This document shows positions 1 to 57,985 of a stretch of DNA of 57,985 bases, piece by piece. The notes under the pieces were generated by a model. The model did not search any database, was not told where the DNA came from, and saw only the letters and a program-made list of their open reading frames with translations. The DNA is taken from IMG/VR virus record IMGVR_UViG_3300031812_000004, positions 1-57,985 of that record; one strand, given 5' to 3'. This DNA is from a virus. A program made the translations under genes and the position numbers. Every line of letters starts with the position of its first letter. Position 1 is the first letter of the stretch.

Positions 1-214
1 TATGCTGGTCTGTGGTGTATAATAATCCTTTATAACTTTCTAATATAAAGAAGTCTTTTATATCGTTTAGTTCAAATTCAGGTAAAATAAATGTGTATTT
101 CTCTTCTATAGTAACGTTTTCTATATTAACAGTTTTATAAAAGTCCAGTGCTTCTTTTTTTAAAACAGATGAAACTTCCTTAGGTTTTTCGAGTGTAAGG
201 TTAATTGTAGTCAT
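1..214 (-). CDS. hypothetical protein, 3' end cut by window edge
   Basis: An open frame begins with ATG at 214 (MTTINLTLEKPKEV...) and runs leftward without a stop to the window edge, giving 71 codons. The readable part is rich in Glu and Lys with alternating hydrophobics, and no family is recognised. It is the most distal visible gene of the left-arm transcription units, 30 nt after its upstream neighbour. Confidence 0.6.
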   Translation of the reverse strand, partial: MTTINLTLEKPKEVSSVLKKEALDFYKTVNIENVTIEEKYTFILPEFELNDIKDFFILESYKGLLYTTDQH

Positions 215-243
215 GTTTTTATCTTTTTAAATTTATTAACATT

Positions 244-465
244 TTAAACTTTTAGTTTTTCATAGTATTCATATTTATAACACTTTGGGCAGATTATTAT
301 AAAATCATCAAATCTGACATGATAAGTCAGTAAATATGCAGTTCTTTCTTTAGAACACATGCACTCATCAGTAGTTTTTATAAAACCAAATCCGTTTCTT
401 TTGATATATTCCATTAGTTTTTCTTCATCATCAATAACTTTTACTTTTACGTGGTGTTCGTTCAT
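244..465 (-). CDS. small protein with possible zinc-binding cysteines
   Basis: A 73-aa protein (MNEHHVKVKVIDDE...). It contains a Cys-Met-Cys pair near residue 36 and a CPKC motif near residue 60, a spacing compatible with a zinc knuckle; this is an inference from four cysteines only. An A-rich leader rather than a Shine-Dalgarno precedes the start. No function is assigned. Confidence 0.6.
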   Translation of the reverse strand: MNEHHVKVKVIDDEEKLMEYIKRNGFGFIKTTDECMCSKERTAYLLTYHVRFDDFIIICPKCYKYEYYEKLKV

Positions 466-483
466 AAGTTTTTTTTCTTTTTA

Positions 484-1155
484 TTAGATTTCGATTTTTT
501 TCAATTTGTGTGAGAACTCTTCAATAAAGCTTTTAGAAAGGTGTTGGTGTTCAAATATCTTGTCCCAATGAACTTCATTCTCAAATTCTCTTATAAAGTT
601 TTCTGACAGCTTTTGTTTTATGCATATATAATACCATATAACTCTATTACGAAATTCACGTATGAAATCTTCAGGTAAAATTTGGTGTTCGCTTATATAA
701 AACCAATCTACATAATCTTTAAATTCTTTTATAAAATCAGGGGATAGTTTTTGACAACGGGATATTTCTCTCCAAATGACACGGTCTTTAAACTGTCGTA
801 TGAAGTTTTCAGGTAATGTCTGATATACAGAAATAAGATAAAAATCCAATTTATCAGCAAATTTGAAAAGAATATCCGGAGATAGTTTTTGGTATTTACA
901 AGCATACTCCCAATAAATTTTATTGTGGTATTTTGTAATTAGATAATCAGATAAGTTCTGATATTTTGACATTAAATCCCAGTCAAGCTTATCGCTGAAC
1001 ACATCTATAAATTCTTCACTTAAAAACTTATACATGGAAATTCTTATCCAATCTAAAGTTTCTTCACAATTTTTGTTTAAAAGCTCTTCTACACTGTGTC
1101 TTAAATCACATTCTTTTACAAGTTTTTCAAACTCTTCTCTTATTTCTTTTTTCAT
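484..1155 (-). CDS. tandem 21-residue helical repeat protein
   Basis: A 223-aa protein made almost wholly of about eight degenerate repeats of roughly 21 residues. The pattern is LSxxFIxEFxxxVxWxxIxxxQ, for example LSPDFIKEFKDYVDWFYIS and LPEDFIREFRNRVIWYYIC. Regular Trp, Leu-Ser and Phe-Ile positions suggest an alpha-solenoid binding surface. Similar Trp/Leu-Ser repeats occur, from memory, in phage and large DNA virus proteins of unknown role. Probably protein-protein interaction, possibly with a host target; no catalytic motif is seen. Confidence 0.75.
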   Translation of the reverse strand: MKKEIREEFEKLVKECDLRHSVEELLNKNCEETLDWIRISMYKFLSEEFIDVFSDKLDWDLMSKYQNLSDYLITKYHNKIYWEYACKYQKLSPDILFKFADKLDFYLISVYQTLPENFIRQFKDRVIWREISRCQKLSPDFIKEFKDYVDWFYISEHQILPEDFIREFRNRVIWYYICIKQKLSENFIREFENEVHWDKIFEHQHLSKSFIEEFSHKLKKIEI

Positions 1156-1184
1156 AGCGTTTTTTTTTGTTTTAAATGTATTTA

Positions 1185-1703
1185 TTATAAATCTTCAATA
1201 TGTTTTTCTATATCTCTGTAATCATACATTTTATTCAATGTATCAGATTTTATTTCTATACAGACAAAATCATCCAATTTAATGTAATATACTTTGTATT
1301 CAGAAGGTAGTCTGCTTTTAAGTCTTGATGTCCTCGAAAATATATCCTTATTTATTTCATGATACAGAATAATAAGCACGGCATAACATAAATATCTAAT
1401 TACTTTATCGTTGTATAATACTTTTCTCATTGAGTTATAATCAATAGAAACTATATTATTTTCTACATCATCGAGTTCTTTTATTTCAATATTTATGTTC
1501 TTTTCGTAATTTTTATTCTTTATTTCTTTATTGTTTGTAACATATATTGTATACTCTGAAGGTATTTCTGTTTGTTCTTTAATGTTTTTTTTAATCTCAT
1601 CAAGAAGATAATGATATATCTCTGATACTACTGCTGTATCTTCAGGTGTGGTTATTATTCTTGGGGATATGAAGTTTATCAGATGTTTTGTACTTTTATT
1701 CAT
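1185..1703 (-). CDS. hypothetical protein downstream of sigma factor
   Basis: A 172-aa protein (MNKSTKHLINFISPRI...) with a hydrophobic stretch near residues 103-115 (YLCYAVLIILYHE), probably a buried helix rather than a membrane span. Its start overlaps the end of the sigma-factor gene by 8 nt, so the two are likely translationally coupled. No family is recognised. A regulator or partner of the sigma factor is possible but only inferred from position. Confidence 0.65.
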   Translation of the reverse strand: MNKSTKHLINFISPRIITTPEDTAVVSEIYHYLLDEIKKNIKEQTEIPSEYTIYVTNNKEIKNKNYEKNINIEIKELDDVENNIVSIDYNSMRKVLYNDKVIRYLCYAVLIILYHEINKDIFSRTSRLKSRLPSEYKVYYIKLDDFVCIEIKSDTLNKMYDYRDIEKHIEDL

Positions 1704-2691
1704 AGCTTCCCACAGTTAACAGTTCTATTATTTTTTTTATTTTTTCTTTATCGGGACTGTTTTGTATTTTCTGGTAGAACATTTTACTTATCTTTTTTTC
1801 TGTTATTTTTTTATGATTTTCAAGATATCTTTTATTCAATTCTTCTTTGGTAGTATTGTATATCTGTGCAACTTCTTCAAGATTTATTGTTTTTAATATC
1901 ATTTTATACAATATAAGATAAAGTATTATATAATCCGGTATACCGCATTCTTTAAATAATATTGTCAGTTTCACTTCCAACATTAAATTATCTATCTTTA
2001 TGATTTCATGTCTTATGTCGTCTGTATTAGTTTCAGTATTATACCGGAAAGCGTAATAATATTCTTTATAGTTTCGTGGTTCTATGTTATCACTTTCATA
2101 AAAATATTCTTTGTCTCTTTCGACTATTCTTGTATCTATACTTACAGGATGAAGGACTTTATAATCTTCCAATAGTTTTTTTTCTTTTTTTGTTATTTCT
2201 TCCGGTTTATCTTTTTTATCGCTTATTATTTTTTCTATTTTATTTAGCGTTCTTATGGGAATCCGTATAGATGATGACCTTTCCTTAGCGTATAAGCTAA
2301 GATACCTGTTAACACTTACAGCAGCATAGGAATAAAACCTTACGTTATTTTTATTGTTCAAATCAAATGTATCCAGTGCTTTACAAAGACCATATATTCC
2401 TTCCTGTAATAATTCATTGTAAAACTGACTATCAAAATTTATAGGCTTATACTTTTTTATGAGTGAAATTACAAAAGGAATGTTACACAGTATGAGTTTT
2501 TCCTTTGCTTTTTCATCTCCTTCTTCTTTGTATTTACGTATCAGTTCCTGTTCTTCTTCCTTTGACAGGGATTTATTACCGGATAATGCTTTCTTCATAC
2601 CGTTTTCACGGTAGTAGATAATAGACGAATTGTTAACATTTACGTCTAAAAGTTCTGTTTTAAACTGATTTCTTTTTTTACCGAAAAGCAT
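1696..2691 (-). CDS. phage RNA polymerase sigma factor (sigma-70 family)
   Basis: A 331-aa protein. Residues 41-150 match sigma-70 region 2: LSKEEEQELIRKY, then EKLILCNIPFVISLIKKY, ELLQEGIYGLCKALDTFD, the aromatic -10 recognition segment VRFYSYAAVSVNRYL, and a basic linker IRIPIRTLNKI resembling region 3.0. Region 4 is weak; residues 268-300 (NLEEVAQIYNTTKEELNKRY) could be its remnant helix-turn-helix. It would redirect host core RNA polymerase to phage promoters. The TAAWATTTAGTAT motif in front of late genes is the natural candidate target, which is inference. The gene overlaps its neighbours at both ends (a TAATG junction upstream), indicating an operon. Confidence 0.9.
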   Translation of the reverse strand: MLFGKKRNQFKTELLDVNVNNSSIIYYRENGMKKALSGNKSLSKEEEQELIRKYKEEGDEKAKEKLILCNIPFVISLIKKYKPINFDSQFYNELLQEGIYGLCKALDTFDLNNKNNVRFYSYAAVSVNRYLSLYAKERSSSIRIPIRTLNKIEKIISDKKDKPEEITKKEKKLLEDYKVLHPVSIDTRIVERDKEYFYESDNIEPRNYKEYYYAFRYNTETNTDDIRHEIIKIDNLMLEVKLTILFKECGIPDYIILYLILYKMILKTINLEEVAQIYNTTKEELNKRYLENHKKITEKKISKMFYQKIQNSPDKEKIKKIIELLTVGSYE

Positions 2692-3524
2692 TATCCAAAG
2701 TATAAATATTTTGATTTATACATTTTTTCCATATCAAAATCTTCACCTAAAAATTCTATACTGTCTTTAAATATTCCTATAACTTCAGGACTATATCCAT
2801 GGCGTATTATAATCTTTTTATCAAACCGTTCTATGTTGATATCGTTTCCCTGTAAGTATAAGGTTTTATATGTTGTTAATGCTTTAAGAACAGAAATGGT
2901 ATAATAGTCTTTTTCTATTTCTGTAAAAAGTTTATATTTTTCTTTATGTTTTTCCAGTATATCTTTCAGAAATGCATATTCTGTTTTGCTTATCTTTATA
3001 TCAGTCATTGCTCCTGATATTCTGACAATTTCGTAATTGTTTTCTATAGATTGTCTTTCTTTATCGTCTTCTGTAACAAATTTATATGTGACTTTTTCTT
3101 TGAGATTTTTTATTGTTTTTGTGAAAGATGTATCTTTACTATAGTAAAAGGTTAATGTTTTGTCATCGTCTTTTACTAACTTTTTTATGTAATAGTATGG
3201 ATCATTTTCTTCAAAATTATTATCTTTTCTTTCGTAATCCAGAAATTTATCAACAATTTGATTCTCATTGAATTTAACAGATGTTGACAGTATTTCATTA
3301 TTGTTATCAAAGTCATGAGTTATTTCGTTTATGGTTATAGGTTTGTCAGAAAATTGGTTCTCAGGAATTAAAAAATGTAAAACGTTGTATACCGTGAAAG
3401 CAAACGTATAAGGATCACATTTGATAAGCGGATGTATAAATACCGATTTTGTGAGTTCTTTTATCAGTGAATAATTATATTTTCTTATACTGTTCTTTTT
3501 TATTTCGTCGGTCGTTTCATTCAT
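2691..3524 (-). CDS. hypothetical protein, first gene of sigma-factor operon
   Basis: A 277-aa charged protein (MNETTDEIKKNSIRKY...) without recognised motifs. The stop and the sigma start share one base (TAATG). A promoter-like TAAATTTG lies 14 nt upstream of the ATG, so this gene probably heads the transcript that includes the sigma factor. No signal peptide or membrane span is evident. Confidence 0.7.
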   Translation of the reverse strand: MNETTDEIKKNSIRKYNYSLIKELTKSVFIHPLIKCDPYTFAFTVYNVLHFLIPENQFSDKPITINEITHDFDNNNEILSTSVKFNENQIVDKFLDYERKDNNFEENDPYYYIKKLVKDDDKTLTFYYSKDTSFTKTIKNLKEKVTYKFVTEDDKERQSIENNYEIVRISGAMTDIKISKTEYAFLKDILEKHKEKYKLFTEIEKDYYTISVLKALTTYKTLYLQGNDINIERFDKKIIIRHGYSPEVIGIFKDSIEFLGEDFDMEKMYKSKYLYFG

Positions 3525-3537
3525 ATTTCAAAATTAG

Positions 3538-3545
3538 CAAATTTA
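3538..3545 (-). promoter_or_regulatory. Bacteroidota-type -7 promoter element
   Basis: Read on the minus strand the sequence is TAAATTTG, matching the TAnnTTTG element of Bacteroidota primary-sigma promoters. It sits about 14 nt before the 277-aa gene and would start the transcript carrying the sigma gene. Confidence 0.6.
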
Positions 3546-3582
3546 TTTATTATTTTAACATACTTTTAACAAATTTTAAATA

Positions 3583-3960
3583 TCAAGTTGTTTTTTTTTT
3601 CTTTTTAATAACATGTTCAATATAGTTTTTGTTATAGGTAATGGTAAATTGTACATCGTCAAGGAATATAAAACTTATAAATTCTTCAATACAGCTTTCT
3701 GATATAAACATAGGAACTACATTTTTATCACCGTTTTTTTCGTATATCGTGAGTCCAAAGTTACAACATTCTTTATCCATATTTGCAAATGTAATATAAT
3801 CTATTATAATTTCTTTTTCAGTTTTTAACTTTTCGGGGCTTGTTATAACAGTTTTAAAGGTCACATCCCTTTTTGGAGTTATAATCATTATATTTCCGAT
3901 ATAATCCCTGCTTTCGTTTATGGCTTTTCTTATAAGATTTAATAAATTATCTTTGTTCAT
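3583..3960 (-). CDS. hypothetical protein coupled to SbcC-like ATPase
   Basis: A 125-aa protein (MNKDNLLNLIRKAINESRDY...) with no family recognised. It ends in a poly-Lys tail (KKKKKTT). The ATG overlaps the stop of the SbcC/Rad50-like gene by 4 nt (ATGA), so it is probably co-translated with that gene and may work with it. No catalytic residues stand out. Confidence 0.65.
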   Translation of the reverse strand: MNKDNLLNLIRKAINESRDYIGNIMIITPKRDVTFKTVITSPEKLKTEKEIIIDYITFANMDKECCNFGLTIYEKNGDKNVVPMFISESCIEEFISFIFLDDVQFTITYNKNYIEHVIKKKKKTT

Positions 3961-5330
3961 TTGTGTTCTATCAGTTCAAATCTCAGTTCTCCGGCTTCAA
4001 AGTCAGGTTTTTCTATTAACAACTGTAAATCATTCTTTTCTGCCCAATCAAGAACTTTCTGCATACTCACTTTATCAAGTGGAGAACAATCAAAATACAA
4101 AGTTCTTAACTCTTTAAGATTTACAGATGATAAAAGCAAAGAAACTATGTATAACTCACTCAAGGAAAGATGTTCTTTATCTACAGGCATACCATTATAA
4201 AACACTCCTTCGTCATTAATAGTTATTCCATCAGGAAGCTTTACAGATTCCATCCTGGACTTTATAGCTTTTTCTATCTCTTTTATCTGAGAATCGATTT
4301 CATTGTAACTTGCTTCTGCTTTTTCAAACTGTTCTTTATAACTAAGAAATTGTTTATATTTTTCTTTGTAAAGATCGGCTTTTCTTAAAGTATTATCTAT
4401 TTCACTAAGATCCGGTGGCGGCGGTACATCTTCTTTTTTAGGTAATTTATTTATAAAATCTTCATAATTTGTTTTTAATGCTTCTTCTTCTTCTATCTTG
4501 TTATAGATTTCTTTGAGAATATCTATGTTTTTACTTAAACATTCAGATGTTTCATGCCTTACATCTGCATTACGTAAGAATAGTGTTTTACTCAGACAAT
4601 CTTCAAGAACTCTTACGTCTTTCTCTATGTGTTCTTTTTTGGATTTATATTCGTTAATGGTTCTTTCTCTTTCTGCTGTCAGTTCTTGTATTTTCTTTTC
4701 TGCTTCTTTGTTCCTTTCGTTTATGCTTTTAACTTTATTTTCATATTCTTCTATAATCATTTTTCTTTCTTCCTCTACTTGCTTAATTTGATTTTCATCA
4801 ATAGGCTTAGAATAAATCTGGTATTCCTGATATAACGATTTTGCCTGATTCTTTGCTCTGAACCTTTCTTCTCTGATACTTATAAGTTGTCTCAGCTTTT
4901 GTTTTTCTTCTGTTACATCTATACCTAACGTTTTGCTAAGTATATTAACTTTTTCTTTCGGAGTAGCGTTTATGAAGGCATCTATATCAAAATAAGCATT
5001 AGGAAGGTATTTGTTAACTATTTCTTTTGTTACTTTAAATTCCAAACTGTTGGAAACAAAGGTTAACTTTTCTTTTCCGTCCGGCTCTAATGTATAAATG
5101 AATTCATTACCATCATCCATTTTTATAGATGCGTATCCTTGTTTTGTTTTGTCTTTAAGTACTTCTGGCTTATATTTGTTTCCCATCAATCTTTCTGTCA
5201 AAAATCTTATAAAAGTTGTCTTACCTTTCGTATTTCCTGCTATAATGTAAGCCGTACAGCCATTTAGTTCTGCTGAAAATTCGTCAATGTTTTTGATGTT
5301 TCTTATTTCGCTTTTAGTTATTTTAGCCAT
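3957..5330 (-). CDS. SbcC/Rad50/RecF-like ABC-type ATPase
   Basis: A 457-aa protein. The N-terminus is typical of SMC-like recombination ATPases: ITKSEIRNIKNIDEF followed by the Walker A AGNTKGKTTF (residues 31-40). Residues about 165-240 and 310-370 form predicted coiled coils (KSINERNKEAEKKIQEL and similar). The C-terminus has a signature-like HLSLSELYIVSLLL (387-400) and a degenerate Walker B, LRTLYFDCS (408-416), without the usual DE pair. It likely acts in DNA-end processing or recombination, analogous to T4 gp46. The PD-(D/E)XK nuclease two genes upstream is a plausible nuclease partner in place of SbcD/gp47. Confidence 0.8.
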   Translation of the reverse strand: MAKITKSEIRNIKNIDEFSAELNGCTAYIIAGNTKGKTTFIRFLTERLMGNKYKPEVLKDKTKQGYASIKMDDGNEFIYTLEPDGKEKLTFVSNSLEFKVTKEIVNKYLPNAYFDIDAFINATPKEKVNILSKTLGIDVTEEKQKLRQLISIREERFRAKNQAKSLYQEYQIYSKPIDENQIKQVEEERKMIIEEYENKVKSINERNKEAEKKIQELTAERERTINEYKSKKEHIEKDVRVLEDCLSKTLFLRNADVRHETSECLSKNIDILKEIYNKIEEEEALKTNYEDFINKLPKKEDVPPPPDLSEIDNTLRKADLYKEKYKQFLSYKEQFEKAEASYNEIDSQIKEIEKAIKSRMESVKLPDGITINDEGVFYNGMPVDKEHLSLSELYIVSLLLSSVNLKELRTLYFDCSPLDKVSMQKVLDWAEKNDLQLLIEKPDFEAGELRFELIEHK

Positions 5331-5360
5331 AATGTTTTGTTTGTTTTAATTAAATTTATT

Positions 5361-5741
5361 TTACCACACACAATACAGACTGAAATCGTTGGCAACTCTT
5401 ATCATATTTAATACTTTATTTCCTAATTCTTTTATATCGATCCAGTTCGTTTCAAGCCAATGATAGCCGTACTCTTCTTCATAAGATATATTGTTTGAGT
5501 CTGATGCCCACGATTTATATGCTTCCAGTGTATTTTTATCCGGGAATAAAATCTTTCCTATAAAACGTGCTTCTACTTTATATTTGTCTGTAATTCTGTC
5601 ATGTATAATTTCCATATAATAGTCGTCTGCCATCAGTTTATGTTCAAAATCATACCTTGTATATTGTGGATCTTTTATACTTTCATCTACTATGAATTGA
5701 CACATTGTTTCTGTAATGTTCTTTTTGATATCTTCAACCAT
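5361..5741 (-). CDS. hypothetical protein between nuclease and ATPase genes
   Basis: A 126-aa acidic protein (MVEDIKKNITETMCQF...) ending in NDFSLYCVW, with no recognised fold. It lies between the PD-(D/E)XK nuclease and the SbcC-like ATPase, which suggests the same DNA-processing module; that is an inference from position only. An A-rich leader precedes the start. Confidence 0.65.
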   Translation of the reverse strand: MVEDIKKNITETMCQFIVDESIKDPQYTRYDFEHKLMADDYYMEIIHDRITDKYKVEARFIGKILFPDKNTLEAYKSWASDSNNISYEEEYGYHWLETNWIDIKELGNKVLNMIRVANDFSLYCVW

Positions 5742-5773
5742 AATGTTTTTATTTTAATGTTTTTTTTATAAAC

Positions 5774-6883
5774 TTATAATTCCTGATTTCTTAAAGGTTT
5801 AACAGGTTTTATGTTAAATCTGTCTTTAAGAACTACGATATAATCTTCACATATAACGTTTTTGTGAGAAGGATATTTGACTCTGAAATTATTCTTTATA
5901 CTTTCCATCTTTTGTTCGTATTCGGTTTTAAGTTCTCTGTTTTTAATATATTCAACAGCCATTGTATAATCCTGATCGTCTCCTGCTATATCGTCTGCGT
6001 TTTCATAGTAAGTTTCATTACTGTATATTACATTTTCATTGTCGACTTCATATCCTGAAAGTTTTATACTGTATTCTGTGTAATAATTATTTATAACTTC
6101 ATCTCTTGCTTTTGTGTTTGCGTCTATTACATTCTTATAAAAGTCGTCAACATTCTGTGAAACTGTTGTTATGAATGGCAAATATTCATTTAAATCTATT
6201 TTTTGTATAACTACATCTTCATTTGCTATAAGATAAAATAATAAACCAAAGTCAGTATTCATGGCGAGCTGTTGCATTATACTTTGCCATACATACTGTC
6301 CAGGCAACATTGACATTTCTTTCTTATTAAAAGATATACGGTTAACAAATTTTGTATCTACCGGTATATCTTTATCTTCTATTTTTATACTGAAGTCAGG
6401 AGTTACTCTTATGGGAACATCGTTTATAAATACTATATAGGTGTTTTGAATTTCAGCAACTTCTCTTATTCTGTTCCCTTTTAGTTTGTTTTCCAATATG
6501 CTGTCCGCATCTTTATCAAAATATGTAAGCAGGTCTTTGAGATACTCTTCAAAAATCCTGCCAAGTATCATCTGTTTAGTGTTAATTTTTCTTATAATAT
6601 TAAGCTTTTCCAACAGCATGTTTTTAGGATTGGAAAAGCTTTCTTCCGGTACAAGTAACGAAGCAACCTGTGATGCACCTATAAACAAATTAAGATACTT
6701 GGAATCCAGCATTCCCTGGTCTTCAAACTCATATTTATGTTTACGTTTATAAACATCTATCTTTATGTCGTTAAAGTTAACCTTTTTGGTGTAGCTGTTT
6801 ATCTTTTCGTATAAACCACACTCTTCTATAAACCTTTTTGATTCGGCGTATTCTTCAATGGTTGGAAGGTTGTTGTATTCCAT
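5774..6883 (-). CDS. PD-(D/E)XK family phage nuclease (YqaJ/RecB-like)
   Basis: A 369-aa protein. In order it shows an IGASQVASLL helix (68-77), GRIFEEYLKDLL with the Gly-Glu motif (108-119), VTPDF supplying the first Asp (D163), IPVDTKFV where D176-x-K178 forms the core (Asp in place of the usual Glu), and YVWQSIMQQLAM with the conserved Gln (Q200/Q204). This is the motif order of YqaJ/lambda-exonuclease/RecB nucleases. Likely a DNA exonuclease for recombination or host DNA degradation. A TAATTTTG promoter element lies 14 nt upstream. Confidence 0.8.
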   Translation of the reverse strand: MEYNNLPTIEEYAESKRFIEECGLYEKINSYTKKVNFNDIKIDVYKRKHKYEFEDQGMLDSKYLNLFIGASQVASLLVPEESFSNPKNMLLEKLNIIRKINTKQMILGRIFEEYLKDLLTYFDKDADSILENKLKGNRIREVAEIQNTYIVFINDVPIRVTPDFSIKIEDKDIPVDTKFVNRISFNKKEMSMLPGQYVWQSIMQQLAMNTDFGLLFYLIANEDVVIQKIDLNEYLPFITTVSQNVDDFYKNVIDANTKARDEVINNYYTEYSIKLSGYEVDNENVIYSNETYYENADDIAGDDQDYTMAVEYIKNRELKTEYEQKMESIKNNFRVKYPSHKNVICEDYIVVLKDRFNIKPVKPLRNQEL

Positions 6884-6897
6884 GTTTTTTAATATGC

Positions 6898-6905
6898 AAA
6901 ATTAA
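6898..6905 (-). promoter_or_regulatory. Bacteroidota-type -7 promoter element
   Basis: The minus strand reads TAATTTTG, fitting TAnnTTTG, 14 nt before the ATG of the PD-(D/E)XK nuclease gene. Confidence 0.5.
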
Positions 6906-6909
6906 TATT

Positions 6910-7455
6910 TTATTCTTCTTCTTTTTTCAGATTTTTAAAATATTCATCTATTTCATTCGAATCTGCTGGAAAATATCCGAATTCTTTGAAAAAGATATGT
7001 TCTTTCAGGGCTTCCTCTGCTTCTTCTTTTGTGGCGTAGGGGATAGCTGCGTTAGTACTCTTTGTTTGAAAGTCGTGATAGAAACCATCTAGTATACTTT
7101 CATACGCTTCTTCGTATGTATTATATTCGTCTCTGTTCCAAACGAAAGGACCGTTTCCCCAGGCTCCTGTCCATGTAAAGGTTCCGTACTTGATATCAGG
7201 CATCCATCCGTCCTCTTCGTCTTTATAATACTCAGGATCCAGGTTTTCTTCATACCTGGAATAATTGAGTAATTCTCCGTTCCTGCCTACCAACATTGCC
7301 CTAACTTGGGTTCTGTTGGCTATACCTTCGGGGGTGGTGGTTTCGTCATGCCACCACGTCTCTAAATATTCCTTCATGGACATTTCTTTAATCTCATCGT
7401 TTTCTATTATAAATACAGGATAGTCATACTTTGATTTAAATGCTTGTGTTTTCAT
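6910..7455 (-). CDS. hypothetical acidic protein
   Basis: A 181-aa acidic protein starting MKTQAFKSKYDYPVF. The internal ATG at 7455 is preferred over 7488 because the A-rich leader (A9, CTAAAAATTAAAATATCT) sits directly before it. Trp-rich segments (GTFTWTGAWGNGPFVWNRDEY) suggest a compact beta domain. No family is recognised and no catalytic motif is seen. Confidence 0.65.
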   Translation of the reverse strand: MKTQAFKSKYDYPVFIIENDEIKEMSMKEYLETWWHDETTTPEGIANRTQVRAMLVGRNGELLNYSRYEENLDPEYYKDEEDGWMPDIKYGTFTWTGAWGNGPFVWNRDEYNTYEEAYESILDGFYHDFQTKSTNAAIPYATKEEAEEALKEHIFFKEFGYFPADSNEIDEYFKNLKKEEE

Positions 7456-7527
7456 AGATATTATTTTAATTTTTAGTTTTTTTTTCAATTCAATTAATGT
7501 GTTAGTATATTTTATAATTTATATTTA

Positions 7528-7836
7528 TTAAACTTCATTATATTTTAACGATAATATTTCATCTGAACTTGTTATACTTCCTTTTTCAAACAGAATTTTA
7601 GACATTTTAACATTTTCTTTATCTATATGAACCAAATAACCTACATTTGGTGGTTCTGCAAATATTAAAACGTTTATAACTTTATGAATTATATAAAGCT
7701 CATGAAGATGAGCTTTTAGCTCATCGGGTGTGATTATTTTTTTGCTTCCTAAACCGTTCTCAAGATTGATTAATTTATAAGGATTTATATTATAAATTAT
7801 TTTAACTACAATTTCAATGTAAGTATAAACATCCAT
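7528..7836 (-). CDS. hypothetical protein
   Basis: A 102-aa protein (MDVYTYIEIVVKIIYN...) of unknown function, with an N-terminal amphipathic helix and a middle segment KAHLHELYIIHKVINVLIF. It is the last of a run of small left-arm genes (7.5-10 kb) that resemble accessory host-modulation genes by size and lack of recognised motifs. Confidence 0.6.
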   Translation of the reverse strand: MDVYTYIEIVVKIIYNINPYKLINLENGLGSKKIITPDELKAHLHELYIIHKVINVLIFAEPPNVGYLVHIDKENVKMSKILFEKGSITSSDEILSLKYNEV

Positions 7837-7875
7837 ATTTACTGCATTTGTTTTTGTTTGGTGTAGAGTTTATGC

Positions 7876-8205
7876 TCATATATTTTTATAAATTTCTAAA
7901 ACATACGGTTCTAATTTATCAGCAATCTCTTGTGATCTTTCGTCGTCCTGATAACATCTAAAATAATCTTTACTTATTTTCAATTCAAATTCAGTATCCA
8001 TTATACGTACACTGTCAAACGCAGATACACGCACCTTACCATCTCTTATTGTGATTTCACAAAGAAGGTCTCCAAAATTGTCTTCCATTATATCCAGTAT
8101 TTTGCGTGCCGGCTCAATGATTTTCTGCACTTTTTCTATATCATTTCCGTAAAATTCTCCGCTTATTCTTATATCAGAAAACACTTTTTGAATTTCGAGT
8201 TCCAT
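7876..8205 (-). CDS. hypothetical protein, paralogue of the next upstream gene
   Basis: A 109-aa protein. Its whole length aligns by eye with the first 115 residues of the upstream 284-aa protein: IRISGEFYGNDIEKV against IKVSGEFYYGENIEKI, and KLEPYVLEIYKNI against KLKPYMLEIYNII. It is therefore a single-domain paralogue produced by local duplication. Function unknown. Confidence 0.7.
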   Translation of the reverse strand: MELEIQKVFSDIRISGEFYGNDIEKVQKIIEPARKILDIMEDNFGDLLCEITIRDGKVRVSAFDSVRIMDTEFELKISKDYFRCYQDDERSQEIADKLEPYVLEIYKNI

Positions 8206-8239
8206 AGTTATTTCATTTTTGTTTTTTTTTTTTTTTTTA

Positions 8240-9094
8240 TTAAAATTCGTTTCTGATCAATTCTCTGTAAACAGTAATCATAGATTTCATTGTAGCGTAT
8301 TTGTGATTATTTCCATCAAACGTGCTATTATAAGTATCTATGTATAATTTTATAGCATCTTTCAATTGTTCTTTTTTTATTAAAAATTCTCCCATAAAAT
8401 CAATATATTCATCTTGATTGATATTATCTGTGGATGATAGATAATCAACTGAGTATAAATTATCTTGTGGTGGAATATAACCATGAGCTGATGCAGGATT
8501 TAAAAATTTATATTTTATTGCAGGCAACCATAATGTATTACCTGTAAATATTTCATTAAGTTCTTTTTGGTTGTTTCCTAATCTTCCTAATATGTCTGTT
8601 ATTTCAACCCGATACTTTTTTTCATCAGTATAGTTTTTAATAATTTTACCTAACAATATATAATTGTTATACAAGATTACATGAGTTGCTTTTTCTATTT
8701 GTTGATTCGTTGTTGGTTTCATGAATTCTTCTGTTTTTACTACAATACTTTTATCAATAATTATATTATAAATTTCTAACATATATGGTTTTAATTTTTC
8801 AAAAGCTTCTTTTACTTTTGTGTCGTTTGGATAATATCCAATTTTATTATGTATAATTGAGAAAAGGAAATCATAAGGACTCATATATTTTGGATGATAA
8901 GTTTCAATTTTTACTGTTCCTTCATCACTATTTATACGAATATAAAAAGTAATATCTTTAAAATAAAAATCAATTATATTAAATATATCTGCTGATATAG
9001 CCGTTATTTTTTCAATATTTTCTCCGTAATAAAATTCACCAGAAACTTTGATTCTGTGATGGTTTTTCTTTTCCAGTATTATTTCTAGCAGCAT
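8240..9094 (-). CDS. hypothetical two-domain protein with duplicated N-terminal domain
   Basis: A 284-aa protein. Residues 1-115 are the same domain as the 109-aa neighbour (shared SGEFY...NIEKI and LKPYMLEIYNII). Residues 125-284 form an unrelated C-terminal region (ATHVILYNNYILLGKIIKNY and an Asn-rich helical tail) that is not recognised. Either the duplication picked up an extra domain or the downstream copy lost it. Confidence 0.7.
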   Translation of the reverse strand: MLLEIILEKKNHHRIKVSGEFYYGENIEKITAISADIFNIIDFYFKDITFYIRINSDEGTVKIETYHPKYMSPYDFLFSIIHNKIGYYPNDTKVKEAFEKLKPYMLEIYNIIIDKSIVVKTEEFMKPTTNQQIEKATHVILYNNYILLGKIIKNYTDEKKYRVEITDILGRLGNNQKELNEIFTGNTLWLPAIKYKFLNPASAHGYIPPQDNLYSVDYLSSTDNINQDEYIDFMGEFLIKKEQLKDAIKLYIDTYNSTFDGNNHKYATMKSMITVYRELIRNEF

Positions 9095-9100
9095 ATTGAT

Positions 9101-9361
9101 TTATTTAATTTTAGTTTTTACAAACCAGATTCTATAATTGCTTTTTCTTAAACCAAATCCTTTATATTTTTCTCCGTTAAATTCTCCGACATCTATAAGT
9201 GGCAGTAAATGTTCACACAAATTGTGAAAGTCATTTATTGAGATATTAAATTTATCATATAGAACGTCTTCAATTTCTTCTTGTGGCGTTTCGCCCTCAA
9301 GATCACATATATATGCTGCCAAACTTATAATGTCTTCACAATCTATTCTTATTTTTTCCAT
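9101..9361 (-). CDS. hypothetical protein
   Basis: An 86-aa acidic protein (MEKIRIDCEDIISLAAY...) with a basic C-terminal tail, no recognised family. It ends 7 nt before the 284-aa gene and is probably co-transcribed with it. Confidence 0.6.
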   Translation of the reverse strand: MEKIRIDCEDIISLAAYICDLEGETPQEEIEDVLYDKFNISINDFHNLCEHLLPLIDVGEFNGEKYKGFGLRKSNYRIWFVKTKIK

Positions 9362-9392
9362 AGTGTTTAGATTTTAATTTGTTTTTTTTTTA

Positions 9393-9725
9393 TTATTTTT
9401 CGGTTTTTACGTACTTGTCTTTTATTTTTCCTTCAACACACCAAAGGATTACTTCTATCCGTTTACCTTCTATATAACCACGACATCGTACTTCTCCTGT
9501 ATATACTATTTTTTTATATTTAATTTTAATCTCATCTGATTTTGGAAATTCTTTAATATTATTAAAAGTTTCATCATCAGTGTTAACCATTAGATTACCG
9601 TTTTTATCAATTATAAATTCAGATAGATTGTTGTATAGCGATTTTGTTTGAAAAGTTATATTCTTTCTTTTCAATTCTTTTAGTAAAAAGTTATCATGTA
9701 TTTTTATTACATCGTACATTCCCAT
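9393..9725 (-). CDS. MGMYDxI-type small phage protein
   Basis: A 110-aa protein beginning MGMYDVIKIHDNFLLKEL. An N-terminal MGM(Y/F)DxI followed by a beta-rich body (FQTKSLYNNLSEFIIDKNG) is a recurring family of small phage and bacterial proteins, as I recall it; its function is not established. The C-terminal VRCRGYIEGKRIEVILWCVEG suggests a small beta-barrel. Confidence 0.65.
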   Translation of the reverse strand: MGMYDVIKIHDNFLLKELKRKNITFQTKSLYNNLSEFIIDKNGNLMVNTDDETFNNIKEFPKSDEIKIKYKKIVYTGEVRCRGYIEGKRIEVILWCVEGKIKDKYVKTEK

Positions 9726-9738
9726 AGTTATTTAATTT

Positions 9739-10023
9739 TTATTTTAAAAGAAACCAACATCTTACTATTGTATGTAATAGTACAACTTTTAACTCACAAT
9801 TTTGAATGTCATTTTTTATTTTTTCCAACAATTTATGTAAATCTTCTATATCCATATCTCTTTTTACTATAAAAGTAACATCTTTTTCGTGGTTTGCATC
9901 TACTACAATACTTTCATTATCAATCATTTTTACTATTATATTTCTATAATCGTCGTCCATATAAACACACAAAGTACTTTCGATATCTGTTAATGAAAAA
10001 TCAGTCTTTAAAACGTTTTCCAT
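9739..10023 (-). CDS. hypothetical protein next to DNA polymerase
   Basis: A 94-aa protein (MENVLKTDFSLTDIEST...) of unknown function, 3 nt after the DNA polymerase stop, so probably in the same transcript. A hydrophobic C-terminus (LKVVLLHTIVRCWFLLK) might dock to a protein or membrane. Confidence 0.6.
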   Translation of the reverse strand: MENVLKTDFSLTDIESTLCVYMDDDYRNIIVKMIDNESIVVDANHEKDVTFIVKRDMDIEDLHKLLEKIKNDIQNCELKVVLLHTIVRCWFLLK

Positions 10024-10026
10024 ATA

Positions 10027-12381
10027 TCAATCAAATAATGTTGAACTTTTTACTTTTCTAGAACTGTTTATTATATTGTCGGATATTTCCTGTATAAATT
10101 TTAAAGAACTGTACTTTATAAAGATATCTTTTAAATCATTGTAGTTACCTTTATATTCTTCCAATACATCATCAATTAGCAAAGAACATTGATTTTTGGT
10201 TTTGTGTATAAGAGATCTTTTGTTTGTGTTTATCCTTACTATGTATCCTATCTTACCTTGTATATCGATTCCTTTTTCTGAAAGTTCTTTTGACAGGTTA
10301 TCTATGTTCTTAAAATCTACCATTATGTATCTTAATATTTTCCTACGCAGGGAATGCGTTTCTCCTGTCTTTGGATCTATAAGATACATCTCACTTTTTT
10401 TGTTCCTCCTCAACATTCCTAAATGGTCAAATAATCTTTTGTTCTTTTGTATAGTTATGATAGGATTTATGTTATGAACAAAATAGTTTATAACTGCTTT
10501 ACTTGCCAGTAAAAAAGAATAGTTTCTGTGGAGATCTGATATACTGACATCGTGTGTATAAAAGTCTCCTTTTGTTTTTATAGAATACTCTGTTCCTTTT
10601 TTGACAAAATCTGTAAGTATATTTTCATATATGTTAATGTTTGTTAAATCTGTGTCTTCTTTTTCGGTAGGTTTCGCTTTAATTGCTATATAATTATTTA
10701 CGTTTGTTATAATCATTTTTGTATATTCGTCTGTTTCAAAGGTAAGATCAAATCTTTTACCGAATTCTTCTATATCTTTCAGTATAGAATCTTTATCTTT
10801 CTTTTCTATTACAATTTCTCCGCCATCAGTATTTATCATTACAGGATATATGGTATATTTGTCTGACAGTTCTTCTATAAGGTTAATAAGTATCAGCTGA
10901 CCGTTTACAGTTACGGAATAGAAAAATTCATAGTCAAATATATCGCTGGTTCTGCTTTTACTATCCCCTATTATTGAGTTCAGACAGTCCTTATAGACAC
11001 GATTCAGTGATGTTCCTTTCGGATACATAAACCTTTTTTCTTTTATACCGGAATATACTTTTATAAACTCTTTACCTAATGGTTTTGGATATAATTTGTT
11101 GGCTATCACTATGCTTGGATAGTAACTGGCAACATCAAAAGTTATAATAGAATATTTATCATTTTTAACGTATATTCCCGGATTACATCCGTGAACACCA
11201 CCTAGTCCAAGAGAACATGTGATGGTGTTACTGTAATCTTCATGTTCAGGAGCGTTAGTGTTTATGGTATATTCTTTTTTATATCCGTTTGTATCTGCTT
11301 CTTCGCCTTCTTTGGTATTCCTGGTTTTTGCGGTAGAAACATATACAATAGTATTTTTGATGTCTTCAAATGTATTTATATCTTTAAGTTTTATTTTTTT
11401 CAGTATTATGTTTTCTAATTTCAGTGATTCCAAATCACCTGAATATAATTCCTTGCGTTTTCTTTTTATCTCAAATATTTTACTTATGCTGAAATCTGTT
11501 ATTTCTTTGTATAATGTCAGTACACCGAATTGAGTTCTGTTGGTTTTTAACGCTCTGTTAATTTCACCAAACACCTGATCTTCTATTCTTCCGTCAACAG
11601 AACGTTGTTCAATCCACTTTTTCCATATATCTATCCTGTCTTTTATATCTGTTTCAGTAATATCATATATTTTCATCGTTTCTTTTACATCATTAACGCA
11701 ATACCGAATTGTTTCGGAAATTCTTATTTTATTTTCTTCTTCGTTGTCTGTGAGTAATGGCTGACTGAAATCATATTTACTTTCTATAATTATATCAGCA
11801 TTGGTGTTTGCCGATAACCATTTTAAAGAAGCAGATCGTTGTTCATTGTCCCATCCGTTTATCTTGTATATGTCTATAGTGGGAACAATTCTTATATCTT
11901 CTGTAAGCTTATTTACAATTTTAACAAAGATTTCAGGATTTATATTTTTAAATCTCTGATTTCTTGCTTTTTCTGATAAATTTATAATATCATATACTTT
12001 ATTGTTTCCTATCAGAAAGGTGTTATATTCATTTAAAGCATCCAATATCTTATTAACATCTTTGCTTTCTATGTTTTTCAGATACAAATATAAAAACATT
12101 ATTACAGGAAGATCATAGTTATAGTTATTAAATCCTACAGTAACATAATCAATATTATTTATATCTTTTATTACATGTTTTGCTGTATTTCGTATGTATT
12201 TTACAAACAATTTTTCACATATTTTAAGAAACAGATTTACATTATAATCTGTTTCTTCTTGTTTCTGTTTCTTATGTATTTGTATAATAACTTCTTTATT
12301 ATTGTCTTTGCTTATAAATACTCCAAGAAAATAATCCTTAAAAACTTCTACATCAAAAAATATCAGTTTCAGTAGCTCCAT
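10027..12381 (-). CDS. family B DNA polymerase with 3'-5' exonuclease domain
   Basis: A 784-aa replicative polymerase. Exo I is FFDVEVF (D10, E12), Exo II GFNNYNYD (N85, D90), Exo III YCVND (Y227, D231). Polymerase motif A is FDVASYYPS (D416), preceded by the GLGGVHGCNPG element typical of compact phage family B enzymes; the motif B region lies near 470-500 (SKSRTSDIFDYEF...NGQLILINLI). Motif C reads MINTDGG (517-520): the first Asp of DTD is Asn, while the metal-binding second Asp (D519) is kept. No protein-priming TPR insertion is obvious. It overlaps the primase gene by 13 nt, marking a replication operon. Confidence 0.92.
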   Translation of the reverse strand: MELLKLIFFDVEVFKDYFLGVFISKDNNKEVIIQIHKKQKQEETDYNVNLFLKICEKLFVKYIRNTAKHVIKDINNIDYVTVGFNNYNYDLPVIMFLYLYLKNIESKDVNKILDALNEYNTFLIGNNKVYDIINLSEKARNQRFKNINPEIFVKIVNKLTEDIRIVPTIDIYKINGWDNEQRSASLKWLSANTNADIIIESKYDFSQPLLTDNEEENKIRISETIRYCVNDVKETMKIYDITETDIKDRIDIWKKWIEQRSVDGRIEDQVFGEINRALKTNRTQFGVLTLYKEITDFSISKIFEIKRKRKELYSGDLESLKLENIILKKIKLKDINTFEDIKNTIVYVSTAKTRNTKEGEEADTNGYKKEYTINTNAPEHEDYSNTITCSLGLGGVHGCNPGIYVKNDKYSIITFDVASYYPSIVIANKLYPKPLGKEFIKVYSGIKEKRFMYPKGTSLNRVYKDCLNSIIGDSKSRTSDIFDYEFFYSVTVNGQLILINLIEELSDKYTIYPVMINTDGGEIVIEKKDKDSILKDIEEFGKRFDLTFETDEYTKMIITNVNNYIAIKAKPTEKEDTDLTNINIYENILTDFVKKGTEYSIKTKGDFYTHDVSISDLHRNYSFLLASKAVINYFVHNINPIITIQKNKRLFDHLGMLRRNKKSEMYLIDPKTGETHSLRRKILRYIMVDFKNIDNLSKELSEKGIDIQGKIGYIVRINTNKRSLIHKTKNQCSLLIDDVLEEYKGNYNDLKDIFIKYSSLKFIQEISDNIINSSRKVKSSTLFD

Positions 12382-13496
12382 TGTAATATTTGTTTTATAG
12401 TTGTATCATTATGATTTTTTATTATGTCTGATATGTCTTTGTTGTTTTTTACATCTATTTGGTTCATGATGTGAATGTTTAATGGTATAATGTTTTTATT
12501 TTCCTTTGAAACCTGTAATGAAATATTATATCCATGTTCATCCATATCATAAAGAAGATAATATACAAAATTCATATTAAAACATTCAATAAGTTTTTCT
12601 TTTAGTTTTTCTTTTATGTTTTTTTCTATTTCGTTTGTATTAAAATTGAATTCACTTAATGTAGAAACGACAATAGTGTTTTTATATTTGTTTCTTTTCA
12701 GGAAAGAATACAGACATACAGCATCTTTTATAGCTCCGGTTATATAAACATTTATATCTGTTATATCTTTATCTTTTATAATGTTGTTGCAATATACATT
12801 AAACATCTTACCTTTTGAAAGATTTCTGAAATACTTCTGTTTGTCTGTGGAAAGTTCTTTTGGTATATATACTTGAATAAGACTTCCTCTATCATTAAAA
12901 TATCCTATTATACCTTTTTTTGTCTTATCGTCTAAACGTTCTTCTTTAATAATTACATTGCTGATAGCAAATACATTACATTCTTCAAGATCTTTTTCAC
13001 AAACTTTATATTTGTTAAAATATTCCAAAATGTATTTATTGTATGAAGATATCTGATATTCACATCGTTCTATTGAAACTTCTTTCTGTATTACTATTTT
13101 TTTGTAATCTTTATGTTTGTTAAAATATTCGTTAAGTTTCAACGGATACTCTTTTAATACACTTTTATTTATCAGATTTATACTGATTCTTTTTTTGGAA
13201 AGGTTTTCTATAAAATCTTTGTATTCTTCCTTTGGTTTTAATTGTTTTGGTTTTAATGTTATATAATCCAGAAGCAGTTTCTGACCGTTGCCCTGATTAC
13301 CGGAACTGAAATCCTTAAACTTTAAACAATTACAGGTTTTATCTGTATATATATACATTGAAGGAGTTTTTTCATAATTGTATATACTGTAAAATCTTAT
13401 TCCTGGATACAAACTGAATATCTCGTGAATAATAAAATTACTTATAGTTATAATAGTATTTTGATCTTTAATATCAAGATCTGATAGTGTTATCAT
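12369..13496 (-). CDS. DnaG-like primase, divergent
   Basis: A 375-aa protein. The N-terminal part (residues 35-85: YNYEKTPSMYIY, LKFKDFSSGNQGN) has the layout of the DnaG zinc-binding fold but has lost the CHC2 cysteines. The TOPRIM core is YITGAIKDAVCLYSFL near residue 245-260, where the usual catalytic Glu is replaced, and LLYDMDEHGYN near 320, which keeps the DxD. A non-Glu first TOPRIM motif (TxSxKD-like) is, from memory, usual in phage-type DnaG proteins. Likely makes RNA primers for the adjacent family B polymerase. It overlaps the polymerase by 13 nt and the upstream 196-aa gene by 23 nt. Confidence 0.75.
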   Translation of the reverse strand: MITLSDLDIKDQNTIITISNFIIHEIFSLYPGIRFYSIYNYEKTPSMYIYTDKTCNCLKFKDFSSGNQGNGQKLLLDYITLKPKQLKPKEEYKDFIENLSKKRISINLINKSVLKEYPLKLNEYFNKHKDYKKIVIQKEVSIERCEYQISSYNKYILEYFNKYKVCEKDLEECNVFAISNVIIKEERLDDKTKKGIIGYFNDRGSLIQVYIPKELSTDKQKYFRNLSKGKMFNVYCNNIIKDKDITDINVYITGAIKDAVCLYSFLKRNKYKNTIVVSTLSEFNFNTNEIEKNIKEKLKEKLIECFNMNFVYYLLYDMDEHGYNISLQVSKENKNIIPLNIHIMNQIDVKNNKDISDIIKNHNDTTIKQILQWSY

Positions 13497-14064
13497 TTTT
13501 TATGGTTTCATCTTCATCTTCTATTATTTCATAGCAGGAAGTTATAAAAATCCCTTCGTAGTTTTTGTATTTAAGTAAATAAATAAACTCTTTCATATTC
13601 ATATACATGTCTTCGTTTGTATAGAAATAGAATAGATTCATTTCTTTATTTACTTTAAATATCTTTTCAGGAATGTAATCAAACAAATATTTATTGGCAT
13701 CTATAATTATTTCCTTTTTGAGTCTCCTGTTAACCGATGTAACATATTTTAACATTTTTTGCATTAGTTTGTTGCTAAGTATGTACACCTGTATTTTTTT
13801 ATTGTTTATCTTTATAGTTTCAGGGTATGCTTTGTAAACTATTGATTTTTTGCTTTTTATTGCACGACCTGTAAAGCTGTTAAGATAATACTGCATTTCT
13901 TCATAGCTTACTTTCCTTATTAGTTCAGCTCCTGAAAGCATTTTAATCCTGCTTGTGTGGTCTTCTTCTATAAAACGTCTTATACTGCCTTCATCGTAAT
14001 TGCTTGCATCATTTACGATGAAGGCTTTAAATATAGCTTTCTTGTCGTCAACAATGTTTATCAT
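13474..14064 (-). CDS. hypothetical protein in replication operon
   Basis: A 196-aa protein (MINIVDDKKAIFKAF...) between SSB and primase, overlapping the primase start by 23 nt. No family is recognised. The tight coupling suggests a replisome accessory factor, for example a helicase or primase loader, but nothing in the sequence proves this. Confidence 0.65.
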   Translation of the reverse strand: MINIVDDKKAIFKAFIVNDASNYDEGSIRRFIEEDHTSRIKMLSGAELIRKVSYEEMQYYLNSFTGRAIKSKKSIVYKAYPETIKINNKKIQVYILSNKLMQKMLKYVTSVNRRLKKEIIIDANKYLFDYIPEKIFKVNKEMNLFYFYTNEDMYMNMKEFIYLLKYKNYEGIFITSCYEIIEDEDETIKNDNTIRS

Positions 14065-14073
14065 ATATCAGAT

Positions 14074-14706
14074 TTAAAAAGGAAGGTCATCTAACGAACT
14101 CAAACCTATTTTCTCTTCTGTATTTTGATTTTCTTTTATGTTGTTGTTTTCATTTACAGGTGTTTGACCTTTTACTTCTTCTTTTGCTTCGGGTTTTACA
14201 TAAGGTTTGTAATTTATATCTGACATTTTTGAAGAAAATACTACTGTATTTCCAAAACAGGCAGGTATACATAAAAACTCGTATCCTGATTTTGACTTTC
14301 TTTTCTCAATATACATGGCACATCTTCCTTTATAGTTTATATTCTTTTTAAACTTTTCTATAAGTTCAAATATGGTATTACCGTTTATATTCTTCGTTTC
14401 TTCAGGTTGATATGCTACTCTTATACCAATCTGTTTTAATTTGTTTACTAAATCCACAATGAGATGGCTCTGCGGATCAGGATTAAAATTGTCTTCCTTG
14501 TTTATAAAGAATGGTGTTAGTTTAACAAACTTATAGTTCACATTATTTATACTGATATCCATTGTTATATCAAAGAACTCACATTTCTGTCCAACTCTTG
14601 ATTCCATCCTGATATCATTTATAGTTGCTATATAAACACCGTCTTTAAATCCGCTGAGAAAAGATGGCTTTCTTTCAGATGAATTATTATCTCCAAGACC
14701 TATCAT
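14074..14706 (-). CDS. single-stranded DNA-binding protein
   Basis: A 210-aa protein. A beta-rich N-terminal two-thirds (SGFKDGVYIATINDI, CEFFDITMDISINNVNYKFVKL) fits an OB fold. A disordered Asn/Glu-rich linker follows, ending in SSLDDLPF, the acidic-hydrophobic tip that bacterial and phage SSBs use to bind partners. It lies between a RecA-like ATPase and the primase, which fits the role. Confidence 0.82.
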   Translation of the reverse strand: MIGLGDNNSSERKPSFLSGFKDGVYIATINDIRMESRVGQKCEFFDITMDISINNVNYKFVKLTPFFINKEDNFNPDPQSHLIVDLVNKLKQIGIRVAYQPEETKNINGNTIFELIEKFKKNINYKGRCAMYIEKRKSKSGYEFLCIPACFGNTVVFSSKMSDINYKPYVKPEAKEEVKGQTPVNENNNIKENQNTEEKIGLSSLDDLPF

Positions 14707-14725
14707 GGTTTTTATTTTATTATTT

Positions 14726-15496
14726 TTATTTATTTACTTCCAACTTTTTATAAACGTTATTCCAGTAAGTTTTTATAGTTCCATCATCTGTCTTTTCTGA
14801 TATGGTCAATATTCTTCCGCTTAGATCTTCTAACTGACATCCAGCCAGGTATTCGTTATTAGTTACAAAACTTAGTTCTACTTTGTTGTTATTTCTTTTT
14901 GCATATCCTATGGCACCTGCTCTCACAGAAAGTGCTGACTTGATATTTGCAGGAAGGTCAATATCTTTAAATCTTATATCGTATCCTCCAATAGTATCTA
15001 CTACCGTGTCTTTACTGTGAGCAATCCATATATAATTCTTTGGAAGTTTAAATTTAGTATCATCATCCAAAAAGTCCATTATATTTACCAGTGCTTCCTT
15101 TACATAACCATATCCTGCTCCTTTCGGTAGGTTCAGAATATCTTTATATTCATGTTTTAATGTCGTAAACCAGTTCTTTCCCATGCTTGTAGAAGAAAAT
15201 ATCTCTTCTGCTTTTTCTTTCAGAACTTCAAGCATAGTAGTTACGGTATCAAATACTACAAATCTGAACCTTGTATCACTCATTAAATCTTTAAGAACTT
15301 CTTTAAGTTCGTCATACTTTCTTATTCTTACCTTATAGCCTTCCACGTAATCTATACCTTTTTCAAAACCAATTATAAGACAGTCAGGTAATTGACTGCA
15401 GATGGTTGTTTTTCCTATTTTAGGCAACCCGTATATAACCAAATGTCTTAGATCATCGGTTGCTTTTGCCGGTGTTTTCTGAATTGACTCCAACAT
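14726..15496 (-). CDS. RecA-like ATPase (Sak4/AAA_24-type)
   Basis: A 256-aa protein. Walker A is YGLPKIGKTT (22-31) and Walker B RFVVFDTV (78-85). The arrangement (short N-terminus, KTT, then EKG, FDT, and a late IAHSKD motif near residue 170) is that of phage Sak4-type single-strand annealing/recombination ATPases placed next to SSB. It probably promotes strand annealing with SSB. It is preceded by a TATATTTG promoter element and an A-rich leader, and heads the SSB-primase-polymerase operon. Confidence 0.82.
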   Translation of the reverse strand: MLESIQKTPAKATDDLRHLVIYGLPKIGKTTICSQLPDCLIIGFEKGIDYVEGYKVRIRKYDELKEVLKDLMSDTRFRFVVFDTVTTMLEVLKEKAEEIFSSTSMGKNWFTTLKHEYKDILNLPKGAGYGYVKEALVNIMDFLDDDTKFKLPKNYIWIAHSKDTVVDTIGGYDIRFKDIDLPANIKSALSVRAGAIGYAKRNNNKVELSFVTNNEYLAGCQLEDLSGRILTISEKTDDGTIKTYWNNVYKKLEVNK

Positions 15497-15528
15497 ATTG
15501 ATTTTAATTTAATTGTTTTTTTTTTCCA

Positions 15529-15536
15529 CAAATATA
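15529..15536 (-). promoter_or_regulatory. promoter element of replication operon
   Basis: The minus strand reads TATATTTG (TAnnTTTG class), 33 nt before the RecA-like ATPase start and followed by the A9-CAATTAAATTAAAAT leader. It probably drives RecA-like, SSB, primase and polymerase genes together. Confidence 0.6.
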
Positions 15537-15606
15537 CATTAAATGTTTCAAAACTATTTTGTTTTTTGCAATATTTAACTGTTTTTTTTATATATATGTT
15601 TTTTTT

Positions 15607-16443
15607 TTACTTTATAAAAGCTCTTTTATCTATAAGTTTACTTAACTTTTCTATTATATTTTGGTCTTTATCTTTATTTATTACAATAGCATCATTTATT
15701 TTTATGCTTTCTTTTCCTACACGTAAACGGTGTTCTGTAAAAATGTATATATGATTAACAGTAATATATGGTTTTTCAAATATAAGAATAATTTCGTTAC
15801 TGTTATTATCGTAGTAATGATTAAATCTGATATAGATATCATCCATTATATCCTGAAAAACATCTTTTATTATTTTTTCTTCAATATTTGTATTTACATG
15901 TATGCATTGATAGTAAGTAAAGTATTCTATTTTTTGTTCTATTTTGTACGTATCTGATAATGACTTTGAAGAATTGCTTAGAACAATAAAGATACTTTTT
16001 ATTAGATTGCCTATATCATTTTTGTGTAAATGATAACGATATTTTATGTTATCTAGTAAGTGTATAACAGGTAAAAGATCATTTATAATTTTCTGTATGA
16101 CTTCTTTTTCTTTTTTATATTTTATTGTTTTTTTGAAATCTTTATACAACGTCTCATATAATTTTAGTTCAAATTCAGAAGGAGTATATAATCTGTAAGG
16201 ACCTTCTGATAAACAATTCGTAGGTATATCGACTAAAGATAATATACTGTTATTTGAAATCTTATATATGTTAATTATATATCTTGCTATTTCAAGTATT
16301 TCATAATATTCTTTCTTATTTTCTATTGCTTCCTCTATTTTACTACGATCTGCATCTTTTGTCGGACAGCAGATGTATACGTTGTTTTTATTGTCTTTAA
16401 AGAATATGTTTTTTTCGGTGTTTCTTATTATTGTTTTTGGCAT
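15607..16443 (-). CDS. lineage-specific paralogue family, member 1
   Basis: A 278-aa protein, near twin of the next gene upstream (KNIFFKDNKNNVYICC against SNIFFKDNNDNIYICC; DQNIIEKLSKLIDKR against DQNIMEKLRKFIDKR). It belongs to a cluster of five full-length relatives at 15.6-20.3 kb sharing a beta-type N-terminus, a central helical region around (Y/F)xPSExExKxYExLYKD, and a C-terminal beta domain ending in hINKDKDQNIIEKL. No known family, catalytic residues or membrane spans are seen. Confidence 0.75.
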   Translation of the reverse strand: MPKTIIRNTEKNIFFKDNKNNVYICCPTKDADRSKIEEAIENKKEYYEILEIARYIINIYKISNNSILSLVDIPTNCLSEGPYRLYTPSEFELKLYETLYKDFKKTIKYKKEKEVIQKIINDLLPVIHLLDNIKYRYHLHKNDIGNLIKSIFIVLSNSSKSLSDTYKIEQKIEYFTYYQCIHVNTNIEEKIIKDVFQDIMDDIYIRFNHYYDNNSNEIILIFEKPYITVNHIYIFTEHRLRVGKESIKINDAIVINKDKDQNIIEKLSKLIDKRAFIK

Positions 16444-16457
16444 AGTTACATTAATTT

Positions 16458-17309
16458 TTATTGTTGTTTGAGTCCCAAAATAGATCTTTTATCTATAAAT
16501 TTTCTTAGTTTTTCCATTATATTTTGATCTTTCTTTTTATCTATTATGACAACATCATCTATTTTGATTATTCTTTTTTCTATATTTAGACGATGTTCAG
16601 CAAACAAATGTATCTGATTTCTTGAAAATTTAGGATTTTCTGTTATCAAAATAATTTCGTTGTTATAATTGTCATAATAATGGTTGAAACCAAAATAAAA
16701 ATTATCATTTAAGTGCTGAAGAATATCGTTTATTATTTTTTCTTCAAGATTTGTGTCTACGTATATGTGTTGATAATAAGTAAAGTAATATATTTTTTGT
16801 TTTATGTTGTATCTTTCTAAACGTGATTTAGAGGAATCAGACAAAACGGTAAAAATACTTTTTATTAAATTATTTATGTTATTTTTGTACTGATAATAAC
16901 AGTTTTTTATATTGTCTAATAAATGTATAATTGGTAAAAGATCGTTTATACTTCTTTGTATAACTCTTTTCTCTTCTTTATATTCATTCGTATTTTTGAA
17001 ATCTTTATATAATGTTTCATATAGTTTTATTTCATATTCAGATGGAATAAATATTGTATAAGGACTTTCCAATAAAAGCCTTTCAGGTACGTTGGTTGTA
17101 TATAATATACTATTATTTGAAATTTCATAAATGTTATCTATATATTTTTTTAATTCATATATTTCACCATAATCTTTTTTGGTTTCAATTGCATCTTTTA
17201 CTTTATTTCTGTCTGCACCTCTAATTAAACAGCAGATATATATATTATCATTATTATCTTTAAAGAATATATTACTTTTTGTATCACCTATTATTATTTT
17301 TGACATCAC
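16458..17309 (-). CDS. lineage-specific paralogue family, member 2
   Basis: A 283-aa protein that is a recent tandem duplicate of the downstream 278-aa protein: colinear over the whole length, with shared LLPIIHLLDNIK, IKSIFTVLSDSSKS and FNHYYDN(Y)NNEIILI. The start may be the second Met (17306). Separation from the twin is only 14 nt. Function unknown. Confidence 0.75.
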   Translation of the reverse strand: MMSKIIIGDTKSNIFFKDNNDNIYICCLIRGADRNKVKDAIETKKDYGEIYELKKYIDNIYEISNNSILYTTNVPERLLLESPYTIFIPSEYEIKLYETLYKDFKNTNEYKEEKRVIQRSINDLLPIIHLLDNIKNCYYQYKNNINNLIKSIFTVLSDSSKSRLERYNIKQKIYYFTYYQHIYVDTNLEEKIINDILQHLNDNFYFGFNHYYDNYNNEIILITENPKFSRNQIHLFAEHRLNIEKRIIKIDDVVIIDKKKDQNIMEKLRKFIDKRSILGLKQQ

Positions 17310-17323
17310 AACACTAATTTTTT

Positions 17324-18175
17324 TTATTTTTTATCGAAAGTTTTATTTACAAAATCACTTATTTTAACTACAAGATTTCCTTCGTTTCCCTTCTTACTTA
17401 TACTTATAGCATTTGTCATTTCTTTGTCTGTATTTGAGTCGTTTGTAACATCAAGATGTATACACCACGAATTACCTGTACTTTTTCTTTCTATTACAAC
17501 ATGTGCGTCATAACCATTAGTTGACTTTATATTTGTTACTGATAAAGATTTGTTATTTATTATCTGTGATACTATATGTTCTGTTATAAAATCTCTTATG
17601 TCTTTATTTGCAGTTACAGAACTATACGTTTTTCCGTATACAAGCAGTTTAAATCTTATATCGTTTATTCTGTATCTGTCTGCTATATCTATTATTTTTT
17701 CTGATAAATCTTTTACAATCTTTGTTTCATCTCCTTTATATGTTGTATAACAGTCTCTGAAATACTTTACGTATTCTACAACAGGTGCATAAGTTTCTTT
17801 AAGTTTTCGTATTCTTTTTTGAAAATTTTCATTATTTATCTGTTTTATTCCTTCTTTAATAAGATTCATATATTTTCTGATTTCTTTTTCATTTGGATGG
17901 TATACTCCATGTAAATTATGAATTGTATACGGATGTCCTGAAGATATATGTTCTATTTCTTTGTTGTCTTTAATTTTAAATATATCTGCATAATGATACC
18001 ATACTTCAATGTAATCTGATTTATAATCATTTTTATTTAAGCGTTGTTCTATTCTGTCTGTTATTATTATTTTTGTATCTTTTGAATTAAACACATATAC
18101 ATACAGAGTGTTTTCTTCTTCTTTGCTTCTTATAAATAGTATTTTATCTTCAGGTTTTGCTCTTTTTTTATTCAT
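17324..18175 (-). CDS. lineage-specific paralogue family, member 3
   Basis: A 283-aa protein, more diverged. Its N-terminus (ILFIRSKEEENTLYVYVF), central YHPNEKEIRKYMNLIKEG and KLKETYAPVVEYVKYF, and C-terminal DAHVVIERKSTGNSW correspond in order to members 4 and 5. It overlaps the decayed copy downstream of the family by 8 nt at its 5' end. No function is recognised. Confidence 0.7.
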   Translation of the reverse strand: MNKKRAKPEDKILFIRSKEEENTLYVYVFNSKDTKIIITDRIEQRLNKNDYKSDYIEVWYHYADIFKIKDNKEIEHISSGHPYTIHNLHGVYHPNEKEIRKYMNLIKEGIKQINNENFQKRIRKLKETYAPVVEYVKYFRDCYTTYKGDETKIVKDLSEKIIDIADRYRINDIRFKLLVYGKTYSSVTANKDIRDFITEHIVSQIINNKSLSVTNIKSTNGYDAHVVIERKSTGNSWCIHLDVTNDSNTDKEMTNAISISKKGNEGNLVVKISDFVNKTFDKK

Positions 18176-18520
18176 AATTTTTTATCATTTTTATTGGTTC
18201 AATAATTTCATCGTCTATTATTTTATCTAAAGTATTTATTTCTTTTTTGTTTATAATTATTACTTTTCTTAGTGGAACTTCTACATGAGATTTAGACATC
18301 TCAAAATAAACGTATAATTTGTTTTTGTATTTCCTTTCTATAATTATATAAATTTCGTGATGTTTTTTATATTTACTCATGTAATTGAAAAAGTATTATT
18401 ATTATAAATATTTGAAGCTATAAGATCTTTTATAAAATGTATAAACTCAACATCTATATATCCACATTTTAATGTGTAAGATAATATTTCTTTTAAATCT
18501 TGTATTTTCGTAAGTAGAAA
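18168..18520 (-). pseudogene. decayed, frameshifted copy of the paralogue family
   Basis: An ATG frame at 18380-18168 (70 aa) is only the C-terminal domain of the family: IYIIIERKYKNKLYVYFE, then KVIIINKKE. Immediately upstream, in another frame (18520-18377, closed by TGA that overlaps the ATG), the translation IHFIKDLIASNIYNNNTFSI matches the segment that precedes this domain in member 3 (IRDFITEHIVSQIINNKSLS). Two consecutive pieces in different frames, with about 180 N-terminal residues missing, indicate a truncated and frameshifted relic. The 70-aa part could still be made as a stand-alone domain. Confidence 0.7.
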
Positions 18521-18535
18521 TTTAATTGTTTTTTT

Positions 18536-19411
18536 TTATCTGTATGTTTTAATTTGATTTAACATTTTATCTATTTTTTCTGTGTAATTCTGATCTGTTT
18601 TCTTATTTATAATTATGGTTTCACTTTCTTTAATCTTATCTCTGTTTTTATAAATTATACTGACGTTAAGATAGTATATATATTTGTTTTTCCTTTCTAC
18701 AAACACAAATGATTCATGGCTTTTGTCACTATCAATACAAGCAACAGATAAAGTTTTCTCGGTGTTTATAGATGATATTATGTAATCTTTTATACGTTGC
18801 TTTTCGTTATCCGTTTTTATAAATTCTATTTCTTTAATATATTTAAGCAATTCTTTTCTTTTTATATCTGCTTTTTTATATATGTTTTCATAAATATTTG
18901 ATCCTTCTTTTATAGTGGCGGCTAAGTTATCATCATATTTGATACATTCATATAGTATAGGTATATTCCATAAACTTTCAGTTATTTTTTCATATTTTTT
19001 TCCTGTATAATATGCTTTACTTTTTATATTTGATTCCTTAATTTCTTTAAGAAGTTCTTTATACATAACTTCATACTTTTTAATTTCTTCTTTTGTCGGG
19101 TAAAATTCTTCATACTTTTTGATATCACTAAATAAGAAATCATTATAATATACATACGATAGTTTTTTAAATCCTTGTTCGGTTTTTTTTGTTTCGAAAA
19201 CAAACATTTTATTCTTCATAGAAATTATTAAATTCTTATAATTACCAGGTATTCTGTTTTCAATATTATTTGCATTAGTAAATAAACTTATTATTCCTTT
19301 AATGTCAAAATAACATATACGTACATTTTCTTTTTTTTCTTTATTCCTGAAGAATGCAACTTTTTTAAGATCTTTAAATATATTTCCCGGAAACAATGAT
19401 AGTGTAGGCAT
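18536..19411 (-). CDS. lineage-specific paralogue family, member 4
   Basis: A 291-aa protein with the family layout: VAFFRNKEKKENVRICYF at the N-terminus, FYPTKEEIKKYEVMYKELLK in the middle, and SFVFVERKNKYIYYLNVS plus IIINKKTDQNYTEKIDKML at the C-terminus. The gene ends at the poly-T tract that also serves as A-rich leader of the decayed copy. Function unknown. Confidence 0.7.
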   Translation of the reverse strand: MPTLSLFPGNIFKDLKKVAFFRNKEKKENVRICYFDIKGIISLFTNANNIENRIPGNYKNLIISMKNKMFVFETKKTEQGFKKLSYVYYNDFLFSDIKKYEEFYPTKEEIKKYEVMYKELLKEIKESNIKSKAYYTGKKYEKITESLWNIPILYECIKYDDNLAATIKEGSNIYENIYKKADIKRKELLKYIKEIEFIKTDNEKQRIKDYIISSINTEKTLSVACIDSDKSHESFVFVERKNKYIYYLNVSIIYKNRDKIKESETIIINKKTDQNYTEKIDKMLNQIKTYR

Positions 19412-19435
19412 AAACTTTAAATTTTGTTTTTTTTT

Positions 19436-20254
19436 TTATTTAAACGTTTCTTTAAGTTCTGTTTTTATCTGATTTACTATATTTTTCTTTGTTGTCTTAT
19501 CTATAATAAATACATGTTTTGAAAATTCGTACACTTCTTTTTTACATAAAGATTTGTCAATGTACACGTAATAAGAGTTTTTATTACATTTTTCAATTAC
19601 AATATAAACATTTTCATATTCGGGAGTTGATATACTTATTATATCATGTTCAACGTCAGATGAAATTTTTGATACAATATAATCTGTCAGGAAATGTGTT
19701 ATGCTCTTGATACATCCTACATGTTTATAGTTTTTTACGTAGTCCAGCAAATTAAATTCTATGCCTGTTACACAATGTTTTTCTCTTATATCCATCAAAC
19801 ATTTTATTAAATCTGCAAGCGTTTTACTGCTGTCTTTTATGTGATTGTCAAGTATTACTTTTGCTTCTGTAATATATTCTATTGTTGGTTCGTATTTTTT
19901 TCTTAGTTTATTTATAGTTTCTTTTTTCTTTTTATTTCTTTCTTCTTTCAGGCATTGATAATATAATATCTTATAATTTTCCAGTTGATCTTTTGTAGGT
20001 TCATAGATTTTATTTTCGGTTCTGTTCAGGTATATAACTCCGTCTTTTATTAAATGGATTACGTTTTCTTTGTAGATCATATATTTTTTTGCTCTTCCTA
20101 TTCTTATAATATTTGATAAGTTGTTTTGCATATATTTTATTGTTTTTTCTTTTTGGTCTTCGTTCAACAGGTATAACATGTAAACTTTATCTTCGTCATA
20201 TATATTTCTGTAAAATAACAGATTATTTTTATTATCGAATATACTTTTAGACAT
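19436..20254 (-). CDS. lineage-specific paralogue family, member 5
   Basis: A 272-aa protein: LLFYRNIYDEDKVYMLYL, IYEPTKDQLENYKILYYQ, LRKKYEPTIEYITEAK, VYIVIEKCNKNSYYVYID and VFIIDKTTKKNIVNQIK, in the family order. It is the first member read after the MoxR-like ATPase gene, 11 nt downstream of it, so the family may be expressed with that module. Confidence 0.7.
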   Translation of the reverse strand: MSKSIFDNKNNLLFYRNIYDEDKVYMLYLLNEDQKEKTIKYMQNNLSNIIRIGRAKKYMIYKENVIHLIKDGVIYLNRTENKIYEPTKDQLENYKILYYQCLKEERNKKKKETINKLRKKYEPTIEYITEAKVILDNHIKDSSKTLADLIKCLMDIREKHCVTGIEFNLLDYVKNYKHVGCIKSITHFLTDYIVSKISSDVEHDIISISTPEYENVYIVIEKCNKNSYYVYIDKSLCKKEVYEFSKHVFIIDKTTKKNIVNQIKTELKETFK

Positions 20255-20265
20255 AGCAAACTGAT

Positions 20266-21060
20266 TTAAGATTTTACAAACATTTCGGAGTATTCTTTTC
20301 CTATTACTCCTCTGACCATATCTTCAAAATCCTTTTCTTCAAGATTAAGTTTTTCGGTAACATACATAAGATTTGACAGAAATTTTATAGTGCGGTTGGT
20401 AGCAAAAGGCATGTTGTTTTCCTGTTTTTTATAACTTAATGTTTTATTTTCTTTTATCATGTTTTCAAGAAAACTTATAACTTTTTTATGATAGTTATTT
20501 TCTTTTGCATATTTTAACGTTTCTTCTATATTACTTTTTACTTTAAATACAGAACATCTTGTGAGTATAGGTGAAGGAAGTTCAGAAGCCAAGTCAGAAT
20601 CATCTGTATTATTTCCTGCAAGGATGATTACGGTATCATCTTTCAGTTTATGAGTCCCTGCAATTCTTTCCGTAATCATCTGCATTACTATACTTATTTC
20701 ATCTTCACTGGCGTTGGTAATTTCGTCTATAAATATAACGTCCGAATCAATAAAATAAGGTTTTGTATAAATTATACTTTCAATAGCTTCTTTTTTATTT
20801 GCTTTATTAAGTAAATTAGCAAATAATTCTTTGAAATTTACAGCAGGTATTCCTGTTATATTTTCCCTTGTAGTATTTGAAAGGTTTATAATGGATACTC
20901 TTTTATTTAATTCCTTGCAGGTCTGTAATACAGTATAACTTTTACCACATCCTACGGGTCCAAGAAAGCATTGAGTAACTCTCTTTTCTTTAGGAAGGCT
21001 TATATTGGTTTTTATAAGCTCCTTCATTTCTTCAAGATTTATTGTAAGATTGAATATCAT
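20266..21060 (-). CDS. MoxR-type AAA+ ATPase, short paralogue
   Basis: A 264-aa protein. Walker A is LGPVGCGKS (33-41), Walker B VIFIDE (108-113), followed by the sensor segment VIILAGNNTDDSDLASELPSP (written in two parts: VIILAGNNTDD and SELPSPILTRC). This is the MoxR/AAA_5 arrangement. It is clearly homologous to the 369-aa ATPase next to it (shared VMQMI(T/S)ERI and HKLKDD). MoxR ATPases are chaperone-like and usually work with VWA-domain proteins, one of which is encoded two genes upstream. Confidence 0.85.
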   Translation of the reverse strand: MIFNLTINLEEMKELIKTNISLPKEKRVTQCFLGPVGCGKSYTVLQTCKELNKRVSIINLSNTTRENITGIPAVNFKELFANLLNKANKKEAIESIIYTKPYFIDSDVIFIDEITNASEDEISIVMQMITERIAGTHKLKDDTVIILAGNNTDDSDLASELPSPILTRCSVFKVKSNIEETLKYAKENNYHKKVISFLENMIKENKTLSYKKQENNMPFATNRTIKFLSNLMYVTEKLNLEEKDFEDMVRGVIGKEYSEMFVKS

Positions 21061-21080
21061 AGTGTTTTATTTTTTTATTT

Positions 21081-22190
21081 TTAGGTAAATTTAATAACTT
21101 TATCATAAAACTCTACAGAATCTTTATCATTTACATCCAGTACAGATTTGTCTTTAAATCTGTTCATATATTTATTTATAAGCCTTACATTGTTTTCATC
21201 CTTTGAAGTAAAAATAGACGTATAAACCATTTTATCTATATTGTTTTTGAATATTTTATAGCATTTTACTATATCCTTTGGATCTAAACTGTCATTAAGC
21301 AGGTAATTACTCATCCTATAGATAGTTACAAGCTTTGATTCGTAAGATATACTGTTAATTTTATCTTCAAGTTCTGACATTTTATCATTAGTTATACAAT
21401 CTTTTATATCTTCATAACTTACTGATTTTTGAGTTTTATTAACAAATTCAATAAAGTCCATTCCATACTTAAAACCTATTGTAGCACAAATATACTTGGT
21501 TTTCAGGTTTTCGTTTATATCTAAATCAAGTATATTATTGAGATTTTCCAACGATCTTGGTGTTATAAAAGCATTATTGGAATGCACTGACTCACTGTCT
21601 CCTATGCATTCAGGTTTGTATTTTATGTAACTTATTATGTGTTCATTCCATTTATTATCGATGGCATATCGTATGATACTTTCAAGGTCGTAGTCTATAT
21701 TAAGGAATGCCATTCTGGTTAGCATAGGCTCAGGAAGTTCTTTTGCCAGTGATGAGTGATTCAGATTATTACCTGCACAAATAATATACACATCATCTTT
21801 CAGTTTATGCGGACCGCAGATTCTTTCGGATATCATTTGCATGACAAGTTTTATAGAATAAGAATCTGAGTTCGTTATTTCATCTATGAATATTACATCT
21901 GAATCATGTAAAGGAAGTCTTGTAAAATGAACTTCCTGCCGGCATTCCTTATTTTCTTTTAACTCGTTAACAAGTTTTAAGAAATTGATTACAGGAATAC
22001 CTGTTATATCTTCCTTCGTTTTCCATGCAAGGTTTATAAGTGTAAGTTTTTTATTATATTTTTTGCATATATCTTTTATAATACTTGTTTTACCCACTCC
22101 TACTGGTCCTAATAAACATAAAGGGGTTCTTAAATCAGGAGGGCTTATAACATTAGCTTCCACAATCTTTTTAGCAGTAACAATATTCAT
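21081..22190 (-). CDS. MoxR-type AAA+ ATPase, long paralogue
   Basis: A 369-aa protein. Walker A is GPVGVGKT (28-35), Walker B VIFIDE (99-104), sensor 1 IICAGNN, then ELPEPMLTRM with the arginine finger. An added C-terminal helical extension (about residues 230-369) is absent from the 264-aa paralogue. Together with that paralogue and the VWA/metallopeptidase protein it forms a MoxR-VWA module; a hetero-oligomeric AAA ring is possible but inferred. Confidence 0.87.
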   Translation of the reverse strand: MNIVTAKKIVEANVISPPDLRTPLCLLGPVGVGKTSIIKDICKKYNKKLTLINLAWKTKEDITGIPVINFLKLVNELKENKECRQEVHFTRLPLHDSDVIFIDEITNSDSYSIKLVMQMISERICGPHKLKDDVYIICAGNNLNHSSLAKELPEPMLTRMAFLNIDYDLESIIRYAIDNKWNEHIISYIKYKPECIGDSESVHSNNAFITPRSLENLNNILDLDINENLKTKYICATIGFKYGMDFIEFVNKTQKSVSYEDIKDCITNDKMSELEDKINSISYESKLVTIYRMSNYLLNDSLDPKDIVKCYKIFKNNIDKMVYTSIFTSKDENNVRLINKYMNRFKDKSVLDVNDKDSVEFYDKVIKFT

Positions 22191-22233
22191 TGTTTATTTA
22201 TTTAACTTTTTTTTAATTGTTTTTTTTTTTTGT

Positions 22234-23463
22234 TTAATCGAGGTAAAATATTCTTTCTCCTCTTACATTATCAAGGCTATGACTTCTTTTATACAGAACT
22301 ACAAATCTTTTAGTTCCGTTTTTTTGTGGTTTAAGATCTTCAAAAAGATACCCGTCTGTTACTAATATAAAATAATCGTATTTCTTTTTATCTGCATATT
22401 CTACCAAAGGATTCATATTGGTTCCGCCTCCGCCTTTTATATTTCTTTCAAACAATCTTTTTAGATCGCTTTTACTTTTAATCTTTTCTACATTATTTAT
22501 TTCTGTATCACAGGTAACTATATCAATTTTGTTTATACTTTTAATAAGTTCTTCTGAAAACGAGTAAACCAGACCTAGTTCTTTATCATTTATACTTGCG
22601 GAAGTGTCTATTCCTAATAAGACTTTTGCTTCTTTGTTATTTCCTATCCTTGATGGTAGAATACACATATTAGAAGCTGCTGTCGGATTTATCTTCGAGT
22701 AAGTTCGTTTGCTGTTTCCTTCATTATTTTTTATTTGCTTAATGATATATTTTGCTATATCCGGTTTTTCTTTTAACAGAGCTTTCTTTATTTTTCCTAG
22801 TAAAGAATTTCCTGATCTTAATCCTGCCTTTTTTAATTGAGATTCAAGACTTTCTGTGTTATATGGATTTATAACTTCTGATTCTGTTGACTTTCCTTCA
22901 CTTTCATCGCCTGTTATAGCTTCATCTTTAATCTGATTTTCGTCTATAATTTTAATTATCAATTTTTTTGGTTTTAATTCTTTAACAATTTTGTCATATA
23001 TTTCTTCAGCAGAATCTTCTTCACATATTCTTTCAGAGGAACTTTCATTACGTAATTTTTCATTTACATTTTCAAAAGTTACTCCTTTCTTGTTAGCTAT
23101 TTCATATAAAGATTCATCAATCTTTCTTATTATACTGTGTATTTCTACATCCGTAGCTATGTTCCATATTTCTTTATCTCTGTTTTCTCTTCTTAAATAA
23201 TGATTTAATTTTATATGAAGAAGTTCATGTAGTATAACCAAAATATAGCTTTTTTCATTATTTCCTATATATTTGTTGATATTTTTGGTATTAAGAAATA
23301 TTCTTCTGTTTTTTGCATCAGCATACGCTATTGCTTCTTTATTATATTTATCTTCAAAGTTTTTATCGATTTCCCAATGTATGTTTCCGGCAATGTCTAT
23401 TATAAGGTCCGGAAACTTCTTAAACATAACCTGAAATACCTTTTCTTCCCTTGTCATAATCAA
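22234..23463 (-). CDS. metallopeptidase-like plus VWA-domain protein (DUF2201-type)
   Basis: A 409-aa protein. The N-terminal domain has a zinc-peptidase motif LHELLHIKLNH (HELLH at 79-83) with a downstream helix WNIATDVEIHSII. A charged linker (150-215) leads to a C-terminal VWA domain with MIDAS residues DTSAS (286-290), GGGGTNM (T348) and VTDG (D370). This layout, next to MoxR ATPases, matches the DUF2201 putative metallopeptidase family. It may remodel or cleave a target loaded by the ATPases. Whether the peptidase site is active in this family is not established. Confidence 0.85.
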   Translation of the reverse strand: MIMTREEKVFQVMFKKFPDLIIDIAGNIHWEIDKNFEDKYNKEAIAYADAKNRRIFLNTKNINKYIGNNEKSYILVILHELLHIKLNHYLRRENRDKEIWNIATDVEIHSIIRKIDESLYEIANKKGVTFENVNEKLRNESSSERICEEDSAEEIYDKIVKELKPKKLIIKIIDENQIKDEAITGDESEGKSTESEVINPYNTESLESQLKKAGLRSGNSLLGKIKKALLKEKPDIAKYIIKQIKNNEGNSKRTYSKINPTAASNMCILPSRIGNNKEAKVLLGIDTSASINDKELGLVYSFSEELIKSINKIDIVTCDTEINNVEKIKSKSDLKRLFERNIKGGGGTNMNPLVEYADKKKYDYFILVTDGYLFEDLKPQKNGTKRFVVLYKRSHSLDNVRGERIFYLD

Positions 23464-23819
23464 AGCATATCTTTAAAGAAATTAACATAATTTTCTCCCC
23501 ATCTTTCTCTTATAAAATATAACAAATAACTAGGATCTTTTACTTCTGTAGGGTAGTTTTTTGCAAAATTATAATAAGTTTCAGTAAGATCTATTCTTAC
23601 GTATTTTTCATCATCGAACAAATCCAATTCAAATATTATATTACTTAAAAACTCTTTATCTTTTATATCAAAGAATGATATAGTTCCGGATATAATTTCT
23701 CTGGCAAGTTGGTCTTTTTTCTTATTATAAAACAGTAAAGGTAATAATTTATTTATATTAAAAATCAATCTCAATATCCTGATTATCGAAGATTCCGTTT
23801 TCTTCTTGTGTCTTTTCAT
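23460..23819 (-). CDS. hypothetical protein between helicase and VWA gene
   Basis: A 119-aa protein (MKRHKKKTESSIIRIL...). Its first 20 codons overlap the 3' end of the helicase gene by 62 nt, unusually long, so the true start may lie further in, although no later Met is available near the N-terminus. The body (FFDIKDKEFLSNIIFELDLF) is helical and unrecognised. The 3' end overlaps the VWA gene start by 4 nt. Confidence 0.55.
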   Translation of the reverse strand: MKRHKKKTESSIIRILRLIFNINKLLPLLFYNKKKDQLAREIISGTISFFDIKDKEFLSNIIFELDLFDDEKYVRIDLTETYYNFAKNYPTEVKDPSYLLYFIRERWGENYVNFFKDML

Positions 23820-24717
23820 TTACAAAGTTATCATTTTCCGGTAGTTCTGTGTTGTATCTTTTGTTAAAATCTATTTCTTCTATAAGTTCAAACAATAGGT
23901 TATTATTTATTTTGTACTTATAATGTTTTAATTCACCAAATCTGTTTTTAAGCATACCTATAATGCATTCCTTGTCGCTGAAAGGTATTTTGGCAGAACT
24001 GTATATATTTATGTTTCTCAGATCTGGTCTGTCTATATATATAACGATATCGCTATATTGCATAAGGATGTCACTGTTATATATATCGGATTCGTATATC
24101 TTTGCTTTATTAGAACCGTTTTTGCAACGTTCGTCGGATCCTATATCTCTGCGTAACTGACTCAGGACTATGCTGTAAATGCCGTTCTTTTTTAAAGTTA
24201 CCAAAGCTTCAAATAACGACTGCATTTCTGTTCCTGCTTTGGTTATAATAAGAGCATGGTCAACGCTGATAAGATTTTTACCGGTTTCTGTATATTCTTT
24301 CATAGCATAATATTCCAGTTCGCTTATACTACGTATTTCAGTTATGGTTGACCAGTTTTCGTCGGGGAGCATTTTGACTTTATTTTCTATGTCTTTAAGA
24401 TTTAACGTATCTACTCCCATGAATTTAAGTTCTCTTTTGATTTTCTCATATATAGGCATTTCCAGCTGGAAGTCCAGCCATCCTTTTATTTTCGTGTTTA
24501 TATCCTGGTTATTGCGGTTTTGGTAGTATAAATCCATGCACAGCTGGTCTTTTAATAAGGTTTTTCCCCACTGTGGTCTGGCAACTATACTTATAATGGA
24601 TGGGAAATTTAATACATCTTTCAGGAACCGGTAGTTTGTATTTACAAAGCTTAAATTTCTGGCATATTCAGTAAACGTTCTTATAGAATCTTTTCGTGTA
24701 ATGATCTTGTTTTCCAT
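23758..24717 (-). CDS. DnaB-like replicative helicase, ATPase domain only
   Basis: A 319-aa protein. Walker A is VARPQWGKTLL (45-55), Walker B LISVDHAL (149-156), and the DnaB motif 3 SIVLSQLRR (182-190), followed by a DIVIYIDRP segment and a C-terminal KNRFGELKHY resembling the arginine-finger region (KNRxG). The DnaB N-terminal domain is missing and the first 35 residues are short, as in T7/T4-type or phage-minimised RecA-fold helicases. The 5' flank is a heptamer repeat array instead of the usual A-rich leader. Confidence 0.8.
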   Translation of the reverse strand: MENKIITRKDSIRTFTEYARNLSFVNTNYRFLKDVLNFPSIISIVARPQWGKTLLKDQLCMDLYYQNRNNQDINTKIKGWLDFQLEMPIYEKIKRELKFMGVDTLNLKDIENKVKMLPDENWSTITEIRSISELEYYAMKEYTETGKNLISVDHALIITKAGTEMQSLFEALVTLKKNGIYSIVLSQLRRDIGSDERCKNGSNKAKIYESDIYNSDILMQYSDIVIYIDRPDLRNINIYSSAKIPFSDKECIIGMLKNRFGELKHYKYKINNNLLFELIEEIDFNKRYNTELPENDNFVNEKTQEENGIFDNQDIEIDF

Positions 24718-24830
24718 ACTTTTAACTTTTAACTTTCAAACTTTTCACTTTCCACTTTCTACTTTCTACTTTCAACTTTCCACTTTCAAACTTTCCACTT
24801 TCTACTTTCTACTTTCAACTTTCATCTCTA
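24718..24830. repeat. heptamer repeat array R1 (single orientation)
   Basis: About 16 degenerate units of a 7-bp repeat whose plus-strand form is NNACTTT (for example ACTTTCAACTTTCCACTTTC). It lies directly before the helicase start codon on the minus strand and runs into the last codons of the next upstream gene, whose C-terminal residues VESRK are encoded by it. Unlike arrays R2-R5, only one orientation is present. Confidence 0.9.
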
Positions 24831-25059
24831 TAAGTCTTACAGCTGTTGGTATATCCCATTTATATTTCTCTTTTTCATTTATTCCTTTGACATTCAGTGT
24901 TCTTTTATGAACTCTGTAAGTAAAGTATGGGGTGCCGTAGTCTTGTTTAAGGAAAACATAATCTTTGGTTTCTTTTACTAAGGTATAGGTTATGGTAGTA
25001 TCAATTCCCTGATTCCTGAACAGAAGTTTGAACTTCCTGACTTTGTTTTTCTTTTCCAT
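24802..25059 (-). CDS. hypothetical basic protein
   Basis: An 85-aa protein starting MEKKNKVRKFKLLF (preferred over the Met three codons earlier because both are inside the resolvase gene and this one gives the shorter overlap). It overlaps the resolvase 3' end by 59 nt. The final codons are made of heptamer array R1, so the stop codon seems to have been supplied by the repeat. No family is recognised. Confidence 0.55.
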   Translation of the reverse strand: MEKKNKVRKFKLLFRNQGIDTTITYTLVKETKDYVFLKQDYGTPYFTYRVHKRTLNVKGINEKEKYKWDIPTAVRLIEMKVESRK

Positions 25060-25636
25060 AAACTTCATTTATGTAATAATAAGCAATAAGAGCAGAATCG
25101 GTAAGTCCGTCTTTAAATCCTCTTTTACCTATTACTTTTTCTTTATATTCCGGGAACAGTTTAATAAAGGTATTATAAGAAAGGTATTTTGTTTTCTTTT
25201 TGCTTTTACTTTGTTCGGTATTTTCCTGTTGTTGTGATTCAGGTAAAGAGGATATATATTTCTGCCATATTCTGGGATTTATACTGTACATTTTGATATG
25301 TAAGGCGTTACAAATACCTTCTATAACACCACGTTGTCTTCCCAGGCTATACATGGTATGCTTATGGATTTTAAATATACTTCCTATATCTTCGAAAACA
25401 ACAGTAACTTTACCGAACTTTTGCTGCTGGTTTTTAAGTATAATGACCAGCATGCCCGGATTGATAAAGTTAGAGAACCGTCTTGAAGTTCTTACTCCTT
25501 TGACAACAGGCATGTGTATAAGATCTACCAGCTTAAATTCCTGGCTTTTATTTTCTCTGGCAAATACTGATATACCACCCTTCATACCTATATCAATGCC
25601 AATAACACATTCTTTTTCATTGTTTTCCATAATCAT
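25001..25636 (-). CDS. RuvC-like Holliday junction resolvase
   Basis: About 211 aa from the MIMENNEK start. The RNase H-fold acidic residues are visible: VIGIDIGMKGGISVF (first Asp), VTVVFEDIG (Glu), then SLGRQRGVIEGIC and the C-terminal KDGLTDSALIAYY (final Asp). This is the phage RuvC-like family that resolves branched DNA before packaging. A start at 25636 is chosen because a TATCTTTG promoter element ends 16 nt upstream; the longer frame to 25708 would begin before the promoter. Confidence 0.82.
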   Translation of the reverse strand: MIMENNEKECVIGIDIGMKGGISVFARENKSQEFKLVDLIHMPVVKGVRTSRRFSNFINPGMLVIILKNQQQKFGKVTVVFEDIGSIFKIHKHTMYSLGRQRGVIEGICNALHIKMYSINPRIWQKYISSLPESQQQENTEQSKSKKKTKYLSYNTFIKLFPEYKEKVIGKRGFKDGLTDSALIAYYYINEVYGKEKQSQEVQTSVQESGN

Positions 25637-25651
25637 ATTGTTTTGTTCCTG

Positions 25652-25659
25652 CAAAGATA
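25652..25659 (-). promoter_or_regulatory. Bacteroidota-type -7 promoter element
   Basis: The minus strand reads TATCTTTG, 15 nt before the chosen resolvase start, leaving a very short 5' leader. Confidence 0.55.
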
Positions 25660-25737
25660 CGTTATCTTTTTCTTTTTTTAAACTAAACTTTATTAATTTT
25701 CTTAACATGACTAATTATTTTTTTTTTTATTTTTTTT

Positions 25738-25977
25738 TTATCTGAAAGCATCTATAGTTTTTTCAACCATCATCATAAAAGCAGTATAAAATATATTACA
25801 TGCTACAGTAAAGAAAGATATAAGCAGATATCCTGCAACTTCGTTATAATTTTCTTCATTTCTTACGTAATCTATAACAAAATTATAACACCAAATGTTA
25901 ATTTTTACTAAAAAGAAAATATATACTATATAGAATATAGTTTTAATAAGTTCGATAAGTGCTACTTTTCCTTTCAT
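25738..25977 (-). CDS. small membrane protein, two spans
   Basis: A 79-aa protein (MKGKVALIELIKTIFYI...) with two hydrophobic segments, FYIVYIFFLVKINIWCYNFV (about 15-34) and LLISFFTVACNIFYTAFMMM (about 50-69), separated by a charged loop. A membrane role, for example holin-like or exclusion, is possible; nothing specific is recognised. It ends just 3 nt after the next gene begins its 3' side. Confidence 0.65.
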   Translation of the reverse strand: MKGKVALIELIKTIFYIVYIFFLVKINIWCYNFVIDYVRNEENYNEVAGYLLISFFTVACNIFYTAFMMMVEKTIDAFR

Positions 25978-25980
25978 AAT

Positions 25981-26184
25981 TTAGTTGTTTAGTACTATTT
26001 CCAGTTTTTTATTATAGCTATATTTATCAAAGTTTTTAATTGCTTTTTTCATTGTATTTCCCAATTTATAGATATCTTCCTGGCTTTTAAGTCTTAATAT
26101 AAAACTTAAATTTTCTTCTTTACATTCACCTTTTACTTTGATATAATCTTTGTCCGGCAGTATTGTGTAAACTATTTTGTTCAT
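25981..26184 (-). CDS. hypothetical small protein
   Basis: A 67-aa protein (MNKIVYTILPDKDYIKV...) resembling a small beta-sheet plus helix. It lies 3 nt upstream of the membrane protein gene and is probably co-transcribed. Function unknown. Confidence 0.6.
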   Translation of the reverse strand: MNKIVYTILPDKDYIKVKGECKEENLSFILRLKSQEDIYKLGNTMKKAIKNFDKYSYNKKLEIVLNN

Positions 26185-26205
26185 AATTACTATTTTTTTT
26201 TTTAA

Positions 26206-26451
26206 TTATTTTTTTGTATTAATAATAGCATAATATAACGCATCTCTTCCATGGTTATCTCTGGCGTTAACATCTGCTCCATAGTCTATGAGAAGTTCAG
26301 CTATTTCAGGATACCCTTTTTCAGCAGCAACCATCAAAGCTGTTCTTCCATGTTCATCTCTCATATTAACATCTATACCATCATGAATAAACAATAATAC
26401 TTTTTCGTAATTTCTTTCTCTTACAGCATCAAAAAATTCATTTGTTTCCAT
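26206..26451 (-). CDS. ankyrin-repeat protein, short
   Basis: An 81-aa protein from METNEFFDAVRERNY (start 26451). Two clear ankyrin units follow: DEHGRTALMVAAEKGYPEIA with ELLIDYGADVN, then DNHGRDALYYAIINTK. Ankyrin repeats bind proteins; a second, longer ankyrin protein lies at 28.6-29.1 kb. They may target host factors, which is inference. Confidence 0.85.
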   Translation of the reverse strand: METNEFFDAVRERNYEKVLLFIHDGIDVNMRDEHGRTALMVAAEKGYPEIAELLIDYGADVNARDNHGRDALYYAIINTKK

Positions 26452-26471
26452 AAATTTACATTTTAAATGGT

Positions 26472-27176
26472 TTAACAATAGAACATTTCATATTCTTCTT
26501 CAAAAAGTTTATAAGATCTTTTATTTATTTTTATTTCATCTATAATTTTCTTACTATCACAATCGGTAGTATAATGATTTATTCTGTTCTTTTGAAAATC
26601 ATAGGTTATTATTCTTTTAGGACTAATATCTCTTATACAATCCAGTTCATATTGTGGTATTTTGTATAGCAAGTTAAGATATAAAGAGTTGTTAAACTGA
26701 TCTGGCAGGTTACTACTTACTATAAGATCGTTATAGAATTCTTTATTTAATGTTTTTTCATAGTCTGTACCTTTAAAACCAAAAATGTCGATTATCTTAC
26801 TTTCCAAAGCCACGTAGTTTCTAATCCATTTTTTTGTAAAGTCGTGGCTATACAGTCCTATATAATGTTCTATATTTCTGTATGTTATAGGGTGTCTTAT
26901 TTCATCCAGATCTTTAATACAAATTAACAGTCCTGATTCAAAGTTTTCAAGACTTAGTATAACAAAGACTTCTGAGAGATTGGTTTGAATATAATGCCAA
27001 TATGATCCAAGATTTTCTCTTTTTTCTTTATCGTTAAGTCTTTCGTAATGTTCTGTATATTTCAGTATATTTCCGAGTTTACGTTTTATAACTTTAAATC
27101 CGAATCCATCCTTATTCAGGATGTTGCAATATAATTCTTTTATTCCTTCCAGTTCTGTTGATTTTAATACTCTCAT
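26472..27176 (-). CDS. hypothetical protein
   Basis: A 234-aa protein starting MRVLKSTELEGIKELY. The ATG at 27176 is chosen because a TAAATTTG promoter element lies 9 nt upstream; the longer start at 27188 overlaps it. It contains aromatic-rich segments (LSEVFVILSLENFESGLLI) and no recognised motif. Confidence 0.65.
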   Translation of the reverse strand: MRVLKSTELEGIKELYCNILNKDGFGFKVIKRKLGNILKYTEHYERLNDKEKRENLGSYWHYIQTNLSEVFVILSLENFESGLLICIKDLDEIRHPITYRNIEHYIGLYSHDFTKKWIRNYVALESKIIDIFGFKGTDYEKTLNKEFYNDLIVSSNLPDQFNNSLYLNLLYKIPQYELDCIRDISPKRIITYDFQKNRINHYTTDCDSKKIIDEIKINKRSYKLFEEEYEMFYC

Positions 27177-27185
27177 CCTGAAATA

Positions 27186-27193
27186 CAAATTTA
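27186..27193 (-). promoter_or_regulatory. Bacteroidota-type -7 promoter element
   Basis: TAAATTTG on the minus strand, 9 nt before the ATG at 27176. It overlaps the stop codon of the upstream 114-aa gene. Confidence 0.55.
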
Positions 27194-27535
27194 AATAAAA
27201 GGTAATATTTTATTATTAGTTTCGTAGGTTTTAATCTCATTTTCTTTCAGGTATACATCTTTCATTATTTCAATTATAATTTCTTCTTTTTCTTTATCTT
27301 CGATTTCATTCTTTTTATAAACTATTAAACTTCTGAGTATACCTGCTTCTCCTATACTTAATGTACCGTAATCAGTTTTTTTGTTTATAATGTCAAGACA
27401 TACCTGAAGATGTTCTTCATTAACGCTTGACATTATAAGCTTGATTATTTTATATACTTCTCTTCCTTTCTTTATATTCTTTTCATCTGATATGTCAGAA
27501 CCTGTACCGTTAATATTCTTTATTATTTCTAACAT
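27191..27535 (-). CDS. hypothetical protein
   Basis: A 114-aa protein (MLEIIKNINGTGSDIS...), helical and charged, with no recognised family. A TAAATTTG promoter element lies 15 nt upstream. Its stop region carries the promoter of the next gene. Confidence 0.6.
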   Translation of the reverse strand: MLEIIKNINGTGSDISDEKNIKKGREVYKIIKLIMSSVNEEHLQVCLDIINKKTDYGTLSIGEAGILRSLIVYKKNEIEDKEKEEIIIEIMKDVYLKENEIKTYETNNKILPFI

Positions 27536-27550
27536 AACTGTTCTTTATTG

Positions 27551-27558
27551 CAAATTTA
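27551..27558 (-). promoter_or_regulatory. Bacteroidota-type -7 promoter element
   Basis: TAAATTTG on the minus strand, 15 nt upstream of the 114-aa gene. Confidence 0.55.
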
Positions 27559-27659
27559 ATAAAAATAATCTCTTGTTGTTTTCAAATTATTATATAATTT
27601 CAATTTTTAATGAACAATTTAAAACATAAAAGATCTTATAGTCAGGTTATAAAGTAATA

Positions 27660-28502
27660 TCAGGCTTCTTCCAGTTCAGCTTCCATCAGGTTGAAGCTTC
27701 TGTTGGCAAGTTCGAATCCTCTTCCCAGGATTATATTTCTGAACTTGCCTTTTTCTCCTTTCCTTGTGGGCATGCTATGGGTTACATATCTTGTGATCCC
27801 GTTATGCAGTCCCCACAGGTTATATCCTATTTTATCGCATTCCAGTTTTATATCATTAAGTAATATGTTATTTTCTTCTTTTCCTGTAATTTTCTTTATA
27901 TGTTCTATAATATACTTTTGATCTATTTGTACTTTAGCAAACCTGTTCAGTTTTTCTATAAGATTTTGATTATTGTTAATAGCATATTGTATATTGTTTT
28001 TCATTTCTTCGATTCTCATGTTAGCGTTTGACAAATGCCGTATATGGAATTGTGACTTTTTGAGCAATTTATAGAACTGGTTTTGGCAGGTCATTCTTTT
28101 ATATCCGATACCGACAGCATACGATATTGTTTTATCGTAGCTGTTAAAAATTGTTATATATTGTTCTGTATCGTCCCCGTTGACTTTAAAAGTATCCCCC
28201 ACTTTGAACTGGACAAACATCTTTTTGCCACCATCCAGTTCTCCTGCTTTTATCAATGAAAGTTTATTTTCTGAGTTTTCATTATAAACCTGTAAAGCGT
28301 CCATAATATTTTGGACAGCTTCGCAGTATGTTATTATATGATATTTTCTGTCTACTACGGATAACATTTTACCGTTATCTGTTCTTATAATAGCATACTT
28401 GCTTGTATTAAATTGCTGTCCATTATTGAAATAAGACAGCTGTTTTTTCTCGACTCCAAAATCGAGACCATATTCATTGCAGATTTCGTTTGCTGTTTTC
28501 AT
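27660..28502 (-). CDS. DUF932 phage/plasmid-type protein
   Basis: A 280-aa protein starting MKTANEICNEYGLDF (28502), chosen because a TAAATTTG element sits 6 nt upstream. Characteristic features of the DUF932 family are visible: ADRKYHIITYCEA-like segment (VVDRKYHIITYCEAV), KMFVQFKVGDTF, YITIFNSYDKTISYAVG, and a Cys-containing CQNQFYKLLK. DUF932 proteins are common on phages and plasmids; their function is unknown. It has its own promoter. Confidence 0.8.
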   Translation of the reverse strand: MKTANEICNEYGLDFGVEKKQLSYFNNGQQFNTSKYAIIRTDNGKMLSVVDRKYHIITYCEAVQNIMDALQVYNENSENKLSLIKAGELDGGKKMFVQFKVGDTFKVNGDDTEQYITIFNSYDKTISYAVGIGYKRMTCQNQFYKLLKKSQFHIRHLSNANMRIEEMKNNIQYAINNNQNLIEKLNRFAKVQIDQKYIIEHIKKITGKEENNILLNDIKLECDKIGYNLWGLHNGITRYVTHSMPTRKGEKGKFRNIILGRGFELANRSFNLMEAELEEA

Positions 28503-28508
28503 AGGATT

Positions 28509-28516
28509 CAAATTTA
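28509..28516 (-). promoter_or_regulatory. Bacteroidota-type -7 promoter element
   Basis: TAAATTTG on the minus strand, 6 nt before the DUF932 start, implying a nearly leaderless transcript. Confidence 0.55.
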
Positions 28517-28601
28517 ATAGTTTAACGTTTTTTTTATTATTTGTATTTTCATATTTTAACAAAATTTATAAATTTATATTGTTCAAAATTATAATATTTT
28601 A

Positions 28602-29078
28602 TTATAATTTATGATTTACAAGAATGTTTACAACATCATCATTTCTGGACCAGGCTGCCCAGACCAGAGCGTTCCATCCGTTTTCTTTGTCTCTTATATT
28701 TACATCTGCTCCTTTTTCAAGAAGCGATTTAACAACAGGAGTATGTCCTTTTCTTGCTGCCCAGATGAGAGCTGTATTTCCCCATACGTTTTGAGCGTTT
28801 ACATCCGCATTATTTTCAAGGAGCAGGTTGACAATTTCAGTATAACCATTATAAGCAGCCCACATAAGAGCCGTCCAGCCATAATCGTCTCTTGCGTTTA
28901 TATCTGCATTGTTTTCAAGTAAGACTTTTACAGTTCCCATGTCACCATTTTTAGCTGCATGCATCAGATATACATTTATTCCTTTTTCAAGTAATAGTTT
29001 TACATTCTTAATATCTTCAATCAATGCAGTATTATAAAATGGTTTTGTTTGATAATTGTATGCATATTTGTTTTTCAT
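28602..29078 (-). CDS. ankyrin-repeat protein, four to five repeats
   Basis: A 158-aa protein starting MKNKYAYNYQTKPF. It has successive ankyrin units: NVYLMHAAKNGDMGTVKVLL, DYGWTALMWAAYNGYTEIVN, VWGNTALIWAARKGHTPVVK, NGWNALVWAAWSRNDDVVNI. The repeats are nearly consensus and mutually similar, which suggests recent internal duplication or recent acquisition. Likely a cytoplasmic protein-binding scaffold. Confidence 0.88.
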   Translation of the reverse strand: MKNKYAYNYQTKPFYNTALIEDIKNVKLLLEKGINVYLMHAAKNGDMGTVKVLLENNADINARDDYGWTALMWAAYNGYTEIVNLLLENNADVNAQNVWGNTALIWAARKGHTPVVKSLLEKGADVNIRDKENGWNALVWAAWSRNDDVVNILVNHKL

Positions 29079-29135
29079 AATTATAAATTTTAACAAATTT
29101 TTAATCATTTAATGTTATATTTCATTATAATTTAC

Positions 29136-29423
29136 TTACATATAAGATTGTCCGGGATATATATATGAAGAATAATATTGCAATTCAAGTTCCAGTTCTG
29201 AAAGTCTTGAATCTATAGCCGATATAGTGTCTAATAGCTCTTTTGCTTCCTCACCATTCTTACAATTTTTCAATCTTTCAAGTAAATTTTCTTTCAACTT
29301 TATAATGCTTATTCTTTCCTGACACAGGTTATTATATATGCTTAAATAGTGTGTCAGAACTTCGTCTCTGATTTCATCTTCATTATATCCGTCCCATATA
29401 AGATATTCAGTTCCGTTTCCCAT
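29136..29423 (-). CDS. hypothetical coiled-coil protein
   Basis: A 95-aa protein (MGNGTEYLIWDGYNEDEI...) with a helical middle (ERISIIKLKENLLERLKN, LLDTISAIDSRLSELELEL) typical of a short coiled coil, and an aromatic tail YYSSYIYPGQSYM. No family is recognised. Heptamer repeat array R2 lies immediately upstream of its start. Confidence 0.6.
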   Translation of the reverse strand: MGNGTEYLIWDGYNEDEIRDEVLTHYLSIYNNLCQERISIIKLKENLLERLKNCKNGEEAKELLDTISAIDSRLSELELELQYYSSYIYPGQSYM

Positions 29424-29428
29424 AGTAC

Positions 29429-29673
29429 ATTAGTTTAAAGTTACAAGTTAAAAGTTGAAAGTTATAAGTTTAAAATTTAAAGTTGCAAGTTAAAAGTTAC
29501 AAGTTTAAAGTTACAAGTTTAAAGTTACAAGTTTAAAGTTACAAGTTTAAAGTTACAAGTTTAAAGTTACAAGTTTAAAGTTACAAGTTCATACTTTTTA
29601 CTTTTGACTTTATACTTTTAACTTTTTACTTTTATCTTTTTACTTTTTACTTTTATCTTTTTACTTTTTACTT
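29429..29673. repeat. heptamer repeat array R2, inverted halves
   Basis: The left half (to about 29589) has units of form AAAGTNN, including about six nearly exact 14-bp copies TTACAAGTTTAAAG; the right half (from about 29595) has the reverse-complement form NNACTTT. The two halves can pair in many registers to give a long hairpin or cruciform. Confidence 0.92.
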
Positions 29674-29850
29674 TTATTTTTGTAAAATATCTGATATTTT
29701 CTTATCTATCAATAATCCTGTGAATATAAATGTAAAAAATGAAAATGCAGGATGATTTTTAACAAACACGCTTAAAAAATATAACATACTATCATATTTT
29801 ATGTAGTGTATACATACAAACCAGAATACAAACATAAATATTGTTACCAT
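29674..29850 (-). CDS. small membrane protein
   Basis: A 58-aa open frame with ATG at 29850 (MVTIFMFVFWFVCIHYIKYD...), too short for most gene callers. It has one N-terminal span (residues 1-16) and a second hydrophobic segment (AFSFFTFIFTGLLI, 34-47). The stop abuts array R2. It starts 33 nt after a strong terminator of the gene upstream, so it needs its own promoter, which I could not identify. Confidence 0.45.
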   Translation of the reverse strand: MVTIFMFVFWFVCIHYIKYDSMLYFLSVFVKNHPAFSFFTFIFTGLLIDKKISDILQK

Positions 29851-29883
29851 ATTTTTTGAATATTTTATGAAAATTTTGAATTG

Positions 29884-29936
29884 AAAAAAAAGGCTTAATC
29901 TGTTCTGTATTATCTTTATAGAACAGACTAAGCCTT
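29884..29936 (-). terminator. strong Rho-independent terminator
   Basis: On the minus strand, a 17-bp helix (29920-29936 with 29890-29906) is followed by a run of U residues. The single imperfect pair is G-U in the minus-strand RNA but A-C on the plus strand, so it acts on minus-strand transcripts, ending the 128-aa gene. Confidence 0.88.
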
Positions 29937-29944
29937 AAAATCAT

Positions 29945-30331
29945 TTATTCTTTGTTTTCTACTTCGCTTTTAGTTTCTTGCTTTTTGTTTTTTCCGGTGA
30001 TTACATTATATTCTTCAACTGTAATGTTGTAAATTTCCCATCCCATTACAGTTTGGAAAGGCTTTAATTTCTTTTCGTTTACATAAATGCTTCTGTCATC
30101 CTGTACTTTAAACAGTACAAGATTTCCTTCGTCATCATCCGGAATGATTAATGGAACACCGCTTTTACGTGTTGTGACACAAATGGCACCACTTTTTTTG
30201 AAATTCCCTCTAACGGGAACAACGGTGTTTCCAAGGCTAATACCTTGCGTATTACTCATTTCGGGATTCCTTATAACTTTTGCAGTATAAATGGAATCCC
30301 CTACAAGTATTTTAATGTTGTTGATAGGCAT
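29945..30331 (-). CDS. hypothetical beta-rich protein
   Basis: A 128-aa protein (MPINNIKILVGDSIYTAK...) with alternating beta-type segments (VVPVRGNFKKSGAICV, GVPLIIPDDDEGNLVLFKV) and a charged tail KKQETKSEVENKE. It is in a single-gene unit bounded by two terminators, as are several neighbours, suggesting independently tuned, possibly high expression. No function is recognised. Confidence 0.7.
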   Translation of the reverse strand: MPINNIKILVGDSIYTAKVIRNPEMSNTQGISLGNTVVPVRGNFKKSGAICVTTRKSGVPLIIPDDDEGNLVLFKVQDDRSIYVNEKKLKPFQTVMGWEIYNITVEEYNVITGKNKKQETKSEVENKE

Positions 30332-30376
30332 AAACTTATTTTTTTTGCTTGTTAGACATAAACTTGTTAAAAATTA

Positions 30377-30414
30377 TAAAAAGGGCAGAACTGAAGTTAT
30401 ATCAGCCTGCCCAT
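30377..30414 (-). terminator. Rho-independent terminator
   Basis: On the minus strand GGGCAG pairs with CTGCCC around an inner CTGA/TCAG stem, followed by UUUUUAU. It ends the 80-aa gene transcript. Confidence 0.8.
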
Positions 30415-30455
30415 TAAAACTTAAAATTAGTTAAATGGTTAAGCCACTAGCACTG

Positions 30456-30698
30456 TTACTCGTCCTCTCCGGAATCAGTATTTTGAGTGCTTTTGCGGCG
30501 TTCGAGTCTATTAACTCTATTTAATTTGCCTGATTCCACCAGTTGCTGAATTTGCTTATCATCTACTTCCAGAGTAAATGAAAAGCCATCAGCAACGAAA
30601 AATACTTCAGAATCGTTGGTGGCGTTAACGGCAAGCGGAAGGATTACTTCCTTTCCGTTCTTAGTTACCTTTTTGTAACCTTTGATGATCAGATGCAT
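30456..30698 (-). CDS. hypothetical small protein
   Basis: An 80-aa protein (MHLIIKGYKKVTKNGKEVI...). The first half is beta-type and the tail is basic then acidic (NRLERRKSTQNTDSGEDE). It forms a single-gene unit with its own terminator. No family is recognised. Confidence 0.65.
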   Translation of the reverse strand: MHLIIKGYKKVTKNGKEVILPLAVNATNDSEVFFVADGFSFTLEVDDKQIQQLVESGKLNRVNRLERRKSTQNTDSGEDE

Positions 30699-30753
30699 AT
30701 TTCACAGATTTTAATGATTTTTCTCTGAACTTCAGGTGCCAGAGACTAACCTT

Positions 30754-30873
30754 TCAGATTTTGATATCGCTCAAAACCTGACAAAAAACGTCAGCACTCC
30801 ATCTATACAACGTAGATGTCAAACACAACAGTACCAGAGCCAATCCCAAATACTGTTGTGTGGCTGATCTTAT
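30754..30873 (-). other. possible tiny membrane ORF or structured RNA, no normal start
   Basis: Directly after an A-rich leader (30874-30893) a frame opens at ATA (30873) and reads 39 codons to TGA: RSATQQYLGLALVLLCLTST and so on, a typical hydrophobic span. No ATG, GTG or TTG lies at the expected place. The same DNA also forms perfect hairpins on the minus strand: CACAACAGTA with TACTGTTGTG, CTGAC with GTCAG, TCTCTG with CAGAGA. It may be a micro-protein with an atypical start, a start-lost relic, or a small RNA. Confidence 0.35.
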
Positions 30874-30927
30874 TTTAATTTGTTTTTTTTTTTGATTTTT
30901 TAATGTTTTTTTTGTTTTTTTTTGCTG

Positions 30928-31041
30928 TTACTTAGAAATTTCCATAATAGTAACAGCAATACTAATGCAGAATCCTGCAGCCAACACTCCAAGTGCCAGC
31001 CACAGTTCTGCTTTTTCTCTAAGAACACTCTTTGTTTTCAT
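30928..31041 (-). CDS. 37-aa single-span membrane micro-protein
   Basis: ATG at 31041 follows the characteristic leader (A10, CAAATTAAATATTAAAAATT). The product starts MKTKSVLREKAELWLALGVL and continues with AAGFCISIAVTIMEISK, giving a basic N-terminus and one transmembrane helix (residues 13-32). Size and topology resemble phage membrane toxins, holin-like peptides or receptor-blocking peptides. The 3' end is followed by another poly-T tract. Confidence 0.65.
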   Translation of the reverse strand: MKTKSVLREKAELWLALGVLAAGFCISIAVTIMEISK

Positions 31042-31085
31042 AATTTTTAATATTTAATTTGTTTTTTTTTTAATACAACCAAGAA

Positions 31086-31127
31086 TAAAAACCGTCCAGT
31101 GGTACACAACTATACCACCAGACGGTT
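31086..31127 (-). terminator. Rho-independent terminator
   Basis: On the minus strand ACCGTC pairs with GACGGT and GTGGTA with TACCAC in one long hairpin, followed by UUUUUAUU. It ends the 76-aa gene transcript before the micro-protein gene. Confidence 0.85.
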
Positions 31128-31136
31128 AAATTCCCA

Positions 31137-31367
31137 TTATTCTTCAGTTCTCCACTCAAAAGCTTCCTGACGATACTTTATCACAGCTGTATCATAAGAT
31201 ACAACTTGAAATTCGTCAGAATAGTGAGACTGATTATAAAGTCTCCTTCTCAGCTTTTGAGCTTCCGAATAGCTGAGCGGACGAAGCTCCTCCGGATTGT
31301 ACGCCCAGCTATTACCATCAGTGTACATTACGTCACTGATGGATTTAACAATAAACATCTCTTTCAT
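31137..31367 (-). CDS. hypothetical small protein of the terminator-bounded cluster
   Basis: A 76-aa protein starting MKEMFIVKSISDVMY at 31367; this ATG directly follows the A10-CAAATTAAAACTTAGGCTT leader, so the longer upstream frame is rejected. The segment PLSYSEAQKLRRRLYNQ loosely matches the helix SEFMDFLEKE of the 84-aa neighbour, so these small proteins may be distant relatives. Function unknown. Confidence 0.65.
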   Translation of the reverse strand: MKEMFIVKSISDVMYTDGNSWAYNPEELRPLSYSEAQKLRRRLYNQSHYSDEFQVVSYDTAVIKYRQEAFEWRTEE

Positions 31368-31411
31368 AAGCCTAAGTTTTAATTTGTTTTTTTTTTCAGT
31401 TAAACATAAAC

Positions 31412-31446
31412 AAAACCCTGCTGATTGTTTTACGTTGCCAGCAGGT
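31412..31446 (-). terminator. Rho-independent terminator
   Basis: On the minus strand CCTGCTG (31439-31445) pairs with CAGCAGG (31417-31423), followed by GUUUUGUUU. It ends the transcript of the INLTPHEV-type gene. Confidence 0.75.
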
Positions 31447-31463
31447 AACAACGGCAGTGACTA

Positions 31464-31796
31464 TTAAACCACTGCAAAACCCTTACACCCGATGATGACA
31501 CCCTTGTCATCCCGAACCGCATCGTCAGGAATGACAAGATCATCTCGTACCCCTTTCGCAGCTTCAGCTACTACTCGAGATACGATATACAAAGTGTCAT
31601 CAGCCTTATCAGGCAACCCTTCAATCTTCCCCATAACAGACTTACTGACGGGGATCCCATTAATGTTACCCACTGCAGTTCTAGAAACCGCACAACGGGC
31701 AACCTGTCCTGACGGGGGAAACTTCGCCAGGACTTCCCCGTTACTCCCCACTACTGTCACTTCATGGGGAGTCAAATTGATGATTTTCGTTTCCAT
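31464..31796 (-). CDS. conserved INLTPHEV-type phage protein
   Basis: A 110-aa protein starting METKIINLTPHEVTVVG. The pattern INLTPHxV, FPPSGQVARC, GIPVSKSVMGKIEGLP, YIVSRVVAEAAKG, RDDLVIPDDAVRD, IIGCKGFAVV corresponds to a family I recall as widespread in phages and bacteria with unknown function. Its codon use is visibly richer in G and C than neighbouring genes, which suggests a different recent origin. It is single-gene, with its own leader and terminator. Confidence 0.75.
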   Translation of the reverse strand: METKIINLTPHEVTVVGSNGEVLAKFPPSGQVARCAVSRTAVGNINGIPVSKSVMGKIEGLPDKADDTLYIVSRVVAEAAKGVRDDLVIPDDAVRDDKGVIIGCKGFAVV

Positions 31797-31826
31797 AATT
31801 TTTTGTTTTTAATTGTTTTTTTTTTT
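31797..31826 (-). promoter_or_regulatory. A-rich translation leader (example of a repeated element)
   Basis: On the minus strand a run of 9-11 A is followed by CAATTAAAAAC and then the ATG. Near-identical leaders (A8-11, CAAATTAAAAT) precede other minus-strand genes, for instance at 30874-30893, 31042-31072, 31368-31397 and 32594-32622, and, less exactly, at 15497-15526. No Shine-Dalgarno is present. Bacteroidota ribosomes favour A-rich leaders, so this is probably a translation enhancer. Confidence 0.65.
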
Positions 31827-31833
31827 CGTTTTT

Positions 31834-32088
31834 TTAAACTTCAAACACATTGAACTCAATAACCTCACCGGCTGAGTCCAAAACCGTCCACTCAACGTAT
31901 TTATCGTTGAGCAAGACATCATAAGTCTTATCATAAAACATATCAAAACTTATAGACCTCTCCTTTTCTAAAAAATCCATAAATTCCGATACCGTTTTAA
32001 CTTCCCTAGTCGCATCCGAAGTATTCGAACGCAACACCGCAGATCCTAAATCAAGAACTCTGCGGATTTTAACATTTAACTTTTCCAT
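31834..32088 (-). CDS. hypothetical small protein of the terminator-bounded cluster
   Basis: An 84-aa protein starting MEKLNVKIRRVLDLG at 32088, chosen over the ATG at 32169 because the A-rich leader abuts it. The order of a helix (TVSEFMDFLEKER) and a beta-rich end (YVEWTVLDSAGEVIEFNVF) recurs in the 87-aa gene upstream (QLMHYLLNEQ, WTVVDVQWF). The two may be distant paralogues. Function unknown. Confidence 0.65.
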   Translation of the reverse strand: MEKLNVKIRRVLDLGSAVLRSNTSDATREVKTVSEFMDFLEKERSISFDMFYDKTYDVLLNDKYVEWTVLDSAGEVIEFNVFEV

Positions 32089-32128
32089 AATTATAAATTT
32101 TAATTTTCTCTTTTTGTTGTTGTTTTTT

Positions 32129-32342
32129 TTAATAATAAAGTAATTGGTGTTTTTCTGAACGTAACTCAACAGGATAACACCAAACCTGCTTCAATCTGTT
32201 AATAAATTCGGCTAAACTGATAGTAATTAAACTATCAGCACAAGCCGTCCCATCCTTGAGTAACAGAGCAATGGGAATCTCTCCGTCGTTACTAACTCAA
32301 AAGAGCTTTCGCAAAATCGCAGAAAATAGCTAATCGAACCAT
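32129..32342 (-). pseudogene. possible frameshifted small gene
   Basis: An ATG at 32342, overlapping the end of the 87-aa gene, reads MVRLAIFCDFAKALLS to a TAG at 32292. From 32296 the +1 frame is open to a TAA at 32129 and reads protein-like sequence: NDGEIPIALLLKDGTACADS, then ITISLAEFINRLKQVWCY. Joined by a +1 shift they give about 70 aa, with the helix SLAEFINRL placed like that of the 84-aa neighbour. Either a decayed gene, a sequencing error, or programmed frameshifting. The piece also contains a perfect 8-bp hairpin, CTGATAGT with ACTATCAG. Confidence 0.4.
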
Positions 32343-32593
32343 TGAACGTCAACTACTGTCCAAGTCGCTGATTCGATTACTCTCCGTTCTGGTGTTGAAA
32401 CCCAGGACCATTCGTGAGTTTCTTCACCTTGTTCTACATGCACTACTTGCTCGTTGAGAAGGTAGTGCATAAGTTGGAACGGAGAGTTAGCCGTTCCTGC
32501 AGTATTCTTTCCGTAGAATTTCAACGGGTAAGAATACTTTTTTAGTTCTGCGAGCACCCTTCTTTGGGTGCGTAGATTATATTTAGTATTCAT
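32330..32593 (-). CDS. hypothetical small protein of the terminator-bounded cluster
   Basis: An 87-aa protein (MNTKYNLRTQRRVLAELK...) with a basic N-terminal helix, then SPFQLMHYLLNEQVVHV and a Trp-rich beta end (EWSWVSTPERR, WTVVDVQWFD). It is the first protein gene downstream of the large structured RNA locus and carries the A-rich leader. Function unknown. Confidence 0.65.
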   Translation of the reverse strand: MNTKYNLRTQRRVLAELKKYSYPLKFYGKNTAGTANSPFQLMHYLLNEQVVHVEQGEETHEWSWVSTPERRVIESATWTVVDVQWFD

Positions 32594-32667
32594 ATCTTAT
32601 TTATTTTATTTGTTTTTTTTTTTATTTTATTTTATTCTATTTTATTTTGTTTTTTTTTTCAGGAACG

Positions 32668-32697
32668 TAAAAAAAAGTCAGGATTTACGGACCTGAC
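32668..32697 (-). terminator. terminator of the large structured RNA
   Basis: On the minus strand GTCAGG (32692-32697) pairs with CCTGAC (32677-32682) across a 9-nt loop and is followed directly by eight U. It sits at the exact left edge of the GC-rich structured region, so it defines the 3' end of a minus-strand transcript. Confidence 0.82.
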
Positions 32698-33285
32698 AGT
32701 GCATCTTCCGATGCCCCCCGCCGTTTTTGCACCTGCTCACGGGCTCAAAACGGCAAACCTCTCAGTCAGTTTTGACTCCCAATACGTAGCGGGACATTAC
32801 AAACTGACAAACTACCCGCATTTCGACGTGCCTCGGGACAGCAACTTCACCTTAGCGGCTTGCGACCACAGGCAGTGTCCGGACACTGTTTATCCTGTGG
32901 TCCTCACCGATTTAGCGTGGGTACCCGAGAACTTACTCCCACGCATACCACTTGTTTCGTCTTTTGACTGCACAAGTGGCTGGACGGTTATCCCCCCTCA
33001 GTAGCGTTGTAGCTACGGGTGTTTGCGTCCAGTTCGGGCTGCTTTCCTAGTATATGGCAGCCCTATGTCTTCCATCTTGGTCTTTCGACCTCAATGGCGT
33101 TCATGACTCCGTGGTGTCTTGGTTATCACCTCCGCTGACACACTCGGTGCCCGCCCTACCTGTACCGCACATCACAGACATATAGTCTGTTCGACGCAGT
33201 CTGCTGTTACGGGTTGTTACCCCTCGGGCGGCTCACACCACGGAGCCACATAGACCTCCACGTCTCATAACCGTGGGGTCTAATT
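32668..33285 (-). ncRNA. large ornate structured noncoding RNA, about 600 nt
   Basis: A GC-rich island in an AT-rich genome, packed with perfect helices (plus coordinates): GCATC 32701-05/32710-14, 32720-27/32747-54, 32765-72/32801-08, 32864-72/32894-902 enclosing CAGTG 32873-77/32884-88, 32915-21/32938-44, 32948-55/32972-79, CTGGACG 32980-86/33026-32 enclosing GTAGC 33001-05/33012-16, GGGCTGC 33036-42/33057-63, GGTC 33079-82/33087-90, a long-range 11-bp helix 33107-17/33235-45 enclosing CCGCCC 33151-56/33226-31 and ACAGAC 33174-79/33185-90, and 33251-56+58-62/72-76+77-82. On the minus strand two hairpins are capped by GNRA loops (GGAA, GAAA), and one has a U-G, G-A internal loop; the plus strand lacks these. 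The minus-strand terminator agrees. Size and density recall ROOL and GOLLD phage RNAs, but I cannot match it to either. Confidence 0.8.
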
Positions 33286-33301
33286 TTTATGTTTTTTTTT
33301 C

Positions 33302-33321
33302 AATGTTCCACGTGGAACATT
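33302..33321. other. parS-like centromere site
   Basis: A perfect 20-bp palindrome, AATGTTCCACGTGGAACATT. Its core TGTTCCACGTGGAACA is one base from the classic B. subtilis ParB site TGTTCCACGTGAAACA and equals the symmetric form described for Pseudomonas. The right arm GTGGAACATTT is repeated directly at 33324-33334, giving an extra half-site. No ParA or ParB gene is in the window, so host ParB (or a gene outside the window) would be the reader. Confidence 0.75.
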
Positions 33322-33392
33322 TTGTGGAACATTTACTTTATGTGTTTTTTTTTTTAACACATCGTAGTACATATATATACGTATATACCACA

Positions 33393-33400
33393 CAAATATA
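33393..33400 (-). promoter_or_regulatory. candidate promoter of the large structured RNA
   Basis: The minus strand reads TATATTTG, the TAnnTTTG element, about 110 nt upstream of the structured region. No good TTTG -33 box is visible, so this is tentative. The parS-like palindrome would lie within the transcript leader. The rest of 33401-33563 is GT-rich and holds nothing else I can name. Confidence 0.35.
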
Positions 33401-33563
33401 TACTTGCACTAAAGTATGTCGTAGTTCGGTGAGGATTGTTAGTGTATGTGTAGCGGTGGTCGGTTTTAGTGTGTATGTTTTAAAATGTTTATAAGAACTT
33501 TAAAACGGAAATTTTCGTTTGCTATTATATAAAATAAATGTCTAACCTATAAAACCATGAGTT

Positions 33564-33824
33564 ATGAAAACAAAAGAAAAAATCCGTGTTTACGTTAAAC
33601 ACACACCAATCAAGGATGAGCAATCAGGAAAGTTTAGAATTAAAACATCCTATTTCGTGGAGTATACAGGTATGCTTAAACCTGTATATTTCAGACAAGA
33701 TGTAAGGAATGTGGGATATTGTGTGAGTTTGCCTTTAGACGTTTTTACTGAGTACTTCCAGTTTGAACCCCCAACGTTTAACAAGGGGGCTTCATCTGAA
33801 TCTGAAAATGACACGGAACAGTAA
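33564..33824 (+). CDS. hypothetical small protein, isolated plus-strand unit
   Basis: An 86-aa protein (MKTKEKIRVYVKHTPIKDE...), beta-rich with an acidic tail (SSESENDTEQ). It is the first plus-strand gene after the divergent switch and is followed by a strong terminator, so it is expressed alone, about 1 kb before the virion genes. A regulator or DNA-binding role near the putative origin is conceivable but no DNA-binding motif is seen. Confidence 0.65.
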   Translation: MKTKEKIRVYVKHTPIKDEQSGKFRIKTSYFVEYTGMLKPVYFRQDVRNVGYCVSLPLDVFTEYFQFEPPTFNKGASSESENDTEQ

Positions 33825-33837
33825 AGTAAACTGTTTA

Positions 33838-33874
33838 GGTAACGTATCAATCACGATGCGTTACCTTTTTTTTT
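33838..33874 (+). terminator. Rho-independent terminator
   Basis: GGTAACG (33838-33844) pairs with CGTTACC (33859-33865), followed by nine T. It isolates the 86-aa gene from the virion genes. Confidence 0.88.
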
Positions 33875-34009
33875 ACGTTCATTCTAAAACAAACCTTACT
33901 ACAAACGAAACCAAAACCGCTTTTATATTTTTTCAAACCTTTATAAAAACTTTCATGCACTGTTTAACCTTTGCCTTATTCCCTTCCTTTTAACGGTTAT
34001 TAACAAACC

Positions 34010-34135
34010 TTTAAACAAACACTCAACCAACAACCAGCAAGCCAGCCAGCACAACCAACCAGCCAAAAACCAAACACAGGGGGGACACAAAAAACTTAAC
34101 ACGGCGGGGGGGAAGGGGGGGACTGACTCCCAGCC
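34010..34135. other. strand-skewed C/A-rich then G-rich DNA
   Basis: About 70 nt of almost G-free C/A-rich sequence (CAACCAGCAAGCCAGCCAGC) is followed by two G7 runs (34106-34112, 34115-34121) separated by AA. No gene is evident between 33875 and 34932. The skew could support R-loop, G-quadruplex or single-strand formation next to the iteron-like repeats. Confidence 0.6.
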
Positions 34136-34138
34136 GCT

Positions 34139-34358
34139 CGTATCATAGTTTCGTATGATAGTCTTGTATCATAATCTTGTATCATAATTTTGTAAGATAG
34201 TTTTAAATCTGATTGTATAGTAGTGTAGTATTATATTATAATATCATAGTATAGTATAGTAATATAGTATCGTAGTATATTATTGTAGTGTAGTATCATA
34301 ATTTCGTATTGTGATATAGTTTTAGAATTGGTTGTATCATAGTTTTGTATCATAGTTT
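34139..34358. repeat. 13-bp iteron-like tandem repeats
   Basis: Five consecutive 13-mers (34139-34203) of consensus TGTATCATARTYT: CGTATCATAGTTT, CGTATGATAGTCT, TGTATCATAATCT, TGTATCATAATTT, TGTAAGATAGTTT. Two exact copies TGTATCATAGTTT recur at 34333-34358, with degenerate ones between (for example 34292-34304). Tandem same-orientation 13-mers beside AT-rich DNA at a divergent switch resemble replication-origin iterons. Confidence 0.75.
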
Positions 34359-34591
34359 TAAGTTTGTTTGTGTTATAGTTTTAGAGCTGTTCGTATAATA
34401 AACAAATTATTTAACGAATTTATTAATTAATAAACAAATTGTTATAGACTTATTTTGTTATATTTTTAAGAGGTGTAGTATAAGGTATATGTTTATATTA
34501 TTATTTTCTACGTTTTATTTGGTTGAATAGTAGGAATTTGGTTATAGTTATTGTGTAGTTTATGAGGAATGTTAGGGGTGATTATTTGGGT

Positions 34592-34604
34592 GGGGGGGGG
34601 GGGG
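34592..34604 (+). other. G13 homopolymer in G-rich stretch
   Basis: A run of 13 G within the GT-rich, gene-free DNA between the iterons and the first fibre gene. Several more GGG groups flank it (34575-34615), so a G-quadruplex is possible. The length may vary between clones. Nothing else is seen from 34400 to 34695. Confidence 0.7.
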
Positions 34605-34698
34605 TGGTGTGGGTGGATATTTGGAAGGCAAGTTTGGTTAGGTTTTTGGTAGTTTGGTTTAGGTTTTTCATAGGTTATTGATTTTGTTGGTGTAAAGA

Positions 34699-34880
34699 TA
34701 GTAAAAAGTAGAAAGTTAAAAGTTGAAAGTTAAAAGTAGAAGGTATAAAAGACAAACTTGTAACTTTAAACTTTCGATTTTCAACTCACAACTTTCAACT
34801 TTCGACTTGTAACTTTTATCTTACAACTTTCAACTTGTAACTTACAACTTACAACTTTCAACTTATAACTTATAACTTAT
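34699..34880. repeat. heptamer repeat array R3, inverted halves
   Basis: Left half AAAGTNN units (about 34699-34753, for example AAAGTTAAAAGTTGAAAGTT) and a longer right half of NNACTTT units to 34880. It ends 52 nt before the first fibre-like gene and directly before its late-promoter motif. Confidence 0.92.
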
Positions 34881-34893
34881 TTTTAATTGTGTT

Positions 34894-34907
34894 TAATATT
34901 TAGTATA
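34894..34907 (+). promoter_or_regulatory. late-promoter motif, copy 1
   Basis: TAATATTTAGTATA, matching TAAWATTTAGTAT, 24 nt before the ATG of the first fibre-like gene. The upstream frame that would run through it is rejected for this reason. Confidence 0.7.
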
Positions 34908-34931
34908 GGTAGAATACTAAAATATTTGTCT

Positions 34932-35543
34932 ATGAGTTGTGGTGGTAATGGTAATTGTAATGAGATAGAGCGGTTATTGGGGTGTATATGTGACAGGGTG
35001 TATGCTTTGCACCAGATGTTAGGTGATTATTTAGTTAGTATTATTAACCAGTTAGTGAATGTGAATGGGTGGTTGAATTCTATATATAGTGTATTGAATA
35101 ATGTTAATAATGTTTTAGGGAATATAAATAGTTTATTAGTAAGTATAGATAGTATGTTGCAGAACATACAGAATGATTTGAATAATGGGTTTAGTCAGGT
35201 TATAGGGTTATTGGGGCAGTTATTGGCTTGTTGTCAGGCTGGTTTGGCGAGTAGTTCGGTTATCAGGAATCCGGTTGTAATAAGTTTTAATTCCAGTAGT
35301 ATTCCTTTGAATCGGATAAGCAATGCGGTGGGTTTGGTACCTGGGGGTTTGTTTTTGTGGGTTCAGTTTCGGAATGTGGGGGCTAATCCGGCTATGGTCA
35401 ATGGTTTTTATGTTCCTCCTGGGGGTGTCAGGGAGTACAGGGTTAACGGGAATGATAAGCTTGGGCAGATATCGTATGATTGTACGGGAGCATTCCCTGG
35501 GGGTATGGGGGTGACGGAGTTGGAGATAGAGGGGTTGCAGTAG
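34932..35543 (+). CDS. fibre-like virion protein 1, coil plus C-terminal beta domain
   Basis: A 203-aa protein starting MSCGGNGNCNEIERLL (34932), downstream of the late-promoter motif. Residues about 20-110 form a long hydrophobic heptad coil (QLVNVNGWLNSIYSVLNNVN and LLVSIDSMLQNIQNDL), consistent with a trimeric stalk. The C-terminal 90 residues are a beta domain (LFLWVQFRNVG, VNGFYVPPGGVREYRV). The layout matches a short trimeric fibre or head decoration. It is very G/T-rich on the coding strand compared with neighbours. Heptamer arrays flank it on both sides. Confidence 0.65.
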   Translation: MSCGGNGNCNEIERLLGCICDRVYALHQMLGDYLVSIINQLVNVNGWLNSIYSVLNNVNNVLGNINSLLVSIDSMLQNIQNDLNNGFSQVIGLLGQLLACCQAGLASSSVIRNPVVISFNSSSIPLNRISNAVGLVPGGLFLWVQFRNVGANPAMVNGFYVPPGGVREYRVNGNDKLGQISYDCTGAFPGGMGVTELEIEGLQ

Positions 35544-35810
35544 GAAGTAGAAAGTTAAAAGTAGAAAGTTAAAAGTAGAAAGTAGGAAGTAGAAAGTTAA
35601 AAGTAGGAAGTAGAAAGTTAAAAGTCATAAGTAAAAAGTATAAAGTTAAGAGTAGAAAGTGGAGAGTCAAAAAGTTAAAAGTATAAAGTCAAAAAGTTAA
35701 AAGTATAAAGTCAAAAAGTTAAAAGTATAAAGTCAAAAGTAAAAAGTATGAACTTGTAACTTTTAACTTGCAACTTTAAACTTGTAACTTTAAACTTGTA
35801 ACTAACAACT
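35542..35810. repeat. heptamer repeat array R4, inverted halves
   Basis: Starts at the stop codon of fibre gene 1. About 200 bp of AAAGTNN units (AAAGTTAAAAGTAGAAAGTT) then about 60 bp of NNACTTT units ending 14 nt before fibre gene 2. It replaces both terminator and leader between the genes. Confidence 0.93.
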
Positions 35811-35823
35811 AAAATAAAGGTAT

Positions 35824-36243
35824 ATGGGAGAAGTTCAGGGGCATACGTATGATAGTAACTTGCAAAGGAATTTGCAGGATGAGGTTAATATAGGTATCAG
35901 GGATTTGAGCTTGCAGATAGCGAGGTTGTGTCAATGTGTAGGTGGAAGTGGAACAATAAACGGAACGGTAGATATAAACCCTAAGCCGGTAGATTTACTT
36001 GTTACCGGTTATCAGAATGTAGGAGGCATAATAATAGTTATACCGGTAGATATAGTGGCATTAATAGTAAGGAATGATGATACTGTTGCAGGTAAAGTTT
36101 TATTAGTAAACAACTTTCCAGTTTTGCCTGGGGAAGTGTATACGGTTGATGCGGTAGGGTATAACAGGTATTTTCCGAAAAATACTATAACTATTAATGG
36201 TGTGAGCTGTGATAAGTTTTCTGTTCAATGGGTAGCTGTTTAA
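35824..36243 (+). CDS. fibre-like virion protein 2
   Basis: A 139-aa protein (MGEVQGHTYDSNLQRNLQDE...). A short N-terminal coil (DEVNIGIRDLSLQIARLCQC) is followed by a beta domain with TVDINPKPVDLLVTGYQNVG, VNNFPVLPGEVYTVDAV. The C-terminal domain shares the pattern of hydrophobic strand, then PPG or LPGEVY, then strand with fibre protein 1 (VPPGGVREYRV), so they may be cassette variants of one fold. Flanked by arrays R4 and R5. Confidence 0.6.
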   Translation: MGEVQGHTYDSNLQRNLQDEVNIGIRDLSLQIARLCQCVGGSGTINGTVDINPKPVDLLVTGYQNVGGIIIVIPVDIVALIVRNDDTVAGKVLLVNNFPVLPGEVYTVDAVGYNRYFPKNTITINGVSCDKFSVQWVAV

Positions 36244-36456
36244 AGTAGAAAGTCAAAAGTCAAAAGTTAAAAGTGGAAAGTATGAAAGTGGAAAGTAAAA
36301 AGTTAAAAGTTAAAAGTATAAGGCATAAAGTTGCAACTTTAAACTTTCAACTTACAACTTACAACTTTCAACTTTCAACTTTAAACTTTAAACTTTAAAC
36401 TTGTAACTTGTAACTTGCAACTTTTAACTTGTAACTTTAAACTTTAAACTTTTAAA
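36244..36456. repeat. heptamer repeat array R5, inverted halves
   Basis: Begins right after the stop of fibre gene 2. The first half is AAAGTNN units (to about 36329), the second NNACTTT units, with many exact ACTTTAA copies. It ends 10 nt before the ATG of fibre gene 3. Confidence 0.93.
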
Positions 36457-36466
36457 CTAACATAAA

Positions 36467-37312
36467 ATGGGATTTAATATTGAAAAAAAAGCAGGAAGTG
36501 ATCTACCAACAGGGGTGTTGGGAGATGTACTGGTTCATAACGGCACGCAATGGATTGCGGACGATGTGATTATTACACGGAATATATCATGGTTTCAGGC
36601 GAATGCTAATAATGTGTTGCGAAAGAACACGGTTGTGTTTTTAGAAGAAGATAAAAACTGTTTTAAAATAGGCGATGGAGTAACGACGTTAAAGAATTTG
36701 AAGTGGTATATTGATAGAAACTACGGAGGCATTTCCATTTCCGCATATAGCGGGATATTTGCGAAGAATACATCAACAGGTAAAGATGTTACTCATTCAA
36801 TTTTTGGAAGTTCATATTCTGTTTCATCTACTGTAACATCAAGCAATGATTTTAGAGGAGCGTTTGGTTTGCTACCCGAGCCGATGATAGTTGAAGCACT
36901 TGGTATAAGGGTTTCATCATATAACGCAAGCGGGGGTAGTGTTAAATTAGAGTTTGGAATATATCAGCCGGATTTTTCAAATAAAATAAATACGTTGATT
37001 GCGAAAACTAATTTACTACCTATTGTCGTTGGGAATAATATATTCAATTTACAATCACCGGTAACATTACCGAGTGGCGTGTATTTATTTGCTTTTAGGC
37101 GTGAAGTTCCCAGTGGCAGTTCTTATACATTTTCGTATATTTCAGCAACAAATCAAATATGTGATGTTAAAAATGATGACTTTGGTATATATTCATATAT
37201 AGGGTTAAACAATCAAACGTCAATGCCAGCAACATGCTCATTTCCTTCTGTTTCAGATAATGTAACATTTTACTTTATCGTATCAGGACAAAGAATTTTA
37301 CCAACAATTTGA
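36467..37312 (+). CDS. tail or head fibre with GDGxT motif
   Basis: A 281-aa protein. Residues about 55-82 (RKNTVVFLEEDKNCFKIGDG then VTTLKNLKWY) match the GDGxT..xL element of phage fibre N-terminal modules such as the Mtd-type domain. The remainder is Ser/Thr/Asn-rich beta sequence (SSTVTSSNDFRGAFGL; LFAFRREVPSGSSYTF) typical of a receptor-binding domain. Codon use is less G-rich than in fibre genes 1 and 2, suggesting a separate origin. Confidence 0.7.
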   Translation: MGFNIEKKAGSDLPTGVLGDVLVHNGTQWIADDVIITRNISWFQANANNVLRKNTVVFLEEDKNCFKIGDGVTTLKNLKWYIDRNYGGISISAYSGIFAKNTSTGKDVTHSIFGSSYSVSSTVTSSNDFRGAFGLLPEPMIVEALGIRVSSYNASGGSVKLEFGIYQPDFSNKINTLIAKTNLLPIVVGNNIFNLQSPVTLPSGVYLFAFRREVPSGSSYTFSYISATNQICDVKNDDFGIYSYIGLNNQTSMPATCSFPSVSDNVTFYFIVSGQRILPTI

Positions 37313-37325
37313 ATTAAAATAAAAT

Positions 37326-37544
37326 ATGAGCACAAGAACACTTGAAAAAATAAAAAATATCATGGGATATATCCTGATAGTTTTATTGCTGTTGTTTTAC
37401 TCAGTATGGTTTACAATATACCCTGTTGCAGTTTTTTTTACAAGTTTGTTTTTATTATATCTGAGCCATCTTAATATTTTGTATCTGACGGAGAATAATA
37501 AACGAAAAGAAAGAAAAAGAAACCATGTAAAAGATATTGTATGA
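37326..37544 (+). CDS. small membrane protein, holin-like
   Basis: A 72-aa protein. Two adjacent spans (IMGYILIVLLLLFYSVWF about 12-29, VAVFFTSLFLLYLSHLNILY about 34-53) and a strongly basic tail (NNKRKERKRNHVKDIV) give a class II holin-like topology. It overlaps the next membrane gene by 4 nt (ATGA). No endolysin is nearby, so the lysis role is inference. Confidence 0.6.
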   Translation: MSTRTLEKIKNIMGYILIVLLLLFYSVWFTIYPVAVFFTSLFLLYLSHLNILYLTENNKRKERKRNHVKDIV

Positions 37545-37747
37545 TACCACTTGAAACTAACGATACTTTTGGAATATACACTTTTTTCAGTCAGATAGCT
37601 ACTGTAATAGGAGCTATATCTCCGTTTATAGTATTGGTATATTATATTTCAAGTATGAGAAAAGATATAGATTATCTGAAAGAACAGGTAGAAAAAATAG
37701 AAGAAATGCTTATGAAACAAATACAAGATAAAAACAAATCAAAATAA
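37541..37747 (+). CDS. small membrane-anchored coiled-coil protein
   Basis: A 68-aa protein. One N-terminal span (IATVIGAISPFIVLVYYI, about 18-35) is followed by a charged coil (MRKDIDYLKEQVEKIEEMLM). The layout fits a holin partner or inner-membrane spanin-like anchor. It is coupled to the preceding membrane gene. Confidence 0.6.
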   Translation: MIPLETNDTFGIYTFFSQIATVIGAISPFIVLVYYISSMRKDIDYLKEQVEKIEEMLMKQIQDKNKSK

Positions 37748-37848
37748 AATATAAAATATGTTAAAATTATAAAATGAAGATATAATTCTTAATTTATATA
37801 ACTTATATAATTTATATTATAGCAAACTAAAATTTCCTTGGAGACAAT

Positions 37849-37889
37849 ACTAGTGTACATTAAATTTACACTAGTGTACATTAAATTTA
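37849..37889. repeat. two 20-bp direct repeats with palindromic centre, operator-like
   Basis: Two perfect copies of ACTAGTGTACATTAAATTTA (37849-37868, 37870-37889). A 12-bp palindrome TACACTAGTGTA spans their junction (37867-37878). They lie in the otherwise gene-free AT-rich gap 37748-38164, about 145 nt upstream of the promoter of the 579-aa gene. A second inverted repeat, AGTACTATAT with ATATAGTACT, occurs at about 37931-37967. Likely regulator binding sites. Confidence 0.55.
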
Positions 37890-38031
37890 TAATTTAAATA
37901 TAATATTTTCTTAATTGTTTTTTTTTTATAAGTACTATATTAATAATAATATATAATATATAGTACTATATAATATAATTATATAGATCAATATATTAAA
38001 TATAAAATTGATTTAATTTTTTATAAGTAAT

Positions 38032-38062
38032 TTTGTAAATATTAAATATTTATATACCTTTG
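38032..38062 (+). promoter_or_regulatory. complete Bacteroidota-type promoter
   Basis: TTTG at 38032-38035, a 19-nt spacer, then TACCTTTG at 38055-38062. This is the canonical -33/-7 arrangement and drives the 579-aa gene, whose leader would be about 95 nt. Confidence 0.75.
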
Positions 38063-38164
38063 TAAAAATTATAATAAGATATTCTGTAAAGATTCTATAA
38101 ATTATACTGTATAATTATACTAAAACATCTTTTAATATTTTAATAACAATAAAACTATTTAATT

Positions 38165-39904
38165 ATGTTTATAATACCTTGTAAAGTTATTATTTTAAAA
38201 GACAGAATATCAGAAGAATTATATAAAGAAGCTTATGAGTTTTATTACTTATATAAATGTTTTCAGAATAGAAATAGTATAAGTAAAATAGATAAAAGAC
38301 TTATAAATATTCTTCTTACAAAAGATAAACATAAAGAAAAATTAGAAGAATTCAGAAAAAATGATATAAATTCTTTTAAAATATTTACAGAAATACAAAA
38401 TTTAGAAAAAGAAAGAGGTTTAAATAAAATATTAAAAGATGTACTTGTTACTAACTATGCCATAGATGATAATAACTATGCTAAAGTTTTTAGTAAAATT
38501 ACAGTATTCTTCTATATATTTGATATTGAAGAATTAACTTATAAAGAATATATAAACAAATGGTACAAAAATAATACAGTCTATACTATAGTATATGCAG
38601 ATAAATTAGCTAAAAATCAAATAAGTTGGTTAAAAAATGTTAACGTGTTTAATATAAACAGGCTTAAATTTACGTTTTTATGGACCTACATAAATCCTAA
38701 TGCCAATTTCATATTTAATTTGCCCTATAAGACACAAAATGAACTTTTTGATACTCTGAATAGGTTTATATCAAAATTCACTAAAATAAACGATTTAACG
38801 GCTTTATTAGAGGATTTAAATAAACTGTTCTATATCAATAAAGATAAAAACTATTCGCTTAAAAAAATATACGATATTATAAAAACATGTAATATTATAT
38901 TTGCTCACTATTTCTACATAATTGTTTATAAAAAAGTAAGATATAAAAGCATGCCTGTATTCGAAGAATTGTATTATTTAGACCAGGATATATTCAAAAG
39001 AAGAATCAGAGGAAGCTATGTTAAAAAATTAAATAATGTTAAAAAAGAGAAAAACTTAGCAGTTATCACTAGTTCTTTAAAAAAGTATGATATTTATAAA
39101 GAACTTGTTGATTTTCTTAAAAGAGATATTATTGTTACCAACGAAAAAAATGATTTATTGTTCGAATCCTACTTACACCAGATAACTTCCAGACTTTATA
39201 CTTTATACTTCCTTCCACCTGTAACTTATGAATTCTACGGCTTTGATTCTTTTGAAGATTTTATGAAGGAAGGGACATTCAAACCAGGACGCCATAAATA
39301 TCATACAGTTACTAAATTCTTTATACAGGAGTTCAGCGGATATTTTAATATGAACCTGTTTTACGTAATGCTCCCATTATTATCATTAAAAAAAAATCTG
39401 GATATAGAAAACTCAGTATTTAAACCGTTTGTAAGAAGCAAAAAAGATATATACAAACTTATGTACAAATTAAACGAAATAATGATAGCATACAAAGCAA
39501 AAAATATGTTAAAATACCAGAAATATATTACTAAGTTGAAAAAATGCAACGAAGATTACTTCTGCTATATTAAAAACAGAATAGACGATATAGATACTCT
39601 TAATCATAAAATGCTTAACAACCCCTATAAAAACATTTTTATAAATGATATAGATTTTATAACTGAATTTATGAAATATGTAAGGAATATTCACAAAATA
39701 ATTCAAAAGTCAGGAAGAAAGCTTTTTGATGATATATTCAGAGAAAACTTACAGGTTCTTTTCGGAGGACGTAAAAATGATATCCTGATAGAAACCGAAG
39801 AACCAAAAGATATTATTGTCTATGACGACGGTATAGCTAAATTCTTACTGGTTAAAAACATAAATGACAATAAAATGTTTATAACTTATCTTTCTGTTTT
39901 TTGA
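38165..39904 (+). CDS. large protein of unknown function
   Basis: A 579-aa protein (MFIIPCKVIILKDRIS...), strongly Lys, Ile, Tyr and Asn rich, mostly helical, with no signal peptide, Walker motif or recognised catalytic triad. Its base composition is more A-rich than the virion genes around it and resembles the left-arm paralogue family in style, though no alignment is evident. It is a single-gene unit with its own promoter and possible operators. The next promoter overlaps its stop codon. Confidence 0.7.
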   Translation: MFIIPCKVIILKDRISEELYKEAYEFYYLYKCFQNRNSISKIDKRLINILLTKDKHKEKLEEFRKNDINSFKIFTEIQNLEKERGLNKILKDVLVTNYAIDDNNYAKVFSKITVFFYIFDIEELTYKEYINKWYKNNTVYTIVYADKLAKNQISWLKNVNVFNINRLKFTFLWTYINPNANFIFNLPYKTQNELFDTLNRFISKFTKINDLTALLEDLNKLFYINKDKNYSLKKIYDIIKTCNIIFAHYFYIIVYKKVRYKSMPVFEELYYLDQDIFKRRIRGSYVKKLNNVKKEKNLAVITSSLKKYDIYKELVDFLKRDIIVTNEKNDLLFESYLHQITSRLYTLYFLPPVTYEFYGFDSFEDFMKEGTFKPGRHKYHTVTKFFIQEFSGYFNMNLFYVMLPLLSLKKNLDIENSVFKPFVRSKKDIYKLMYKLNEIMIAYKAKNMLKYQKYITKLKKCNEDYFCYIKNRIDDIDTLNHKMLNNPYKNIFINDIDFITEFMKYVRNIHKIIQKSGRKLFDDIFRENLQVLFGGRKNDILIETEEPKDIIVYDDGIAKFLLVKNINDNKMFITYLSVF

Positions 39905-39930
39905 ATTTTAGAATATTATTTTTATTTTTG
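39900..39930 (+). promoter_or_regulatory. complete Bacteroidota-type promoter of packaging operon
   Basis: TTTG at 39900-39903 (including the stop codon of the 579-aa gene), a 19-nt spacer, then TATTTTTG at 39923-39930. It is positioned to transcribe the zinc-ribbon, TerS candidate and TerL genes. Confidence 0.72.
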
Positions 39931-39944
39931 CATCTGAATTTAAT

Positions 39945-40193
39945 TTGCATACAAAAAATAATAAAAATAAAAAAAAGAAAAATGAATCTGTATATTCATC
40001 CATACAGAATAAACCAACGTATATTGAATTTATCTGTCCGGAAGGTTATAGTATAAAAATACCACTGGCATTGTATACCAGTCTTACAGATGAACAGTTC
40101 AACGAATATGTAAATGAACAGTGCTACAAAAAAACAAATAACTACTACGAAGATAATGACGATATAAACATAATAGATATTATTAAATCGTAA
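39945..40193 (+). CDS. hypothetical small protein, probable TTG start
   Basis: An 82-aa protein with a poly-basic N-terminus (HTKNNKNKKKKNE) and an acidic end (YYEDNDDINIIDIIKS). No in-frame ATG exists between the promoter at 39930 and the conserved-looking body (YIEFICPEGYSIKIPLALY), so TTG at 39945, a few bases after the expected transcription start, is the likely start. Function unknown. Confidence 0.5.
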   Translation: MHTKNNKNKKKKNESVYSSIQNKPTYIEFICPEGYSIKIPLALYTSLTDEQFNEYVNEQCYKKTNNYYEDNDDINIIDIIKS

Positions 40194-40212
40194 CCTACTA
40201 AAACAAATAAAT

Positions 40213-40467
40213 ATGCAAAACCAGAAAAATCAACAGGTAAACCTGAACGGTCCGGAAAGAAACGAGTTTAAGAAAAACCTAAAAGAAATGGCAGCTATCT
40301 CAAAACTCAGAAAAGAAATAGCTGAAAATATGTACTATGAACACCTTTATACCTTAAAACTGCAGGAACTACAAATGAAGTTCCAGACTCCGGAAAATAA
40401 AAATAATGAACCGGAAAAACAACCTGACGAAATCAAAAACGAAACTAACCAAAATGTTCAACAGTAA
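40213..40467 (+). CDS. hypothetical small helical protein
   Basis: An 84-aa protein (MQNQKNQQVNLNGPERNEF...), Gln/Asn/Glu-rich and helical (LKEMAAISKLRKEIAENMYY). It lies in the packaging operon upstream of the zinc-ribbon gene, and could be a small virion or assembly protein. No family is recognised. Confidence 0.6.
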   Translation: MQNQKNQQVNLNGPERNEFKKNLKEMAAISKLRKEIAENMYYEHLYTLKLQELQMKFQTPENKNNEPEKQPDEIKNETNQNVQQ

Positions 40468-40480
40468 CAAGTTATAACCT

Positions 40481-40768
40481 ATGAAATTTACCAAACGTAT
40501 AAAACTTGTATACCAGAACTTCGGTAGTATATCTCATGCGTTTCTGCTGTGGATAAAAGACGGCATAAGCAAACTTACAGGAAAAGAAAGCGAAAGCCAG
40601 AAATTATACCACCAGAGAATCAGATTATGCCGTGTATGTAAATTTAAAAGATATAACGATACAGAAATGTGCGTTATACCTTTTTCCGAATGTTGCGGTC
40701 TTTGTGGATGTACTTTACGTCTTAAACTAAGACTGAAAGAAGAAAGATGTCCGATAGGAGAATGGTAG
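40481..40768 (+). CDS. zinc-ribbon protein upstream of terminase
   Basis: A 95-aa protein. A C-terminal cluster CRVCKFKR, then MCVIPFSECCGLCGC, then KEERCPIGEW gives at least six cysteines in a CxxC...CxxCxC...C pattern, consistent with one or two zinc sites. From memory, similar CGxCGCxLxxKxR...CPxGxW proteins lie near terminase genes in other Bacteroidota phages. Possible packaging-linked DNA-binding protein. Confidence 0.7.
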   Translation: MKFTKRIKLVYQNFGSISHAFLLWIKDGISKLTGKESESQKLYHQRIRLCRVCKFKRYNDTEMCVIPFSECCGLCGCTLRLKLRLKEERCPIGEW

Positions 40769-40774
40769 TATACC

Positions 40775-41281
40775 ATGAGTCCGTTAATAGTCAATGAAGG
40801 TAAAAATATAGTTCCTAACGGATTTGTATATGAAACATATCCGCTTAATGAACTTATAAAACTTCCGGACGGAATCAAATGGCTTACGTATCTTCATAAT
40901 CATTATTATCCTAATGTTGAAGAAAATCCCTTCTTTTTGCTAGATGAATACCGTAAAGATAAAATAATACTAAGAACTCTTGGTCTTAAAGAAGAAGATA
41001 AACCAGAAATTCTTAAAGAATGCATCAGTCTTGTAAAAGAAATATACAGCAATCCTATTATACGTTTACACGAATCACTTAAAAACTCTATAGATAAAAT
41101 AGCAAGATACCTTGAAGAAACAGAAATCAACGACCGCAACATGAAAAACATAGAAAGTGTTATCAAAAACTTTAATATCATATTGGAATCATACAAAAAA
41201 ACATTAACTTCTATAAACGAAGCCTTCATAAATAAAAGCCAAAAAGTAAAAGGTGGTAAAAAACTCCCGTATGATTTATGA
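40775..41281 (+). CDS. candidate small terminase subunit
   Basis: A 168-aa protein directly upstream of TerL, overlapping it by 4 nt (ATGA). The C-terminal two-thirds is helical (EILKECISLVKEIYSNPIIR; IARYLEETEINDRNMKNIES), as expected for an oligomerising TerS, and the basic end KSQKVKGGKKLPYDL could contact TerL. No clear N-terminal helix-turn-helix is seen, so the call rests mainly on position. Confidence 0.55.
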   Translation: MSPLIVNEGKNIVPNGFVYETYPLNELIKLPDGIKWLTYLHNHYYPNVEENPFFLLDEYRKDKIILRTLGLKEEDKPEILKECISLVKEIYSNPIIRLHESLKNSIDKIARYLEETEINDRNMKNIESVIKNFNIILESYKKTLTSINEAFINKSQKVKGGKKLPYDL

Positions 41282-43491
41282 TATTAAAAACAAACGAAAA
41301 AGGGAATATACAGGTACCATACTTTACATTTAAAGATGTAAAAAAACCAGTTACTCCGGAAAGTATAACAGAATTCCGCTACAAAACCTTCCAGGATAAA
41401 CATGACTATGTAGAATTTCTGAACAGTTGTTTTTACAATGTGGGTGCTTTTGAATATAACCAATATAATCTTTTCATAAAAGGAGCCAGCGAACTGTATA
41501 ACAAAAACGGTTTTTACTGTAACTATAAGGAAGAAAGCTACGATTATATTCATTTTTGGGACTCAGAAAAAGAAAAATGCATGTACGGTGTTATCATTAA
41601 TAACGGAAAAAGAGAATACTTTTACCCCGGAGAACTTTATTTCTGGTTTAACTATCTTCCAATATATAACAAATCAAAGTTTAAAAAAGACTTTCCTGAT
41701 CATTCAGACCTTCAGCATCACATAAGTTTATACGAATACATCGCTTTCATGGAAAACAAACATGCCGTTATCGTCAAAAAAAGACAGTCAGGTTCTTCTT
41801 ACTATCATGCCGGTAAAATGATACATGTACTATGGTTTCTTGAAAACAAAATAGTAAAATTACTTTCTTTCCACGAATATCATCTTCACGAAGTATGGGA
41901 TATGTTCGAAGAATACGCCGACTTTCTGAACAGTAATACAGCATGGATAAGACCTATGTTTCCTGACAGAAGGTTCCTGTGGAAACAACAGATAGAAATA
42001 AACCAGGAAGGTGTTAAACAGTACCGTGGTCTTAAATCTTCCGTTAAAGCCAGACCTATGGCTGACGGACCTACAAAAGGTGTAGGAGGTCCCAGCTGGA
42101 TAGTATTCTACGAAGAACCCGGCGTTTCACCTACCGTCCTTGAAACATTCCTTTACATGAAACCTGCCCTCAAAGACGGAGAAAACCTGACAGGTCAGTT
42201 TATAGCTTCGGGTTCCGTTGGAGAACTGGAAGAATCCAGAGGACTCAGAAAAATGGTTCTGAATCCTGAAACGTACGATATCAAAAGTGTAGATAACCCA
42301 AATTATGATAACAGCGGTATTGTAAGAAAAACAGCACTGTTTATACCACAATCATACCGTTATCTTCCTTATGTAGATGCTTACGGAAACTCATTGGTCA
42401 ATGAAGCAAAGGAAAGGATTCTCAAAGACAGAGAACAAAAAAAGCAGGACATGTCCTATGAAGAATATAACATTTTTGTAAGCCAGGAACCGTTAACACT
42501 GGAAGAAGCATTTTCATACCGTAAAGAAAGCAAATTTCCGATAGATATTATTAAAAAACATTTAAGTATACTGGAAATGGAAAAACCTGATTACAAATGC
42601 GTAGAACTTGATGTTGTTAACGGTAAAATAGAAGCATTCCCAAGTAATAAAAAACCTATAGATATATTTCCTTTACCGTCTAATTACATGTTTAAGGAAG
42701 GTGTTTTACAGGTATGGGAAGAACCTGATACATCATTACCTTTTGGTTCCTATATAGCTGGCGTTGACCCTGTATCAGAAGGTAAAACAACAACATCAAA
42801 TTCTTTGGCTTCTGTATACATATTGAAACAACCTACGGAAAAGACAGTTTACAATAAAAACGGAGAAGTTATTGAAAATACTATCAGCCCTGCCAAAATT
42901 GTCGCCTGCTGGACAGGAAGGTTTGATGACCTTGAAAAAACCAACGAACACATGTTACGTATTATAGAATGGTACAAAGCCGTAGCTGTAGTAGAAAATA
43001 ATGTAAACAATTTCATTCATTTCTGTATACGAAAAAAGAAACAACACCACCTTATAAGAAAAAACCAGCTGATGTTCCTGAAAGAATTAAATATGAATAA
43101 TTCAGTACATCAGGAGTATGGATTCAGAAACGTAGGAAATGTATTTATGAATATGCTTGATTATACTATTAGTTTTATAAAATCAGAGATAGGAAGCACT
43201 ACAGATCCATTAACAAATAAAGAAAGAACAGTATTAGGAATAGAATACATAAAAGATAAAATGGTATTGACAGAAATGTTATACTATGGAGTGGAAAATA
43301 CCGACCGGCTTGTGGCTCTTACTGCAGCTATATCTTATTATTATGTTGTTAATTCCTACAAAAGTTATGTTAAAAGCATTACTGTAGAACAGGATAGTAA
43401 TAAAAATAATGGATTTTTTGACGATAAAATAACGAAAGCCGTGAAATATAATTACATGCGTAAAAAGAATTTGTTTACTAGATTAAGATAG
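41278..43491 (+). CDS. terL: terminase large subunit
   Basis: A 737-aa packaging motor. The ATPase shows a Walker A-like VKKRQSGSSYYHAGK (166-180) and Walker B WIVFYEE (274-280) with the catalytic Glu. The nuclease domain starts at SYIAGVDPVSEG (first Asp D497), has VVENNVN (E573) and ends near ENTDRLVALTAAI with the last Asp. It cuts concatemers and drives DNA into the capsid through the portal encoded next. The C-terminus is basic (KAVKYNYMRKKNLFTRLR). Confidence 0.93.
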   Translation: MILKTNEKGNIQVPYFTFKDVKKPVTPESITEFRYKTFQDKHDYVEFLNSCFYNVGAFEYNQYNLFIKGASELYNKNGFYCNYKEESYDYIHFWDSEKEKCMYGVIINNGKREYFYPGELYFWFNYLPIYNKSKFKKDFPDHSDLQHHISLYEYIAFMENKHAVIVKKRQSGSSYYHAGKMIHVLWFLENKIVKLLSFHEYHLHEVWDMFEEYADFLNSNTAWIRPMFPDRRFLWKQQIEINQEGVKQYRGLKSSVKARPMADGPTKGVGGPSWIVFYEEPGVSPTVLETFLYMKPALKDGENLTGQFIASGSVGELEESRGLRKMVLNPETYDIKSVDNPNYDNSGIVRKTALFIPQSYRYLPYVDAYGNSLVNEAKERILKDREQKKQDMSYEEYNIFVSQEPLTLEEAFSYRKESKFPIDIIKKHLSILEMEKPDYKCVELDVVNGKIEAFPSNKKPIDIFPLPSNYMFKEGVLQVWEEPDTSLPFGSYIAGVDPVSEGKTTTSNSLASVYILKQPTEKTVYNKNGEVIENTISPAKIVACWTGRFDDLEKTNEHMLRIIEWYKAVAVVENNVNNFIHFCIRKKKQHHLIRKNQLMFLKELNMNNSVHQEYGFRNVGNVFMNMLDYTISFIKSEIGSTTDPLTNKERTVLGIEYIKDKMVLTEMLYYGVENTDRLVALTAAISYYYVVNSYKSYVKSITVEQDSNKNNGFFDDKITKAVKYNYMRKKNLFTRLR

Positions 43492-43499
43492 ACTTGTCC

Positions 43500-43513
43500 T
43501 AAAATTTAGTATT
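43500..43513 (+). promoter_or_regulatory. late-promoter motif, copy 2
   Basis: TAAAATTTAGTATT, preceded by ACTTGT, 12 nt before the portal ATG. The sequence TATTTTTG at 43510-43517 overlaps it, so a host-type -7 element may be superimposed. Confidence 0.7.
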
Positions 43514-43525
43514 TTTGTAATAAAA

Positions 43526-46255
43526 ATGAAACCACAAATAGCTAAACTTATAACTGAAACAAAGGATAGTATCTTTAAAACCGGTAAAAGTAACAGCACC
43601 TTACTTACCAGACCTTTTCAGTTTCTCAGCAAAAAAGATAAAGATTTTGAATGGTATGCCCGTAATCTTGACTGGCTGGAATTCTACGGCTACAACCAGT
43701 TAAGAACAAGAAGCATGAAAATGTTAAAAAATTATAAAATTGTAGCCGGAGTTATAGATAAAGAAGATTACATAGTAAGCGAAGACAATGAAAACAGTTT
43801 ATTTATAACTTTCCTTTCAGAAGATAATTCTCATGATACCAGCGTTACGGATTTAAAGTTTTATCCGCTAGTACCAAGGATAATAAATACTCTTACCACA
43901 GAATTTTCAAAAAGAAAAACAGAAGTACTTTACAGAGCAGTAGATATCTATTCTGTCAACGAAGTCCTTGAACTCAGAAACGAAGAACTTAAAAAACTGG
44001 TCTATAACCAGCTATCCGTAGCTATATACAAAGAAATGGTAAAATATGGACTTATAGACGAAAGTCAGGTTACTCCTGAACTAAAAGACGCTATCGCTCA
44101 GGATTATATTTCCAAAATACCACAAATAAACGAATATTTCAATAAAAACTTTGTATTAAAAGTTGAAGAACTGGCTGCCAAATTACACGAAATAGATTGC
44201 AATCGTCTTAAAATGGACGAACTGGAACTCTCAGCGTTTGTGGATTTTCTTACTACTTCGAGTGCTTTCTTTCATTTCAGAATGGAAGAAAACAACTACT
44301 TCATTGAAAACTGGAATCCAATGTTTACTTTTTATCGCAAAAAACCTTCCAGCTACTTTATTTCTGACGGCGATTTCGTAGGAAAAATAGAACTAATGAC
44401 CATTCAGGAAATAGTAGACCGCTACGGAAGATATATAGATCCTGATGACCTTGAAAAACTTGAAACCTACTACGGTAATGTCAATGCAAACCAGGCTCTT
44501 ACAGGATACGAAAACGACGGTTCATACTTTGTAAATGTAAAAGGATACGATAACAGTGCTTATTCCGGTGGTCTTGACTATCGCAGGACATTATACTGGT
44601 TTGATAACATAGGTAACCTTCAGGATATCATAAGCAATCTTTTTATTTCTTCCGAAGATGCCAGAGGTAACCTTCTTGGTTCATACCTGAGAGTAACAAC
44701 AGCATACTGGAAAACCTATAAAAAAGTTGGTAAACTTACCAAAATAGATATTAACGGAAATAAAATAGAAACTATAGTATCTGAAGATTATGTAATAACA
44801 GACAAACCAAGATATAATACTTCTTTAAAAAATGAGCAAAACGAAGAAACACTTGTCTTTGGAGAACATATCGAATGGGAATGGATAACAGAAGTAGTAG
44901 GAGGTATTAAAATAAGCCGTAACGGAATATCCTATTTTACTCCTTTCAGTGATGATAAAGAAAAGAATGATACCGGTCTTCCGATATACATTGGAATAGG
45001 AAGAAAAGAACCAGGACCTGTACGGTATCAGTTTAAAGATGGTACGGATAACATTTATGGTTGCAGACTACCGGTAGAAGGTATCGTTTATACTGAGAAA
45101 AATGTGAAGGTTTCCAGTCTGGTGGATTTGACAAAACCATTCCAGGTGGCATATAATCTGGTTAATAACCAGATAATGGACATACTTCTCGACGAATTGG
45201 GAAGTGTTATTCTTATAGACCAGAACGTTTTACCTAAACATTCACTGGCAGAAGACTGGGCAAGTGATCCCTATATGAGAGCCTATCTTGCCATGAAACA
45301 GTTTAAAATGCTCCCGGTAGATACTTCTGCTGCCAATCTTGAAAATCCCATAAATTTTAATCATTTTCAGGCTTTAAATCTTGAACAGTCAGCAAGGATA
45401 GCGTCCAGAATACAACTGGCTGAATTTTTCAAACGTCAGTGTTTTGAAGCCATAGGTTTTACTATGGAAAGACTTATGGGTGCCAGCGGTCAGTATCAGA
45501 GTGCCAGAAGTGCTGAATTGAGTATTGTACAATCCTATAATGTAACTGAAAAATGGTTTATGCTCTTTACTGATCAGCTTATGCCAAGAGTCCATGAAAT
45601 GAGAACGAACCTTGCATTTTATTACCTGACATTTTCAGAAAACCCGCCTAAATACCTGATTAACATACTTAATACCGGAGAAAGAAACATTTTGAAAATA
45701 GATGATGATGCGTTGGCATTAAGGGATTTATGTGTATTTATAACAAACAAAATAAACTATCGTAGTATACTTGACCAGATTAAGCAGGTGGTAGTAAACA
45801 ACAATACACTCGGATTATCTATTGCAGATCTTGCTGAAATATTAGGTAGCAATTCTTATAACAAGCTGTTACAGATGTTAAAACTAATGGAAGAAAAGAG
45901 ACAAAAACAGATGGAACTGGAAGCAGAACAGAAACGTCAGGAACTGAAGCAACTGAGTCTGTTAAACATGGAAGAAAAGAAACTTGCTTACGAATACAAC
46001 AAAGCCATAGAAGAACTGAAGGCAAGATATCGGTTACTGGAAACACAGTTAAAATCGTATGGATATTCAGTAGGAGACTTGAACCAAAACAAAATACCTG
46101 ATGTCTACGATCTGCAACAGATGTTCAGACAATCTGAGGAATACAAAAAAGAACTGGAAAACACCAAAAACAACTATGAACAGGTTATGCAGGAATATGA
46201 ACAAAAAATAAAAAAACTGACAGAAGAAATTGAACAATACAGAAAAAATACGTAA
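43526..46255 (+). CDS. portal protein
   Basis: A 909-aa protein immediately after TerL, the expected place and order. Residues about 20-560 carry the portal-type body (WYARNLDWLEFYGYNQLRTR; VNNQIMDILLDELG; RLMGASGQYQSARSAELSIV), and the tail 760-909 is a long coiled coil (KLMEEKRQKQMELEAEQKRQ; EYEQKIKKLTEEIEQYRKNT). It would form the dodecameric DNA channel. The length is well above typical portals, and the coil may extend into the capsid or serve as a scaffold-binding arm. Confidence 0.85.
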   Translation: MKPQIAKLITETKDSIFKTGKSNSTLLTRPFQFLSKKDKDFEWYARNLDWLEFYGYNQLRTRSMKMLKNYKIVAGVIDKEDYIVSEDNENSLFITFLSEDNSHDTSVTDLKFYPLVPRIINTLTTEFSKRKTEVLYRAVDIYSVNEVLELRNEELKKLVYNQLSVAIYKEMVKYGLIDESQVTPELKDAIAQDYISKIPQINEYFNKNFVLKVEELAAKLHEIDCNRLKMDELELSAFVDFLTTSSAFFHFRMEENNYFIENWNPMFTFYRKKPSSYFISDGDFVGKIELMTIQEIVDRYGRYIDPDDLEKLETYYGNVNANQALTGYENDGSYFVNVKGYDNSAYSGGLDYRRTLYWFDNIGNLQDIISNLFISSEDARGNLLGSYLRVTTAYWKTYKKVGKLTKIDINGNKIETIVSEDYVITDKPRYNTSLKNEQNEETLVFGEHIEWEWITEVVGGIKISRNGISYFTPFSDDKEKNDTGLPIYIGIGRKEPGPVRYQFKDGTDNIYGCRLPVEGIVYTEKNVKVSSLVDLTKPFQVAYNLVNNQIMDILLDELGSVILIDQNVLPKHSLAEDWASDPYMRAYLAMKQFKMLPVDTSAANLENPINFNHFQALNLEQSARIASRIQLAEFFKRQCFEAIGFTMERLMGASGQYQSARSAELSIVQSYNVTEKWFMLFTDQLMPRVHEMRTNLAFYYLTFSENPPKYLINILNTGERNILKIDDDALALRDLCVFITNKINYRSILDQIKQVVVNNNTLGLSIADLAEILGSNSYNKLLQMLKLMEEKRQKQMELEAEQKRQELKQLSLLNMEEKKLAYEYNKAIEELKARYRLLETQLKSYGYSVGDLNQNKIPDVYDLQQMFRQSEEYKKELENTKNNYEQVMQEYEQKIKKLTEEIEQYRKNT

Positions 46256-46260
46256 ATTTG
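46230..46260 (+). promoter_or_regulatory. complete Bacteroidota-type promoter
   Basis: TTG at 46230-46232, a 20-nt spacer, then TAAATTTG at 46253-46260, overlapping the portal stop. It would transcribe the scaffold-like gene. Confidence 0.6.
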
Positions 46261-46278
46261 TAAAAAAAATAATGTGTT

Positions 46279-47523
46279 ATGGAAAACGACAACAAAAAAC
46301 AGATGTTTGAAAACGAGGAGCTGGATATTAATATAGCTGATGCTTTTCTTGCTCCTGATATAACTTCGGTCAGTAACGATGACAAAGAAAAACCGGAAGA
46401 AACCAAAAACTATAAGAAAGATGAAAAAAAAGACCAGAAATCAGAAGATAAAAAAGATATTCAGAAAGAACAACCGGAAAATAACGAAGAAGACAAACAA
46501 AATATCCAGCCGGATGAAATTTCGGCAGCCGAAATCATCACAGGACAAGCACAGAGCCTTAGCAGAAAGCTCGACAGTTCAACGTCTAACAAAGCGGTTG
46601 GAGAGATTAAAGATACTATTAAGGAACTTATTGAACAAAAGATACTCCTGCCGTTAGATATAGACAAAGATATAGATGACTATACAAAAGATGAACTTAA
46701 AGAACTTTTAAAGCTAAATATAGAAAATGCAAGAAAAGAAGAATCTGAAAGCGTATTGGAACAGTTTATAGATTCTTTACCTGAAGAATTGCAGAAAATG
46801 ATAGAATATCATGTGGCTGGTGGTTTTGATATTAAACAGATTATAAATCTTATCAGCAAAGATGCTGAAATGTTCAGCTTAGATCCTGATAATGAAACTG
46901 ATGCTAAAACAATTCTGGCTTATCATTTACGTAACAATCTTGGAATGAGCGACGACGAAGTTGATGAAGAAATAGAACTTTACGAAAAAGCAGGCAAACT
47001 TACCGAAAAAGCAAGACGTATCTATGATACAGTAAAAGAAAAACGTAAAGAAGAAATAGAAAACAAAATAAAAGAAGCAGAAAAAGCAAAAGAAGAAGCA
47101 TCTAAAAAAATACAAACTTTTATTGAAGGTGTTAAAGCTGTTTCCAGACGTGGAAAGCTAAAGGATAACAATGCAGACAAAACCGTTTTGAAAGATATCG
47201 TTGATGGTCTTACATCAGTAAATTATGAAAGCATAACCGGTAAAAAAACAAATCTACTGGGTTATCTTATAGAACAAAAGCAGTTTATAGAACCAGATTA
47301 CGATCTTATTGTAGAGGCAACATGGCTTTTAAAAGATCCGGAAGGTTATAAAAAATATATTATGTCTTTGGGAGAAAGCAAGGCGGCAAAAGAAACACTG
47401 CGTAAACTAAAAACCGCTTCGTATAAAGATGATAGCGGAATGTCTGAAAGTATAGAAGAAAGAACAAGCCTGCAAAGAAAACTGAAACCAAAAGATGACA
47501 GATCGTGGCTGTTTAACAGGTAA
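46279..47523 (+). CDS. scaffold-like head assembly protein
   Basis: A 414-aa protein, extremely rich in Glu and Lys, with a disordered acidic N-terminus (residues 35-80) and long helices (KEKRKEEIENKIKEAEKAKE). It lies between portal and capsid, the usual scaffold position. The C-terminus is basic (ERTSLQRKLKPKDDRSWLF), as in scaffolds that bind the capsid protein. No protease motif is seen. Confidence 0.65.
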   Translation: MENDNKKQMFENEELDINIADAFLAPDITSVSNDDKEKPEETKNYKKDEKKDQKSEDKKDIQKEQPENNEEDKQNIQPDEISAAEIITGQAQSLSRKLDSSTSNKAVGEIKDTIKELIEQKILLPLDIDKDIDDYTKDELKELLKLNIENARKEESESVLEQFIDSLPEELQKMIEYHVAGGFDIKQIINLISKDAEMFSLDPDNETDAKTILAYHLRNNLGMSDDEVDEEIELYEKAGKLTEKARRIYDTVKEKRKEEIENKIKEAEKAKEEASKKIQTFIEGVKAVSRRGKLKDNNADKTVLKDIVDGLTSVNYESITGKKTNLLGYLIEQKQFIEPDYDLIVEATWLLKDPEGYKKYIMSLGESKAAKETLRKLKTASYKDDSGMSESIEERTSLQRKLKPKDDRSWLFNR

Positions 47524-47543
47524 AAACCAAAAGAAACAAAAAT

Positions 47544-48497
47544 ATGAAAAAAGCTATAGTAATTTCCGGCGGGGGATGTAAGGGAGCCTGGGCATTCGGA
47601 TGGTTATCATACCATACCGATAGAAAGCCGTTTCTGCATAAAGAATACGATTATTATGTAGGAACGTCAGCAGGAGCATTAGTGGCGTGTGCTTTTGCAG
47701 CAGGAAAGATAAAAGAAGCTTCAGAGCTCTTTATATCGTTGGACAACGATAAAGTTTATAAACGATGTCCTTTTAAAATAAAACAAAAACTCGGTATCGG
47801 AAAGTACAAAACTACTATGAAGTTATTTCCGATGGTAAGATCTGTACTTCTTAACACTTATGATACGTTTGGTGATTCTACTCCTGTTCTTACTCTTATA
47901 AGAAAGATTTATACAGAAAATGATCATCAAAATATAAAAGAATCAGGAAGAAAGTTAATAGTTACAGTAACCAATATAAACAATAAAAATTCAGTTTATA
48001 TTGATGCTTCAAATTTTGATTATGAAACTTTTACAAAATATATTTTTGCCAGTACCGCAGCTGCACCTATCATGTCTGTTGTAGAAATTGATGGTGTTCA
48101 GTATGTTGACGGTGGTATTCTTGAAAGTACTCCGATAACAGGTATTATTAGTTATAATGACATACAATCAATAGATGTTCTGAATCTTAATCAGGGTTAT
48201 GCAGAAATCAGCAAAGTCCACAATCCAATAGATATTATTTCATCTTATATAGATATGTTTATGAATCAGGGTAATTCAGATGATATTATTGTTGGAACTT
48301 TGAAAGCAAGTCAGACAGGAAAAGACTTAAAAATATATGAACCTTCCAGATTTCTTACTGATTCGCCTTTTGTTTTTATTCCTGAAGATATGAAATGGTT
48401 TTATGAGTATGGAAGACAGGATGCAGCCAAAGGGTATAAACGCTGTAACTACCAGTTTCTGGCTGATAAAAACAAATCTGTAGTAAAAATTGCATAG
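47544..48497 (+). CDS. patatin-like phospholipase
   Basis: A 317-aa protein with all patatin signatures: the oxyanion loop SGGGCKG (8-14), nucleophile elbow GTSAG (Ser42, 40-44), and catalytic DGG (Asp189, VDGGILESTP). No signal peptide is seen. It sits between scaffold and capsid genes in the head module, 20 nt after the scaffold gene, so it should be made late and may be packaged or act on membranes at lysis or entry. Patatins also serve as bacterial immunity effectors (CapV in CBASS), but the setting here argues for a virion or lysis role. Confidence 0.88.
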   Translation: MKKAIVISGGGCKGAWAFGWLSYHTDRKPFLHKEYDYYVGTSAGALVACAFAAGKIKEASELFISLDNDKVYKRCPFKIKQKLGIGKYKTTMKLFPMVRSVLLNTYDTFGDSTPVLTLIRKIYTENDHQNIKESGRKLIVTVTNINNKNSVYIDASNFDYETFTKYIFASTAAAPIMSVVEIDGVQYVDGGILESTPITGIISYNDIQSIDVLNLNQGYAEISKVHNPIDIISSYIDMFMNQGNSDDIIVGTLKASQTGKDLKIYEPSRFLTDSPFVFIPEDMKWFYEYGRQDAAKGYKRCNYQFLADKNKSVVKIA

Positions 48498-48512
48498 TTT
48501 TATAAAAACGTA

Positions 48513-48526
48513 TAATATTTAGTATC
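48513..48526 (+). promoter_or_regulatory. late-promoter motif, copy 3
   Basis: TAATATTTAGTATC, 19 nt before the major capsid ATG. Confidence 0.72.
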
Positions 48527-48545
48527 AGATTTAAATTTAAGAATT

Positions 48546-50180
48546 ATGGCAACACCGGTTTTAAACAACGGAATATTGATAAAAGAAGAAAAGATATCCC
48601 TGGATGCAAGGGGTATCGATGAATTTTCTTTGGTAAGAATGCAACCTTCAGCAAGACCTACTTCGTTAGGATTGCTGGATATATGGGCTATGGCTCGTAA
48701 AGCTGAATCACCGCTTTACAACCTTGCCGTTCTCAACAAAAAGAACATCATTGTTGTTGATGATCCTCAGGGTCGTTACACATGGCAATATCCGGTTGCT
48801 TACGAGCTTCCTGTTGTTGTTGACGACCTGGATCCCAGCAATACAACCAAAGGATTAGGAGATACCACTTTCAAAGTAAAATTTGACAAAGCAGAATTCG
48901 GGCATGGAGATATTATCACCTATAATAAGATTGGTGGTGTACAATGCCTTGTTACCGAAGACGATATCATTCCGACAGGAGACGGATATATTTATACATT
49001 ACGTCTGTTAAATCCTGCTCAGAATAAATTTCTGGATAACCAATATCTGAAACCACAAACACGTTGGTTCAGAATTTCATCCGCTACCAACGAATATGGT
49101 AAAAGATTTACAAACGTACATGCAGAAGCCGGATATCGTGAATATTATAACTTTGTAGGAGATCATCAGGTTCATGTATCTATGCGTGTTACCGAAAAGG
49201 CTGCCGATATGGCACGTTTGGGAATTGTAGACGGTGGTGCTTCTGCATTGGTTGATTTTGTATTACGTTTTAAAGAAGGTTCTTTGGATCCGAGTATTCG
49301 TTCATTTAATGATGCGGTCAGAATGTATGGTAAGGACTTCCTGAAAAAGTTCAAGGCAGAAGGAAAGGTAGCCGGTGGTTTTCTTACCAAAATAGAATCT
49401 GCAATGCTTTCCCAGCTTGCTAAGGATATAGAAAACTATCTGATGTGGGGAGAAGGTGGTATTATTGAAGTAGATGGTCCTAAAAAATCACGTCTTAGCG
49501 TTGGGTTGTGGCGTCAGCTCAATAATGCTTATACCAGAACTTATACTCTTAAGAACTTCTCACTTAAGATGTTACAGTCTTCGATTTATAACTTTTATAA
49601 CGGAAGAATAGATTGGGACGAAGTAGATCCTTCCCGTAATGTTGTATTTATGACGGGTATGGGTGGTGCTCAACTGTTGAACGATGCTATTAAGAAAGAA
49701 GCTGCAAGTTCAGGATTCGTTATCAATGCTGCTGCCAATGCAGGTATCGGAGCCATCCAGGGTCAGGGAATGAAACTAAGATACGGTTATTTCTATAACA
49801 GTATCACAATTCCATTTATTGGAACCATATCATTTGTTATCAACCCTGCTTTTGACAACACTCAAATTAATAACATTGAAAATCCGATCATTCCTCAAAC
49901 CGGTTATCCGTTGAGTTCTCACCTTTTTATTGCCTTTGATGTGGTAGAAAATCTGTCTGACAACCTGATATTACTTAAACATAAGTTTGACAACGGGACT
50001 AAAATCGGATATATTAACGGTACTTCTGACTACCTTGGAAGGAACATTTTTAATTCTTCAGGTAAATTTAGTGGTTTTGAAGTTTGGGCTAAACAATATG
50101 TTCCTTCAATAATGGTAAAAGATCCTACCAAGGTTATGAAAATATCTATGATTAATCCTATTACAGGAGGTAACCTGTAA
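48546..50180 (+). CDS. major capsid protein, HK97-type
   Basis: A 544-aa protein placed after portal and scaffold and bounded by its own late-promoter motif and terminator. Features fitting an HK97-fold capsid: an N-terminal arm (LDARGIDEFSLVRMQPSARP), an E-loop-like WQYPVAYELPVVVDD, a helical P-domain (SMLSQLAKDIENYLMW is close to AMLSQLAKDIENYLMWGEG), and a beta-rich A-domain (NVVFMTGMGGAQLLNDAI). Its G and C content and codon choice are more balanced than in neighbours, as expected for the most abundant virion protein. The exact subfamily was not determined. Confidence 0.82.
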   Translation: MATPVLNNGILIKEEKISLDARGIDEFSLVRMQPSARPTSLGLLDIWAMARKAESPLYNLAVLNKKNIIVVDDPQGRYTWQYPVAYELPVVVDDLDPSNTTKGLGDTTFKVKFDKAEFGHGDIITYNKIGGVQCLVTEDDIIPTGDGYIYTLRLLNPAQNKFLDNQYLKPQTRWFRISSATNEYGKRFTNVHAEAGYREYYNFVGDHQVHVSMRVTEKAADMARLGIVDGGASALVDFVLRFKEGSLDPSIRSFNDAVRMYGKDFLKKFKAEGKVAGGFLTKIESAMLSQLAKDIENYLMWGEGGIIEVDGPKKSRLSVGLWRQLNNAYTRTYTLKNFSLKMLQSSIYNFYNGRIDWDEVDPSRNVVFMTGMGGAQLLNDAIKKEAASSGFVINAAANAGIGAIQGQGMKLRYGYFYNSITIPFIGTISFVINPAFDNTQINNIENPIIPQTGYPLSSHLFIAFDVVENLSDNLILLKHKFDNGTKIGYINGTSDYLGRNIFNSSGKFSGFEVWAKQYVPSIMVKDPTKVMKISMINPITGGNL

Positions 50181-50215
50181 TACCGATTTGAATTGTTATT
50201 TACTTAAAATTTGTG

Positions 50216-50254
50216 AAACGCCTGTGCAAAAAAAATGCATAGGCGTTTGTTTTT
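50216..50254 (+). terminator. strong terminator after major capsid gene
   Basis: AAACGCCTGTGCA (50216-50228) pairs with TGCATAGGCGTTT (50236-50248, one G-U pair) across an A-rich loop, followed by GTTTTTT. It limits the capsid transcript. Confidence 0.88.
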
Positions 50255-50277
50255 TATTGAAATTTGCCATATCTTTG
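50246..50277 (+). promoter_or_regulatory. complete Bacteroidota-type promoter
   Basis: TTTG at 50246-50249 (sharing bases with the capsid terminator), a 20-nt spacer, then TATCTTTG at 50270-50277, 19 nt before the ATG of the 418-aa gene. Confidence 0.75.
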
Positions 50278-50296
50278 TGAAATAAAACAAAAAGTT

Positions 50297-51553
50297 ATGA
50301 CAAAACAGGAATTTGATGAAATGATAGCCAGGGTAGAAGCCAGATATCCTAAGATGGTTTATGTAAAACCATTAGTAAATCCGGCAGTAGAAAACTTTGG
50401 TCTTGAAAAAGAAGGAAGAGTGTTGTTTCCCGGATGTAGTATAGTATCTGATCTGGCATATATAGACAAAAACGGTATAAGCATGTATCTTATAGGTATT
50501 GATGAAAGGTTTGTTGATGAAAGCAATAAGCCTATAGAAGAAAAAAACCGATTAAAAAGAGAAATAAGAGAAGAAGTTGCATACCTTGAATATAAAACGT
50601 CTTATAATATTTTAGATCCTGATGACGTTGAGTTTTGGAGTAAAGTTAAAAGATTTAGAGCAGATAACGAAGAATATTGGAAAAATATAACAGTAAAGCT
50701 TGAAAACTTTGGTTTTGCTTTAAATATGTTAAAACCTGAAGACAGGGTTATATTTCATTGTATAAAAGGTGGAGGTTTTCCACATATAGCTCCTGACATA
50801 GAAACTGGTTTAATGACTCCCGGAAAGTATAAGTTTTATCTTGAAGTACCTAACGATGCATCTTACGTTGCAAAAGGAAGGTTTGCCAAAAATAAAGCCG
50901 TTTCTATGTTTACTGATTTGTATGATAACAACGAACATCAGAAGCTATTTTATATTGTTAAATGCTTACATAGAAGCTCGGCGACCATACGATATGAAGA
51001 TTGGAGTATTGATAGATTGTACGTAGAGGTTGACAACTGGTTTTCAGGAGTTTTGACAACATGTATTTATCGTGATACAGAAAAGCTTTTTAATAAGTTT
51101 ATTTCATTGTGTAATAGTCCCGTAAGAAAAATAGCAATAGAAGCTTTTGTATCTGACTTGGTAAATATGAACCATATAGTATTCAGGACATCAGAACAGC
51201 AGTTTTTCTCATCTGACGTAAACGAGATGTTAGGTCAGACAAAAGAAGAAATAGTGGGATATCTCTCATCAGAATCAGGTTATCCGAAATTGATGAAACT
51301 GTATGAAATATATGGCAAAAAGTATAGTTTTAACGCTAATCTTTTAAGACCCGATCAAATTTCAGAAAATCAAAACAAGTTAAAAAAACCTGAAAACGTT
51401 AATATAGAAAGTAAAACAGAAAGTAAATCAGATTCTGAAGTTTTAGAAGAAACCAGTGTTATTGCAGAAAATGTACATGACGATGAATCTTCGAAAATAA
51501 ATAAAAGCAAAAACTCTTTAAAAAAACTACTCAAAAATATACAGGATAAATAA
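50297..51553 (+). CDS. hypothetical head-tail region protein
   Basis: A 418-aa protein starting MTKQEFDEMIARVEAR. The ATG at 50297 is chosen because the promoter ends at 50277; a longer frame to 50264 would run through it. The body is mixed alpha/beta (NWFSGVLTTCIYRDTEKLF) with a disordered C-terminus rich in Ser, Glu and Lys (residues 365-405). It directly follows the capsid and is coupled to the neck-type gene by a TAATG junction. Probably virion or assembly related; family not recognised. Confidence 0.65.
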   Translation: MTKQEFDEMIARVEARYPKMVYVKPLVNPAVENFGLEKEGRVLFPGCSIVSDLAYIDKNGISMYLIGIDERFVDESNKPIEEKNRLKREIREEVAYLEYKTSYNILDPDDVEFWSKVKRFRADNEEYWKNITVKLENFGFALNMLKPEDRVIFHCIKGGGFPHIAPDIETGLMTPGKYKFYLEVPNDASYVAKGRFAKNKAVSMFTDLYDNNEHQKLFYIVKCLHRSSATIRYEDWSIDRLYVEVDNWFSGVLTTCIYRDTEKLFNKFISLCNSPVRKIAIEAFVSDLVNMNHIVFRTSEQQFFSSDVNEMLGQTKEEIVGYLSSESGYPKLMKLYEIYGKKYSFNANLLRPDQISENQNKLKKPENVNIESKTESKSDSEVLEETSVIAENVHDDESSKINKSKNSLKKLLKNIQDK

Positions 51554-52251
51554 TGACAGTAGAAGCTCTGATAGTAAAAATAAAACAAAGAATAAACAAA
51601 CTGGATAGTCAGGATTATGACAATCTTGAAATATGGCAGATTCTTGAATATTATAACAGAGCTCAGAAACTGTTTGTAAGACAAAACCTTCATGGTCTGA
51701 ATACATACAGGGAAGGAGACGAAAACAGTAAAAGGCGTATTGATGATTTCAGCAGACTTATTACCAGTATAAAACCTGTTCTTACCAAAAAAGATATTTA
51801 TTACGAATTTCCTTTGCCTGTCAGTAATTACATGTGTTTTAAAAGAATAGATATAACTGCAGAACATTGTGGTAAAAAACGACTAATGGTTTGCTATTTA
51901 GGTCAAATGTCCAATGTAAATAATTACCTGGTAAATTACCAGAAAAAACCTGATTTTGTATGGGGAGAAACCTTTGCTACTATGAGTAATGGTAACGTTC
52001 AGGTCTATACTAACGGGGAATTTGATATATCAGATCTGACATTTTACTACTATCGGTATCCTGTTGATGTTGCTATGGCTAATAATTATTCGTTGGAATA
52101 TAATTCTGTAGTTTCTAACGACATAAATCCTGAACTGCCGGATGATTTGGTGGAAGTTATTATTAGTCATACTGCTTCGCTGATAGGTGGAGATTTGAAG
52201 GATGATTTCGGATTTCAGATAGGAAAATCAGTATCAGCAGAACACAACTAG
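51553..52251 (+). CDS. conserved neck/connector-type structural protein
   Basis: A 232-aa protein. The N-terminus (IKQRINKLDSQDYDNLEIWQ, ILEYYNRAQKLFVRQNLHG, REGDENSKRRIDDFSRLI) matches a pattern I recall as conserved in crAss-like and other Bacteroidota phages: short helices, a D-Y-x-N-L-x-x-W-Q motif, then R-x-D-D. The centre is beta-rich (FPLPVSNYMCFKRIDI). Position after the capsid suggests a head-tail connector. The exact role is inferred. Confidence 0.7.
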   Translation: MTVEALIVKIKQRINKLDSQDYDNLEIWQILEYYNRAQKLFVRQNLHGLNTYREGDENSKRRIDDFSRLITSIKPVLTKKDIYYEFPLPVSNYMCFKRIDITAEHCGKKRLMVCYLGQMSNVNNYLVNYQKKPDFVWGETFATMSNGNVQVYTNGEFDISDLTFYYYRYPVDVAMANNYSLEYNSVVSNDINPELPDDLVEVIISHTASLIGGDLKDDFGFQIGKSVSAEHN

Positions 52252-52272
52252 TGTAAAAAGTTAAAACTTGTA

Positions 52273-52286
52273 TAAAATTTAGTATT
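52273..52286 (+). promoter_or_regulatory. late-promoter motif, copy 4
   Basis: TAAAATTTAGTATT preceded by ACTTGTA, 15 nt before the ATG of the 512-aa virion gene. Confidence 0.75.
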
Positions 52287-52301
52287 ATAAAATAGAGCGT
52301 T

Positions 52302-53840
52302 ATGAAAGATAATTTTGTTCACGGGTATAAAAGAGTTTTTCCTGGTCATAGCAGTCAGCTAACTCCAGGAGGACCGTTTAACTTTTCAGCAAATAGTATT
52401 AACTATTCAGTATTAACAGCACCATACGATCCCCCTGTTGCTCCTTCACCTCCTTTACCACCTGGTGTCAATGAGTCAGGATTTATATTGAATGTAACTA
52501 AAACTCCTGTAAGTCCATTCACTTTACCGGAACTAGATCTTCTTCAACCTGGTGCCTTCGGATTTTTTAATCCTGATACAAATCAATTAGTACCTGGTAA
52601 TGCTCCACCTACTAATTGTTGTAGCTTAATACTTGCCGGTGCTCCTTTGTATAAACTTGATTCTATAAGTCCTTTTATACAGGGATACAGGATTCCTGTA
52701 AAAAGCAAGAAAATCAGTCCGTCTCAGGTAAGATATTTTGGTGTATACGAACCATGTCCTGCAGTTCAATCTTTATATGCATTAGGAAATATCCCACCGA
52801 TAACTACAGGGCAATGCTGCTTTGATTTTGTTTGCGGCAACACATATCAACTCAAAATAAAAGTATGGGGGGATCCTACCTATGGAACGTATTGGAGAGA
52901 TTTGGAGAGAGTGATTATTGCTGACGGTGGGTGTTGTCCTCCTGTTGACTGTTCCAACGGTCCATGTACTCAAGCTATCTATGTAGATCCTAATAGTATT
53001 TATTTCCAGTTTGCACAGCAAATTGTTGCCGATCCTGAGTTAAGACAGTTTATTTTCCCAATATTCTATAATGGAACAAGTTTCTTTTATCCGCCTCAAA
53101 AGTTCTATCCTGATGTTCAATATCAACCAGGATGGCTAACATGGGATGTAAATCAGCCATCTTTTGCTCAAAATCAAAATACTCCTTTCTGTTCTAGTCC
53201 TCAGCCACCTACTGGTGGTCTTATTTTACAGACAGCGTATGTAGAAACTCGTTATGGTAACTGTACATTCAGTGTACTGGATGCATATAATTATGCAACA
53301 GTCAAAGTAACAGCTGCTATTTTCAGTATGAATCCAAGTCCCTGTGATACTGGATTATGCTTTACTGAAGTATGTCCTGGACATAATGTAGAAGGTACAG
53401 GCGATAAAGCGTTAAGAGATCTTTCTTTCAGTGAAGCTGTAAGGGGATATCATGATTTATATTCCTCCTGCGATGCTATGGATTTTCGTATACGTGAAGC
53501 TAATCAGTCAGCTCAGCTGTTTGATATTATAAATCGTGATCAGCTTTATGTAAAATATCTGCTTATTGTAGACATGAAAGAAGCTTATGAAGCCAATACG
53601 GGTAACAGAATTACTGATACTTATGCGTATATCATATATGCTTTGCAAAGAATTCCGGCTTTTGAAAACTTTGTTTTAGGTTGGTTGACGAATTGTAGTC
53701 AATGTTCAAGATTGGAAGTAACCAGGTGTGGTGTATGTACTATACCTGCATTACTGAACAATCAGCTACCTGTTGATAAGTTCTATGAGTATGCTCCTGC
53801 ACCCCAAAGAACTATCAAGATTGATCCGGCTCAGCAGTAA
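52302..53840 (+). CDS. Cys/Pro-rich virion structural protein
   Basis: A 512-aa protein with a Pro-rich N-terminal region (APYDPPVAPSPPLPPGVNES) and many cysteines in pairs and clusters (TNCCSLI, TGQCCFDFVCG, DGGCCPPVDCSNGPC, NCSQCSRLEVTRCGVC). The C-terminal quarter is helical (LRDLSFSEAVRGYHDLYSSC). Single late promoter and terminator indicate high expression. It could be a tail-shaft, sheath-like or tail-needle component; I do not recognise the family. The cysteines may bind metal or form disulfides in mature virions. Confidence 0.65.
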   Translation: MKDNFVHGYKRVFPGHSSQLTPGGPFNFSANSINYSVLTAPYDPPVAPSPPLPPGVNESGFILNVTKTPVSPFTLPELDLLQPGAFGFFNPDTNQLVPGNAPPTNCCSLILAGAPLYKLDSISPFIQGYRIPVKSKKISPSQVRYFGVYEPCPAVQSLYALGNIPPITTGQCCFDFVCGNTYQLKIKVWGDPTYGTYWRDLERVIIADGGCCPPVDCSNGPCTQAIYVDPNSIYFQFAQQIVADPELRQFIFPIFYNGTSFFYPPQKFYPDVQYQPGWLTWDVNQPSFAQNQNTPFCSSPQPPTGGLILQTAYVETRYGNCTFSVLDAYNYATVKVTAAIFSMNPSPCDTGLCFTEVCPGHNVEGTGDKALRDLSFSEAVRGYHDLYSSCDAMDFRIREANQSAQLFDIINRDQLYVKYLLIVDMKEAYEANTGNRITDTYAYIIYALQRIPAFENFVLGWLTNCSQCSRLEVTRCGVCTIPALLNNQLPVDKFYEYAPAPQRTIKIDPAQQ

Positions 53841-53854
53841 TTCTCAATATAATT

Positions 53855-53876
53855 AAGGTCCCGTAAGACCTTTTTT
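53855..53876 (+). terminator. Rho-independent terminator
   Basis: AAGGTC pairs with GACCTT around CCGTAA, followed by a T run. It ends the 512-aa gene transcript. Confidence 0.85.
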
Positions 53877-53887
53877 AAATTTCAAAA

Positions 53888-54445
53888 ATGAAGATAACAG
53901 GGAAGAAGAGTACTATTATTGACTTCATCGTTGATGATAGTCATCCCTGCGTATTTCATGTAAAAGACATTTCTGAATATCAGAATTTTAACAAAAACTG
54001 CATAACGTTATTTGTTGTTCCGCCAGGATACTCAGATGCTTCTTCTATACAGGTGGAAAATCTTAATCCAGAGTTTTCACTGATAGTTGATAAATGTTTA
54101 CTTGGTATACAACAATCAGGATGCGGCGAGTATCGTGAAGAACTGATGGATGGAAATTATTATTTTGAATTAAATATTAATGGAAGTTCTTTCGGTAAAA
54201 ATGTTTACAGAATTAACAAATTACTTGGTAAATATTACGATCTTTTATGTTGTGTAGAAAAGAAATACAGAGATACTTATTTTATTAATGACTTATATGA
54301 TGGTATATTGGAAGTGAGAGTTAAAATGGACAGTATTAAATCGTTGGCTGAAAAATGTAATTGCCCTGATAAGGCAGATTTTCTTTACAAAGAGGCTGAA
54401 AAAGTTATTAAAAACCTAAGATGCAGATATTGCGGGTGTGATTAA
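53888..54445 (+). CDS. structural protein with C-terminal Cys motif
   Basis: A 185-aa protein. Residues 1-110 are beta-rich (STIIDFIVDDSHPCVFHVKD; MDGNYYFELNINGSSF), residues 110-170 helical, and the end is RCRYCGCD, a Cys motif like those of the following gene. This combination of a beta sandwich and a helical Cys tail recurs, as I recall, in virion operons of Bacteroidota phages. Function unknown. Confidence 0.62.
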   Translation: MKITGKKSTIIDFIVDDSHPCVFHVKDISEYQNFNKNCITLFVVPPGYSDASSIQVENLNPEFSLIVDKCLLGIQQSGCGEYREELMDGNYYFELNINGSSFGKNVYRINKLLGKYYDLLCCVEKKYRDTYFINDLYDGILEVRVKMDSIKSLAEKCNCPDKADFLYKEAEKVIKNLRCRYCGCD

Positions 54446-54452
54446 AAATTAT

Positions 54453-54460
54453 TAAATTTG
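54453..54460 (+). promoter_or_regulatory. Bacteroidota-type -7 promoter element
   Basis: TAAATTTG, 4 nt before the ATG of the zinc-finger gene, implying a nearly leaderless transcript. No good -33 box is visible. Confidence 0.45.
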
Positions 54461-54464
54461 AACT

Positions 54465-54713
54465 ATGAATACACAGAATAATATTAAACCGTCTAATACC
54501 TGCACGTCCTGTGGGGCAGCGTTAGGATGCGGATGTCAGGGTAAAAAACAAGCCATGTATTATAATGGTACTGCTTATTGTATAGATTGCTATAATAAAA
54601 TTATAGCCCAGCAGATTAAAAACAATTCACCTAACAATGTACAGGTGAACGATCCAAAAAATTATACAGTTAATATTGTATCAGCAAATGTTACTATAAG
54701 TAATAATGGATGA
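54465..54713 (+). CDS. small zinc-finger virion-operon protein
   Basis: An 82-aa protein. The N-terminal half holds CTSCGAALGCGCQGKK and YCIDCYNK, a CxxC...CxC...CxxC treble-type zinc site. The C-terminal half is Asn/Val-rich (VQVNDPKNYTVNIVSANVTI). It overlaps the next gene by 8 nt. Similar short CxxCG...GCxC proteins occur, from memory, in Bacteroidota phage structural operons. Confidence 0.68.
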   Translation: MNTQNNIKPSNTCTSCGAALGCGCQGKKQAMYYNGTAYCIDCYNKIIAQQIKNNSPNNVQVNDPKNYTVNIVSANVTISNNG

Positions 54714-55203
54714 GATTTGTGGCATAGTCAGTAAGATTTTTGATACAGCAGTACTGAAAAAGTATAAGCTGATAAAGGGTAAATTACCTGAGGATATAAG
54801 CTTTTCCTATAAGACTCAGGTAATTTCTTTTTATAAATCTTTATTTGAAAAGTATTGTACAGATGGTATATGTATTGATTATTGCGGACCTAAAACATGT
54901 ATAGAAGACATTGATACGTATGAGTATAAGATATGTCCTGACGGAGCTTTATTGTTCAGTCCTATAGATTGTATATTACAAAATATAGTAAGTTTTGATG
55001 CAATTCCTTGTTACAGTTCTGCGTTGGATTTTGTAACACAGGGATGTATAAAACCAGATGTTACGTTGACTACTAAACCATGTTATAGTTCTGATGTTAC
55101 CATAGATTATATAGAATGTCCAAAACCAGATATTACAGCAACAATGAGAGTTTGTTATTCTGCTTCTGTGAATGCAATCATTTACAATTTATATCATAAC
55201 TAA
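54706..55203 (+). CDS. Cys-rich protein with internal repeats
   Basis: A 165-aa protein. The C-terminal half has three to four repeats of a 20-30 residue unit built around a Cys-Tyr-Ser motif: IPCYSSALDFVTQGCIKPDV, KPCYSSDVTIDYIECPKPDI, RVCYSASVNAIIY. The N-terminal half is helical (DEICGIVSKIFDTAVLKKY). It probably belongs to the virion; the repeats may make a beta stack. Confidence 0.65.
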   Translation: MDEICGIVSKIFDTAVLKKYKLIKGKLPEDISFSYKTQVISFYKSLFEKYCTDGICIDYCGPKTCIEDIDTYEYKICPDGALLFSPIDCILQNIVSFDAIPCYSSALDFVTQGCIKPDVTLTTKPCYSSDVTIDYIECPKPDITATMRVCYSASVNAIIYNLYHN

Positions 55204-55231
55204 GTAATATGTCAAACAAAAATAAACAACT

Positions 55232-55969
55232 ATGACTATGAATAGCAACACACAGGTTTTCAGTAATCCGATAGATAAAGAAAAACTGAAAGAAGAAGTA
55301 AAAAAACTATTTACCACATTTGATAGTGGCGGGAACGTATCTGTCATAAGTTCACATACAGCAAATATAGAAATACCAAATGATTTTTATGATGTTCTTG
55401 TAATGGCAAGAAATACTTTTATGATGGCTTTCCTTAATGACAAAGAAACTTATAAAAGATTTCTTCAGCTAAAAGGTGCTACGATTTCTGATTTTACTGA
55501 CAATTACTATCAAAAGGTAGTACAGCTTATATCAGGACCAAAAGATGGTAAGAAACAGGTATCAGATTTTATTAAATCTTTATATTATATTGAGGGTGTT
55601 ATCGAAGAAAAAATACGTAACGGTCAATATAAAAATCAAAACACCAGAAGTTTTGAGGTTGCTGTACCAGGTGAAGTTGCCTGTATTTTTGCTGTTATGA
55701 CTCCTGCTTATATACTTGTTTTAAAACAGATGGCACAGACAAACGAAGGTATTGCTCAGGATTTACAGGTTATAGAATCAAAAGCAAACACTGCTGTAAA
55801 CACAAATCCTGAAAACATCAATGTTAATTTTAATAGTCCTTTGTCAGCACTTCCTTTTGTTCTTAGTTATATCGTTTATGCATTTATAGATGATGCAAGG
55901 AAAAACAATCATACTACGCAGGTAACTTCTGAAGAAATAGATAATCTCATAAATTCAGCTTTTAACTGA
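55232..55969 (+). CDS. hypothetical virion-operon protein
   Basis: A 245-aa protein (MTMNSNTQVFSNPIDKEK...). An alternative start is the Met two codons later. It has a C-terminal hydrophobic helix (ALPFVLSYIVYAFI, about 209-222) and a helical centre (YQKVVQLISGPKDGKKQVSD). It overlaps the next start by 1 nt. No family is recognised. Confidence 0.6.
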   Translation: MTMNSNTQVFSNPIDKEKLKEEVKKLFTTFDSGGNVSVISSHTANIEIPNDFYDVLVMARNTFMMAFLNDKETYKRFLQLKGATISDFTDNYYQKVVQLISGPKDGKKQVSDFIKSLYYIEGVIEEKIRNGQYKNQNTRSFEVAVPGEVACIFAVMTPAYILVLKQMAQTNEGIAQDLQVIESKANTAVNTNPENINVNFNSPLSALPFVLSYIVYAFIDDARKNNHTTQVTSEEIDNLINSAFN

Positions 55970-56631
55970 TGGAAAGATTAGATATATATAAATTTACGGT
56001 TGGCAACGATTTTCTTTATAGTATCTATCCTGAGATGGGTTTAATTTCAGGTGTACAACAGGGGGTTCTTGTGTCTTATAATCAGATTGAAGATCTGAGT
56101 AAAATTGAAGGTCTGTATTATTCTCAGGCTATATCTTATACACAGTTAAAAAGGTATTTGGACAGGTGGTTTTTGAATAACTCAGGAAATGAGGATTTAA
56201 TAAACAAGAACATGCATGTATTGGCAAAGCATGTTACAATTCCAAGAAATCAGGTTTTTGAAATGTATGGTTCAGCAGCTTATAACATAATAGACGAATA
56301 CCATGAAAAAAGTGTTAAATGCAGAAGAAAACTATATGATTATGCCGTAACATTGGTAAGGAAAGAACTACAGATACCAAATCAGCTTCAGGTTTTGGGT
56401 GTTATTTTAAATAATGACTTTGAAACAAAATATGTAATGTATGGTATAGAAGGATTAAACTACGGGGATCCGGTTAACGGAATAATGGATTATATTGAAG
56501 GTACTAATGATTTTCAGGGGGCAGGGCTTATTGATTCCGCATTTGAACCTGACACAATCACTTTACAGGATTTGGTGGAAAAACTTAAACAGTTGTTGGT
56601 ATATGGTAATGTAAATGCTGTACTTACCTAA
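55969..56631 (+). CDS. hypothetical virion-operon protein
   Basis: A 220-aa protein (MERLDIYKFTVGNDFLYSIY...) coupled to the preceding gene (TGATGG junction). Mixed alpha/beta with no recognised motif. The late-promoter motif for the next gene begins just before its stop codon. Confidence 0.6.
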   Translation: MERLDIYKFTVGNDFLYSIYPEMGLISGVQQGVLVSYNQIEDLSKIEGLYYSQAISYTQLKRYLDRWFLNNSGNEDLINKNMHVLAKHVTIPRNQVFEMYGSAAYNIIDEYHEKSVKCRRKLYDYAVTLVRKELQIPNQLQVLGVILNNDFETKYVMYGIEGLNYGDPVNGIMDYIEGTNDFQGAGLIDSAFEPDTITLQDLVEKLKQLLVYGNVNAVLT

Positions 56632-56642
56632 AATTTAGTTTT
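56629..56642 (+). promoter_or_regulatory. late-promoter motif, copy 5
   Basis: TAAAATTTAGTTTT, with upstream ACTTACC, ending only 2 nt before the ATG of the last gene. The close spacing suggests a leaderless transcript or a weaker site. Confidence 0.55.
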
Positions 56643-56644
56643 AA

Positions 56645-57985
56645 ATGTCTAAGTGTGTAGATAGTACAAATAGTTCATGTGTAGTTTGGGATGGTCATAA
56701 TATTGACTGTCTTGGGTTGTGTCGTGGAGATACTGTTACTGATGTTATAACCAAACTTGGACAAATTGTATGTTTATTAAATAATTTTACAGATGTTAAA
56801 ACTTTAAACTTTTTATGTTATAGTAATGAGAATAATCTACCACAAAATCTTAATGAGCTTTTACAGTGGTATATAACAAAACTTTGTGAAATAAGAAATC
56901 AACCTTCATCAGAACCAGATATAACTTGTGATTACGTATTAAATAATATTTATTCCTGTCTTATACCTTTTACGATTTGTTTTGGTAATAATATAATTGC
57001 TACGTACAATGTGCCTTTGTGGACTTCATCTGGAAACTCATTTGTATCTATTGTAGCAGAAAGAATATGTGATATTTACAGCACTATTTCTTCAATACAA
57101 AACACATTAAATAATATTCAAAATCAGATAACTTATATTTTAAATAACTGTTGTGATGAAGGTGGTGGCGGTGTTTCATTCAGTATAACACCAAACACAT
57201 GTGTTTATCCTTCTGAAATAACACCACCGTCAGAAATAAACACTTTTAATTTATTGGGTGATTACATATTTTTCACCGCAGGTTTAAGTTGTTGTTTACA
57301 AGGAATGCTTGGTTATTCAGGAGTTTCTCCTGATTTATTAAATTGTAATTTTAATTCATTTACAAGACCTTCAGTCCGTTTTAATATTCCTACGGGTTTT
57401 TGTGCTGCTAATAGTGGATCACCGGATCAAATGTTCTTCTTTCCCAACGTGAACGTTAACAACATTCATGATTTAACAAATTTTGTAGCAACGATTTCAA
57501 ATAATCTTTATAATTCCACCAATGGTATTTATGCTATTTTAAAACAAATAACTACAAATTTAACTATCTGTATAAACGATTTACAAGCTCAAATAGATAA
57601 TTGTGACTGTATATGTTCTTCAATAGATCAGCCGTTGGTATATTTAACTCCCAGGATTAACACTTATAATAATAATAATACCGTACCATCAGGTGTATTT
57701 GTCGTAAATCTTACTGCTTTTCCGTCATCTTCTTTACCAAACGTTAGTGTTGATCTTACCTTTTCGTTTATAGACAGTAACGGTGGAACTACTGGTTATC
57801 CCGTTACAACACATACCGGATTATCTCTTTCTTTGTTTACATCAGGATATAATGCTACTGTTAATTATTTAAGTCATGCAGCATTTAGCGGAACTTATAT
57901 TCATTCAGCAGCTCCTGATGATCTCTATGTTATTTTAAGAGCAGATGTAAAATATGAAGATTCCGGTGGATTATTAAGATGTACT
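56645..57985 (+). CDS. Cys-rich fibre or baseplate-like protein, 3' end outside window
   Basis: An open frame of 447 codons begins MSKCVDSTNSSCVVWDGHNI and runs off the right edge. It has alternating short coils (STISSIQNTLNNIQNQITYI) and beta stretches rich in Ser, Asn, Pro and Gly, with cysteines throughout (NNCCDEGGGG, GLSCCLQG, DNCDCIC). The coil NxLxxIQNxI resembles that of fibre protein 1. Likely a tail-associated or fibre protein. Confidence 0.68.
   Translation, partial: MSKCVDSTNSSCVVWDGHNIDCLGLCRGDTVTDVITKLGQIVCLLNNFTDVKTLNFLCYSNENNLPQNLNELLQWYITKLCEIRNQPSSEPDITCDYVLNNIYSCLIPFTICFGNNIIATYNVPLWTSSGNSFVSIVAERICDIYSTISSIQNTLNNIQNQITYILNNCCDEGGGGVSFSITPNTCVYPSEITPPSEINTFNLLGDYIFFTAGLSCCLQGMLGYSGVSPDLLNCNFNSFTRPSVRFNIPTGFCAANSGSPDQMFFFPNVNVNNIHDLTNFVATISNNLYNSTNGIYAILKQITTNLTICINDLQAQIDNCDCICSSIDQPLVYLTPRINTYNNNNTVPSGVFVVNLTAFPSSSLPNVSVDLTFSFIDSNGGTTGYPVTTHTGLSLSLFTSGYNATVNYLSHAAFSGTYIHSAAPDDLYVILRADVKYEDSGGLLRCT

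Follow-up and report, generated by a model that had tools for sequence, protein, structure and literature searches.

Tandem amplification of an apparently orphan gene family beside a MoxR-VWA module in a phage replication operon

Genes and features of the locus

The window, that is the whole stretch of DNA analysed, is a virus record of 57,985 bp and represents a fragment. Its minus strand carries five tandem genes, named m1 to m5, along with a relic of a sixth copy. The features of the locus are given below in order of coordinate.

10027..12381, minus strand: family B DNA polymerase (PolB), at the end of the same gene row
12369..13496, minus strand: 375-aa protein, for which relatives have counterparts (~25%) in their replication operon; primase is a guess
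14074..14706, minus strand: 210-aa protein, SSB-like by eye only, with an acidic tail ending DDLPF
14726..15496, minus strand: Sak4-like recombinase, the next gene downstream of m1, 36-38% to two relatives
15607..16443, minus strand: m1, 278 aa, closest to m2 (61% identity)
16458..17309, minus strand: m2, 283 aa from GTG, or 282 aa from the ATG at 17306
17324..18175, minus strand: m3, 283 aa, links the subfamilies
18176..18535, minus strand: relic of a sixth member, of which the C-terminal domain is left, split over two frames, and the N-terminal ~60% is missing
18536..19411, minus strand: m4, 291 aa, the most divergent member
19436..20254, minus strand: m5, 272 aa
20266..21060, minus strand: MoxR-like AAA+ ATPase 2 (MoxR2), 264 aa, with Walker A (GPVGCGKS) and Walker B (VIFIDE) intact
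21081..22190, minus strand: MoxR-like AAA+ ATPase 1 (MoxR1), 369 aa, with Walker A and B intact
22234..23463, minus strand: zincin-like metallopeptidase (HELLH) fused to VWA (MIDAS DTSAS), DUF2201 family

On the minus strand, the order is a helicase-like gene, zincin-VWA, MoxR1, MoxR2, m5, m4, the relic, m3, m2, m1 and Sak4, and after Sak4 come the SSB-like protein, the possible primase and PolB. The intergenic spacing among m1-m5 is 14-24 nt, with the exception of 360 nt at the relic. The gene m5 starts 11 nt past MoxR2, and the spacing from MoxR1 to m1 is 11-24 nt, the relic apart, followed by 110 nt before Sak4. The m cluster sits inside a replication/recombination operon and not in an accessory island. 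A preliminary description of this DNA had reported five tandem paralogues next to a MoxR module, with a truncated two-frame copy between members 3 and 4. The five genes were confirmed on the minus strand, VWA-MoxR-MoxR was found directly 5' of the m cluster, and the truncated copy proved to be real.

The two ATPases matched phrog_1297 (E 1.6e-50 and 9e-41) and AAA_5 over cut-off, and their match to Pfam bpMoxR fell below its cut-off. The zincin-VWA protein matched both DUF2201 and DUF2201_N over cut-off. PHROG 1314, which also matches this protein (22234-23463), is labelled HNH endonuclease, a name shared by many phage records; for the zincin-VWA protein this label is probably a propagated mislabel. 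For the 210-aa protein, PHROGs gave no family and Pfam gave none over cut-off; the 375-aa protein likewise had no PHROG family.

MoxR1 and MoxR2 share 39% identity, whereas neither exceeds 24% with the MoxR of the relatives. The related loci examined possess one MoxR each, in contrast to the tandem two in the window. MoxR1 also matches N4-like phages, with a score of 84 bits compared to 56 bits for crAss-like relatives, the two values coming from two differing searches. On these identities and scores, the ATPase of the window appears to have been either duplicated in this lineage or acquired elsewhere. As MoxR1 scores better to N4-like phages than to crAss-like relatives, MoxR1 and the MoxR of these relatives are perhaps not orthologues. 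In one N4-like phage inspected, MoxR-VWA was present without a large third gene alongside.

Relationship among the m proteins

Each of the ten pairs of m proteins scored higher than any of 200 shuffles (Z 4.5-80). By BLAST, m3 matched m5 (E 1e-14) and m4 (E 3e-5), while m4 and m5 matched each other with E 1e-3 to 0.02. When a profile of m1 and m2 was aligned by hhalign with a profile of m3, m4 and m5, the two matched over their full length (probability 96.4, E 1.2e-9, 259 columns). The match of m1/m2 with m4 alone was weak (profile probability 10), and the whole profile was required for placing m4. Two members had been called near twins in the preliminary description; m1 and m2 are indeed the closest pair, but at 61% identity the wording is too strong. 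Apart from this pair, the C-domain identity between members is 11-29%. Taken whole, the m proteins are slightly basic (pI 8.4-9.3). On the basis of the shuffle-tested pairs, the profile-profile match and the same order of elements in both structural models described below, m1-m5 are a single family with a single architecture. An assembly artefact was considered for the cluster and rejected, as the m members are too divergent for collapsed or duplicated reads.

The 360 bases between m3 and m4 read KEILSYTLKCGYIDVEFIHFIKDLIASNIYNNNTFSIT in one frame and YMSKYKKHHEIYIIIERKYKNKLYVYF... in another, and both readings together track the C-terminal domain of the family. The frame changes once. When all stop-to-stop fragments of the window were ranked with the family HMM, the second half of the relic (18171-18395) came at rank 6 (E 2e-5), straight after the five genes, and its first half (18380-18535) at rank 8 (E 0.07). 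A programmed frameshift was considered for the relic and rejected; inspection by eye showed no canonical slippery heptamer where the two frames meet, and the copy lacks its N-terminal part anyway. The second half is still an ATG-initiated ORF of 70 aa (18168-18380), the stop of which overlaps the start of m3. As this ORF is intact, the relic may still give a residual small protein. Five members together with a truncated, frameshifted copy bear out the tandem duplication and decay proposed earlier, and the cluster is a real and tidy local gene amplification in an orphan family.

Selection on m1 and m2

The rate of substitution was measurable for m1/m2 only, the remaining pairs being near saturation. 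For this pair, dN was 0.24 and dS was 0.99, giving a dN/dS of 0.24 (bootstrap 0.15-0.39). The two genes are under purifying selection, indicating that function is retained. Local positive selection was also considered. One 46-codon segment of m1/m2 had pN near pS, which was equalled in 78 of 1000 shuffles and is not significant.

Search for homologues

The m proteins gave no Pfam family over cut-off, and no convincing match was obtained for the family in PHROGs or among PDB sequences. This agrees with the earlier lack of a family assignment for the proteins of the cluster. In PADLOC, type IV Cas11 models matched one m member each, weakly (E 0.003 and 0.04), and the others gave none. No m relatives were present in the phage records and plasmids searched. 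Motif-seeded scans of IMG/VR viral contigs (three alignments) and of GTDB genome contigs, which depend on short conserved motifs, returned zero m relatives. Likewise, no m homologue was found in ~100 related virus records, several of them fragments, or among all ORFs of 183 related loci. The proteins of the relatives, grouped into 164 clusters, were also compared by profile, and no cluster exceeded probability 1; as a known positive, the same method detects the distance from m1/m2 to m3-m5, and remoter homologues would escape it. Within the collections searched, m thus appears to be an orphan, lineage-specific family.

Predicted structure of the m proteins

Models were made for m3 and m1; both used one set of five sequences, and only the sequence in the first row differed. 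The m3 model had pLDDT 81 and pTM 0.65, and the m1 model had pLDDT 80 and pTM 0.57. In both models, an N-terminal alpha/beta part is followed by a helix of ~50 residues and a C-terminal helix-four strands-helix domain, consistent with the common domain order noted previously for the members. When both models were searched by VIA-align, their C-terminal ~95 residues aligned with PUR-alpha and Whirly repeats at or near the top with Z 5-6.8, a range below the Z of 8 under which, by the guidance of the program, a match may mean a mere common arrangement and which is usual for models with no clear match. PURA 8cht had Z 6.1 and 6.8, and Whirly ~5.5. These matches were interspersed with actin-capping proteins, methyltransferases and others. 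Foldseek gave nothing at E <= 0.001 against PDB for the m models, and one match with low TM against viral models. The net charge of the C-domain is -1 to +5, and it is near neutral in four of the five members. Nucleic-acid binding by the C-domain is only weakly suggested by the models.

Source genome and the same slot in relatives

The terminase, portal and major capsid proteins of the window match crAss-like families, and on these three proteins the phage appears to be crAss-like or Crassvirales-related. With the portal profile, 80 relatives were retrieved at 36-45% identity, none of them close, and single-protein scans with the terminase and with MoxR returned nothing. For comparison of the operon, crAss-like relatives were gathered by portal and PolB profiles.

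Some other features were also observed in the window. The protein at 1696-2691 matches (E 4e-25) a PHROG family that carries the annotation RNA polymerase sigma factor. An ORF of 109 aa (7876-8205) shows 33% identity with a portion of the neighbouring 284-aa ORF (8240-9094), with which it forms another tandem pair, and is possibly a second truncated duplicate. Several overlapping mutual matches at 31-43% identity between the ORFs 26206-26478 and 28602-29108 suggest an internal repeat.

In the relatives, the operon has the order VWA-MoxR-X-(X)-exonuclease-190 aa-120 aa-PolB. Of 33 loci, 31 have a gene of family X immediately 3' of MoxR. The copy number of X is one in 22 loci, and in 12 of 34 loci X forms a tandem pair. 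Its members are 340-460 aa long, one of them with a weak BRCT match (E 0.001). X was observed beside MoxR at L119:5343-7473, L147:5528-7832 and L185:1736-4040. Profile similarity between X and m was absent (hhalign probability 0.1), and family X was not found in the window, which is a fragment; X and m are therefore taken as different families in one slot.

A third kind of neighbour was observed in other mobile elements. Two proteobacterial plasmids, a conjugative one of Cupriavidus and one of Rhodovastum, carry three genes in a row in which that of a DUF3150 protein (~300 aa) stands between those of MoxR and a VWA-like protein, and cyanophage MinM2 has the MoxR, DUF3150 and VWA set plus extra small genes. 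Sites of this cassette are L198:3856-7080, L199:2854-6084 and L196:1135-5592. The identity of m as DUF3150 was rejected (hhalign probability 0.1, no HMM hit). PF11348 was absent in the window, and it also missed the annotated MinM2 protein. A literature search found no paper mentioning DUF3150.

Possible role of the m proteins

Tentatively, and with confidence falling just short of even, we propose that m1-m5 serve the MoxR-VWA machine as its third component, a client or adaptor that is specific to this lineage and was amplified. MoxR1, MoxR2 and the metallopeptidase-VWA protein would assemble into a remodelling complex comparable to RavA-ViaA or NorQ-NorD, with the m proteins as its dedicated clients or adaptors. 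The long helix and the N-terminal domain of m would serve assembly, while the C-terminal helix-four-strand-helix domain may contact nucleic acid or replication proteins. Several divergent copies could provide several specificities or a hetero-oligomer. We infer both the physical partnership of m with MoxR-VWA and the client or adaptor role. In favour are the tightly spaced gene order, the intact motifs of both ATPases and of the metallopeptidase-VWA protein, the use of this slot by family X in relatives, the duplicated MoxR, the DUF3150 cassettes, the published ternary systems and jumbo-phage pair, and the function retained by m1/m2. On the other side, adjacency in phage operons can be incidental, MoxR1 scores better to N4-like phages, the N4-like phage inspected has no large third gene at MoxR-VWA, and the C-domain has low Z values and is not clearly basic. 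A wider proposal, which we regard as rather doubtful, is that the third component of MoxR-VWA machines in phages can be exchanged, with the unrelated m, X and DUF3150 proteins in one slot, and that the amplification of both component and ATPase in the window would make a multi-client AAA+ remodelling system for genome replication or recombination.

The m proteins may instead be accessory factors of replication or recombination, for example with ssDNA or RNA binding through a PUR/Whirly-like C-domain, which work with Sak4 and PolB independently of MoxR-VWA. Such a role, which we consider unlikely, fits the position of m next to Sak4 in a gene row ending at PolB, the mildly basic character of the proteins and the rank of PUR-alpha/Whirly for the C-domain in both models. 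However, these structural matches have Z below 8 and share their rank with methyltransferases and actin-capping proteins, the charge of the C-domain is close to neutral in four of five members, and five divergent copies would be unusual for a general DNA-binding factor.

The preliminary description favoured arms-race selection, with anti-defence or receptor-related proteins diversified through tandem duplication. Birth and death of tandem copies and an orphan family with strong subgroup divergence, as seen in the C-domains outside m1/m2, would fit anti-defence factors. Nevertheless, the sole measurable pair is under purifying selection, so that arms-race selection is unsupported, and no stretch of m1/m2 has a significant excess of amino-acid change. 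The cluster is also located within the replication operon, and the PADLOC match is weak and confined to one of five members. An anti-defence role is accordingly judged quite improbable. Still more improbable is a place for the m proteins in the virion or its scaffold, with maturation by MoxR and the metallopeptidase-VWA protein, a role proposed in jumbo phages and reported for a two-tailed archaeal virus. Although the proposal for jumbo phages has been published (PMC7824862), the terminase-portal-capsid block of the window lies on the opposite strand ~20 kb away, and the m genes run in the direction of the replication genes.

MoxR-VWA pairs occur in many phages and on plasmids, and few of their clients are known. 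The conserved slot with a replaced and amplified occupant points to candidate clients in crAss-like phages, for which the five-copy m cluster is a compact test set.

Comparison with known systems

PUR-alpha/Whirly repeats share the predicted helix-four strands-helix layout with the C-terminus of m. They differ in that the similarity is limited to Z 5-7 with no sequence match, and the other two thirds of m are unmatched. Family X is like m in that it follows MoxR immediately on the 3' side within the replication operon, where it has one or two copies, and is unlike m in its length of 340-460 aa and in having no profile similarity. The MoxR-DUF3150-VWA cassette resembles the m locus in having the same kinds of VWA and MoxR proteins, a third protein of ~290-305 aa and a location on mobile elements, whereas DUF3150 is single copy in the neighbourhoods inspected as compared to five copies of m.

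In jumbo phages, a metallopeptidase domain is fused to vWA and lies beside MoxR as in the window, and the part of PMC7824862 dealing with this pair proposes it as a chaperone pair for virion assembly and cites an archaeal two-tailed virus for MoxR/metallopeptidase-vWA. That part of the paper proposes an assembly role and describes no m-like family, whereas the window presents a replication context (PMC7824862). MoxR-vWA ternary systems encode a distinct third protein, of VMAP, iSTAND, FtsH or beta-propeller class (PMC7159879). The m proteins, searched against Pfam as a whole, gave no family over cut-off. Like the m locus, the ternary systems combine a MoxR AAA+ ATPase with vWA and third proteins; they are bacterial conflict systems, whereas the m locus holds five orphan copies in a phage replication operon (PMC7159879).

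Follow-up and report, generated by a model that had tools for sequence, protein, structure and literature searches.

Large ornate RNAs of bacteria and phages

Among bacterial RNAs whose function is unknown, GOLLD and ROOL rank with the largest. Both are often encoded near tRNA islands, a tendency rather than a strict criterion. GOLLD is composed of separable 5' and 3' regions, and ROOL, ~600–660 nt in length, is characterized by a P10 pseudoknot and a conserved L8-J6/8 kissing interaction. OLE and raiA, two further ornate RNAs, are of cellular origin; HEARO occurs together with an HNH-type ORF. Cryo-EM has shown both GOLLD and ROOL to be homo-oligomeric, hollow, RNA-only cages with kissing loops and A-minor contacts, the GOLLD nanocage being a 14-mer (PMC12286853). 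Many GOLLD members exceed 800 nt, and GOLLD expression increases during lysis; ROOL may reach an abundance up to the level of 16S rRNA, and yet is non-essential (PMC12286853).

The locus described here lies in the window, the entire 57,985-bp stretch analyzed, which is a linear IMG/VR record. Its minus strand from 33285 to 32669 is a GC-rich, exceptionally structured, non-coding sequence ending in an intrinsic terminator, and very probably corresponds to a real, free-standing large structured RNA. A structural role is suggested for this RNA because its size, style, phage setting and genome position resemble those of GOLLD and ROOL. It appears to represent a new class of large phage RNA, one that may be GOLLD- or ROOL-like in its action while being neither of them.

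Genomic setting

To the right of ~33.5 kb the window contains rightward genes leading to TerL, portal and a Crassvirus-type capsid protein, and its left arm contains leftward genes including DNA polymerase, a DnaB-type helicase, a sigma-70-like factor and a RecE-like exonuclease. Judged by this gene content, it is reasonable that the locus was earlier designated an early/late switch region. The leftward arm opens with the RNA, which occupies the promoter-proximal end of the replication genes and is encoded on the minus strand, 8 kb upstream of TerL. The phage carries the crAss-type MCP, portal and TerL by which Crassvirales are recognized (PF23898, E 2.5e-20; phrog_6547, E 4.1e-75; phrog_6681, E 3.5e-53), and its TerL is ~42% identical to a large environmental clade and ~25% identical to named Crassvirales, so that by sequence it is a divergent crAss-like phage. 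TerL as a single query found no close relatives in IMG/VR, and ARAGORN found no tRNA in the 58-kb window.

Fold and architecture of the RNA

The initial annotation, made from the DNA letters alone, had proposed a ~600-nt GC-rich island in an AT-rich genome with at least fourteen helices, an 11-bp long-range helix closing a multibranch domain, two GNRA tetraloops and a U-G/G-A internal loop on the minus strand, and an eight-U terminator at the minus-strand 3' edge, all of which were recovered. The island is 618 nt long with 53.6% GC, compared with 30.0% for the remaining window, and no other 618-nt window sampled at a step of 309, some of them overlapping the island, exceeds 49.8%. Its minus strand has a minimum free energy (MFE) of -250.9 kcal/mol (z -7.6, equaled by 0 of 20 dinucleotide shuffles), making it 24.5 kcal/mol more stable than the plus strand (-226.4 kcal/mol, z -5.9). 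At least 14 helices are present in total, and eight perfect Watson-Crick helices of at least 7 bp form within 60 nt, where shuffles have a mean of 1.2 and a maximum of 3. Structure beyond composition, as would be asked of any large structured phage noncoding RNA, is thus seen in both the z of -7.6 and the helix excess. Coding potential is absent by comparison: minus frames contain 8–11 stops each, and the longest stop-free frame (111 codons, plus strand) is equaled in 36% of shuffles, with no PHROG match for the 101-aa ORF it contains. The GC island, helix excess, z-score and absence of coding signal together delimit an RNA of ~610–617 nt (32669–33285, minus strand) running from a 5' hairpin to the U8 end, for which the structure model given below was derived from a single sequence.

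The 5' hairpin H1 (33251–33282; GACC-CCACG/CGUGG-A-GGUC, 9-nt loop, from the MFE fold) is followed by the multibranch domain (33103–33249; MFE, helix count, z -4.2), whose 11-bp closing helix, CUCCGUGGUGU/ACACCACGGAG, extends to 15 pairs in the MFE structure. Three elements follow in the best-folding sub-region (32976–33102, z -6.2). The first is a GAAA-tetraloop hairpin (33072–33097) in which a 2x2 purine internal loop adjoins a U-G pair, this being the small internal loop of the annotation. The second, a hairpin GGGCUGC/GCAGCCC with a 14-nt loop (33036–33063), is supported by helix count and sub-region fold, as is the third, a CUGGACG/CGUCCAG domain (32980–33032) holding a GUAGC/GCUAC hairpin and, by motif position, the second copy of a GAUAACC motif. 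The same two lines of evidence identify three consecutive hairpins, CCACUUGU/ACAAGUGG with an inner GUC-AAAA-GAC (32948–32979), GCGUGGG/CCCACGC (32915–32944), and the long GACCACAGG/CCUGUGGUC (32864–32902) with its palindromic CAGUGUCCGGACACUG tip, all on the minus strand.

Sub-regions folded separately gave z-scores of -4.2, -6.2, -5.0 and -0.5, the last, at chance level by itself, marking 32862–32715 as a locally weak part whose pairing may depend on long-range or pseudoknot contacts, or which may be a flexible linker. Within it a helix GUCAGUUU/AAACUGAC (32765–32808; helix count, sub-region fold) and a hairpin GCCGUUUU/AAAACGGC (32717–32757; MFE, helix count) are nevertheless discernible. 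A further hairpin, GCAUC-GGAA-GAUGC (32701–32714; sequence and MFE), carries the second GNRA loop, and this GGAA, like the GAAA of GGUC-GAAA-GACC, occurs on the minus strand only. The RNA ends in an intrinsic terminator visible in the sequence at 32697–32669 (GUCAGG, 9-nt loop, CCUGAC, U8), which is missing from the list of the consensus scanner because that scanner accepts loops of 3–8 nt.

Upstream, an A-rich leader element GAAAAAAAAACATAAAAATTA (33281–33301, minus strand), a putative promoter, is of the same type as elements preceding several neighboring minus-strand ORFs, 30 matches being found in the window against 2.4 expected. Since the element is common to neighboring genes, it suggests that the RNA constitutes an independent transcription unit. 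Just beyond it lies a perfect parS-like palindrome, TGTTCCACGTGGAACA (33304–33319), identified by sequence. A TGTTNCACGTGNAACA match also occurs at L106:2250-2265 in a related phage, 7.75 kb upstream of TerL as compared with 7.97 kb for the palindrome in the window, and in none of the other contigs examined. No ParB domain was detected among the left-arm proteins tested, leaving a functional tie between palindrome and RNA unsupported.

Search for known classes and homologs

A 1-kb segment was compared by cmscan with all 4227 Rfam 15 models under relaxed filters at E ≤ 10. The impression of the initial annotation that the locus recalls GOLLD and ROOL and matches neither held throughout this comparison: no relevant match appeared, including to GOLLD, ROOL, OLE, HEARO and raiA, the classes the annotation had singled out for checking, and the output consisted of microRNA-type noise and one Bacteroides sRNA match far under threshold. 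Models of self-splicing introns, ribozymes and riboswitches likewise gave no match at E ≤ 10. The annotation's reading of a large noncoding RNA is supported by fold and terminator, and its suggestion of a new class is better described as probable than as demonstrated. That the RNA belongs to a class outside Rfam is considered likely.

Searches by BLAST, nhmmer, exact patterns and single-sequence covariance models, covering ~2 Mb of crAss-like loci, phage and plasmid collections, and 395 genomes from the phylum to which a crAss-bearing Chitinophagaceae MAG belongs, yielded no homolog; this absence weighs little, since the records closest to the window may lie outside the collections covered. 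Direct DNA similarity in phages and plasmids amounted to low-complexity or chance pieces, and the single-sequence models R1 and R2, covering two domains, detected nothing in 160 crAss-like loci (~2 Mb) or in MAG-borne relatives. Exact RNA patterns in viral contigs produced one match, due to chance and coding; another such scan gave many short matches, none extending convincingly among the matches listed; and further patterns yielded 13 matches without extension, none, and two chance matches. The pattern scan of the genome collection had zero matches. A weak match in genome G115 (E 0.0045 per genome, with ~2 chance matches expected over 395 genomes) was rejected, as it lies over the apparent start of a TonB-receptor-like gene.

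GC islands upstream of TerL in L108, L109, L113, L116, L142 and L168 initially resembled homologs, and were discarded because of their overlap with small ORFs on the minus strand and with a separate, conserved GC-rich element. This noncoding element, GGGG..CCCC....TAGCCGGGGAGC...GGACCCC, is located near the strand switch upstream of TerL in L104, L113, L116, L123, L142, L147, L158 and L168. Scanning whole contigs for structure in short windows discriminated poorly, yet pointed to the GOLLD of one relative, L110.

Structured RNAs in the corresponding region of related phages

GOLLD was found in two of 53 records tested, many of which are fragments. In L059 (contig G033) it occupies ~4218–3849 on the minus strand, scoring 224.5 bits, above the curated cut-off, with TerL at ~9950. 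In L110 (contig G052) a GOLLD-type RNA at ~3040–2100, also on the minus strand, scores 117.8 bits (E ~1e-33 to 5e-32), beneath the gathering cut-off, with TerL at ~10001 on the plus strand. Both RNAs are thus encoded on the strand opposite to the terminase and ~6–8 kb upstream of TerL. In L113 a 95-nt stretch is 71.6% identical to the 5' part of the L110 GOLLD. No link between GOLLD and crAss-like phages was found in the literature searched, most subscription journals lying outside that search, and GOLLD in crAss-like phages seems to be unreported. An unclassified 471-nt structured RNA (z -6.3) was found in another relative between small minus-strand genes (L106:3180-3650, minus strand); it is preceded by the leader element of the neighboring genes and has no Rfam match. 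The positions of these RNAs correspond in arm and orientation (within ~3 kb of the point of divergence and 6–8 kb before TerL), and not in exact gene neighbor.

Smaller structured RNAs occur in the same arm. Pistol ribozymes are located at L329:10703-10764 (plus strand, in the contig of L110, directly downstream of its GOLLD) and at L355:2377-2438 (minus strand), a RAGATH-1 hammerhead ribozyme at L147:3007-3085 (minus strand), and tRNA and tmRNA genes upstream of TerL at L150:4831-5475 (plus strand), indicating that structured RNA is plentiful in this region as a whole. A crAss-like contig binned as a Woesearchaeota MAG carries a repeated H-type-pseudoknot-like element, CCAGGGGUGCGACUGGGAUAACAACGCACACCC, after stop codons (L353:60-100 and 1490-1540, minus strand).

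Comparison with GOLLD, ROOL and other ornate RNAs

Similarly to GOLLD (RF02032), the window RNA is phage-encoded, large and rich in helices, and the GOLLDs of its relatives share its part of the arm and its strand. Against this, it has no covariance-model match at E ≤ 10 under conditions in which L059 and L110 serve as positive controls, no similarity beyond chance to the GOLLD sequences of these two phages, and no recognizable conserved GOLLD 3' domain; it is GC-rich, its ~617 nt fall short of the 800 nt that many GOLLDs exceed, and the absence of tRNA from the window departs from the near-tRNA tendency. The likeness to ROOL (RF03087) extends to length, both being phage-encoded RNAs of ~600 nt with dense helices and no evident protein partner, whereas no RF03087 match was obtained at E ≤ 10 and, again, no tRNA is present. 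The ROOL null is less secure, since the search of relatives with this model gave no positive control. OLE, HEARO and raiA are ornate bacterial RNAs of a similar size class, but none matches the window RNA at E ≤ 10 and no HNH-type ORF adjoins it. The L106 RNA is comparable in its part of the leftward arm, its strand, its leader element and its lack of an Rfam match, but no sequence or structure-model similarity between the two was detected.

The window RNA might still be a highly divergent GOLLD or ROOL beyond the reach of the Rfam models, and hence a known class. The region and strand shared with the L059 and L110 GOLLDs speak for this, as do the extent of the Rfam GOLLD model, which has just 416 positions and omits the variable 5' region, and the score of the L110 GOLLD, already under the gathering threshold. 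However, that same L110 GOLLD was found with the same tool despite its sub-curated score, so that a moderately divergent GOLLD would be expected to show in the window. The silence of the 1-kb search at E ≤ 10 with relaxed filters (for ROOL, one lacking a positive control), the chance-level similarity to both known GOLLDs and the differences in length and GC content make this relationship unlikely.

Alternative explanations

Comparably unlikely is a role as a very long 5' leader of the minus-strand gene at 32330–32593, a giant riboswitch or attenuator in which read-through is governed by the terminal hairpin. Gene and RNA share a strand, and the terminator separates the structured part from the ORF, leaving just a short A-rich gap. 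Nevertheless, the ORF possesses A-rich leader elements of its own at 32660 and 32624, an antiterminator alternative is not apparent by eye, and no Rfam riboswitch matches; moreover, the ORF has no family match and hence offers no sensible ligand logic. An unrecognized catalytic RNA or the relic of a mobile intron (a ribozyme or intron core rather than a structural RNA) would account for the dense helices and GNRA loops, and Pistol and hammerhead-type ribozymes in the same arm of relatives lend it some context. Yet no intron or ribozyme model in Rfam matches at E ≤ 10, the RNA is intergenic, and a 3' terminator of its own is not expected of an intron, making this origin distinctly unlikely.

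A DNA-level element, such as a replication origin or a packaging or partition site whose single strands fold without being used as RNA, would be in keeping with a strand-switch location adjoining a perfect parS-like palindrome and with the good folding of both strands. This is rendered improbable by the strand-specific features, namely the 24.5 kcal/mol difference, the minus-only GNRA loops and the minus-strand U8 terminator, and by the presence of GOLLD, a proven RNA family, in this region of relatives. Finally, a non-functional or horizontally acquired GC-rich fragment, for instance a decayed gene from a GC-rich source, would explain a GC content far over that of the genome and the lack of homologs in the collections searched, but is highly improbable given the exact terminator, the absence of a coding remnant and an excess of perfect helices far beyond that of composition-matched shuffles.

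Possible function and assembly

The balance tips towards a free-standing ornate RNA in the role of GOLLD that, by covariance model, is neither GOLLD nor ROOL. Such an RNA, of ~610 nt, would be transcribed as a stable, free-standing unit of its own, with a leader element of the kind found at the adjacent small genes. It would be an abundant, self-folding structural ('ornate') RNA performing the task that GOLLD fulfills in related phages, and would be made during infection, where it may oligomerize via loop-loop contacts into a particle. Chances are about even that it acts like GOLLD or ROOL, an estimate resting on analogy, and oligomer formation, suggested by the same comparison, is a tentative proposal. 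Candidate contacts include GGUUAU at the H1 loop, complementary to two GAUAACC copies (RNA positions 14, 159, 294) with which it could pair, and the palindromic CCGG hairpin tip. These complementarities are short enough to arise by chance, and may serve only as leads to assembly.

A broader and more speculative reading holds that in the early-arm region of environmental crAss-like phages unrelated giant structural RNAs (GOLLD, the window RNA and the L106 RNA) replace one another, and that the window RNA is the first of a new, independently evolved, self-assembling class; on present indications this is somewhat doubtful. If true, an unrelated RNA built in the same style and lodged in the same region would imply that phages have evolved these RNAs repeatedly to perform one job, a job that could be approached by asking what is interchangeable between them. 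CrAss-like phages, some of which can be cultivated, would then also count among the carriers of large ornate RNAs.

Other features near the strand switch

Long satellite-like arrays of AAAGTTAAAAGT/AACTTTAAACTT lie between genes near the strand switch (29440–29680, 34700–34890, 35540–35815 and 36240–36460). Positions 34150–35800 display an extreme GC skew (up to 0.9), with a C-poor, G-rich plus strand across gene and repeats. The minus-strand gene at 31464–31796 encodes a small phrog_30542 protein that is also found in Paenibacillus and Microcystis phages and in an Altiarchaeum virus (38–47% identity).
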